DNA of 58,385 nt from Saccoglossus kowalevskii (lineage: Eukaryota > Hemichordata > Enteropneusta > Harrimaniidae), in the NCBI RefSeq assembly GCF_000003605.2, contig NW_003121911.1, positions 250,594 to 308,978 of the forward strand, read 5' to 3'. This document shows, piece by piece, positions 1-58,385 of this stretch. The notes below the pieces were generated by a model that worked only from the letters and a program-made list of their open reading frames with translations, did not search any database and was not told where the DNA came from. Within the stretch, counting starts at the first letter, position 1; every line of letters begins with the position of its first letter. A program made the position numbers and the translations under genes.

Positions 1-46
1 TCAGTCAAAACAAGTCAGAGATATGGCACGAGAACCACTATCATTA

Positions 47-400
47 AAACAAAATGGCCGCCAGCCGGCCATTTTGAATATTATCTGAAAAACAAAATTA
101 TTTGCATGATGGGCTCATAATGTCTAATGTATATACAAAGTTTGAACAAAATCCATCTGTAAACAGCCGAGAAATGCTTGATTTTGATGATTTTTAGCAC
201 AAAAATGGCCGCCATTCGGCCATCTTAAATCAGATCGTGAAACAAATTGACCTGCATATGTATAATATCATGTGTGATGTATGTGTGAAGTTTGATTGTG
301 ATTGGTCCAGGCATTTCTAAGATACAGGACCGGACGCACGCACAGACGCACGCACGCAGGCACGCACGCACGGACACACGGAGGTCAAAACATAAGAGTG
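47..400. repeat. two-unit interspersed repeat with AATGGCCGCC palindromes
   Basis: Two diverged units of about 147 bp follow each other. Each opens with a palindromic core (AATGGCCGCC, a short spacer, CGGCCAT; near 52-76 and 202-226) and continues with a similar AT-rich stretch containing a shared AGTTTGA motif. The second unit runs into a CGCACGCA-rich simple repeat at about 333-380. I see no coding potential; reading frames here follow the simple repeat. Repeats of this style are common in marine invertebrate genomes. The family is not identified. Confidence 0.5.
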
Positions 401-574
401 CAACTTCTGGGGGAAAATCCATATTGTATAGTGACGTTGATTAATTATGAGAAAGTTGTGTTGACTGACTATAAAGAACTACATAAACCACGATCTGGGA
501 AAAAGGGCGAATAAAAAAAGGGTTTCCATTGCCAAGCAGATTACCGCGCGGATCATGTATATCGAGTGTAAGGG

Positions 575-707
575 CAGGGGCGGATCGAAGATTCTGGAAT
601 AGGGGGGCGATAAGTTGGCCTAAGGCCAAGTTCGCGAGCGCCGATGGCGTGAAGCCCTGTTGGTTGTTAAAAATAGGGGGGCCTCGGCCCCATCTAAATC
701 CGCCAAT
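575..707. mobile_element. hAT-like MITE, diverged copy
   Basis: The left end begins CAGGGGCGGATC and the right end has a partly complementary ATCCGCCAATG. The ends match the complete element at 17641-17796, and both interiors carry runs of G with GGCC-rich text. No clear 8-bp target duplication remains; only a partial AAGGG is shared by the flanks. Non-coding. Confidence 0.5.
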
Positions 708-1600
708 GAAGGGTGATAATGTTTTTGATAATTGAATCATCCGTGGCTCTGTCTTCAATTAAAAGATCAATGGGGAGAAGGCATTGTGCACAATACTGAT
801 ATATCCTGGCTATGCATGCATGTTTCAAGTGCCCCCGGGGTGGGGAGCGAGGGAATAGACGGCGGACCTTTGCTTGTGATCGAAGATGATCACCTCCCGA
901 TCATGGCTCTCCGGTTATCGCCGTGACTTATTTTCCACGTCGTGACGAAAGGCAAGGTATTACTCGCCCATTTCACACATTATTTACACCTCCACCGACA
1001 GCGATCCTCCCTTTATTCCCAAAAAGTTAGCATGCACTTTGAAGTAAATATTTTTTCCCTCGGTTCGATAGCATAGAGGGAAAATACTGTCTTCAATGTT
1101 ACGGTGACAGTATTTGGTGAGATGGGTGGGGCAATGAGATAGGGAATAGCGGGAAGCAGTAGGAAGTTAGTCAGTCTAGTCAGCAACTCAGCAGCTCACA
1201 GACGTTCAAGTTCAATTACATCAAATATTAATTTTAAAAAGTTCATTTAGTTTTGCCCTTATGTGATAACAGTGCAGTCCGACACTGTCCCTGTACTATT
1301 TACTGCATTGCTTTCGGACACAATTCCAGAGAATTTCCTGCAATATAAAGTATAGGGTTCTGTTTTTTTTTTTCTGGGTGGCGGTCATAGGATAACAGGG
1401 AGACCACAACTAGTAACAACCCACCCTGGTAAAAGTGCAATGTAACATTTTTTTCTGCCCACGTCTGTAAATAAGACTGCCGCATCTCTGGTTCATCCAT
1501 AAAGCTGTCGCATCCATCATTATTGAATAAATGAAGTGTAATTGAATTTACTCAATGGAATGAGAGTATAGTTAAGACCTCAGAGAACTGACTGCTGTGT
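708..1600. other. intergenic stretch upstream of CFAP58
   Basis: No gene is visible. The only structure noted is a 10-bp inverted repeat, AAATACTGTC (1082-1091) and GACAGTATTT (1106-1115), able to form a small hairpin. Confidence 0.5.
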
Positions 1601-1625
1601 CGACTGTGGCGAACTTCTTGAAATA

Positions 1626-1670
1626 CCGCCCTCCAGCGGTAGCATTGTTGCAAAAACAGGCGCATGCGCA
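1626..1670. promoter_or_regulatory. candidate CFAP58 promoter-proximal elements (CTCF-like and NRF1-like)
   Basis: Two GC-rich motifs stand out in an AT-rich background about 360-400 bp upstream of the CFAP58 start codon. CCGCCCTCCAGCGGTA (1626-1641) resembles the reverse complement of the CTCF core. GCGCATGCGCA (1660-1670) is a textbook NRF1 palindrome. NRF1 sites are typical of promoters of broadly expressed and ciliary genes in animals. Function is inferred from motif match and position only. Confidence 0.4.
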
Positions 1671-2027
1671 AAAGCTTAACCGTCTCACCGGATCGAAGTG
1701 ATACATTCATTTCACCGTGTCTGTTTTTACATATATGAATGACATATGAAATTGTTTTGTTTTTTTCAGAAAATATTCAATAAAATATATAAAAATATAG
1801 TACGACACTTCAAAGTGTTGAATATTAAAATACAACATAAAAAAATGATCGACCCGTTGGACTAATTTCTTTGTCGCTGTGTGGTATTTGTATTGTGGTA
1901 GTTACTCGGCTTAGTTACGAACAAACAGATTTCGAGTCACCATTGATCAGCTGAAACACGAACTTCAACATTTTGTTAATAACATCGTCACTTTAAAGGC
2001 TAATTGACGTTTCTGGTATTACTAGAA

Positions 2028-5000
2028 ATGTCTGAGGTAAGGATTAGATTGTGAATTTTAAACTGGGTCATGTGTAGTGGCCAGTACTCCTTTAGTTGTC
2101 AGCCTCGCAGCTCAACAACAAATTACTGTGATCTACTAGTCTAGTTTAATAACATTGCTTTGGGAACGCGAAGCATTCGCTTATTATAGTCGATACTATC
2201 ATTTATATGTACGCACTTAGTTAATATTCGATTGTATCTATTCTTAAATTAATTAATGATTGGTATTTTTAGGATAAAAAGAAAGAACCGTCGAAGGAGG
2301 AGCCCAAGGGGGACAAGACAGCTCTCGAGGAAAATGCGTTCGAGGCGCTGGAGAAAGACTTCCAGGAAGTCTTGAACGAGCTGATGGGCGACAGAAGTTT
2401 GGAGAAATTTCGTATGGAATATGAGAAATTGCACCGTGCGCTGAAGAAGTCTCATGAAAGTGAGAAACGTCTTATGCAAAAATGTCGAGAGTTGAACGCC
2501 GAAATTGTCGCAAACTCTGCCAAAGTGTCCACAGCGCTGAAACTGTCCCAAGAAGACCAGACAACAATTGCCTCTCTCAAAAAGGTTAGTGGATGGCGGT
2601 ATTTAATTTAATTAATTGTAACTAGTAGCGTATATATCCATTATGGTTTTTTCATGTGTAAATTTTGCAATTGCTGTTAAAATTCATCATTACTGTTACT
2701 GTATTAGGGGTGTAAATTTGGCAGAATTCGGTCACCGATATCCTGAAAAGATGTATGGGCCCTGTACTGATTCAGCTTCACATCAGTTATAGATATTCCC
2801 TCAATCAATATCGTCCAATCAAAATTACTCAAATGCATCAATTGACAGTATCGTATCATTTGCCCATTTCATAAAAAAATTACACAACATCAACACTTTC
2901 ATTGGCCATATCAAGGTTACTGAAAAAAGTCTAAATATTATCACCAAAATCTAGTTAATTTAAGTTTTACTGCGCTTCCGTCAGTGCATGGAAGCCCAAT
3001 TGTCAAAAATACCTTTCTTCCTTATAGTTATATAATCTGTAGAAATTTTTTGAAAGTTATTTAATAAAAATATATTAATTTTTGTAATAAAAATCTGACC
3101 ATTAAGTAACTTGCCTATGAAAATAACTCATCTTAAAGCTTCCTAGTCATCGTGTCACACCGCATTGTTATATATGGGTTTTATATGCATTCAATCAATG
3201 CATGTAAAATTCATTGTTTACATGAAAATTTAATTTGTGCTACATGACGACGATGTTTTAGGAGAACATAAAGTATTTATCAAATCAAAACACTGATGCT
3301 GTAATCAACTATTCTTTGGTGCTATATGTATAAAATTATTAACTCTCGATTAATGTAATTTGTTTAGGAAATTGAGAAAGCATGGAAAATGGTGGATGCA
3401 TCTCATGAGAAAGAACAACGTGCAAGGGAAACTATTCAGTCTTTGAAGATGGAGATTGCAAATTTGAGCAAGCTAGTAGAACAAGGTGCTGGTCTCTCAA
3501 TGGGTCAAGAACACAGGTAAATAATATTACAAATAGAAGATAATATTTGGTAATTGTAGTCCTAAATAACTATTAAAAATAGCTAGACGTTTCGAGCAAT
3601 GGCTCTTTATCGATAACATAGAAGAAAATGTTAAAACGTACAGGTAATATTACTTTTATCTTCTCACCAATTACAATTGCTTGCTTTATCTAGCTGCAGT
3701 TTATTTTGTCTGAAAGTAGTAGTTTCACTTAGTTTTATTTTCTGCTGAACTTATCTCTTCCATAAAAATACAGTATAATACAGCATAGTCTGAAGTACTT
3801 TGTTTGTTTGTATGTACATGTATGTACACTACATTTTATGAATTTCAAATGATTACAAACCGCCTTAGATGAATATTTTCCGTATAGAATCTAGAATCTA
3901 CAATAGTCAATGTGACCTTTGACCCTTTCACGATTATTTTCCAGCTAATAAATTTATACTGGATTTTAAATGCCAAAATGTGATGATAATATTACTTGTA
4001 CTATTCAAATTATATTCAACATGTATTTTAGACCGATTTATTTGAAGCTTTTTGAATAAATTAAATAAGATATTCTATGTTAGTTAGCCAAGATTGGGAA
4101 AGACCCATAGTACCGGTAATAGATTTTACCGAAAGGCTTAGCTAACCAATGAAAACATCTTCTTTTGATTTGAATGTAGTACAATGGTTTTACGAGACAA
4201 ATATTTTATAAATTGAAATGTTATAAAGAGCTATTGCTTTAAACATCTATCTAACGATTACCAATCTACTGACAGTCTATGTACATTGATCGTCATAGAT
4301 CATCATAGTATTACAGTTCACTGTTGTAGTGTGGCATCTACATGTGGTGGTCATTTCTCATGCAATTCTTTTATAGTTTTAGCTGTAACCAGCCCTATTG
4401 AATGAAATGAAGTTGTAATTGGTTGGAATTGTTTAGACTTGCAGCAATCTCAAATGTTAAGTCCCAGCAGTGTTTGATGACATAGATTTTAGCCATTGTA
4501 CTTTATTATCTTTCAAGTTATTTAGTTACTGCGTAGATACATACATTTTCCCACATTTCTGACCAGTGTTCGAAATTAACTGAAAATCATAAAAGGCCCG
4601 AAGGACCTATGTCAAATTGAAACTGTAGGTCCTTCTAGCTAACTGTAGGCCCTGATATTTAACAAAGACTAAACGGATAATACAAGCTTGCAATTGCAAA
4701 ACCTTTATTTACTAATTAATCAGATATATTATCTGCAGCCTCAAAGAAGTCATCATCATTTCTTTCATCGTCACTAAACTCATCAAAATCTTCAGAAAAA
4801 ACACTATCACGATCATTCAGCAAGCTTGAATTAAGACTCGTATGCCCAGGTCGATGAGTGATGCCATTTGTTGATCAAACGTGCAAGAAAACGCAATTTT
4901 GAAACAATTCTGGAGTTACTATCGATATTTATTATATATTTGGTCTTACTATCATACTTAATAATGGAACGTTTTTTTTAAATATAAATTTATGGTCGGT

Positions 5001-8000
5001 CACAAGGAATGATGGTTTTTCACAGCTCTAGGCCCTTTACACCCACTGTCGGCGTGAGGCCGACGGACCGACGTTAATTTCGAACACTGTTTCTGACATA
5101 CAAAATACATATTTTGCTGTGCAGTTGATGGTTGACTTATTGATTTCTCTCTATTGCAGCGTTAATGAATTACTCAAAGCTAAGGAAGATCTCACCAAAG
5201 AAAGGGATGAACAGTTGAATGAGATTGTGAAGCTACGCGAAGCTTTAACTGAGGCTAATAATAGAATGGCCAAGGCTGAGAAAGATAAAGATGATGCAGA
5301 ATCTAAGATAGCTGAGGTAGGGAGAAAAGAGAGTGGGGTCAAAGAGCAAATAACAGATCATAATTTTGAATTTGATGTCCAGGTTTTCAACATTTCATCA
5401 ATCTCACACTCACACTCTTTGCTGTTTTCCTTTTTCAGTTGAACCAAGATATCCAGGTGCGAAGCAATGAAGCCCAGCGCGAGTCTCGTAGAAAAGACAA
5501 ACTGGAGAGGGAGTTGAAACAATCCAAAGCTGAACAAGAAACCAAAGCGTCTGAAATTAAAACAATGTCAACACAGCTTGGAAAGTACAAGGAGGATGTT
5601 TCAAAGTTGGAAACACAGCTGAAGGAGAATAGGGTAGGTTTTTTTTAATTTTAATTCCATAATTAAAGTATGCTGGCTAATCTACAAATATATTCATTTA
5701 AGTTTGTTATGTAGGAATTGCCTTTTCATATAGTTTAAGTACCACCAGTGATTTTAGTATTAGTATAGCTACACTTTCAGTGATAATTTCATTCTCACAG
5801 TAATGTACTGTAAAGTGATTTTATTTTGTGAAGCAACAAATATCTTGTATCTGTGAGCTAGGATTCTAAAGCTCCGAGTCCCTGCATCTTTGGAGATTTT
5901 TTTCCTCGTGGACACCGATAAATCGTGAAAATTCCTGGCAACGAAAATTAAACTGTATACAGTTTTCAGATCACATGAGTAATAACATGAATGTTTGGTA
6001 GTATTATAGCTTAAAAGCATCTTATAAATAATGTCACGATTTCTAAAAAACTTTTTTTTTTATTTTTCCTTTTACAGATTCTCTATGAGCGTGCTCAGAA
6101 AGATAGCGATATATTGAATGCCCGGTTTACCAAACTGCAGACTGATTACGAGCAACAACTTATTAACGCTGATACACTAGCTCAAGAAAACCAACAGAGA
6201 GTTGCTGAACTTAGAGTAAGTATAGTAGCTGCAATTGTGCTGCAACACACCTTGTCTTGTAATTATAATAATAGTATTATGTATTTCTATATGTGTGCTT
6301 TTCCAACTGTAAGTGAGTATGCATGAGCACTCTATTATGGAGCAGGTTTTTCAAAATTTTCTTTTTTGCTCAACTTTTAATGTTATTTTATCTTTTGGTG
6401 TGCAGGCTAAAGAAGATGAGATCAATGCATTGAAACAGGACACTATTCGTCTTAGTAAGATGCGTGAAACCATCCAGCGTAGACTGCGTTCAGTGGAAGA
6501 TCAGAAAGCTGAGACTGAACAACAAAAAGAGACTCTAAAGAGTCAGATTGTTGGTCTTGAAAGAGGTAAACATACATATATGATTGCTTTCAAACACAGC
6601 TACCAAGAATTATTAGAATTATTTTTTCACTATAAATATGTGAAGATGGTAGTTGTTTTCAAAATTGTTCTATTTCATTCTCACAGACATGAAGTTGATG
6701 GTTAAAAATATGATAATGAATGTCATGACTGAATTGATTACAGAGTAGTTTCAATCAGAGCTTGACCTCTGTATTCACTACCAGAATATAGCAAACAACT
6801 CTTGACAGTACTCTTGTTGTAGTCACATGTAATATATAATAAACCGTAATAAACCGTGAATGTTGAATGAAGAAAGTATGCTCAATAGAGCTTTCCTTGG
6901 CCTCAAAACTACATGGATAGTGTCTGGAAAATTTCACTCTGGTTAATTTAGGCAGGGAGTCAGTGATTTTCATATAATTCAATCCATGTGACCAACATTA
7001 AATTATCATATCACATCATGAGTGGCAGTTTACAGTACATTATGTAAACCATGTAGTATCTAAATAAAAAATTGCATTATTGTATACTTGGTCATTTAAA
7101 TGTGACCTATTTTAGCCATAGGCCGTTGTCATTTACATATCTATTGCAGCAAATCCATATTTTAGGCAGCAATAATTATTTTCGGTCAAAACATACAGTA
7201 CATAATTCTTGAGAAATCCCATGTTAACCTGAAAAAGGTTATTTTTTTGTTATCTGTTTATATAAACAGATGCTGCTTCAGTAAGATATCAGTATTATTT
7301 GATTTAATATCTCTCAATACTTGTGCCTACATGTAGAACTGATTTGGCAGTCACAGAGACTCAAGTGTGAGTTTGTATTTGCTATTGTTTACCCCAGAAA
7401 TTGAAGCTGGTAAAAAACAGCAAGAAATGGACAGGAAAGCCATCGACGACCTTGTGCGTGAACGTGATATCCTGAATAAGAACATGTTGAAGGCTGCCAG
7501 CGCTACGCAGAAACAACTGAGCTTGGTGAAATTGCACGAACAGTCCAAGAAGAATCTGGAACAAGAAATCCAGAACTACAAGGAAGAAGCCCAGAAGCAG
7601 CGTAAGATAATCTATCAGTTGGAGAAAGAGCGTGATCGTTACATTAATGAAGCCAGCGAACTTACTCAGAAGGTACAGTTACGTTAATTATTTCACGTTC
7701 GTTCTGTTCAAGTTTTCAAATAATCTGTGAGTGAGGTTATTTCTTTGGTTTATAAGTTCATGAGAAACATATTTTAATTTGAGTGACATTATTCATGCAG
7801 GTTTTACAACACATGGAGGATGTGAAAGTCCGTGAAATGCAGATCTTTGATTACAAGAAGAAAATTGCTGAAGCCGAAACCAAGTTGAAACAGCAGCAGA
7901 ATTTGTACGAGGCTGTACGCAGTGATCGTAACTTGTACAGCAAGAACCTGATAGAATCCCAGGTATGTTTTGTACATCAGTGATTTTTTCATATTATTTT

Positions 8001-10797
8001 TTTAATTTTGCAGATACCTTTTGGGCATTTTGAACCTCTACATAAATTCCTCAATGGTTGTATTTTGTGTAGTACATTATTATATTCAAAGATGCATTAC
8101 TGTCAATGAACTTCATTGGTGCTACATCCTGTCATATTGATAGAGATGTTTACAAAATTGATTTTTCAAATTTATGCATGTAATATTTAACGAGATCAGT
8201 TCAGATCAGATCAGATGTACTGCAATTAATTATTCTACTAATATTTAACGAGATCAGTTCAGATCAGATCAGATGTACTGCAATTAATTATTCTACTGCA
8301 TGCAGGATGAGATTACAGAAATGAAGAGGAAGTTGAAAATCATGAACCATCAAATTGATCAACTCAAGGAAGAGATCACTGCTAAAGAAGCCGCTCTGGT
8401 CAAAGAGCATCTGGATCATCAGCGGGTTGAGAAAGAGAAAGAGGCTCTAAAGATGGAGCTTCAGAGGATGAAACAACAAGCTGCTGAGAACAAGGCTTAC
8501 ATCGAATCGCAGGAGGCAGAGGAACGTAAACTCCTCAAGATCATCTCTGAAGCTGATGCTGAAAGACTGCGACAGAAGAAGGAACTAGATCAAGTAATAA
8601 GTGAGAGAGACATTCTGGGTACTCAACTTGTACGTCGTAATGATGAGCTGGCCTTGCTGTATGAGAAAATCAAAATCCAACAGTCAACTCTGAATAAAGG
8701 TGAGATCCAGTACCGACAACGCTTGGAGGATGTACGCCTGCTCAAACTTGAGATCAAAAAGCTGCGTAGGGAGAAGAATATTCTTAATAAAAGTGTGGCA
8801 AATGTTGACGACTTGAGGTAAGTTCAGTGTCATTTAACTGTAGTCACCACTTGTTTCAAATTTTATTTTTATTGATGCAATCAACTTCTACAATGTATAT
8901 TGTTCTGATCTTATCCTGCTGATGTTTCTTGAACTTTTCAGGCGAGAAGTCTATCATTTGCAGCGAGAACTTCTCCGCGAGAGAACACGTTGTAAGGCAC
9001 TGGAGGAGGAACTAGAGAATCCAATGAACATCCATCGCTGGCGTAAACTCGAAGGCAGTGATCCCAGCACATACGAAATGATACAGAAAATCCAAACATT
9101 GCAGCGCCGTTTGATTCAGAAGACTGAGGAGGTAGTGGAGAAGGAATTGTTGATTCAAGAGAAAGAAAAGTTGTACGTTGAATTGAAACATATCCTGGCA
9201 AGACAACCTGGGCCTGAAGTCGCTGAACAGTTGCAGATCTATCAGCAAACACTCAAAGAAAAAACAAAACAAATGAAAGTGAGTCATGTGTTAATACTCA
9301 TTATTATACATCTGTCATCGTAACGCCATTTAATTTTGCGGTATTTTCATACTACCATATTAGGAAATGCGAAATCCAAATATGAAATTATTACGCACGT
9401 AAGCGTCCTCTAATAATAAAAACAAACATGGCTGCTACCAGAGTTTGACCGGACTCCACACAAAGAAATTCGCTGATTCTGTTGTAAACATTTTTGGATT
9501 TCGGCATTCCCGTAGTGTATCCTTGGAAGAAAAAGATATATAATAATAAGGTTATTACGAGGATATCTCAAAGTATGCACTCAGACAGTTCGCAGCCCAA
9601 CGACCTCCACTGCGTGTCGGTCGATACTCCAGCTGTACTGTCTTCATGCATACTTTGAGGTATCCTCGTAATAACCTCATATTATTCTGAATGTTTTTTG
9701 ATGTATCTCTGTCTGAACATCTGAATGCAAAATAGAATTTTTTCAGAATCCTGTTGATGTAACCAGTGATAAAAATGTATGTACATTTCTGAGTTATGCA
9801 ATACCAAACTCTTGTGTTCTGTTGCTAGGCAATGTCTTCTGAATTAAACATGTACGAATCTCAAGCTAACGAGTATAAATATGAAATAGAGAGACTTGCT
9901 AGAGAGCTGCAAGAAGCTAAGAAAAAATACTTCATCCAGAAAAGAAAAGAGCAGCAACAAAGGTGAGTACATTTGGAAAAAATTTACATTTATTTTGGTT
10001 TGCATCTACTAAAATTATGTTTTGTGATTAGACATGTTTTTCGACATCCTCATAATCTATGTTGTGTGACTGTGACTGTGTTTTAGGATTTTTGAATGAT
10101 GGGAATATACAATTGCAATCATCATTAAGTAATACATTGTGTTTTTACCAAAATAAATTTCTATATCCTCTAAAACTAAAATCGATATACATGTAATGTA
10201 ATACATCCATAATAAAATAACAGGTGTCGAAAATAACGTCGTTTTTTGTTTACACTCATTAAAAAGCAGTATATGAATTAAAATGAATAAATAAAAGCAG
10301 TTGTCGAATGAGAGGTTATTAGTAGTTGTATTTATTTGCAGTAACAATTAATAAATAAATGAAAAAAAAATGTGTCATTATAACATCATTTTCGAAAAAA
10401 TTACCAGGAATATTTTGTTGTGGCTGGCTGTTATGTTTATTTCAATGATATGCATGTATTGCCGAGTCTGATTACACATCACAAACACCAGTGACATTTT
10501 TATTTGACCTGGGTTCCTCCACTCATTCCTCACAAATAAGAGACTTATCCAATTTACTGGGACTATTTTTAAGGGTAACAATAACCAAAAGGGAATAGTG
10601 GTCCCATCCAACCATATGTCAACTATTACATTCACTAAAATATACTCTTTTTTTTTTCTCTTTCATTATATTACAGGGAGCGTGAAAGAGCTTTAGCACA
10701 GGCTGGTGCTCCAGTTATTCAACCTCAGCGACACGACGGACCAAGGTTCACCGGTGGAGGATTTAATCTCAAACCAAAAGAACTCAAAGCATCTTAA
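2028..10797 (+). CDS. CFAP58: cilia- and flagella-associated protein 58 (CFAP58/CCDC147), complete, 13 coding exons
   Basis: Coding exons: 2028-2036, 2273-2584, 3368-3516, 5160-5316, 5439-5633, 6078-6215, 6406-6565, 7398-7672, 7801-7962, 8306-8817, 8942-9278, 9829-9962, 10677-10797. They join in frame with GT-AG introns to 2661 nt, giving 886 residues plus TAA; human CFAP58 is about 872. The product is almost entirely charged alpha-helical coiled coil (Glu/Lys/Gln-rich heptads). It carries the family motif with residues NPMNIHRWRKLEGSDP at about 716-731 and ends in a short non-helical Pro/Gly-rich tail (about 860-886). In vertebrates the protein is an axonemal/flagellar coiled-coil factor needed for sperm-tail and cilium assembly. 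The first coding exon holds only three codons (Met-Ser-Glu). Later internal Met codons would cut off the conserved N-terminus, so the 2028 start is preferred. All exons are open and intact. The orthology is firm; each splice site is inferred from phase and consensus. Confidence 0.95.
4564..5089 (-). mobile_element. complete non-autonomous hAT transposon in CFAP58 intron 3
   Basis: The element has perfect 17-bp terminal inverted repeats: CAGTGTTCGAAATTAAC at the left end and its complement at the right. It is flanked by a perfect 8-bp target duplication, TTTCTGAC (4556-4563 and 5090-5097), the hAT signature. Length is 526 bp, too short for a transposase. On the minus strand an open stretch of over 40 codons ends in a very acidic tail (containing SEDFDEFSDDER) with a stop near 4720 followed by AATAAA. 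This looks like the 3' end of the parent element's gene kept in an internally deleted copy. The intact ends suggest fairly recent insertion. Confidence 0.85.
8181..8296 (+). repeat. perfect 58-bp tandem duplication abutting a CFAP58 splice acceptor
   Basis: Two identical 58-bp copies (8181-8238 and 8239-8296) lie in intron 9, ending 9 bp before exon 10 (8306). Each copy holds overlapping AGATC/CAGATCAGATC motifs and a CTGCAATTAATTATTCTAC segment that could supply a branch point and pyrimidine-poor acceptor tract. Absence of any mismatch implies a very recent duplication or an assembly artefact. Confidence 0.9.
9363..9510. repeat. foldback element in CFAP58 intron 11
   Basis: GGAAATGCGAAATCCAAATATG at the left pairs imperfectly with CATTTTTGGATTTCGGCATTCC at the right, about 22 bp per arm with roughly 100 bp between. 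No target duplication was identified. Probably a decayed MITE. Confidence 0.45.
9542..9686. repeat. long-stem inverted repeat (MITE-like hairpin) in CFAP58 intron 11
   Basis: The left arm, starting AATAATAAGGTTATTACGAG, is nearly complementary to the right arm ending CTCGTAATAACCTCATATTA. Pairing extends about 38 bp through AAAGTATGCA/TGCATACTTT and reaches inner GACAGT/ACTGTC blocks. The transcribed intron would fold into a long hairpin. A non-autonomous transposon is most likely; a hairpin-RNA source is possible but unsupported. Confidence 0.7.
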
Positions 10798-11486
10798 AAC
10801 TAATTTACAATTAATATCAGATGCAACATTCTTCATTTGGACTTTGATTTATTTGTGCTACATGAAACCCATGTATCTGCTCCCTCTGGAATTGTTTTAT
10901 ATTAATTAAACTACAACAAGCTATACTGTTTGGTTGTTGTGGTTCATTATGTGATGTTACTTCATGTTATGTTGAAGCTGTGCATTCTTACTTCGATCAA
11001 AATGCAGTATGGAGTACTTTTGATTTCCCTGTGAGGAGATTGTGAAGTCTTTACTGCTGTCTGTAGGCTAATATGTGCCAAATTTTGTTGTGTGAATATG
11101 CGTCAGTTATAAGATACCTGGTTGAAATAACTTGGAAAGTCAATAACAATAATACATACACAGGGTATTGCCATAATTGATTATTATGATTATTAAGATT
11201 CTCCTGGTATATGCTTCTGAATGTTTTCTGATACACAATTTTCAGTTAACGAATTACGCAGCTTGATGTAATTAGGAACAGTAGATTAACATTTTATTTC
11301 CCACTATACTAGATGCGTATATTCACACTTTGAAATGTGTTACCGGTGTATACTGGTCCTGAGACATCGATAAACCTGTTGTAATCCCCTTGGTGTGTCA
11401 ACTATGCAACTTGATTAAGTGTTCTCTTAGAAACATTAAATGTTATTTTCTTGAAATCTAAAACAAATTATTGAATTGTTATCTCC

Positions 11487-11492
11487 AATAAA
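11487..11492 (+). terminator. candidate CFAP58 poly(A) signal
   Basis: AATAAA occurs about 690 bp after the CFAP58 stop and is followed by a TTTTTTGTGTTT stretch, a plausible downstream U/GU element. A second AATAAA is at 11635-11640. Choice between them is not possible from sequence. Confidence 0.5.
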
Positions 11493-12017
11493 ATGTACCA
11501 ATTATATTTTTTGTGTTTCCCCATTATTTCTCCATTATTGTCCATATTGAAATCACAAACTGTGTTGTACTATGCAAGTTCAGTTTGTCAGTGGTCTCCA
11601 TAGCTTTATGGTCCAGTATGATGATGAATTTACAAATAAATGTTTCTATATCTTCTACATCCTTTATTGTTGCAACAGGCAACATGTTTTCCTTTTTTTG
11701 CTAATGAGTATCATGATTTACCCAATGAGACCTAGACAGCTTGAAAAGTCTAGGTTCATTACAATGAATATACTTAGCATATCTTTATATATGAAAATTC
11801 ATGCATGTTGCTACTGCCTTGCTTCATCGATACTGAATCACACTGAACAACACTTTTTTGAAAAATATAAGGATTAAACTGATCAAATTGATTCTGTATA
11901 TAATCTCATTCATACTAAATGCTAAAATCGTTGACACCTTTCCAGAAACCTTGTGACGAGTTGGGAGAGAGGGGCCACTAGTACAAGAACCTTTTGATGT
12001 ACACGGTTGTCAGTCAC

Positions 12018-12240
12018 AACAGCGCCCCCTAGTGGTAACATCTACTGTAACTTCCTTTCTGAAAGTTGTGCTTTGGATCATTTATTTGGAGCACAGTCCG
12101 CAGAGGGTCTGTGGTTGGAGGAAGTCTGAAGAAGAGCGTCCAGGAAACACAAATTCCTGTACAGTCCCAAATTCGTAGGGAATGGACATGGACACAAATA
12201 CTGTTTGTGCCCAAGGATTGTGTGGTCGGTGTCTCGCATA
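12018..12240. repeat. dispersed repeat, copy 1, carrying a CTCF core motif
   Basis: The segment begins with CAGCGCCCCCTAGTGGT. The complement of 12022-12035 reads CCACTAGGGGGCGC, a consensus-quality CTCF core. It continues with CTACTGTAAC and a GGAAGTCTGAAGAAGAG / GGAAACACA tract that is recognisably repeated at 18119-18330 and 19464-19640. Non-coding; reading frames on both strands are incidental. Confidence 0.5.
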
Positions 12241-12325
12241 CCCATATATAAATAATACAACTTCTTACAAGTGATCCCCAGGGTCCGATTCCTGGACTAA
12301 GTAATGGTAAACGACTAGTTTGAAT

Positions 12326-12530
12326 TAGACTGGCAAAGTCGGGACTTCATTTTTGTTTTACAATAAGAAATAATTAATTGTTTGAAGTGATCGCAAAAAC
12401 TAACGTGACCCACAGTTCCTAAAGGGACTGTGCGTGACCGCTAGTTTTCGCGATCACGTTAAAAAGGCTAAATTGACAATTACCTTTTTTTTTTGTAAAA
12501 CAAGAAAGAAATCCCGACTTTGTTAGTCCA
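12326..12530. mobile_element. foldback/MITE element with about 100-bp inverted arms
   Basis: The left arm (GACTGGCAAAGTCGGGACTT, then TTTTGTTTTACAA, then GATCGCAAAAACTAACGTGAC) is matched in reverse complement by the right arm (GTGACCGCTAGTTTTCGCGATCACG, TTGTAAAACAAGAAAG, ATCCCGACTTTGTTAGTCC). The turn lies near TTCCTAAAGGGA at about 12416-12427. It is followed at once by a 10-bp hairpin, CCATGGAACT (12528-12537) and AGTTCCATGG (12546-12555). No open frame. Confidence 0.7.
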
Positions 12531-14473
12531 TGGAACTGGGTTTATAGTTCCATGGTTAGTCTAAGTTTGAATATATCCTTCGAATAACTTGTTTCTCTGA
12601 TATATTATTTTCTGAGGGAATAAAAATGTTACAAATATAGAATAAACGCAGAAGGTAATGCTGAATTATTGAAAATTACCTGATAAAGTATCAGTTTATT
12701 TGGCAGATTTTAACAAAATTAAGTGTTTGCAGTTTGTTAAAGGCCCAGGTATTTCCTGGGAAGTCACGCTGTAGTCACGTAAAGAGCTCAAGCCAAGCTC
12801 CGGTAAAGACGCGTTTTCTCGAACTTTCAGGTCGATTACGTCGTGCCAAAGAGGATGTATGTGATTATAAATATCATATCAGCAGTGGCTGTGTGTAGTA
12901 TTTATGACAATAAATATTGTACGAGTTTAGATTTTGTCGAATAAACGTCAAAAACGCAAACCGCAAAAAGAAACGCGCTACTAAGCTTGAATGTTGTCAA
13001 TCAATGTCACGTGACGTTGGGCCGCTGAAACAGGTTGCGTCATCTAATCTCCAAAAACATTTACACAGTTCCTAATGTTTTTCTCACTGTCACATAGCGG
13101 ATTCAACGAAGACAATGAAAATCGTGTTCGAAAATTTAAAAAGCCACCACAGAGAGTACGAGCCAGAAATACCTCTAGGCGTATTTTAGTGAAATGAATA
13201 CTGCGTTTAGTATAGTTATTGTTACTCAACTGTTACTTGATGGTAAAGAACGTTTTCCGGAAATAGCGCAGCATATGACAGTGAATAGAACAGAAATGAG
13301 ACTTGGACCAAACGATCTCTAGGATTGCCGATGAATGTTACATGTAACTCACCACGAAATAATTTACTGGCTTCTTCGTTCCCACTGCGCTGGCCCATAG
13401 ACAGGCAAAATCGTGATTATTTTTGTTTTCTCTATTTTTTAACGTGACTACTAAATCTAGCCTGTATTATAGTCACGCTAACAGTAGGTGAACAAATGAC
13501 TAAAATATATATTATGGATAATACAAGTTCAGACTTTTCTTGTCCAACCAGCCTTGTGCATATTGGGAAATGTACACTACATTTCTAATGGAAATCACAA
13601 GTATGAGGTTTGACCTGGGCGCGACTTGCACTAACTATCGCCCGATACTCCTTCGATACCTTCCAATCACCTAAATATACGTAATTAAAGCTTGGTAACA
13701 TTTCAGTTTGTACTCGGTTATCTGCGCAAAAGCCAATGTCGCCATCTTCGTTTATATGAGACCCACATGTCTCGCGCATGCGTGGCGCGGCGACTGCCAC
13801 CCTTTAACATCACAAACATAGTCACAAACGAATTACGAGGACAAACAAAAAAACGTCCGTTGTAAACCACCAGCTATTTCTCAACAAAATTTAATTTTCA
13901 CATTTGTCTTACTGGAATCAGAGTCCAAATTATCTTTTGTTTCGATGCTGATACTGAGGCTTTCTTTTAATCTATACGCTGGTGCACAGATAGAGGAACT
14001 GTGGCTGGTGTAAAGAGACATTGGTGCGAATCACGAAGTGTGAACATGTTTAGTGAATCGTTCATTGCGATAGGATGAACCGTGGTTCTTCAAGTCAACC
14101 CTGCGAACCGATAAATCCTTCAAATTAGTATCGTGTCGCCAGGCTGTGATATGCAACTAAATCATGAATACATAGCATTACCCTGCATGATGTTGCAGTG
14201 TTTGTACATTATTGTTACATGGTATGTACGCGTTAGAATAACCCGCTCACTTACCTACAACAGCCTGGTGAAGCGATACTAGTTCAAGAAGAAGGAGACG
14301 TCTATAATAATAATCTTGTCACAGGTCGTGTATTGTAGTATCATGTGACGTTGCTGGGCCCCGACTCCACCCCTGCCAACGTGACCTTGGTAACTATTTG
14401 TTGAACACATTTTAATTTTAACATATTCACATTAAAATAATCTAGGATCCATGATTGTAGAACGAATTTTGTT

Positions 14474-14959
14474 CTATGGAACGCAGTGTTGAAACAGACA
14501 TAGACACATTACTAACAGTGATTGCATTTCTTCTTTCATTTTTTTAAATTTCAATAGCTCTTCATAAATAGGTTTAGGTTTTTCAATAAACTTCTTAATC
14601 TCATTAGGCAACTCATCGAAAAATTGCATCGAGTGATCTGTTTTCATTTCGCGTAGGAACGTGCTGGATTCTACCGCTGACTTATAAGTCAGATCGTAAA
14701 TGGGCGGCTTCAGCGTCTCCTTAACAACGAATGGAGCGACGTTGCCAGGCTCCCAGTTCAACATAGACTCAGAAAATGATATTCTAACTTCACTGCAAAA
14801 TTTCTCTAACACGTGTCTTGGATTGCTGACCAACTCATCTGCATCAACTGTGATAGGTGCTTGATCAAGCTCTTCCTGTGCGTACATGGCAAGGCGTAAC
14901 TGTGGCTCCAGCGTGCCTAGACACGTACTTGATTGGATTACTGAACCCGTCAAGACCAT
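14474..14959 (-). pseudogene. P-loop sulfotransferase-like C-terminal segment, partial
   Basis: The 161-codon open frame reads like the C-terminal part of the sulfotransferase-like proteins often labelled 'branched-chain-amino-acid aminotransferase-like' in invertebrates. Visible are an acidic VDADELVSNPRHVLEKFC block (about residues 37-54), an RISFSESMLNWEPG block (about 58-72) and a charged C-terminal helix ending at a TAG. No P-loop (PAPS-binding) segment occurs in the frame, and I found no matching upstream exon at higher coordinates. The frame is open above the first Met, so that Met need not be a start. It could be the last exon of a larger gene or an isolated relic. The family assignment comes from recalled motif patterns and is moderate. 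Confidence 0.45.
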
Positions 14960-15536
14960 ATCATTATCCGTTTCTTGGTTGCCATTGTACCGTGTTTATA
15001 AGTCTATTAAATTGAAAAAAAATAAATATGTCATTGAACATAAGCAATACATAATGTTTAGTGCAAAAATGAGTGAAGGAAACAGTGTATAACTGTTGTA
15101 GTCTTCGAATTTACGCATATATCGATTTTTCCAATATGGACACTACAGTGAAGGGCATATATAACAACTTGTAAATACAGATCACCAGTTTTCATTCAAA
15201 TTCAAACATTTAATAACTTATTCAAAATGAGGCGCTAGCTGATTGGGTAATGTTAAATTAATTCATTAATATTAATTTGAACTAACAATAATATCACGAT
15301 ACCATTTCTAGAATGGCCAATTTGAAATCGAAATCCATTTTGATTTATAAAAATGTATATTTATAAAACAGTTATAACGACGGTCACCCCCCCACCTTCC
15401 GCCTTTCGACACCTTTTGTATATAGCTATATAATCACGATTACAGATCACAGTCAGATGGAGTAATTAAAGGGGCTTTAAATGTAGTGCGCCCCGATACA
15501 CATGCCGCCAGCTGGTTGTGTGACAGATATACGATG

Positions 15537-16010
15537 GCGAAGGGGAAAGGTCGATGGACCATGGATGGAAAAACTAAGAAGTTATGTCAGGGGTTTGGAC
15601 AATGAACACATGTGATTCATGTACTTATAATGATTCTAAAAATTGTTACAAAGAGTGTCATTGAAATAGTGTCAAAATATGAAAGGTTGGAAAGTAAACA
15701 GGCGAAAGGAGTTAAAATGCTTACATGTAAGCCTTTCATTGCCTACATCGGAACCGTGATGACTGGAAGTAGAGAGCTAACATGTCAAACGTGCAAGTGT
15801 AAAAAAAAACACGAAAGCGGTGAACTAAAATGTCAAACCTCAGACTAGTAATATTATTAATAAGGCCGAAAGTCAAGGGTTGCGGCGTCTCCCCATCGCA
15901 TCGTCACGGCAACGCTGCAGGTCTCAGTAAAATGCAGGAAGCGTACGATACAGGGCATAAATGTGACACGTGCAGAATACTATCACCGTTGTCGGAAATA
16001 GATATGGATA
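15537..16010 (+). other. possible decayed Cys-rich coding relic
   Basis: Short open pieces in different frames look more protein-like than their surroundings. They are a Met-initiated Lys/Gly-rich piece at about 15535-15603 and a Cys-rich piece with CDSC and CYKEC near 15605-15665. A CQTCKCKKKHESGELKCQT piece lies at 15786-15842, and a HKCDTC piece near 15955-15975. Stops and frame changes separate them. They suggest a degenerated zinc-binding protein or transposon-derived gene, but I do not recognise a family. Confidence 0.2.
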
Positions 16011-16091
16011 GAATTATTATTTACTATTTTTACTGATATTGTGTATCGTGTTATACTGCTATATACATCGTTTATACCGTCTAAGCTTGAA

Positions 16092-16350
16092 TGTAACAAA
16101 ACGGGATACGATCTTGAACACTGTGCTATGAGCGAACGTGAGAGGCAACACCACAATAGTTGTATTGACCAATCACAGTATTGTATATTTGTATCTAAGT
16201 TTCCCCGCTCAAATTCAGAATCCCCACGAGGGTATATAAGCATCCATTGTAATTGTTTCAGGGCTCTTCTATGTTATGTTCACGAATAAACAACTTGTGT
16301 TCTACTCTTGAAAGTATTTGTCTTGTCTGACTGCTGGACTGCTGGTATTA
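16092..16350 (+). mobile_element. possible solo LTR or LTR fragment
   Basis: The segment begins TGTAACAAAACGGG and has the promoter/terminator order of an LTR: a TATATAAG box (16233-16240), then about 45 bp later AATAAA (16285-16290), then a GT/T-rich stretch, then CTGCTGGTATTATAAAG resembling the junction with a primer-binding site. I could not define the right end or a 5-bp target duplication. No reverse transcriptase or integrase is visible nearby. Confidence 0.3.
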
Positions 16351-16469
16351 TAAAGAATATTACGTCCAAAAATACGACTTCCCACAACCGTGACGGAATC
16401 ATTGGAGTTTTGCGATACATTTAAAAACTATACAATATGTCATATAAGGTGTCTACACGTTAGGAAATA

Positions 16470-16502
16470 CCATGGACGTACTAGTCTCTAGTACGTCCAT
16501 GG
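16470..16502. repeat. perfect 15-bp-arm palindrome
   Basis: CCATGGACGTACTAG, a TCT spacer and CTAGTACGTCCATGG form a perfect hairpin. GGAAATAC occurs on the left flank and again overlapping the right end. Confidence 0.85.
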
Positions 16503-17003
16503 AAATACATGCGAAACGTAAATATTAACTCTGTGTTGACCAAGTATCTGGGCAATAAAACATAACATAAACCTAATTTAACGAAAGAACACATATTATT
16601 TAATATACTGGGATAGCGAGTGTAGTCGGTTGTTCCGTTACTCCGAATGTACTTTTGCTTATGTCTCAGTCCATTCGGGTCTTGTAACCAGTCACGCCCG
16701 GTCAATCACAGGTACTCAACAACTTATTTACGACTGCTTGGGAAAATCAACAATAGCAATTATCAACATCATTGTCACTCATAAAAATTGTGAAGCTGCA
16801 TATTGTGACTCACAACACTTCAACTGAAGAAATGACGTTGAGGGATTGTGGTCCGGCAATATACCACTTTCCCCGGAAGTCGAGGACAGATGTTTCGCGC
16901 ATATCGGATATGGGGTGCAACATAAAATGGCACACGTAATATTGTGCTTGTGAATGTACCCTTCGACGTGGCACAAATAAGATTGCCAAACTTCAGAAGA
17001 ATT

Positions 17004-17210
17004 ACATACTGTAGAATACTTTATTTTCGCTTAGAATTTATTTTCCCTATTTTCGCTGAAGGGATGATTCCGTGAAAATAAAATCCAGCGAATATACGTT
17101 TTTTCCTATATTACACATTGAACTCATCTAAAATCAGTGAAAATAAATTCTAAACAAAACGCCCCAGCGAAAATTAATTCCAGCTAAAATAAAGTATTCC
17201 ACAGTATGTT
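17004..17210. mobile_element. MITE with ATACTGTRGAATACTTTATTTT termini
   Basis: The left end has ATACTGTAGAATACTTTATT followed by TTCGCTTAGAATTTATTTTC. The right end is the inverse with a few changes (AAAATAAAGTATTCCACAGT). Several internal 'GCGAAAAT/ATTTTCGC' blocks recur in both orientations. About 207 bp, no open frame. The structure matches a non-autonomous DNA transposon; the superfamily is not assigned. Confidence 0.65.
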
Positions 17211-17640
17211 TATTTGACGCCATGACAAAGGCGGGTGTCTTGCTTGCACCCCAGTCTCGCTACTTCCGGGAAAAGTGTACAAAGCTACCGAAGTACGTTC
17301 TCCATAGACCACATTGTAATTCCAAATGTTAGTGTATTGTGTGATGATTATTCCAGGTTACATAAGCCATGGAGGTATATACCTTTATGCACGAGCGGAC
17401 GCGCTTTGTGATTGTCGGAGCTGTGTCCGATCTCGGACCACAAGTGGTCTGAGGTTTGATCGCGCGTCTCAGGCTATTCGGTCATAACAATCCCACAATG
17501 CGCTATAATTTGGAATCCGACATGGGTTCGCTACTTCACTAATAACGCCAATAAGCAGCAATCGCATATAAATTAGTATTATTCAACATACCTAACTTCA
17601 AAAATAGTAGCTCGATCTACTATCCAGTGTCAGTCAGAAC

Positions 17641-17796
17641 CAGGGGCGGATCCAGCAAAATGTATTGGGGGGTCCAGGCCTATAGGTCGAATACACGGGA
17701 CCGTGCGATTCGATGCTATGCGTAATCCAGGTGCATTTTCATGCGTTTGGAGGGGGCCATGGCCCCCTGCCCCCCCCCCTCTGGACCCGCCACTTA
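17641..17796. mobile_element. complete hAT-type MITE with 8-bp target duplication
   Basis: The left terminus CAGGGGCGGATCCAG and the right terminus (complement AAGTGGCGGGTCCAG) match at 12 of 15 positions. GTCAGAAC flanks both sides (17633-17640 and 17797-17804), an exact 8-bp target duplication typical of hAT elements. The interior includes a GGGGGCCATGGCCCCC palindrome and a C-run. It is too short to code for a transposase. A diverged relative is at 575-707. Confidence 0.8.
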
Positions 17797-18118
17797 GTCA
17801 GAACATATAAACCGAAAATGTCGATCAAGACAACAACAAGGATGTTCAGGAAGGATTGTTTGAGGGCGCTTCCACGCTGCGAACGTCATTCGGGTTGTCA
17901 CTTGCGAATAGGACACAATATAAGAATGAAAACGTAACATAAAGCATACATTCATCATAAATACATAATAGTGGTATTAATTTCTAACATTACATGCGAA
18001 GTAAACATGAACACATAATAACGACATAATAAAATGTGGCCACCCACCGAAATGTTTTGATCAATAGAAGCAATGTGTACTTGAATATTTACAGACGAGT
18101 ACATTCTGTCAATTGAAA

Positions 18119-18330
18119 CAGCGCCAGCAGTGGTCAACTACTGTAACGTCTTGACTCCAAGGAGGGCTTCGGTCTATGTTCAAATTTGGGTGGAACTTTC
18201 AAGAGATTCAGAAAACACTCACGAATACCCATGAAGCCCAAAACTTGGAGAAGATGGAAATAGATATAAATGTTAGTGTTAAATTGAGTGCAATATTTGA
18301 AGAAGCCTGAGTAATGCCGGCAGCGATGGC
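18119..18330. repeat. dispersed repeat, copy 2
   Basis: Starts CAGCGCCAGCAGTGGTCAACTACTGTAAC, then TTGACTCCAA, and a GAAAACACTCACGAATACC tract followed by CCCAAAACTTGGAGAAG. It shares order and wording with copies at 12018-12240 and 19464-19640. In this copy the CTCF-like core has decayed. Confidence 0.45.
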
Positions 18331-18710
18331 ATAACTTATCGGCCTGTATGCTTTCGCGGACTGACCATGGGAGCTCGGTCACATATAATATACTTCCCTG
18401 AATACAGATTACTTATTATCCGATAAATTATCAGCCGAGTTGCTAGATTTAAACCAAATTATGTGTCTGCTATCTGCTCATAATGAAAGTAACTTATTTT
18501 AGAAATAATAGAAATTAAAGAAAGTCATGGTTTACGCTCAGGCTGCTAAACATCAGGTACCCCCCCCCCCCCCAAAAAAAAACACCAAATAATGTCACGT
18601 ACATATACATATCATTTTCACTGTTATTTTACCTTAATTAATGTACAAAATACATACTTCTGTCATGAGTGAACCACGGCCTGTGAACACATTCAGTAAA
18701 TCAGTTCAGT

Positions 18711-18780
18711 CTGGCATGAAGCTAGGCGATTAGGTGCCGTACGCGAGCGCCGGTTCGAGTCACGCACGTAGTACGTGTTT
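18711..18780 (+). mobile_element. tRNA-derived SINE fragment
   Basis: A box A-like start (CTGGCATGAAGCTAGG) is followed about 40 bp later by a clear RNA polymerase III box B, GGTTCGAGTC (18752-18761). The downstream CACGCACGTAGTACG is shared in diverged form with the copies at 57204-57290 and 22217-22305, indicating a common SINE family rather than a functional tRNA gene. Confidence 0.45.
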
Positions 18781-19463
18781 ACTGTAATTAAACGTAGTAT
18801 TTACCTTGCCGTTTATTCGGTGTTATTTGCTTACAGTTTATACAGTGATGCTTTCACGCCCGGTTCGGAGCGCGGACAAATCTTATAGCAAATGTACTGG
18901 AATTGTTGTCGGCAGCGAGGCGGAGAAACAGTCGGAGGAAGCTAGGGTAGTTATGGTAACAAATTTGACAAAAGATCTTGTCCTACTGTTGTACTGGCAA
19001 TGGCCAATAGAGTAATTGTTTGTGTCGCCCAGGAGATCGCTAAACATCCTACTGGCTTGTATCTACCTCATGGTCAAAACGGCTATCGTCATATTTGGCT
19101 ATTCACTAACATTATATGAAATTTTGCAGAGAATACTCACACATAATTGGTTAACTACTGAGGAAGCTCTAAAACGTGATAGTTTGGTATGGCGGTACAC
19201 TGTCATGTCACTGACAGTCATAAGGAGGACGCCCTCAAACTTGACACCATGTCGAGTGTAGCACGCGTCGCCAGTATTTACCTGGGTGTGATTTGATCTG
19301 TATTCCCGGTTTACACACCATGAACGAATTCAATTGAAATGATCATCACCTACTTTTTCATTGTTGGTGGAAATTAAGTATCCGTCATTTTTTTTTAAAT
19401 GGAGACGATGTGTGTTTGGGTAGTTATTGGATTGTTGGAGACTATTTACGGTTAGTCAGTTGA

Positions 19464-19640
19464 ATAGCGCCCCAACCGCAACTTCAACCTCGGACTCCAA
19501 CAACTTGAAATGTTTTGGAAGATCTGAAGAGAGGCTTTCGAAAACTGCGGGAAACACACACGAATACCTCTAGAACTCAAAACTCGGAAGGAATGTAAAT
19601 GAATATATAATTGCTGGTGTTGTTTGTATTTAAGGGTTTT
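19464..19640. repeat. dispersed repeat, copy 3
   Basis: Begins AGCGCCCCAACCGCAAC, then GGACTCCAACAACTTG, TTTGGAAGATCTGAAGAG and GGGAAACACACACGAATACC, followed by AACTCAAAACTCGGAAGG. It aligns with copies 1 and 2 block by block. A long open frame on the minus strand across it is not supported by any recognisable protein. Confidence 0.45.
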
Positions 19641-22216
19641 GGGGCGATAAACGCAAAACTGTGATCGATTTCTGTGCAAACACACTTTCCCCGAACTAGC
19701 GAGACTGGGGTGCAAAAAACAAAACAAAACACCTGCCTTTGTTATGGCAGCAAATACAAACATGTCAGTCTGCTGATATTCGGTAAAGAGGGATTTTATT
19801 TGTGTGACGTCCATTAGTACATCAACATGCACAATATTACGGGTGCATGTGTACGTTGGTTTACACACTAGGTCCGGTATGTGCGCTGCGCACGCGAAAC
19901 GCTTATCTCCGACATCCGGGAAAGTGGTCTACTGGACTCTCCTGGTCCTAAATAAACGTCATGGTCTTAAATTGAAGTGTTGCGAGTCACAATATGCAAC
20001 TTCACAATATTTGTTGGAAAAAAAAACATGACATAGAAATCTTTATAAATAATCGACTTCCGTGAAAGTCCAGGACTTGGGTAAATGAGTTATTTGGAGT
20101 CACATCATGTTAGTTTTGTCAGAATACAATCACTATGTTTAATGATAACATATTTCATGATGAATATTTGGTTAACAACTAACTTTTTAATTTCTTCGCA
20201 AAATAAACAACCTCTCTCCAAACGCCACTCCGTCCAATAGACTACTAGTTCCTACTGTCCTTCCACAAATTCCACTTCCCATGCCGGTTTTCATTCACAC
20301 TTTCAAACAGTATCCTTTCCTGGTCGTTTGTTTTGTTGAATGACGTCAATATTAAACACGTGTGCCACTGGTTCATTTATCGAAATGCATTGCCGTCCCG
20401 GTGATTGACGGTTTGTTTTCACGCCATTTATTTTAAAATGGCCGCTTCTTATTATAATAACCTGATATAGTAACACTCACGAAATACAAGCTCGCCGCGA
20501 TGTGAAATTAGGACGATGTGTGCACGCAGCTGATGAATGAAAATGTAATTGTAGTAATTGTTATCAAATCGATCAATATTACGTTTCTCGTCATTATAAC
20601 AACAACAAAGAGTCCAACTTCATAGCGTTATTAAATCATTACGTTATTGTGGCGTTAGAAAATAACAGCATAATTACGCTGTAGATATTTAACTTATTAG
20701 CAATGTTATAAAATATAATAATACTGTAATTTTTGAGTATTATATAAGTATCTTCGATGAGTTAGGCTTGTTAAAAAAAACGCTTAAATTTAAAAAAACG
20801 TTATTATGATGTTATTTTATTACGGAGAAATACAATTATTTTATTGTAATCTAGTACGTAAATTCACATTATGCCATAGTTCTGGTGCATAAAACACACC
20901 ATTGTATAAACGCTATTTCAATATTAAAATAATGACAGACAGTAACATAACATAACGTACTTTGTTTAACAATACAATATCGCCGTTTACTTCCCGAAGA
21001 ATCATTGTAATACAATTCGGATTGGAGAATTAAAGAATGCAATGTAAAGCAACAGCATAAGTCTTGATCATCCGGCTCTCGGGCATACTATTATTTCCTT
21101 TCCAAACAACATTATTCTGAAACACTAAAAAGCGAAGAAAACAGGTGTTACAAAAGAAATTTCTTCAAATCCAAAAATATTATTAGTCACAAAACCACCA
21201 AAACAGGAGAAAAAAAAGTGTTGCTGGCAAGTTAAAATGGCCGGTTCCTGCCTCGCTTAGCAACTATTTCTTGTTAAAACGCTTGATCTGTGACATGCCT
21301 CTCAAGTTTCTGAGTAAAAGTTTCGTCTGATTCGTATATAATAGCAATATGGAGCAATCTATATAGAACTATTTGTCCACTTATGAATGCAAAAGACGAA
21401 AAATGCCGGCAACTTCTATATCTACACACAACTCCGGCTGAGAAACCCACCGACTTAGCCTGCTAACAGAGTAAATCAAACATACTATTAGTTTGATACG
21501 GGTGTATCGAAAAAGTCTCTATGCGAAATTAAATAATTATTCCATAATAACTAGTTGACTAAAAATTATATAATAATATTTCTGAATTACATCTTTAAAA
21601 TATAATACGGTGATTGATATAGTGTTTTTTTTAAATTTTGTTTAATTTTACAAACAACCAGCGAATAGCGAACTTGAATACCATGATGATGGAAATCGCA
21701 TTACTCATATTTGAAAATAACCAGAATTTATTCAATTTACAATAAACTGTACCGCACAGCAATACAAGTCGGGGTGGACACCAGCCTAATTTTCGTGAAA
21801 ATGATAGTTGCATTTTAGTAGATAGTTGTCATTTTGTCAGTATTATAACGCTTTTACCTAAGAGTTTCTATGGCAGAGATATTATGTAATATCTTAAAGC
21901 GACTTATAAATTATATATCGTTAATGATGGGCTACTTTTTGTTTTCCTGAATTATTTCAAAAATCTAGGTTTTAAAAACTGTTGCAAAATGCAATTTTTT
22001 CTTTAACATTGTATTCTATGGAATTGTTGTAAAAATATAAATTTTTTCAGTTATTATTTTTGTCCATCGCTTATTTTAATGTGAGTTCATTTCTAAATAT
22101 AATGTAAATTGATGTGGTCGGTTTATTATCGTACACTCATATATTGTATAATGTTTCCTTGCTTAACAATTAATGTAAATTATTAGCAAAATTCACATGG
22201 TTCAATTCTTTGGTTG
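19641..22216. other. intergenic DNA, no gene recognised
   Basis: AT-rich sequence with many short stop-interrupted frames. No conserved protein, RNA gene or transposon termini were recognised. Confidence 0.4.
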
Positions 22217-22305
22217 TGCTGTGATGGCCGAGTGGTTAGGTAGTTTTTTTTTTTTACAAAAGATCCCACAAGAACAGATTGATACGAATCACTCATGTGA
22301 TATTC
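22217..22305 (+). mobile_element. tRNA-derived SINE relic
   Basis: TGATGGCCGAGTGGTTAGG is an almost perfect class-II (Ser/Leu) tRNA D-arm and box A. A degenerate box B (GATACGAATCAC) lies about 70 bp later, beyond a T-run that breaks the tRNA fold. The wording after box B, CACTCATGT, matches the other SINE copies. Confidence 0.5.
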
Positions 22306-23230
22306 ATGCCAACATCTCGACTTTTTCTTTTTAAAAATTTTGAGTTGATCTATTGTCCGATTCTGCAAATGGCGCATATTATGTTATAATAGATTTTTAC
22401 GTAAATAATGCTTTATCCAAAAAAGTTCGGCGTATAGACTATCATTATAAATATTTTGGGGATTTAATGGAAAATAGAGGATATGCGAACATTTTACGCA
22501 TAACATAATATCTTTATGTTATTGAAATTATAGCTGACGAGAAGCCATGATGTAGAGTTCAGCACGCGTCGCCGGTAAATTGTCACCGATGCGCTTTGCA
22601 GTTTGTATGATGCGGACAGTGATTCAATGTGTCACTGCTGAAAAGAATGCATCGATGCATCAAAATCTCACTCATATATGATAGATATGTGGGACGAAGT
22701 ATGTGTTGGAAAGATATTAAAAACTACAGCACGTGTTCACACAATGAACTGCCACGTCATAGGTGAGTGAACTCAAGAACAATACATGAATAATTCATTA
22801 GAAGAATTGACTTCGTCACGGTGCGAATCGCTGAGTTTGTCAGCGCTGGGATTGGTCGGTATATTGGAGTGCACGTGACTCATCATACATGAATTTACGA
22901 TCATTAACTGCATGAAAGCTTGTTTGCTTCCACTTGCGTGACATCAGCATCATTTTCATTGTTCAAGAACAATTGCTGTGTTAATTAGGTATCCGGCGTT
23001 TATCAAAAATAAAGACGATATCGTTTAGATAGTTATTGAATGGTTGAAGAACACGTACTATTCATTGGAAGTTTATTCTAAAAATACTTTATATGTTTAC
23101 ATCACGGTTTCCGGGGTAATTGCGCGTGTTTTTTCTAGTTAAATTTCCAACTTTTTAAGAGCTGTGTATGGTTCAGTTCTCCAATCAATCGACAATATAA
23201 TGGCTCTTTATTCAGTCTTTGCTAACAATA

Positions 23231-23317
23231 GGTGATTTTCCGTTCATTTCGAGATCTCGCGTAACCTTTGTTTGTCCAGTGAACGGGATCTCGTATTGGA
23301 CGGAAAATGGTCTTTTG
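23231..23317. repeat. foldback repeat with ATTTTCCGT arms
   Basis: GATTTTCCGTTCATTTCGAG plus ATCTCG on the left is inverted on the right as GGGATCTCGTATTGGACGGAAAAT, with 19 bp between. The same motif (TATTTTCCGTTCACTGCAAG) recurs once at about 23738, next to the repeat at 23657. Confidence 0.5.
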
Positions 23318-23656
23318 AACAATTAATGTAACCAATTTATTCTAAAAATCAGTTTTTATTTCAACTGTCGCGGGGCCTTCACAATATCTTTTTGTCTTAG
23401 TACGGATTTTCTGTTCTCTATAAATATATCACAGTGAGATAATGAGTTCCTCGTACGCCGCAGTGAGTTGTCTTTTAGACAATACCTTTTTTGTAGTACG
23501 GTGCTCTTGAGAAAATCTATCGTAAATATATTCCCTTTCTTTCAATTCAAACAGTTTTATAAAAATCACATGGCATATTTTTGGAGCAACATTTTATCCG
23601 TTCAATTAATATCTGTATTTTTTAATTATTTTGGTAAAAATATACCTTAGACTCAA

Positions 23657-23730
23657 ATGGCCGCCAATATCTCGTCGAGAGTGAGAGAGAGAGCGACGAG
23701 ACTTGTTTTTGCCTCCAAATACTGTCCAAT
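23657..23730 (+). repeat. dispersed repeat family (AAATGGCCGCC..ATCTCG), copy A
   Basis: AATGGCCGCCAATATCTCG, then GAGAGTGAGAG, CGACGAGACTTGTTTT and CCTCCAAATACTGT. It aligns with copies at 28930 (+) and 43862 (inverted) over about 80 bp. Non-coding. Confidence 0.5.
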
Positions 23731-24028
23731 AAACTATTTTCCGTTCACTGCAAGATCCCGCGTTATGCGTGAAAAGGAACCTAAAACAGGACAAAGGATT
23801 CGACAAATATTTGTTGGGTATTTCCACACATTTGATGATGATCAATTCTGCTGAAGTAAGTATATCACAACGCCATATTCCCATCTGCAAGCTCGGCATT
23901 TCGAAATGGTAAAATTTTAGCAGCAGACGTCCAATCCGCGTCTATCACACACTACGCAAGACATAACAGTGAAAGGAAAGTCAACTATTCTCTCCCGTCA
24001 TGCAGCAGACATCGAGTGGGTTTCAGCA

Positions 24029-24048
24029 ATATATATATATATATATAT
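24029..24048. repeat. (AT)n microsatellite
   Basis: About ten AT repeats. Similar runs occur at about 40135-40153 and 50279-50298. Confidence 0.9.
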
Positions 24049-24299
24049 TATGGAAATACGTTACTGTGCGTACTATGTGCATACAACTGCAATGAAGCAT
24101 ACACAATACAACTCTGATATTATTCTTTCCCCGAACAGTAATCCTATCCAGAAATTAGCTAGATTTTGCAAGACAGCAGAAGTGTTTCTGCACCTTCGTG
24201 AAATCCCGTGACAAGAATACTAGAGTCACGTGGTAAACTTTGAATGTCTATTATTCGATTTTCGTATATTTGAATACATGTAATGACAGTTCAACGATT

Positions 24300-27200
24300 C
24301 ATTTCGTTAACTCTTTAAATAAATATGCTGATGATAGCTGGCCAGACTGCGATCCAATTAGTGAAAACGTCAAAGCCATGTTAGAAAAAACTAAAACTTC
24401 GAAGTAAAAAAAAAAATAATGTTGGCGGCGATTTTTGTGTGATTGAAAAAAAACACCTACGGATATCTACAACCACGTGAACGCTGTGCCCCTCATGACC
24501 AATTATGGATTACGATTTACTTAAGCCGAAATGATTCACAAAGAAACCATTGTTTATAAAGAAAATATTGCAACGAATTAAAGTATCTTTGTCACTAAGA
24601 AATTTACAATGCTTAGCCAACAACTTGAACTGAATTCCGAGATGTGTTTGTTTATCAAAGGAGTCGTCATCCCTTGAACATTAACCCTGCTTTCTCTGGT
24701 GAATTAAAAGAGTATAATATTTACAACTGGGGAGGTGGTGCTGTGTGTGCAAATAGAAGTGATAATGCCACGTTATCCCGCGATGATACAATTACTCGGA
24801 TTTCATTGAGATGCTCGATATGTCGGTTTCCCTAGACAGAGGCGCCGAGTAGGGGGAAGCGAAATTGTGGAGTAAAAATCAAAGGCTATTGAATGAGAAA
24901 TGAGAGGCAATCCAAAGGCTTGATTTATTATCCAGTCATTATTTCATTTGAGTCCATTTACTAAATAACACGGTCACAATGGCCGCCCTTTACAACGCGA
25001 CATGACGCTGACGTCACGACCACGTTGCCACGGAAACTAAAGAGCTTCTCCGGAGAGAAATTTCCGCTGAATAGGGTAGTGGGAGTCGCTTTGAGTAGGC
25101 CTGTCGTTTTCTTAACGCGCCTGGAATTCTACGTTGTCAGCCACAGTGAACACATGACTGTGTTGATTTCATTATCAATAAAGGCAGTTGGCCTCTACAA
25201 CGAATTGACGTTCCTTTGTTCATATTATATAAGATGTGTAACTGTATTCACCAACCCATTCCACTAATTATATGTTTCTATACATTTGATCATCTCTATA
25301 GTTTTTGCTTTGTCACGACTTAAATAAATTAGACCTCGAATTTTAATAAAACTAAGGCTAGGCCGCAGTCGCCAAGGAAACGGTACGCAAAAGAACTTGT
25401 TTTTCCCATCATGGCATACGACGGACGGACTCCTGACGCCGTAGCAGTAAGCATGAAAATATCGATAGGTACGATAAAAATGAGTTTACTTGATAGTACT
25501 TTCTAGCAACAATGAACTATATTCCCATGAATAATTCATATTACCTGCAGAAATGGTACAATTATAATCAACACAACAGTATTCGACTAATAATTACCAC
25601 AACAAATAAAAATAACTACTACAACCTGTAGTACATAACTTCTTAATATTATCTTTCTGTTATTAGGACCAATCAAAGATAATATTATCCTTTTCAGTGA
25701 TGGGCCGCTCAGAGATATATCTGGCCCCTTGTTTGGGACAAGAAAGTATTATTTTCGTCACTTTTGGGATCACGGTCGAGGATAATATTATCTCTCCTTG
25801 TTATTGGAACCACGTAGGGATAATATTGTCCGTGTATGTAAGATGGTGCTATTAAATAGATTTCAGTGCCACCATGGCGTCTTTGTAGGGTTCTTATTAC
25901 AATGAATCGGCAAATAAAAATAATTGTTGTTGTCAAAACTATCTCGACGGTCGAAGAACAGGATGTCGATAACTTTACTTTTTCTCAATCATTCTGTCAA
26001 ACGATGGCGATCATTATTAATAATACAGAAAGATTTTACTTTTTAAAATATATTTTAACTGGAGGTATTAAATTTAATTATATAAAAATTCATTTGTGGA
26101 AATGAAATGAAAAGGAAATGCACATTTAACTCCGACATGTTGCATTGAGTTGAGATAGAGACAAGTATGCCTCTCTATATACCATGAATCTATGGCGGAA
26201 CAAGCTAAGCTCATTATCGATTGCCATAGACAAATTAGTCGGTGTTCGCCTTCGGGTCTCACTGATCATATCAGGTATGATTATTTACATTTGAGCCCGT
26301 GGTGTTCAATGAATTAGTGATATTATTTATTTCACCTATGTAATACTAGTAGTACGTATACGCGTATTTCATATACCTATGCTACGCCGCGTAGATTCAA
26401 CAACAGCCTAGAACGCGCGGCGTCGATTCAACAACTGTCTAGAACGCACAGACCTGTAGTATGTATGTGGGTTCAGGGGTCATACGAATGAGAATATTTA
26501 AATTAGGGTTCAAGTTGTTTGTTGGGTAATACCTCACTCTTGGGGATTTTCAACAATACTGCAGTAGCAGTGGATGTATTATTATAAATCTCGTACTAAT
26601 TGCGGATGTGACCTTTAGTGTTAAAAGCGCCATCAACGCCGAAAGTATGTAATTCAACAAAAGAGTGAGATGCTTAATATATTTGTCATTTCTTCTCTAT
26701 AAGCTTAGAAAATGCGTTGCCATAGTAACTGTCCATACACCATGATAAGTGACGTAATATATCGTAATGCGATTTTCATTTCTTGCTCTTTACAAGACGT
26801 TTAAGTTATTATAAATTTATTATCATAAAAAATCATGCCTTGCAATTTTTGACAATCGTTCACAGGAGTGTATCGTATTTTCGTGGCACACCTGAAAAAT
26901 CACTCTCGCTTGTCTCATTTCACCACATCATAACTACACAATGCATTCGAAAAAATCTCAAATCGCATGATTAGTTAGTCACCTAAAAAGCGGAAGTCTG
27001 TGTTTTTTGCCACATACTTTGATATAAGAAGGATAATTCGCGCCGCTTTTATCTGTTGTAGTTCGAGAAATAGACCCAATCCTACCCATAAATAATGGTT
27101 GCGACCTGAGCACACATAAGGAAGCTGACAAAGGCAATTTAGCGATAAAGCAAAAAGAAGAGGAAGCCACCGGTGAGAGCTTGCCAAACACTAATAACAA

Positions 27201-28900
27201 CACAATCATAATAAAATTCATGGTGACTATATTAACTTTTATTTCACATTTGGCCCCCAGTGACCGTCTTTACAGTAACGTAATTAGACTGAGCCATTGA
27301 ATTCACTCAAGTCTAACTACGTCGTAGGGCGGATACGAGCAACAGGCGGTTATCGATCAATTCGAATAGTAGCCGGCGCAGAGTAAAGGCACATACCAAG
27401 CTCCCGGTCACATATCACAAAGTGCATCCATCAGAGTACTACGATTGCGCTGCTGCAGTAGACACTTGCTGAATCAAGGTGTGATTGATCACGGATACAA
27501 GCACACATAAGGAGACTTCCAAGAAGAGATAGAAGGATCACACAAGGAATAATTCGGGAAAAGATACTGCAGGTGAGGTGAATACTATTATTCCTAAGGG
27601 TCAAATTATATACAGGGACTATATTTATTTAACTGCAACCTCGCAATTGAATTGAAAATCGTGTTTAATCTTTTAAATCCGCGGTTTTTATTTTCCATAT
27701 TACGTGAGCGAAATACGGACATAGCGCGATAGACCGAATGCAGCGAAATATTTTGATTGGAAACAGATCTATCTCTTATTGTGTCAATATATTGGGTGAT
27801 TCATCAAACAAACAGTAGAACGAATGATGGCTGTGATTGTAAAGAGTGCTGCACGTTGATGGGAAAGACTAGAGGAAATTGTGATCCCGTAACGGAATAT
27901 TTTCATGGACGCTTGCTCTTCGGATCTCACCAGGGAACGCTTATTATTGACATCATTAATTAGGCTCAATGAGACGTCCACGCACTGTGCATCACTTTAC
28001 ATGTCTGCATCACACATGCATGATATTAATGTTTCGTAAACGTAACCTCTGTTATTTTTTGAGGTTTGACCAATTTTAATAGATAAGACGTTACCATAGC
28101 TATGATGATTCATAATCGACTTCGTGTTTGTTATAATAAATAATATTTTCAACGTAATGCTGTCAACGAAAAAAAAATCGACGATGACGAGCAACGAAAA
28201 AAAAAATACCCAAATGTAGTTGATATTTAACTCTAGTCTTTATCGGCGCCGTTGTCATAACATACGTCAAGTATTCCTGAATCGAGGCGATTGCAAATCA
28301 ATATCCCTCAAATTCAGCCACAAATTGGCGTGTGTAGCCATATTCTATCCTCATCTTCATTTCACGAGGAGTTTAGTAACATTCTAGCGTAATTGCACAG
28401 AGAAATAAAAGCCGCACCAAGTATGCCGTACAACCTCGTTATGTTTCAGCGGTCATATATACCTTGGCGATAAGGACCGAATGTTCCAAACGTATTATCA
28501 CGTCATTATCGGACGTTCAACTCCCGTTCCACAAGGGAAGTTTTTTTATGATCACGCCCGCGAACACTTCAGTAAGTTTATCACCGCGTAGAGAACAATA
28601 AACTATATTTGACGATGAAACGACTAATTGAACAACTATGAGTAAGTAATTGCGCATGCTTTGCTGAACGGAGCAATTTAGTCTAATACAGACCCCAGAG
28701 AGCCAAGTCAAATCAAGTTCGTACACACCTCCAATTAAAATCGGGTGGTGAGGGGAGACAGTTTAAATGTGAACATGCAGGTAAACTGTTTATACCTACA
28801 CACACATTTGGTCGTATCTATACGCCACAGCCGTAAAACGTAAATACATTAAACTCGTATTATCAGAAGACGATAATCGCTTAGTATAGGTTGTAAAAGT
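24300..28900. other. intergenic DNA, no gene recognised
   Basis: No recognisable protein. A minus-strand 80-codon frame (27221 to 26979) begins with a hydrophobic signal-like segment, and a plus-strand 68-codon frame (27757-27963) has a CDCKECC cluster. Neither has supporting splice context or a known family. Confidence 0.35.
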
Positions 28901-28929
28901 TAATCAATAGACTGATAGACCTTATTTGC

Positions 28930-29000
28930 AAATGGCGGCCGAAATCTCGCCGAGACAGACTGTGACCGAGCTGCGTACACGTGTACCAAAAAGCCGGTTT
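28930..29000 (+). repeat. dispersed repeat family, copy B
   Basis: AAATGGCGGCCGAAATCTCG followed by CCGAGACAGACTGTGACCGAG aligns with copy A at 23657. Downstream, ACACGTGTGAACA-like motifs recur near 29036, 29126, 29250 and 29323. Confidence 0.4.
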
Positions 29001-29940
29001 GGAGACCAGCTTTATAATTAAGCTGGCGTTGAAACGCGTATGAACAAGATAAGCCGGTGCCACGCCGATTTAGTTTAAGACGGCCTAAAATGGCAAGTCT
29101 CGACCGGTACAGAAACTGCTTTAGCACGTGTGAACAATCACGCCGCCTTAAAAGCATGCCCTCAATGTCAGCTTTGCTCTGGAGTTCCATTCATTGCAAG
29201 TATTTTAAAGAAACATGGCGGCCGATAACGACGCCGACTCAGTTATACACGTATGAACACAGTATCAATTAAAACCACTACTAACGAGTGTTTACCAAGT
29301 TAGTCAAACCGGCTCTTGGCCACACGTGTGAACACGGTATTGTTTTAGCTTCTCAAATAATGTTCCATTCTTTCCCTGTGACTATGACGCAAATTTCATT
29401 ATAAACTAATATATCACACATACACACTATTATATAAGATTTTTTTCAGATTCTAAAAGCCCATATTTAAAGACCTACTGCCGATCACGTTAGTGGAGTT
29501 AAATTTATATTTCAGTATTTGAGTATTCCTGGATTCGAATTCTCTCAATTATTGTTTTGCTAACAGAGAATCACCAAGATAATGCCATTTTTATTTTGTA
29601 CCTCATCTAAAACAATTACTTAATTGTTATTCTAATTTACTTCTTTACTTAATTACCACATATAGACGATCGAAGAAGTAAATACAAATGCCAGTCATGT
29701 ACAATATAGAGGAACATGAATGATTGATACCTTGCTCCTTGATTCGAGACATGACCATTTGTTTCGTCAGATATGATGTTTAAATTACGAAGTATGATAT
29801 TATACCTTGTCTCACTTGTGAGTAGGAACTACTTTAATGTAGCCAGCTAGCTCCTTGGTGACGACGCGATTATATCTCTAACAATCACGTGGCAATTTGT
29901 AGCGTTTATGGAGTTTTGTATAATAAAAAAATAATTGATA

Positions 29941-30365
29941 CTAAAACATAACCTGTTCGAACATATAGATTTTACAATTAAGTGTTGATAGTAGTGTTTT
30001 TAATGTATGTACTAAATTGAAAATAAAGTTCTAACATATGCATTTTACCTTAAAGCGTTAATGGAAGTGTTCTTAATTGATGGGCTAAAATATAACCTGT
30101 TCTAACATACAGATTTTACATGTAAGTGTTTAATAGAAGTGTTTCTAATCGATGTTCGAAAATATAACCTATTCTAACATACATATTTTACCATTAAATG
30201 TTGATGGTAGTGTTCTTAATGTATGTACTAAAACATAACATGTTCTAACATACATATTTTACATCTACATAAGTGGTGATGGAAGTGTTCTTAATTGATA
30301 TACTAAACATATCACCTGTTCTGACATACAGATTTTACATTTCAGTGTAATTTGGCGTGTTTTTT
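29941..30365 (+). repeat. diverged minisatellite, about 71-bp unit, six copies
   Basis: Units carry ATAACCTGTTCTAACATACA, GATTTTACA, AAGTGTTGATGG, AGTGTTCTTAAT and GTACTAAA in that order. Six successive copies of about 71 bp are recognisable, each with many differences, so the array is old. No open frame. Confidence 0.8.
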
Positions 30366-31060
30366 TAAATTCAGAAATATTCCCTTTCGTAATATACTAT
30401 TTTAACATTTAAATTTCTGATCGAATTTACGTCTTATCATTTAAATACTATTTTCTACAAAAAACATTACACGTGAAATATTCACACATGAGAACTCGAT
30501 CCGGTAGCCCCCCAATAAAACTCGTTAGAACACCCAAAACATGAGTACTTTAGGCAACGTTATACTATATGCATCATTTTAACTCCTTATAATTAATAGT
30601 TGACTTTGATGCCATTTCCACCTTAAAAGCAATAGTTTGATGAACGTATTGTAACCTAGATACGATAGACATGAGAGTACACATGACACTCAGACGTGAG
30701 CCGTACATGAATTAAGTATGTCTGACTCAACAGGCGGTTAATCGTCTTCGACATTTTAACCGAAAACAGATTGACAATGATGTATAACATACTCTAGTTG
30801 TTATGACGACAATTAATTTTTGTTTGAGATCTTCCTTATAATATATTATATAAATATTATTGTAGAATTAATAATATGTATATCAAGCGCAAGACAATAT
30901 GTTACTGTATGTTTTCTTAAACACACAAAAATATGTATATCACCAATTAATGATAGCTTGCATATGCTAAACGATGAACATAGTTAACAAGTATGTGTTA
31001 ATTATATACACTGACCTATGAATTCAATGAACAATTGTATAATAAGTAATTCATTAATTC

Positions 31061-31147
31061 GTCCATTCATTCATTCATTCATTCATTTATTCAGTCAGTC
31101 AGTCAGTCAGTCAGTCAGTCAGTCAGTCAGTCAGTCAGTCAGTCAGT
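31061..31147 (+). repeat. (ATTC)n and (TCAG)n microsatellites
   Basis: ATTC repeats are followed by about 14 TCAG units and then CAGTACGTACGTACTG, a perfect 16-bp palindrome (31144-31159). The frame reading through here is an artefact of the repeat and the adjoining gap. Confidence 0.9.
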
Positions 31148-31217
31148 ACGTACGTACTGAGAAGGATATACTTTACTTTTCTGTTTACCAAACAGACGTA
31201 TGTAAATATTTATTTTA

Positions 31218-31475
31218 NNNNNNNNNNNNNNNNNNNNNNNNNNNNNNNNNNNNNNNNNNNNNNNNNNNNNNNNNNNNNNNNNNNNNNNNNNNNNNNNNNN
31301 NNNNNNNNNNNNNNNNNNNNNNNNNNNNNNNNNNNNNNNNNNNNNNNNNNNNNNNNNNNNNNNNNNNNNNNNNNNNNNNNNNNNNNNNNNNNNNNNNNNN
31401 NNNNNNNNNNNNNNNNNNNNNNNNNNNNNNNNNNNNNNNNNNNNNNNNNNNNNNNNNNNNNNNNNNNNNNNNNNN
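31218..31475. other. assembly gap (258 N)
   Basis: A run of N flanked on both sides by tetranucleotide (TATT-type) repeats. Probably an unresolved simple repeat. Confidence 1.
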
Positions 31476-31478
31476 TAT

Positions 31479-31517
<39 letters not shown>

Positions 31518-31519
31518 TT
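31476..31519 (+). repeat. (TATT)n microsatellite
   Basis: Eleven TATT units directly after the gap. Confidence 0.95.
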
Positions 31520-32711
31520 ATGTATACCAATCGTATAAAAATCACTACGTTTAATTTCAATCAAAGTTAATTTTCCACACAACAAAGTCATTGTAATGTT
31601 TAGGATAATGAATAGAGGTAGTTAAATAGACAGGGCGTCGGAGGAGTTTGTTGTTAAGAATTCCAGTCTCAAAAATCCGTGAATGGGCATAATGTCGCCC
31701 TATAATAAGTTCTGATACGACACGGTTGTCATCGCAACGACCACTCAAGTAGTTAGATGTCGTATATATTTATGTATCTGGTTGGTCGTGGTGTTCATAA
31801 ACACTAAACTCGAGGAGACTGACTGTTTTTAATTCTAACACTTGCACTAATTTATACTGACTACTTATATTACTATAACCGTGCTGGTACATTTACCAAT
31901 AGGGAACGCTACACATTATTGCCCCGATGGTTGTGAAATTAAGAAATATAATCACGGTGAAACTGGACGCAATCACGATAAATTTAAATACATAATTTGA
32001 TGTTTTATAATACAACATATTGAATGTGACGCACATTGAGTTATTCACGCGGGGTGTGATAAAAGCCGTTGAAAATCGTAGTCGTTAATAGAACACGTAG
32101 AACGTCTTGATTACCGATCCATACCAAACGTTTCCCATTCAATTCACGATACACAATGGTGCGTCACTGTCACACAGGGGGTGGCGTGACAGTACTATCC
32201 CCAGGGCCGAAGTGAGGGTTATAGTAAGTACACACATACACAGACACAATACACACACATTGGAAAATAGAATTGATTTTATCAAGCTGTTGTCGACACA
32301 ATACTATCACGCTTGGTAACCCGATAGACCAATAACCAGTATTTCACTCGCTTATTATATATATCAAGGCATACGACGAGACAAATCACAAGAAGGCATC
32401 GCAAACAGATATGTACTTGATCTGCTTCTGAACTCATTCTTTTGGAATGTGTTGCGGGTCACGTGATACAACCAATGTTGTTTAATAGTAAGTATTATAA
32501 AATTATAGGGCGCCATATTGTCTCATGATGTACAATTGTAAACTGTAAAGGTAATATTGTTTGATACACCAATTGATTGATTACTCCGTAAACTACAAAG
32601 TACACTTAGTATTGACGTTGAGTCAATGCAGCTGCAATGATCTGAGCACATACTAAATTCGACAATATGTTTGAGATTAATCGCCTCCGCCTTGAGCAAA
32701 ACAGACAAGCA

Positions 32712-33346
32712 ATGCAGTTGTATTCATATGCAGATTGTAAACCACTGCAGTTGTATTCATATTCCTATCATAAACCGCTGCAGTTGTATTCATATACAGA
32801 TTGTAAACCACTGCAGTTTTATTCATATGCAGATTGAAACCACTGCAGTTGTATTCATATTCTGATTATAAACCACTGCAGTTGTATTCATATACACATT
32901 GTAAATCACTGGATTTGTACCCATATGCAGAATGTAAACCACTGCAATTATATTCGTATGCAGATTGTAAACCGCTGCAGTTGTATTCGTATACAGATTG
33001 TAAACCACTGTAGTCGTATTCATATGCAGATTGTAAACCACTGCAATTATATTCGTATGCAGATTGTAAACCGCTGCAGTTGTATTCGTATACAGATTGT
33101 AAACCACTGTAGTTGTATTCATATGCAGATTGTAAACCACTGCAGTTGTATTCATATTCTGATTATAAACCACTGCAGTTGTATACATATACACATTGTA
33201 AACCACTGGATTTGTATTCATATGCAGGTTGTAAACCACTGCAATTATATTCGTATGCAGATTGTAAACCGCTGCAGTTGTATTCGTATGAAGACTGTGG
33301 ACCACTACGATTGTATTCATACAAAAATGTTAAACCGTTAGAACTA
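32712..33346 (+). repeat. 33-bp minisatellite, about 19 copies, with 9-unit higher-order period
   Basis: The unit is of the form CTGCAGTTGTATTCATATG then CAGATTGTAAACCA. Variants recur in order: the block starting at 32843 reappears 297 bp (nine units) later at 33140 with few changes, and a three-unit sub-block repeats inside it. Because 33 is divisible by 3 and the unit lacks stops in several frames, long open frames appear on both strands (for example 32823-33320 on the minus strand). They encode only an 11-residue repeat and have no splice or start context, so I treat them as non-coding. Confidence 0.9.
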
Positions 33347-33349
33347 TGA

Positions 33350-36300
33350 ATCTCTGAAAAGATTGTAAATTGACTATATTTTGCAACTTGAGTAAAGTGC
33401 ATGATCTGCAGTTCACAAAGAGCTAGTATTTTTCTAAATTGAAGAAGGAGTTGGCAAAGGTACTAGGTAAAGACTCTAACGTCAGAGCTAACTGGATATT
33501 TGGTTAGAGATACGCTGCAAATATACGTATTCGATACTTTCCATTTCACACGCCAGGTATTGAATCATGAATGAGGAAATGACAGAACATGCAATTGACC
33601 AAATTGCTTGACGAATCTTTCAATTTTATTGTTTTGATCGTGTTATAAGTCGGTTATCGCAACTCGTTCTCATGTGTTTTAGACAAGATGTAGCGTGCAC
33701 AAAGGGAAACGGTCTCTAAACTCGTCTAGTTATCTATCCACATAGCTTGTCACGCTTGTCTCAAATTATGCATGAAATCAATATATCAAAATAAGCGGTT
33801 GATCATTGATCATTGTAACTCAGATAGGTGAGATAAAGAAAAAACAAAATTTGTTGGTATTTTTCCATTTTGAAAATCTTCCAATTACTCAAATGCCTAG
33901 TCAAATTGTTGTTCTAAATTCTATATTACCGGGTTCAGTTACCTTCAGAGCTTTTACAAACGTTGGAGTGACGCAAATTCTTCTGTTTGTCGAATGTAAT
34001 ACATGGATAATTGAAAATTAAATTTAGAAGTGACACTCATACACACATACAGACCACAAACCAAAGCTTTATCAAGCCAGTGTTTCAATGCAACTGCTGC
34101 AATGCCGCCGGTCTTCTTATATTAGTTGAAATTATTCTCGTTTCGCTAAACCAAGTAAGTTCAGGTTTAGTTGATTTTCTCACCAACGCTAAGCATTTGG
34201 CATTAAATGGTCGTTTGGTGTGCCGGGGGCCTTTGGTGATGATAAGATATGATTATTTGTTAAAGAAAACCACATCGCATACAGTACTAAGAATGCATAA
34301 CACACTTATACCAAGTGTCTATAGTATTGATATTATTTGGTAAATTGGTCAATCTATCGAATAACTGAGCCAGGATTCTTAAAACAGCAAACACGAATTG
34401 CTTGTGTTTCGAAAATGGATTCCAGTTGAATTATTCCGTCCACACCAATAAAGTTAAATAAAAAAATACGAAGTATAAAACGACAATGCATTGGATGCAA
34501 CGTACGCTAGGTATGGCATATTTTCTGTTAATGTCATTATGGAAAGATTTGTTTGTATAGTGGGTTGAGTTTATGAGTAGTGAATCACTGGATGTTTATT
34601 CTACAAGAACATTAATATGTAACAAAGTGCGCAGTGGTATATAGTTGTCAGGAGCTGACATTTAAAAAAAATGCAATTTTTATTTAATTTCATGTATAAT
34701 AAAACTGAATATTATATGGCGAAGTGGTCGTTCTAGTTATATAGCCTTACACATTTGCTTCACGTTCTTTCCCCACTTTCGAAATTCAGAACAAAACAAT
34801 CGATGAGGGTTGTTTCGTAGGCTCTCGACAATGACAGATGCCGGTGACAAATCAGTGAACATTATTCTAAAAGTAATTCTATAAAGTCGTCGATAGAGTC
34901 TCTGGCTCAATCACAGATTCAATAATGCGATGCACTAAGCCATGTCAAACGCAGATATCCTCTATTCTTCATTATTGGTCGGTGTGTAATCTTTTGATTA
35001 GACGTTTCCGTCCTAAAGGCTTCCTGTTACTCTGACGTTCAAAATGTCAAGATGTGATAGAACTTTGAAAAGAAAGAAAAATGTAGCATGATCACTGGCC
35101 CAATATCTCGGTTGTTAGGATGTCAAAAGCTACCCATTAAATCGTTCTATTTTTAGACGTTCTATTTTCGTGCATTCGGCGCCCCAGTGACGTCACAGTA
35201 ATGTCGGACGCGAGTCTTTATTTTCGGTTGTTAGCCAGTGGAGAATAACAAATATAACACCCACATGTGAATGGAAATGTTTTCTGACGTGTTTCTCACG
35301 AATACCTCCCATAACTATGATGAATATTAATTACTTATACAATGTAATTAAGTATCAATTGTATTGTACCGACAATTGTCATGTAGACAAAATACATTTA
35401 ATTCTCGAATTGTTAATTTTTTTGAAGGCCATCTTTTGATGCTTTATTTTATTTTCACTCCATAATCTATGAGAGATATAACTAAATAACATTCATTCTT
35501 AGTTAAATTCTGGTGAGTGTCGTCTGCTTGATATAATTATATAATTCGTACTTCAACCAAATACCATACTTAATTAGCAATTTGACTTAGCCTAATTATT
35601 TTAATCATTGTATTATAATACTTACTAGGCGGATCACTGAACCGTTTCAGCCAGCCTTCGAGGCAACGCACGTACAGACACTCGACCAGATTAACCCATT
35701 GGTTCTTGCTAAATAAAGCGAGTCTGTGCCTGTCAGCAACCGTGGAATCACACTGACGTAATAGCTCATATATTTTAGTGTATTTTTGTTTATAAGTTTA
35801 CATATTTTGTGACCATCGAATGGATAGACATGTAATTTATTTATAACATTGCACAGAACTGTCTTTTTCGCATACAATATGTTAAACCTGAGTCTGGGGT
35901 TAAACATTTCATGTTTATCAGCTTGCCAAAAAAAACACTAACACAATCGAATAGAACTATGAAAATGCAGAAAATTCTATTGTGTACGTATATAGCATTT
36001 AAATCCACTTGAATAGACCGCCTCTTAAACCATTGAAATATGAATAGAGCACAGCCCGACATCAGACTCGAAGTTTATATTGGAAACAACCCAATATAAG
36101 TCAATTGTAGTGAAAAAAAATATAGTCTTCAATCGCAGCCTTTCACGACTCATTTCCTCCAGCCTAGCATTTGCCTCACGAATAAATGAGAAAACGTTGG
36201 TATGGTATACAGAATATCAAAGTAAATTAACTATGATGGCATTCATATGCATTGCTAATGGTCACCCACTGAGTCGTTTCTGTTTTAGATTAAACGATTC

Positions 36301-39300
36301 TTTTTAATAATACTGAGAAAACAAAACAAAACGAGTTAATTTAGAGGGCGACGACGACCCTCTTCTCAAGATATTTATTCATTAATCACCGTGACAGTAA
36401 GGGGCAAACAAGATTTTTGAGGTAATATGTGAACTTCAATCACACCAATATAATGATACTAATGACGATTTCTGATACACATTATATGCACAATAAATCG
36501 ACCTAAAAAACTAAAATTGTTATTCTGGTATTTTGATGGTTGGTATACTGGAGCGATTTCGCTTTATTTTTTTTCTCGCTTTTTTTAAATCGCTTACACA
36601 TTGTTAACTGGCGAATTAAATACACTACTACCCTATTCCAGCGTTATTTAAATTACAGCAAAACTACCAATAATAGAGAAATACCAGTAAAATAATAGTG
36701 ATACGCCAACGCGAATATACGGCATAGCATTCAGTGTTTTCTTCACGGCGTTGCTAACAAATTACTGAGTAATGGTTCCTGGTGCAATTTTGTTCATTCA
36801 TGGCATCATGATTGGACCACGCCTACGCCGCACTTGACATCGATTATTCTCGAAACTTCATACATTCATTGTCGCATCCCCCAATCACACAATCATTGAA
36901 AGGCATATACGAATATACGTTCTCATCCGGGGGTTTTGTGAACATAAATATAAGCTAAACCACGCTGTGTTAACAGCACCCAGGCAAGGAAACAGCTACT
37001 TTACTCGCAAAGGTCGTGACACGGCACTGTGTGTTTGTTAATTCAGAGGCGCTTCACGTAGGCAAACATGGGAGGCGAATGAAATATACTTCGCAGTTGA
37101 GGAGATTGGTAATGGCGGCCTACGTGGCGACCGGGATAAAGATCAGAATAATGTAGAAAACAAATATTGTTTTATACATTGTTTGATATTTAAAAAAACC
37201 GTAATTCGAAGCAGGTATTTGACTATCGCATAAGCCTGTTACCGCACTACAGCCGAGTTTATAACATAGTCCGATTTTATAATGCCGGATTATAGATACA
37301 ATTAGAACATCAAACAGTAGGTCACATAGTGATTTATCAAGGTATAGTTGAACATTTACTCGTATGTTCTGTTTTTTGTTTAGAATGTCACTGCTGAAAT
37401 AATATGTAATTATTAAATCTTCTAGAAAAGAAACGATCCAAAAATATCTGACTGATTTGAAGACTACAGGAACTATCCATGTAGCAGACACATGTAATTA
37501 AATAATATAAACAATAATATAGACAAATTAGAGATTAAGTTGGGAGAAATGATGGAGTTCAATTTTAAATTTAAACATGTATCAATGTAGCAAATTGCCA
37601 TCTAATCTTGCCGTATCTCTTGGTTGTACAGTGGGTACAACACCTCTCGTTACAGGCTGGTACCCGGAAGTAATAAGTGTTTCTGTCTTATAAATGAATT
37701 ACACGGCGAAACGTTAAATAATCCGCTGTTTTTTTCACAAATAATACGTGTAGATTGGAGTCTTAACGCTTTCAGAAATAAATCTCATGGCCATGACGAA
37801 CTCTGCCAAACTACATTACAAAACAAATCAAAACTTGGATGACGTAGTGAGTCACTGTTACCATGCCTACCACAGATAAACCCTGAAAAAAATCCCGTTT
37901 TAAATTAAATCAAATATATTTTATCAACTGTAGTAGATGGAAAACCAAATTCCTACCCAACCAGTGTCTGGATATGACGTCACACAATTGCGCTACCGTT
38001 GTCAGCAGTCCAGCCAATCAAATAATTGCTCGTATTTCCATTCAAGTTATGTTAATTGCCTCCAAGAAGGAAAAAATTTTAATATTATGCCCTAGTGGCA
38101 AGTCTCATGTTCGTCGATACGAGTAGCAACTAACTTATACCGCGCTGTAATTGTGTCAAAGCCATGTTGAGGTGACTGAAGAATCAAACCACGGTCTGTA
38201 AATTCCCAACACGTGAGTACATATAATGTCATCGTGTATATATGCAGTCTTTGTCTTAGAATTATTTGATTTTTTTTACCTTGATGGATATTCTTCTATG
38301 CCAGTACAGCAAATAAATCGATCAATGTTCAGTTAAGGAAATCTAATATATAGGTATTGCGCAAGTACGTGGTTATGAAGGCGATGAATAACATGTCAGT
38401 TAACAAACTAGTAAATATTTCGATTTAATTTGTTCTTTATTATTATTAACTGAGAAATAAAATACTGAAATGTGGGAATCTTATTATGCCTGCTAGTAGT
38501 GTACGTTCCAATTACCGATCTACTGCTTTGATGGATAGAAAGCATATTGCAGCATTATGCTTACAATAGGGCACAGTGCCTAGTTGATCAGTGTTTATTG
38601 ATATAGAGTGCTGTTTGTGTACTGTATTTATAGTTATAATAGTAAATGCTTTGTTGACTCTGATTTAAACTCTGACTTAATAAGATCATTATATGACTAC
38701 TCCGCACACCCCGTGTGTTTTCTTTTGATATCTCGAAACACGTGACTGGTGTTTTTAATTATTATTAATACATCGTTAATATTCGAGATGACAAAATTAA
38801 TTTATACATTCTTCTGTTATATTGGTTGAAAAATAAATACATTTTTTTATTATTTTTTTTTCACATCAATTCAGTGATTTAGTGTTTTTTAGTTTCCAAT
38901 CGGCGTTTTGAAAAACTAGTTATATGGCATTTAAATTGATACAATAAAAAATGCCACTCATTGTGTACATTTCATAAAACCGGAACATAGAATTGAAACA
39001 ATACACTGTCATTATTAATTAAATAAGCATTATATTAATGAATAACGCATTTGAATTACTCAGTTATGTAATCATTTCGAGAGAGAATGCGATTTCATCT
39101 CATGCTATTGACAATTCCATGAATCGTTGGCAACAGGCGAATCCCACGAGGTATTCGTTTATACATCTTGCTTCCTGTACACATTTACCCGCTGTTGGCG
39201 ACCCATGACATTCCCCTCATGTCGTGTACGCAGAAGCAGCTATGTAAGCCAACCATCCAGAAAAATACCTTTGATACAATTGAAATAATGTCTATTCAGG

Positions 39301-41270
39301 AGAATCTTAAGTTATTTTATCTAGATTTATTTTTTTACGCGAGGCGCGCGTTCCTTTAACGCGATACTATAACAACATGCTATTGATTTTATTCTATGCT
39401 AAACATAATTTTTATTCCACTGTGAATAGATATCGAATCTACTATAACAATCCACGAAGCTCGCCGACTTCGTAGTATTGTGCCTCGCAGTGCCTTGCCG
39501 ATTTGAGGCTTAAATCACATTTAAAGACATTTAAAGACACAAACTGAACGCGACGTGGCAGGTTACTGTTCGCAATAATCTAAAGTCAGTCTTTTAAAAA
39601 GTCTAATTAAAATTCACGGTCTTTCAATTTTACGGTCGAGAACGTAAATGACTCTATTCACCGTAGCTATGACAACTAAGAACCGTCTCAATGACACACA
39701 GGAAAAACTAGCGCCCTAACTAGAAAATACTAGGTTACGACCAAATGAGACTGAGAGAACATAACTTATCCTACATTGGGATTTAGGCGCTGACATATTG
39801 GAGGAATGTATAGAAAGGTTTTATTTCGACTGTGATGTGATTTGCCATCGTCTGTGATTTACTCAGAAATTGCCTGTATTCAATCTGTGTTAGACTCACA
39901 CGTGTGAAACCCAAAGTTTTCTTTGAACGCATATTACAAATCACGTACATACATACAAGCCCATCGTTAGAAGCTGTGCATCGCATTGTACTGCTATAGT
40001 AATCTGATGGTATCCCACCTCCAGATTTGTGGATTAAATATTATACATACACGGTGTCCTTCGAAGTAATTACCACCGTCGATTTACAGAGGCGAAGTAC
40101 ACTTGTTGTTGACCGATTGTGTATACCCACAGCAAATATATATATATATATATCATTATAGTGATCTTAATGTTGTCACAGAATACGTTTAGTGGCACGC
40201 GCCGAGAACGGGTTAATCAATAACCACACGCACCATTCTTTAAATTTAGATTTGCTGACATATTTACTTGTGTTGTATTGTATTGCATTCGTTGATTCAT
40301 CGCCACGCGAACACCCGAATATAAAAATACGCCTGTGTGGTCGATCGATGTAGGCTCATGGTAATTTCATTGTGTGTTCAACGCAGCATGTCATTTTCTC
40401 TGTAGCCGATGCGAATAAGACAAGCTACGAGTGGCAATTACACCTGACGCTAAAATGTGGAGATTTTCAATCGCTCCCAGTAGACTGTGCACGCTCTCGT
40501 TGTCGCTATACAACAAGAATTCGATTCAGCGTAATTATACAAAATGGCGGCGTAAAAACCAATGGGATCGTTTTATTCGTGCTTAACAAAAAAAAAAAAA
40601 ACGAAGCGTGTTCCATAGAAGAACTGCTCAATTAAAAATAACATATGTTTCAGACAGTTATCTGTATTAATTTATTTTGTCCATTTTCGCTTTCACGACG
40701 CATTCTCAGAGCGATTCCTTGAAGCATTAGTTTCGTATTAGTAATAATAGTATGCGCATTTCAGCCCGGGCAAAAAAATCGGTAAAATGTTGAAACTCAA
40801 ATAAATAGTTATTTACGACAAAGAAGACGATTAAAACATCCGAATTCATTCGGGCGTAATATTTTCGAGGCATGCGTAAAATTTCACCAAGACGCCGCAA
40901 TAGAGATGTTTATCGTGAATGTGGACGAAAAATATACATTCGTAGCGCGTAGTAAAACATATGCGGAAATGAGTTTGTTCAATAATTACCCCTATTGCGA
41001 TAGAAATACGAAATAAAAGATTCCTCTTCCATTTAGTACATTGCAATATAACCATGTATTTTTTTACGATTAATACAGTTAATTTTAATTACATGTTACC
41101 GTATTTAGACTTGTTTTCGTTGACACCACCCTAATTGCACATGACTTTAGTCTGTCAAAATAAGTTATACTGTAAATCGCCAGAGTTCTGCGCTCAGCGT
41201 CCTGTTCGACGTTAGTCCCAACACATCCCACGCCGATAATCAGAATGTTGGCTGTTTTTTAACTAATCGG
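33350..41270. other. intergenic DNA between the 33-bp array and VMAT
   Basis: No recognisable gene. The longest frames (123 codons minus strand at 37120-37491, 110 codons plus strand at 34011-34343) are low-complexity, hydrophobic or stop-bounded and match no family I know. Only short AT repeats are present. Confidence 0.4.
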
Positions 41271-41450
41271 AAAGGAAAAGATGCTCTTCTCCCCTCTCAT
41301 ACTCGTGACAGTAATAACGAGTGCAGACGATTCAACATTCAGTATGGTGCCGGGCGAAGTTTGTTTTAGTCTCACCAACGAAACAATCATACAGCTTTTG
41401 TTGTTTTACCTTTACAGAGGCACTCACATTCCCCTATTTAAACAATCACG

Positions 41451-41616
41451 ATGCGGCTTTCATCATGGTTTGAGGTGAAAAGACAAGAACTTTATCAATG
41501 GCATTCAGAGTTCACTTGGCATGGATTTTTTGTCCAGATTCGTTCGTCGCGTCGCCTTGTACTATTTATCGTATTCGTTGCCTTGTTACTGGACAACATG
41601 TTATTGACTACAGTAG
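41451..41616 (+). CDS. VMAT: VMAT exon 1: cytosolic N-terminus and most of TM1
   Basis: Residues 1-55 plus one base. Contains [11 protein letters not shown], the TM1 signature with the charged Asp needed for amine recognition in the family. Donor GTGAGT. Confidence 0.93.
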
Positions 41617-44600
41617 GTGAGTAAATCACGCCTTCAACGGCAGTACGACGGCGAGGTTTCAAAGAACCAGACATCCATTTTAATTTCCTTTTCAACTGTT
41701 CAATTTTAGTCCTCTAAACACAAACGTTTTTATTTAATTTGTTATAATTACCAACTAATAACAATTATGTGCTCAGACGCTCGTTTTCTTTTCAAGAGTT
41801 ATAAACGCTTCTTTTGTTTTTACAGTTCCCATAATTCCAGATTATTTGTTCAGACTTGAACATCCAGACGAAGTGCGTTTCATAGATGGGCACGGAGAAA
41901 CCGTTACTAATACCACCAACGTCACTTCCGCTTTTAGACATAGTTTAAATTTTACCAGTGAATATAATTCCAGTATGTGTTCTTCGGCTAACAGTGCCTG
42001 GTTTCCCGAATGTAACGTGACTGATGACGCTTATACACGTAGTAGTTATGGACAAGATTTGCGTGACGAGAATGTGGAAGTCGGACTACTGTTTGCATCA
42101 AAGGCATTCATTCAACTGATAGCTAATCCGTTTATTGGCCCCCTAACGAATAGGTAAGTACCGATAAGTTCAAAGGGTATGAGCGGAATGATATAGTCCA
42201 GGATAGCTGTAAACAAAGACGTTCGACTATGTGTGAAAACATACCATTTATTACAAATTAATGTAAAACATGTTGAAAAGCGACATGCAATTTTAGCGAA
42301 TTGTTGTAAAATGAGGTAATAGCGAAATGTTGATTTAGCGAATCTCTCTTGTCGTTGTTGATTTCATGTTTTCACAATACTTTTCTGTTGCGTGCCAAAA
42401 CAAATGCGCAGTTATCACCTCCATAAAAACAAAGAAAAACTGTCAAGTGTAATTAGGAAGCGCCCCAGAATTTTATGTTCTGAATTATTGTACAAAATCC
42501 CCAAGCCTTTGACATTTTGAATTTATAATAAAGTCATTAGCGACATCTTGACTTAGCGAATGAGTTATCTCGCTAAATTCGCTAAAAAGACATGCTCGCG
42601 AAAAAAGACATGTTTAACAACAGTATATGCAGTCACAAGTTGTAGCAGAAACAATGAATTAAATTTCGTTCATTGAGGACAACTAATTTAAAAGTCTAAC
42701 TACCACTAACCACCGTATTTGAACAACTGCTAAGTGAATGAGTCCTAATCTTAATTCATGAGAGATCGGTAAAAATGACATATCAATATTTAATGTATGC
42801 CATTGTTCATTGGAGTATGAGTCAACATCATTATGTTGTATTGTTTCAGGCTAAATATTATGCAAACAATTTCGAGAACAGTTTACACAGGACACAGCGA
42901 TAAATCATTATTTCATGTTTAACCTTTTTCTAAAACCAATGCTGTAAACATAATTCACTACAGTAACTAAAAAAGAAAAAGTACTATATCAGTTCGGCTA
43001 TCTTTAAATAGTAACCTACACAATAAATTATGACAAACCAGTATTCATGTTTATAAACAGTACATCAATAATATAATTATACAAATTCATATTTGTTGAT
43101 ACAGACAATAATTTAATCTTCTGAATCTTGTATTCGTGTTTACCTTCCAAGTCGTCGTGCTTGTTGTCAGGGTGTATTTTATGTATACTGCTATGTTATC
43201 GGTGCATCGTGCACTTCAATATTAGGTCAATTGTATTGTGAAGATTATTCTTAATTTCATAATTCTCTTAATTCTTCATCATACTCATCCATATCAATAT
43301 TTTCTACATTTGGACCATGGTAACGTTTAAAAGAATATTTTCCTCTAGTTGTTTTCCATCAGCGTTGGTGGCTGTCATCATTGAATCGCACAACCTGAAA
43401 TGTATCTTGATTTATATTTTACTCGTTTCGTATTTTTCGCAAACACCCTCCCCTCCTTCAGGAAATGATGTTAGCTTTATCGTCGTTTTCGTGAAACACT
43501 TATTTTTTGTTCATGCTACGATTGTGTTTTAATCTCATACTCTGGTCTCCATCAAATAATTTCGTATTATGGTAAATAGAAATAAGTTTATTTATAATTT
43601 TGATGGACGGAGAGTTGTGCGGTAATTTATTTGTTCATTACTTGTCACAATGAAATCATGTAAAATATTAGAATATGTATAACCATGTAAACCACTGATC
43701 AGGGGTTATAAAATCAGAGATGAAAGTAGACCTTAGACAAACATGACCGCCGTGACGTGGTTTTTCCAGTTAAATAGTTTTTTTTTTGTTCTCCTGACCT
43801 ACGTAACCATAGTAATTTGAACAATGAATGAGATCACCCGAGAAAATGAAACACTATTTGAGAGGTAAAACAAGCCTCGTTGCGTTCTCACACTCAACGA
43901 GATTTCGGCGGTCATTAACGTCTGAAGTATGTTACGAATAAAATAAACTTTACGATACTATGCTATAATAAGCTTACAAGCTATTTTTGAAGACTATTTT
44001 AAGATGAGTGAGTCGCTAGCATACATCGTACAGTGTGTTCATTTGTAGCACGTACCTTTTCTCACATAAAATGTTAATCGCATTATAAAGGTGTATATCC
44101 TATATGTACATAGTATATAGACTAAATATGAGTTTCCTGTTTCAGGAGCAAACAACATGTACAGCTGGTTTTTTTTTTATCCAACATATTCCTGTCTGTC
44201 TTGTCTAAAAACATCAATTAATACACTTGTAGCAAACAGATGAAATGAGTTCCATTTTATAACATAACAATGAAAAAAAATGAACAGTATGACGAATTTT
44301 ATTGAGATCAAGTTCAATCGAAATCAATAATTAATGAACAAAGAAATGGAAATTACTAGGCCATTAAACAATAAACAAATTGTTATCAAACATATTACAA
44401 TTTCAAGACATACAGCCTATTTTTAATCTCGCGATAACAAATTATTATATTAACATATATTATAGAACTAATAACTCACAGTGGAGAATGGTTGGTTAGC
44501 ATAAGCTGTAATATGCAACTTGGGTATACTAATCACATGACTAACACGTGATATTCTACTCACGGTGGACGTAGTATTCGTTCGAGTTTCGTCAATGGGG

Positions 44601-47600
44601 CTTCTGACATTTTAATTGGGTTATTCAGACTCAGACTATAGTTTGTCTATGAATGAGGCTTGGTGTGATCTGCAATCAGTTGTTCATGTGTGGGGCGAAT
44701 AGACAGTGGACTCTCTGACTTGATAGGATCGGGATATTGTGTTTGTGACTGAGGCAGCTAATGGATTGCCTGTAATGGTCGTAACACCGTCGTAGAGTGT
44801 AAAGACGTCACAAGGAAACACGCACTTATATTATAGTTGTCTTAAACAGGCCGAATATATGTAGATATAGGTATTCCAGCGATAAAATTGCAGTTAACTT
44901 AGGCGTTCCCTTATCATCCCCGAGTCCCATGTTCAACAGAATGAATATATTGTCACGTTTGAATTAATAGTATGCTGGCTGCTGTATTACACCACAAAAC
45001 AGAGCGGGAATTCGGAAAGTCACACCCGCTTTTTAGTAACTAAATTATACATAAACTATAGAAATTGAATTCATGTAGTGTGATAACATCCACCAGTCTT
45101 ATGTCGTAGATATTACTAGTACGCGATTTTGTTGAGACCCAGATGGGTCATCGTTAGACACAAATTAAAATCGAGAATGGTCTCGAAACGCATATAAGTC
45201 AATAAGTTAATCTGGGTGTATCAGACGACTGACACTGCGCGGACATCCGTCTATTCCGTTTAATCCAACTTTTTTTCTGTATCATTACGTTGAAACTGCG
45301 ATATGACAACAATAGTTATCTCCGCTATGACTTATACTATTGAAACATTGTATACATAATTTAAAAGATGAGGTGTTCTTTTCAGGTCATTTAAATAATA
45401 CTCAATTTCTATGTTTTTTTGATAACTACAAATTAATACACTAATGCATCCAAACATCAGTGGACCCAGAATACCGCTTAAATGGTGATATTTATAAAAG
45501 ACGACGATTTTCAAATAGGATCAACATCTCAAGTCTCTTTTTTATCCTTATGAACACACGTTTAAAATATCCCCAGTTAACTTCAAATCGGACGCGAATA
45601 GCCTATGCTTTTTAAAATGAATTTCGACCAAAAAATTATCTTTTATTTTAGGATATTAAGGCAATTTCATGTGAGTTTAACTTGGTTTCAAAGTGTAGGT
45701 CTTCTCTCAATATTCGTGTTTGTTATTACCCAATTAGGGCACAGGTCTATAATATTTAAAAACCATACTATTTAATATGGTCATTTTACCGACAGCCTCG
45801 TACAAATCACTCGGTACTGAACATGGTTCATGCTAAGAATTGTTTGAGAGATTATCTGGATTTCGTAAATTACTCTTTTTTTGCTTTAAAACGTGCGATT
45901 TTTTATCATAACATCGTAACATTATGTACACCATTTAACGAAATACTATTTTTTTTTGCAGAATTGGTTATAGTATCCCCATGTTTGTAGGTTTTATTAT
46001 TATGTTCATTGCAACAATAAGTAAGTAATAAACAATCATTAATCTCATTCTCGTGTGTTAATCACAACGTGACATAAGAGTGATTTTCGCTCTGAGTTGA
46101 TTTCAAATCAGGCGCGCTGGCGAATCCGCCTCCTTGAGTATGGGAATGTGACAGATACCCGGTATGAAAGTTGGTGTGGAGCCGAGCAGGGTTGTTAACT
46201 AGCAGTACAGTTTCAGTCAATTTGGACTTAATTTGTTTGCACTTTAATCCACCACACATATGAGTATATCTTCAAAATGATGTAAGAATATGTAATAAAT
46301 GTAAACAAAGTTTCAATACAATGTGTCAAGTCACCGATTATTGTAAAGTTTCGTGAACAAATTTCCAATAATTATCTCCTATATAACAGTTTTTGCAGTA
46401 GGAGAAAGTTACAGTGTATTATTAATAGCGAGGATGTTACAGGGCATCGGCTCAGCGTGTTCCTCCGTGGCAGGTATGTAATAATCGTTTATTAAGACAT
46501 CGTTATTTTGAGCCGTCTTTTCTAAGACGGTTACTGTTGTGTGCGTCTGCTTACATTGACTAGAGGTTTTGTCGTGGTCGTTTGTTTAAACAGATGTTTA
46601 TATGTTTGTAATATGCCTGTATTTTATATCGCGAGGGGAAGGGGTATTTTATTGGTAATAACATCAGCACGCTCAAAGTCTTCAATATTGAAAATTAAGA
46701 AATGTAAAGTAAAGTGTAACGTTTAGGTAAATGCGAATATCAACTTGAATTTATTGTAATCATTATGCGTTTTAATTGCATTTTGGTTAGCCCGATAATG
46801 CTAATTACATGACACGGGTGGCATTTGACTGCTCAATATAACTGGCAAAAATAGTAAAAATAACAAAATAAAATAAAAACGAAATTATTTTTCTTTTCAA
46901 TCGGTGAGGGCGCCCATCATTAATATGTCACGTACGAGTACGACATATTAGTATTAGCGATCTTCAGCGTGCTATTTTAAAATTTACCATCACTCGTACG
47001 AATATATCATTAAAACTAAATAATAAATAGGATGACGTCTTCATATAATGATATCCGTGTGCGACGTACACGGAAGCGTACATAGATCGCTGATAAATGC
47101 AGCGAATCACCGAACACCTAACTTATAGAATGGTGTAGTGGCTATCACTACCACAGCCTACTTTAACTGTTACAGTCTCTTCATATTAGGGATGGGGATG
47201 TTAGCTGAAAGGTACCCGGATGATGAAGAACGGGGTAATGCTATGGGCATAGCATTGGGAGGCCTTGCACTGGGAGTTCTGAGTACGTATTTGAAAATAA
47301 CAAAATTGTTGTATACATTTTAACGGAATGACACGTAGTTAAATGTGGACATCACACAGTGATTGGTCTCAAATACTGTCTATGACGTGATGTCAAGAAT
47401 ACAACTTGAATGATGTTATAGAGTAGGATTCTTTGTTTTTAGATTTTTTCATTATTTGTGCGTCCCCCAAATTATAACAGCCCTTCATAGTATGTATTCG
47501 TTGTAGACGAAAGTAGGAGAAAAGTAGATTTGCCGACGTTAGTGGGCGCTGTATGTGTTCTTACATTGCGATCTTCCTGTCTCGCAGTTGGACCCCCATT

Positions 47601-50600
47601 CGGAGGCGTAGTTTACCAGTTTTTAGGGAAAGAAGCACCGTTCTACATTTTAGCAGCTCTAGCCCTGGGAGATGGATGTAAGTGTGATAGTTTATTTTCT
47701 TAATGATATATTTACTGAGCTTGATTCATTGTTCTGGTCACGTCGTATCAGAACCGTGTAAGTGGCAAACATGTAGTCTAGTCACGTGTATCAGTACGTT
47801 TTGTTTCATTTGAACATGATTGCGTCACTAACTTTCCCTGAACTATTACACGTTCATTCTGATTCTGTTAATGTTCAAAAATATCACGTGAGTCAAACCT
47901 AAATTTAAATATATATATATTTATATGACGTCACTTATCCAAATGTTTTGTTAATTAGTAGTAGAATATTCTTTTCACCGTAGAAGGCGCGTTGCATTTT
48001 ATTTTGAAACCTTAAAAAAGGAAACACGTTCCATGGAGAACGCGTTTTCATGTATCGTATTCACCTTGTTCCGGTATTGACTTCTTGGTCGCTAAAATCA
48101 TATTGTCAACGTGAATTTACGTAAATTAGACAGATAGTTACATTAATATCTTCATTTGAAATGTAATAACACGATGTTATTGTCATTTCACGACGTGTAA
48201 GACAGAAACTATGAACGCGACACTGAACAAAATACATACACGATGATACTGTTCCAACAATAAATAATACGAAATTATGCACATTGTATACTAGTATACA
48301 AATTTATGTTTCATCTATTCCCAGTGTTGCAGTTATTAGTATTAAAACCCGGCGTGGGCAAGGAGGTTCAAATGGAAGGAACACCTCTACTGACTCTAAT
48401 AAAAGACCCATATATTCTCATAGCTGCGGGTAAGTCGATTTGCATCATCGCATATATTGTCCACAGGCACCCATACATTTACGACATCGATGATGCAGTT
48501 TCGCTGATGGCACCCAGGGCGAACTGTGTTAATTCTTGCTGAACTTATAACATCGGGTCGCGCGTGGTATTAATACTTTATGACTTTAATCAACTCTGAT
48601 CGGGAATTCAGCCGATGAAGAACTCATGATTAACCTATGATCCGTAATTTTAATCTCCTTCATATGTTCCAACAACTATGTGAGGTGATTGGATCGTTTA
48701 ATGTCACGTGAGAGTTTATATCATAACCCGTGGTATGAATAATATATAATTCTAGTTCCGGGCTTGAACTGCAATCACTTTTTGGATTAACATACAGCGG
48801 AAGCGTCCTTCGAAAAATGATTAAATAGTTTGTTTTTAGGGAAGAGTATAAAAGGTCTCCAAACGGATCAGATGACATGTATTAGCCTATGGTTTTATTT
48901 TTATTTCTCACGAGACATTTTCTAATTCCTTTGTTTTTGTAACAAATTCTGAAAAAAATTACTCTTAGATTCCAGGCCATTTACTGTGAGTGTTACTTGG
49001 GTGTTTTTAATACAGCCACCTTTAGGGAAGTCATTGTTGATTGGGTTGTACATGTACTCCATGATTGTACAGTGTTTCGAATATGACGGGCATGCACGTT
49101 TACAACGCTTGAGGGCAGTGTTACACGCACACCATAATATTGACAGAAACAGCCAAAATGATTGGGCTTTGCACGTGTAAGGAAAAAAAACTATGTTCAT
49201 GTTCATAAAAAACAAAATATGTTCATGTCATATTGCATGGCTTATTTTGAAATACGGCCCACATTCTACATGTTACATGCGTGTCCACTGTATTCAGTGG
49301 ATATGGGATAGTTATATCTCCTCTCCTTTTTTTGTAAATAACTTTTTAACTTCTTGTTGTCATCATAGGCATTCTTCGTGGTTTTCACCAGTTTTGCGAG
49401 AGGTGTACCTAATTTGTACTCATAGTGTTGACCCATGACACGTCAAAGTGCCTCGATACCCCAGTGTTGATTTAGTTTTCAGCGATTTGCAACTAGTTAT
49501 ATGGATTAGCTTTGGATGGTTCAGGTTCATAAGAATTCAATTCTTTGCCTGCATATTTTCGCTGTGCTCGCCCGGGGGTAGTGATTATGACGCATGCGCA
49601 CACCGGAACATGGTTTCGATCGGAGACCGTCAGTATTCTTGAATCGTTATTTCAGTAATATAAACCTATCTGACACGTCGACCGTTGAAGGTTATTCTGT
49701 GTTGCAAGCGTATTCCCTCGTCACGACATTTCGCTGAGAAATGCGATAAAACGTGACTTGAAAAATAATTGAATATTTTGTGTGAATTTTTATTACTTCA
49801 AACAAAATATATTATCAGTGAGTATATAGCGTCTATTAATGAAAATTTCTTTTGAATTCGTTTTTTTAGAATGAATATTTAAGGTTTCATTGAGAGTGCA
49901 CTGTTTTATGAATACGTTGTCATATTTTGAGTTTCGTCACGGTTGTGTTCGCATTCTTAGAACATCATGCATTTTAAAATATGTTATTTTACGTGAGATA
50001 AATGTGTATACCAATTCACGTCCTTTAAGAGTAGTCATATGTTAATATTCCGTGTTTCGCATCGTAGAAGAAATTTACGATGTTACGTCTGAGCGTAATG
50101 AACATATACCCAAGTACGTCATAGTAAACTACCATTAATTGATTGTTGTAATACATTTGGAGAAGTGTTACTATTTTTGTTTTCAATTCTGACCATCATC
50201 CTGTTCACGAGAAAATGGTGGTGCAGATGAACACTATTTATAACTAGTTAGTTATTTGGTGCTTTTAACAAATCTACGATATATATATATATATATATTA
50301 TATAAGGCATCATTTTTTTCTTATCATGTCATTGAATCTGACAGTGTCCCTCCAACAATACACACGATGCTTGTTTAGTATTGTCAATAAGGGGATGGGT
50401 GGCAAGACCTTGACTGATGACATCATGCGGCCTACTAAGCTACACGATATATTAACGTGACCACACGGACAATTTAGCATTTTAATATCATTTACATATA
50501 TGTTAAAGATGCAATATGGTGGAGAACATGTATTTTTTAATATTGTTAGATACTGTATTTTGAGGAATACATTGATTTATCATGACTTAAAAACGCCGTT

Positions 50601-53600
50601 CTTGTAGCACACATTAGAGTTCTTGTTCAATGACGTAATGAAATTCTCGAATACGCATGTGCACTGGTTTTTTTGGTACGTACAATCGTAAGCACCACAC
50701 ATGCGTATTAATGTTTTTTTTTACTCAGCAAATACTGGCGTGTGTCCTGCATGATTCGATTTAATATACAGAATGAACTATCGAACAACACTATTACAAA
50801 TATACATGTTCACGTCCATATTACTTTTTTAAGGGCAACTCCAATTGAATCTGTACTAACTAATGATCGCAGTCTTGGGTTTGAAAAAAAATATGTAAAT
50901 TACCATTAGTTCAAAAAATTTAAATACGTGACAATAATTAAACAAGTTGATTTAAATTTATTTATTTATTGTCTGTTTGTTTGTTTTTTGTTTCCTATTT
51001 ATTCATCATACAACAATGCTTCACTGAGTGTAGGAGAGTTGAAGTTAGATCGGCTAACTTGGTGTGAGCTTTTTAGTTGATGCTGTAAGACAGACATGGT
51101 TCGGTTCGCCTTTAACACATCGCAACTGATACATATGCTTGTGCTTCGTGCCTTGGAACAGAGCCACTTTTATTTCAAATATATATCCGATCAAATTGGA
51201 ATCTCTGGAAGTACATCGGTGGAAGGTTAATACGATTCGTGATTTTGGTGGCATTTTTCAGTAACACCCTGACTGATGATTGAAATGTTGATGTTTTAGT
51301 TCATAAGTTGACCTTAGCCCGTAGGCTTAATACCAGCGGGTGCACGCTTACATATGCCACCGAACACTGCGGTACATTGTGTGAAATATACCGGTCCATG
51401 GTCGTGCAAATGGGATTCCCTTGCGACGTCAGTTGTGGGTACGCTATGAAAAGGTGATATTTATATTTATAAAATTATGAATAAATCATACGAAATTTGA
51501 CATATGCAAAACACACAAAAAACGGGCGCTAATCTGTCTTTGCCACATGGGATTATAGTAAACGTTGCCTAGCAATGAGTTAATAGAAACCAATGCGGAA
51601 ACAATGTAGTGAGAACGTCTCCTATAGGACACACTAAATGCCACTCTTGTGTAATATGAACTGTACGCTCACATACAAAATGAATAAAATTCCGTGTTTC
51701 TGGATAACTTCCGTTCATAATTAAATTTCATTCTCTCTTGAAGTGACATTGAAAACATGAAAGTGCTATTAAGCTAGAATCGCATTGCTGGAAGCGACTG
51801 CGCTAAATATTAGCTTATATCACAGTGACAAAAAATCGCTTTTGCTTCAATTTCATTTAATTCCGATGACCGTGAGCTGACAACGTCGGTGTGAATTGAA
51901 CGCGACACGCTCTTAACCATAGTTCTACATTAATGTAACCCGTTTTTCTTATTTTTTTTGATAGGTTCTATAACATTTGCAAATATGGCGATAGCACTAC
52001 TGGAGCCGTCCATGCCTTTATGGATGATGGAAACCATGGAAACAGAAAAATGGCAACTAGGTACGATCGCAATTTGTCACTATAGTAACGCATTGCCCGT
52101 CGAAGTATTATCTCTAACAAAGTGAAATTCACATTGTGTGTGATGGAAAAAGATAATGTTACGGTGACCGTATGATATATTCGAGACATTTCACCCGTCC
52201 CAGTTTCCCCAGTGTGCGTCTTAAGATCCTTATACGGCGTCACAGCTTTCATTATCCCTCTCGCACTTTTTCAATTCGGAGATTTTTATTTTTATACCTT
52301 ATTTCAAAAGCTGCTGTATTAATTTTATCACAAGTGATTAGTTATTGCATCCCCTCGTGCTAGTCGAGTACCCCCATCTAAATATCCCAGAGCAACCTAG
52401 AGCGTACGTGATAGCTACCACTATATGGGAAATTGCAGTTTTATTCAAATTATCTTTAAAACGTTATGGTCTACGGCATTTTCATTACATCGAAATGCAG
52501 AATAATTTGCACATGGTTTATTATATAGATTTGACATTTAAAACATATTAATTTCGAGTTGTACTTTGTTTGGATTGCACATAGTGCCTATGAATCCTCA
52601 CGTGACATCCGGGTGATGGCGGCCTGAATGTGTCAGCTTAGACTCTACGATTCAACATTCAGAGAGTAGTAAATAATGCAGATCGCTTTGACAATATACT
52701 ACCATGGCAACGCCGGATGTGTGTTGTCACCAGAGAAAATGAAGATAATTTTCTGGCAAGATAGCTAGCTATGAATAATACAATAGCGTACGTATTCTCC
52801 CGAGCCGGCGCCAAGTTATAAGAAGAAAAGACGGTCACTTGCCCAATTGGAATCTTGCCTAACATCGTACCTCGTTTGACCTATTATTTCTATCACCTTC
52901 AGCTCTGTTCCCAATTAATCTGTTTATCGTAGCGTTAAAGTTGCCCGCATTCATCATTCTCGTAATCTAGGGTATTTAGCGATAATAACACCCGTGTATC
53001 AACAGATCATGTGTATTAACACTTCGGGACACAAACTTTACTCTCACCGAACGCACCTTTATAAATACTGTATTAGTAAGAGTCAAACCTCCAACATTTA
53101 GCGAGGTATTACCAGTCCCTGTTCATTATTTATGCATCGTTGAATTGGCTGATAAATGTGGTATGTATGCAGAGTGGTTACCCGAAAACCTCTCAATGAC
53201 CTTGGATCGATTCCGGAAAGTGCAGTCTGTGTACTCATACCTCATACCATACAGTGCACGATAAAGCCAACTACGTGGTCACGTATATTTTCAAAATTCT
53301 CGCATTTGTAACAATTTTAGAAGCAGGGTCTGACGTCGATTTTAAGAAAAATCTCTTACTGTTATTAACAGTTATATTTATATAACTCTTGTAGGTTTTA
53401 TTGTAACCGTAATTCGCTCACAAACATATTCTGTTTTCATTTCGAATAACCATCGCTAGACATATATCGTCTGATACCAACATACGGATACATATCTCAA
53501 AACTGCATTATTTCTACTACGTTTAATCATATACTGTATAGAAGAAAGATATATAACCGTTGCAAACTTCAAAGGAAATCCATGTTTATTTTGGCACAAG

Positions 53601-56600
53601 CCTGACTAGAAATAATTAAATCTGTTACAGTAGTAATAATCAGAATACAAAGAATCTTTATTACTCCATGGTGTAGTAGCCGGAACAGGGATATTTCGTG
53701 TAACCTAATTTCATCTATACGGTCAATGGTTTAACGTACAAAAAGAATTTATGGGAGTGCGTATACACCGACAAAGCATTGTTATTTAATTTAGAAACTC
53801 CGTGCATCGTTCAATATTGCTATATCCACCCGCAGACTCACTATCTAATGAAATGTCGTGACGGATACTCGGGAGATACGAACTTGCCCCTGGCTGTCAT
53901 ATTCACAGGAACCCGGATTGAAATGAACAGCTATACAATGAATGCAACGTTATACTATTTACTTTACTGTATATGGTTGCTCGAGGATGTAATTTGGGAT
54001 TGTATTTGACCCTAACAAATATAATGTATACCTATTGTTGAGACTATTTTGTACAAAAAAAGTATTGTCCAGAAATATAAGTCAACTTTATATTCCCGAG
54101 TGTCCCTCGCGACATTTATCTCCTTAGTACAATGGAGACACCGGTCATATTACAACTTTTGCACTTACTAACGTTCTCGGTGATTTATCATTGTGTTAAC
54201 AGGGGCAGCGTTTCTTCCAGCTAGCGTCTCCTACCTGATTAGTACTAACATATTTGGTCCACTCGGTCACCGTATGGGAAGGTATACACCGTTAATAACA
54301 CGACATATTTACCTCATTACACAGTCATGCTTCTCACGGCACGTACGTCGCAAACGCCTCACAGCGCTGAACACCCACGCTCACGCAGATAGAATCTGTT
54401 CGTGATACTCAGCTCACAAGACGCCTCCGGTGTTGGAATAGATTCCTGCTTAGTTTTACGTAACTCGTGTGTCACCAGGCATTCACGATGAGTCACTACC
54501 CCAACACGGAACCTTAGCGCATTACAAACTGCAGCACTTATTGTTTCATAACACCAAGCGTCTCATCTTCTATATCTACTCTAACCTTCAAAGCACTACA
54601 CACAGCAGAAAACACGGTTATACTTATTCACTCTCAATTAACGTGTCTTCTTCTTCTTCAGCTAACGTTGAGCACTCTCTTTCTCTCTCTATTAAAGCTG
54701 GCACCTGCTACTAGCGATTAACGCCATATATTTTTTTAAAGTAGATTGTATTATTTATTTATTTATTTATTTACATAATCGGCACTTGCACATATCTTCT
54801 CTAGGTTCTATTTGGTTGGCACCAAGTATAGGTTATACGTTAGGCACTTACGTCTTTGGTTATCTAGCATCTAAACTGGGAAGGTAATGTCTCTGCCTCT
54901 TTAATGCATGCCATTTCTTACTACTCTTGTTTACTCGATAGCTAAAGCACCACACCCTACTTATGTTACCGCTGTCAAGTAGGAGGCAGTGCGAAAACTG
55001 CCTCCTGCAATTGTCTAATGCGCGAATTAACTTAACGCAATTTATAATCTTTCGTCACTACTTCCACAGCGTGAGGTTTGCTTTACGGTATGTTTTGCGC
55101 GATCCAACGATAACCACGATACCTGGCTACTTCGGCATGTACACAATATCGTATTTATTATATCATTTGCTAAACGCAAGTTATTCTGTTTTTTTCCTTG
55201 AATATGTTGATTTTACAAAATAATTCAGTCGCCACACTACTCTGATATTCTCTGCAATGGTGTCAAAGTTATGGAATACTTACTTATTATAATATATATT
55301 TACAATGTTATTATTTTCATTAATACAAAATAATGTAGCAGTAAGCTGTTGGCCATATTCGCAATGGCTAAGGTGTCGTGGTTTTCGTTGGAATTTGTCA
55401 ATGTGATGCACATAATGTGGGGTTTATCCCGAGTCTGTGGCAATATAAGTCATACAATACTACTAGGCGTTCACCGATTCGCACATCAAGACGTCTCCTG
55501 TGAATAACTGTCCTGTTAGTTTTCACTCTGAAAAGCTTTCAACAAATATCGAAACGCAATCTGTGAAGTCATTCAGTTGCTTTCGTACCAATTAAACAGC
55601 AATGTGTCAGTTGCTCCACTAAAATATCCTTATATGGTAATAGATAATTTGAGTTAAATCCATTTTGTCGCAGGCACCACTCGCGGTGTCAAGTTTCAGG
55701 TAATTCGAAACAGAATTATTGAATCGTGTAACTCCATAAAGAGATATCATTTCTCGTGGCAAATGGTTTTTGTATACTTCACTTAAAATTTCCTTACTAA
55801 ATGGAAACCGACGCACATAGTATAATATGACGACCATCTAAATTGATGCGCCCTCTAGCGCCAAAATAATTATGTGACGTAAGAGTCGTTGTTGGCGTCT
55901 ATTAATAAAGAAAAATACTTCTAATAGAGATTCATTATTTTCTAAATGCCATTCAAATCAAACAGGGTCGTCCATTCAAAGGGCGGCGTCCATCGCGCTG
56001 CGTCCCGTTCGATAAGGGATTCAGAGCGACGTACACAACGCCAATAAAATACAATTGTTTTTGTACGTGAAATTCGAACTCGCTATATGTGATGGCCACG
56101 ACTCTTTAAACGATATTGCTTATACCCATGTACACCATTTTGACGTCACAAAAATGCCTCGTCGCTAGAAAGCGTATAGGTCAAAATTCTTAACTAATCA
56201 GAAATGCTAATATAACAGATTTTACAACAATTAACAATAAATGACATTCAGTTTTCGATTCAGAAGTTGCTCAACGCAACAACAAGTTAACAAGACATTA
56301 ATATACGTTGTATGAACTTCAGTGTACTCGCTTTCTATTGTGTAATACAACCATATTAAAGCTGAGCATTTACCAAAACGTTATAATTTAAATATAAATC
56401 ACTGTAATCATGGAAATGCTCCATTTATCGTAATTTATTTCATCTGTGGACAGATAATTTCACCATCTTGCTGTGCATGTAATAGTACCCTGTGAATAAA
56501 AAAACGGCTGTACACTTACATTTTACATTCGGTCTCTATGTTTCAATTATTATTACATATCGGAATCTCGTATATAAAGAACCCAATCTTTGAATACACA

Positions 56601-57009
56601 ACATCCTGTCAATTAGGAACAGACTTACACATAATGGATAATACATATGGATAAATATATTGATCAGAACACGTGTTTAACTATTAGTCATTTGGCTCGT
56701 TCGTTAAAAAAACTAAACAGAAAACAATAGCAGAATTCGCCCATTTCTGTTTTTTTTTTCGAATTCTCTAATTAAATTCCTACAAACAAACCTAGTGGCA
56801 AAAGCGTAAAAGTCTTTGCTAGTATAAAAGCCTACTTCCGAATATTAGCAGCCATAGGGTATATACCTTTTACGTAGATGCGCATTTACCGTGTCCGCAT
56901 TATAAGGAGATTACTGTGAATACCAGGAAATTACTTTACGCTCTGAATTCATTACAGGTGGCTGTGTTCATTAATAGGAATGAGTATAACGGGCATTTGC
57001 ATGGCTTGG
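41451..57009 (+). CDS. VMAT: vesicular monoamine transporter (VMAT, SLC18A family), 3'-incomplete
   Basis: Exons: 41451-41616, 41826-42153, 45962-46020, 46390-46473, 47190-47282, 47588-47677, 48325-48429, 51965-52060, then 54203-54281 or 54805-54883, then 56958-57009. All phases agree and give 384 residues, covering TM1 to TM9 of the 12-TM major-facilitator fold. TM10-12 and the C-terminus lie to the right of the window. The protein exchanges lumenal protons for cytosolic monoamines in synaptic and secretory vesicles. Key residues are present, all offset from human VMAT2: D48 and N49 in TM1 (D33/N34), K148 (K138), R199 (R189), N315 (N305), E322 (E312). The lumenal loop (about 61-140) has five N-glycosylation sequons. 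Motifs [20 protein letters not shown] and [14 protein letters not shown] are VMAT-type rather than VAChT-type. The ATG at 41451 follows an in-frame TAA at 41439, supporting the start. The lumenal Cys at human position 324 is Glu here. Confidence 0.93.
41826..42153 (+). CDS. VMAT: VMAT exon 2: end of TM1, glycosylated lumenal loop, TM2
   Basis: Residues 56-164. VPIIPDYL is followed by a Ser/Thr/Asn-rich loop with sequons at N84, N87, N97, N103 and N119 and two Cys (C107, C118). The segment [14 protein letters not shown] then matches TM2. Donor GTAAGT. Confidence 0.93.
42266..42617. mobile_element. TIR element (MITE-like) in VMAT intron 2
   Basis: The left end AAACATGTTGAAAAGCGACA, then TGCAATTTTAGCGAATT, is inverted at the right end (AATTCGCTAAAAAGACATGC, then TCGCGAAAAAAGACATGTTT). 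TAGCGAA motifs recur inside. About 350 bp, no open frame. Confidence 0.55.
43862..43925 (-). repeat. dispersed repeat family, copy C (inverted)
   Basis: Read on the minus strand: AATGACCGCCGAAATCTCG, GTGTGAGAACGCAACGAGG, CTTGTTTTACCTCTCAAATA. It aligns with copy A at 23657. Lies in VMAT intron 2. Confidence 0.5.
45962..46020 (+). CDS. VMAT: VMAT exon 3: TM3
   Basis: Residues 165-184. [19 protein letters not shown] matches the VMAT TM3 pattern. Acceptor follows a long T-run; donor GTAAGT. Confidence 0.92.
46390..46473 (+). CDS. VMAT: VMAT exon 4: TM4 with conserved Arg
   Basis: Residues 185-212. Contains [19 protein letters not shown]199 corresponds to R189 of human VMAT2, a conserved residue of the transport path. 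Confidence 0.92.
47190..47282 (+). CDS. VMAT: VMAT exon 5: loop 4-5 and TM5
   Basis: Residues 213-243. The motif [19 protein letters not shown] is followed by [11 protein letters not shown], characteristic of SLC18. Acceptor TATTAG, donor GTACGT. Confidence 0.92.
47588..47677 (+). CDS. VMAT: VMAT exon 6: TM5-TM6
   Basis: Residues 244-273. [18 protein letters not shown] is the SLC18 GPPFG motif region, followed by hydrophobic TM6. Confidence 0.92.
48325..48429 (+). CDS. VMAT: VMAT exon 7: end of TM6, cytosolic central loop, start of TM7
   Basis: Residues 274-308. LLQLLVLKP, a short hydrophilic loop, then [16 protein letters not shown], a near-exact family motif. Confidence 0.92.
51965..52060 (+). 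CDS. VMAT: VMAT exon 8: TM7
   Basis: Residues 309-340. [19 protein letters not shown] carries N315 and E322, equivalent to N305 and E312 of human VMAT2, and W328 (W318). The sequence [11 protein letters not shown] has Glu where human VMAT2 has the lumenal Cys324. The exon ends with one base of a Gly codon, so the next exon must start in phase 1. Confidence 0.93.
53168..53230 (+). mobile_element. tRNA-like fragment (SINE relic) in VMAT intron 8
   Basis: GCAGAGTGGTTACC resembles box A, and GGATCGATTCC (53204-53214) is a good box B about 35 bp later. The 3' wording differs from the other SINE copies. It does not fold as a full tRNA by eye. Confidence 0.3.
54203..54281 (+). CDS. VMAT: VMAT exon 9a: TM8, canonical version
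   Basis: 79 nt in phase with exons 8 and 10. It encodes [18 protein letters not shown] with flanking GAA and GHRMGR, very close to TM8 of vertebrate VMATs. F344 and Y351 correspond to human VMAT2 F334 and Y341, which line the amine/tetrabenazine pocket. Acceptor AACAG, donor AG|GTATAC (weaker than the donor of exon 9b). Confidence 0.9.
54805..54883 (+). CDS. VMAT: VMAT exon 9b: alternative TM8 exon
   Basis: 79 nt, same phases as exon 9a, with acceptor TCTCTAG and donor AG|GTAATG. It encodes [18 protein letters not shown] with flanking GSI and ASKLGR. Ten of 27 residues match exon 9a, and most other changes are conservative. The F334-equivalent is Trp, and Pro/Ala are swapped after it. Tyr at the 341-equivalent is kept. 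Inclusion of both copies, or of neither, shifts the frame and meets a stop (within exon 9b if both; within five codons of exon 10 if neither), so only one can be used per functional transcript. It could be a dead duplicate, but an open frame and good splice sites after so much divergence argue for selection. Confidence 0.8.
56958..57009 (+). CDS. VMAT: VMAT exon 10: TM9
   Basis: Completes an Arg codon, then [17 protein letters not shown], matching the family's WLCALLGM motif. Ends in phase 0 with donor GTAAGT. It is the last exon visible in the window. Confidence 0.9.
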
Positions 57010-57203
57010 GTAAGTAAAGCAGTTCATATTATCCATCTAGCTTATACTATCAGATCTCTGCTTTAGGTTATTTGGCGACAGAGTTGGTATCAAGAATGAG
57101 TAGAATGATGCCAAAAACAAGAATTCATATTCACACTATTACTAGGTTTGCACGTTCTCAATGTAAAATAAGCTTGGTTATTAAGCATCTTTTTTGGGGG
57201 ATA

Positions 57204-57290
57204 CCTGGTGGCCAAGTAGAAGCCACGCAAAAACATGCAGCAAGGTGAAGTGGTGACCAGTTCGAATCACACTTGTAGTACTATCTCACA
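57204..57290 (+). mobile_element. tRNA-derived SINE fragment in VMAT intron 10
   Basis: CCTGGTGGCCAAGTAGAAGCC resembles a box A region; CAGTTCGAATCAC is a good box B (about 57258-57270). The text that follows, ACTTGTAGTACT, is shared with the SINE at 18711. Confidence 0.45.
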
Positions 57291-57435
57291 TATAGCATTA
57301 CGTTTCCCATGAGTTATTTCCCCCAAAGATTCATATACATATAGTTGCAGCTTTAGAGAGAGTTGGTTCTTTTAATTAGTCTAATATCTTGTAGAATGAC
57401 TAGATTATCCATATAAGTAACATACTATCCATATA

Positions 57436-58385
57436 AGGAACGTGAATTCTTACAGATGGATATGATTGCCTGTACAATTAACAGGTTTTAAGGAACCTGA
57501 ATTCTTACAAATGGACATGATTGTCTGTACAAGTAACTGGTTGTAAGGAACCTGAATACTTACAGATGAACATGATTGTCTGTACAAGTAACAGGTTGTG
57601 AGGAACCTGAAATCTCACAGATGAACATGATTGTCTATACAAGTAACAGGTTGTAAGGAACCTGAATTCTTACAGATGGACATGATTATCTATACAAGTA
57701 AAAGGATGTAAGGAACCTGAATACTTACAAATGAACATGATTGTCTGTACAAGTAACAGGTTGTAAGGAACCTGAATTCTCACAGATGGACATGATTGTC
57801 TATACAAGTAATAGGTTGTAAGGAACCTGAATTCTCACAGATGGACATGATTGTCTGTACAAGTAACAGGTTGTAAGGAACCTGAATTCTCACAGATGGA
57901 CATGATTGTCTGTACAAGTAACATGTTGTAAGGAACCTGAATTCTTACAGATGGACATGATTGTCTGTACAAGTAACAGGTTGTAAGGAACCTGAATTCT
58001 TACAGATAAACATGATTGTCTGTATAAGTAACAGGTTGTAGAGAACCTGAATTCTGACAGATGGACATGATTGTCTGTACAAATAACAGGTTGTAAGGAA
58101 CCTGAATTCTTACAGATGAACATGATTGTCTGTACAAGTAACAAATGTAAGGAACCTGAATTCTTACAGATCGACATGATTGTCTGTACAAGTAACAGGT
58201 TGTAAGGAACCTGAATTCTCACAGATGGACATGATTATCTGTACAAGTAATAGGTTGTAAGGAACGTGAATTCTCACAGATCGACATGATTGTCTGTACA
58301 AGTAATAGGTTGTAAGGAACCTGAATTCTTACAGATGGACATGATTGTCTGTACAAGTAACAGGTTGTAAAGAACCTGAATTCTC
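57436..58385 (+). repeat. 55-bp minisatellite, at least 17 copies, running off the window
   Basis: The unit contains AAGGAACCTGAATTCTTACA, GATGGACATGATTGTCTGTA and CAAGTAACAGGTTGT. Copies from about 57540 onward are highly similar; the first two or three are more diverged. It lies in VMAT intron 10. Open frames on the minus strand with a 55-residue period are artefacts of the repeat. Confidence 0.95.

Follow-up and report, generated by a model that had tools for sequence, protein, structure and literature searches.

The window analysed here is a stretch of 58,385 nucleotides from the hemichordate Saccoglossus kowalevskii (contig NW_003121911.1, positions 250,594 to 308,978 of the forward strand), and all coordinates below are those of the window unless stated otherwise. 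It carries, on the + strand, exons 1 to 8, 9a, 9b and 10 of a VMAT gene, while exons 11 to 15 follow in the next 10 kb downstream. The gene model was built by tblastn with a human VMAT2 sequence and by reading of splice sites; it comprises 15 coding exons plus 9b and is full-length, with the start codon assumed. Coding exon 1, which encodes TM1 and in which an in-frame ATG was taken as the start, lies at 41451..41616, followed by exon 2 (lumenal loop and TM2) at 41826..42153, exon 3 at 45962..46020, exon 4 at 46390..46473, exon 5 at 47190..47282, exon 6 at 47588..47677 and exon 7 at 48325..48429. Exon 8 (51965..52060) encodes TM7, including the equivalents of N305 and E312. Next come exon 9a (54203..54281; donor AAG/GTATAC), which encodes a canonical VMAT TM8 with F334 and Y341, and exon 9b (54805..54883; donor AAG/GTAATG), which encodes an alternative TM8 with W334, P337 and Y346 in which Y341 is kept. 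TM9 starts in exon 10 (56958..57009). Residues of TM8 are numbered as in human VMAT2.

The product is 519 aa long, whether made through 9a (isoform a) or through 9b (isoform b), and the two isoforms differ in exon 9 alone. Against human VMAT2, isoforms a and b score 625 and 607 bits, respectively, versus 348-359 bits against VAChT chains; the Pfam MFS_1 scores are 165.7 and 167.7. By its full-length MFS similarity, which is nearer to VMAT than to VAChT, the protein is a VMAT of the SLC18A1/2 type, and the first-pass annotation was right to call the gene a VMAT and the duplicated segment TM8. In an alignment to human VMAT2 judged by eye, the equivalents of D33, N34, F135, K138, R189, N305, E312, W318, Y341, D399 and D426 are all present. 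VMAT2 has Tyr at position 433, whereas the Saccoglossus protein has Phe there; the residue is encoded by exon 12 (positions 5006-5008 of the downstream stretch, L002), which is common to both isoforms. When the 572-Mb genome was searched with the TM7-TM9 segment, a single VMAT was found, and the only other match genome-wide was a VAChT present as a single ORF on another contig (C4136, L010). Intron 10 holds a 55-bp tandem array of 17.3 copies with 91% matches (57434-58384), which reaches up to a stretch of N at 58386-61596, just past the window end.

The two versions of exon 9 had been described as adjacent 79-nt copies of the same phase with intact acceptors and donors, and the coordinates and sites, read directly from the sequence, agree with this. 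In both copies the first two bases complete a codon, both end in AAG before the GT of the donor, and both follow an AG acceptor. Comparison of the TM8 peptides gives the same count as was proposed, namely 10 identical residues of 27, the final Arg included (its codon is completed by exon 10); at the nucleotide level, 37 of 79 positions are identical. The predicted frame consequences are also reproduced by the gene model: inclusion of 9a and 9b together leads to a stop inside 9b with more junctions downstream, and skipping of both leads to a stop in exon 10, five codons past the exon 8 junction. A full transporter is thus obtained solely when one copy is used at a time, as had been claimed. From the reading frame and the coding constraint across the pair, mutual exclusivity of 9a and 9b is strongly implied.

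Coding constraint on exon 9b

Similarity was tested over 68,385 bases, that is, the window and the downstream stretch, of which 3,469 are N. The 9b peptide has a BLOSUM score of 52 against 9a over 26 residues. Among the 136,604 ungapped peptide windows in the six frames of these 68 kb, the next scores against 9a after that of 9b are 25 and 23. The score of 25 belongs to the protein's own TM2 segment (42083-42163); MFS transporters contain an internal repeat, and a resemblance of TM2 to TM8 is thus expected. There are 102 open AG-79nt-GT segments in this phase in the 68 kb (55 on the + strand and 47 on the - strand, with 9a and 9b included), and the other 100 reach at most 6 against 9a. When the window was searched by tblastn with a human VMAT2 sequence, 9b was matched at an E value of 0.002. 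These comparisons set 9b apart from a chance ORF.

With the 9b peptide as query, the 572-Mb genome yielded 9b itself (1.3e-11) and one match at E 2.68, which we take to be chance and not a further copy of the exon. The 9b peptide did not find 9a in the 572 Mb, nor did the 9a segment find 9b; given that neither search returned the sister exon, the resemblance of the two copies is too weak for genome-wide detection. No further copy of exon 9 was found, either above a score of 25 in the 68 kb or in the genome searches, which also missed the sister exon.

Identity between 9a and 9b amounts to 10/26 at first codon positions, 18/26 at second and 8/26 at third, and dS is not computable; the difference between second and third positions is significant (Fisher p = 0.012). 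Since third positions are near random and second positions are held, the pair looks both old and constrained. In a simulation of neutral decay at 31% site identity, none of 50,000 runs gave an open sequence that reached the observed score, although the frame stayed open in 34% of them. At higher site identity, the score was reached in 0.05% (45% identity) and 5.5% (60% identity) of runs. The simulation ignores indels and its outcome depends on the divergence assumed; given the 5.5% at 60% identity, the argument against decay rests on the saturation of third positions. Judged from the pair alone, both copies appear to have been constrained at the protein level.

The pattern of shared sites bears on the age of the pair. 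At no site of TM8 do 9a and 9b agree with each other but not with human VMAT2; 9b and human VMAT2 agree against 9a at four sites (339, 344, 352 and 354), and 9a and human VMAT2 agree against 9b at eleven. Given this pattern and the saturated third positions, the comparison of 27 residues points to an old duplication.

Two alternative explanations were weighed. In one, 9b is a duplicate that is out of use and decaying, or else an ORF that arose by chance, as might be suspected from its low nucleotide identity to 9a and from the failure of one copy to retrieve the other genome-wide. However, neutral divergence close to saturation should have erased the likeness, which no simulated sequence at 31% identity retained; the next stretch in the 68 kb scores far lower than 9b does (25 vs 52); and the exact length and both splice sites are intact. 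We therefore regard this explanation as very improbable. The other is an artefact of assembly that merged two gene copies, and its likelihood is next to negligible. The assembly is a draft with 4830 contigs, of which this is one, and no point in favour of such a merger was found; against it, the 9a-9b region matches the genome once, one VMAT gene was found, and 9a and 9b are too different to be alleles.

The alternative TM8 and its relatives

The residues identical in 9a and 9b are G331, L335, S338, Y341, T345, F348, G349, L351, G356 and R357. Human VMAT2 has all ten as well, and at seven of these positions (338, 341, 345, 348, 349, 356 and 357) both VAChTs compared have another residue. At 14 positions 9a equals human VMAT2 while both VAChTs differ; 9b keeps seven of these and loses the other seven (334, 340, 342, 346, 347, 353 and 355), with the VAChT residue taken up at 334 and 346. 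At ligand-contact positions, the changes in 9b are F334W, at the lumenal gate, and A337P, and the proline of the helix is displaced between the copies (P336A, A337P). The seven identical residues up to position 350 fall on one helix face (R = 0.72, permutation p = 0.0035), which is the face with 334, 338, 341 and 345; at 100 degrees per residue, 337 and 346 lie about 90 degrees either side of its centre. Residues of the pocket face other than 334 are retained in 9b. Given that half of the 14 VMAT-type positions are lost and that the score of isoform b against human VMAT2 falls about 19 bits short of that of isoform a, we treat monoamine transport by the 9b form as a prediction.

Work on human VMAT2 gives weight to the positions concerned. 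F334 is reported to form the lumenal gate with F135 and W318 (PMC10959523), and its replacement by Ala to abolish or strongly reduce transport (PMC12721464; PMC10770148); activity is lost in Y341F (PMC12721464). Serotonin is sandwiched between Tyr341 and Phe334/Ile308 (PMC10770148), and tetrabenazine contacts Ala337 and Phe334 (PMC11405867). In VAChT, W331 of TM VIII is reported to be invariant and tied to the affinity for ACh and vesamicol (PMC3757300), and H338 is among the residues proposed for substrate discrimination (PMC11369146).

Several residues of 9b (I333, W334, P337, L343 and Y346) are found in at least one of the two VAChTs compared. Against three VAChT chains, probably all constructs of a single protein, isoform b gains about 4 bits over isoform a. 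VAChT W331 is matched by W334 of 9b, but VAChT H338 is not, as 9b has Y341 there. A conversion of VMAT into VAChT by 9b was rejected, given that this Tyr is kept and that the remaining protein is VMAT. Going by its residues, the 9b form resembles a monoamine transporter whose gate and pocket wall have changed, and not an acetylcholine transporter. Human VMAT2 (SLC18A2) aligns with the Saccoglossus protein over the full length and has its ligand and proton residues in common; no alternative TM8 exon was found described for it or for VMAT1, whereas the present gene offers W334, P337 and Y346 through 9b.

The first-pass annotation knew of no described TM8 exon switch in any SLC18 transporter. Among the matches listed from the open-licence literature there is likewise no SLC18 TM exon switch, which is not proof of absence; the two co-mentions of VMAT and mutually exclusive exons concerned tick ChAT exons and the program Vmatch, both unrelated. 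The novelty appears to lie in the gene and in the site, which is the gate of a vesicular neurotransmitter transporter; exon pairs of this kind are already known. In NKCC2, the choice between mutually exclusive exons replaces one membrane segment by another and adjusts ion affinity. In two surveys, such exons are named for SLC12A1, which is NKCC2 (PMC9741552), and for SLC25A3 and SLC39A14 (PMC5740500); these transporters belong to other families and folds than VMAT, and none is a vesicular neurotransmitter transporter. Mutually exclusive exons, membrane-helix pairs included, are a known kind (PMC5740500), and of the 12 gene families in which human, fly and worm show them, 6 are ion transporters (PMC9741552). 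The Drosophila VMAT gene is reported to have two regulated splice forms, DVMAT-A and DVMAT-B, in different cell types (PMC2570955); there, a retained intron alters the C-terminus, whereas in Saccoglossus a membrane helix of the pocket is exchanged.

Predicted splicing of the pair and its interpretation

The intron between 9a and 9b is 523 nt long and contains an array of CU tetramers (PTB-like) at 54551..54800 on the + strand, with 35 motif starts in 250 nt. This is the densest 250-nt interval of the 68 kb (35 vs 17 for the best elsewhere), and the 11 densest of about 2,700 intervals all begin at 54426-54676, the later ones extending into 9b. The intron as a whole has 72.7 CU tetramers per kb, versus 5-34 in the other 14 introns, among which the density of intron 10-11 is undercounted owing to 3,211 N inside it. 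Splice sites were scored with approximate matrices. On this scale, a decoy acceptor-like sequence, TCTTCTTCTTCTTCAG (54646..54661, + strand), ranks first among the acceptors of the intron with a score of 9.7, which is the 99.9th percentile of 3,231 AGs, compared with 1.9 (93rd percentile) for the 9b acceptor. Extended from the decoys at 54662 or 54698, 9b would be 222 or 186 nt long, with the frame broken either way. Of the 15 donors, those of 9a, 9b and exon 13 are the only ones without a G at +5. However, three exons (5, 12 and 13) have acceptors with lower scores than the 9b acceptor, and the exon 10 acceptor is about equal to it; weak splice sites are thus not special to the pair.

On the 3' side of 9b, a TGCATG (RBFOX-type element) is located at 54905..54910 (+ strand), 22 nt past the last base of the exon. 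Over the window as a whole, the motif shows no enrichment (37 vs 38.6 expected), and at 0.32 per kb the chance of one site within 100 nt is about 3%. Both RBFOX-like and PTBP-like RRM exons were found in the same genome. The CU array lends moderate support to a PTB-type repression of 9b, although such arrays can be simple-sequence expansions, and the single TGCATG hints weakly at an RBFOX-type activation.

As to how double inclusion is avoided, steric exclusion is unlikely given the 523-nt intron. Pairing between introns did not clearly rise above shuffled sequence: its best scores of 31, 26 and 31 were reached by 2, 22 and 18 of 30 shuffles, the first of these (introns 8-9a with 9a-9b) being borderline. 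OGDH exons 4a and 4b offer a comparison, being reported as an ancient tandem pair, both inhibited by PTBP1 (PMC7969005). In OGDH, exclusivity is enforced by distant branch points that lie close to the 5' splice site upstream; none is evident at 9a/9b, given that the AG-free stretch ahead of 9b is only about 58 nt. The introns are GT-AG, and the frame mechanism fits: transcripts with a broken frame would be lost to decay, and this is probably what secures exclusivity. Decay is the candidate explanation for the avoidance of double inclusion, and the steric and RNA-pairing routes have no clear support.

Taken together, the sequence makes it probable that 9a and 9b are old tandem duplicates used in a mutually exclusive manner, such that one VMAT gene would yield two transporters that differ in TM8 only and have the gate and pocket retuned. 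Given that 9a is the nearer to human VMAT2, it would be the default form. The CU-rich, PTB-like array and the decoy acceptor between the exons would hold 9b back, and the TGCATG just 3' of 9b would promote its use in cells with RBFOX activity. Messages with both exons or with neither would meet an early stop and be removed by nonsense-mediated decay. With Y341, S338, T345, F348 and the G356-R357 end kept, the 9b protein would still be a proton-coupled monoamine transporter, in which F334W at the lumenal gate, together with A337P, should alter gate packing, substrate affinity or preference, as well as the sensitivity to tetrabenazine or reserpine.

It is also conceivable that both exons are used but that the switch affects trafficking, stability or heteromers, or yields a transport-dead, dominant-negative form, and leaves substrate handling aside. 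The differences between 9a and 9b lie mostly off the pocket face, 9b is without seven of the 14 VMAT-type residues and has its helix proline shifted, and the transport-dead or nearly dead F334A mutant of human VMAT2 (PMC12721464; PMC10770148) would fit such a role. Nevertheless, Y341, S338 and T345 remain in 9b, as does the G356-R357 end, and VAChT naturally carries W at 334, so that W is evidently tolerated at this position in the family; we hold this alternative to be rather unlikely. Quite improbable, in our view, is the proposal that 9b is a poison exon, whose inclusion with 9a would trigger nonsense-mediated decay and set the level of VMAT. The stop in 9b, with further junctions downstream, is what it predicts, yet a poison exon needs no coding constraint, and 9b has an open frame, second-position conservation and the pocket-face residues.

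A bolder form of the favoured interpretation, in which the two exons give two transporters with a retuned gate, can be put forward tentatively and is open to considerable doubt. The pair might be a deep-rooted, cell-type-controlled cargo selector, in which a PTB/RBFOX-type switch chooses between an F334 pocket and a VAChT-like W334 pocket with two specificities or affinities in different cells; the duplication would then predate much of the hemichordate lineage, and the second exon would have been lost in vertebrates. The neurotransmitter content of vesicles is usually ascribed to the transporter gene that is active in the cell. In the present case, one VMAT could have its pocket retuned by splicing, at a residue that human VMAT2 needs for transport and that contacts drugs there. 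The pair would thus amount to a natural F/W experiment on the lumenal gate and pocket of VMAT, and it suggests a way, open to test, in which amine storage could be diversified in an animal that has a single VMAT gene.

Other features of the window and genome

Apart from the VMAT gene, the window contains a 33-bp minisatellite of 18.5 copies at 32713-33321, which is partly open on both strands. At 6313-9323 on the + strand, several coiled-coil-like ORFs resemble exons of one long coiled-coil gene, which perhaps encodes a cilia/flagella-associated protein.

A mitochondrial contig (C4830; L015, L016) was also inspected, with gene names other than COX1 assigned by eye; its probable codon readings and the adjacency of ND4L and ND4, given below, together suggest a hemichordate. 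COX1 lies on the strand opposite to COX2, COX3, ND4, ND5 and CYTB, and ND4L adjoins ND4. When the nine ATA codons of COX1 were compared by eye with one solved chain, they stood opposite Ile (5), Val (2), Leu (1) and Met (1), and mitochondrial ATA reads best as Ile. From contexts judged by eye, AAA appears to stand for Lys.
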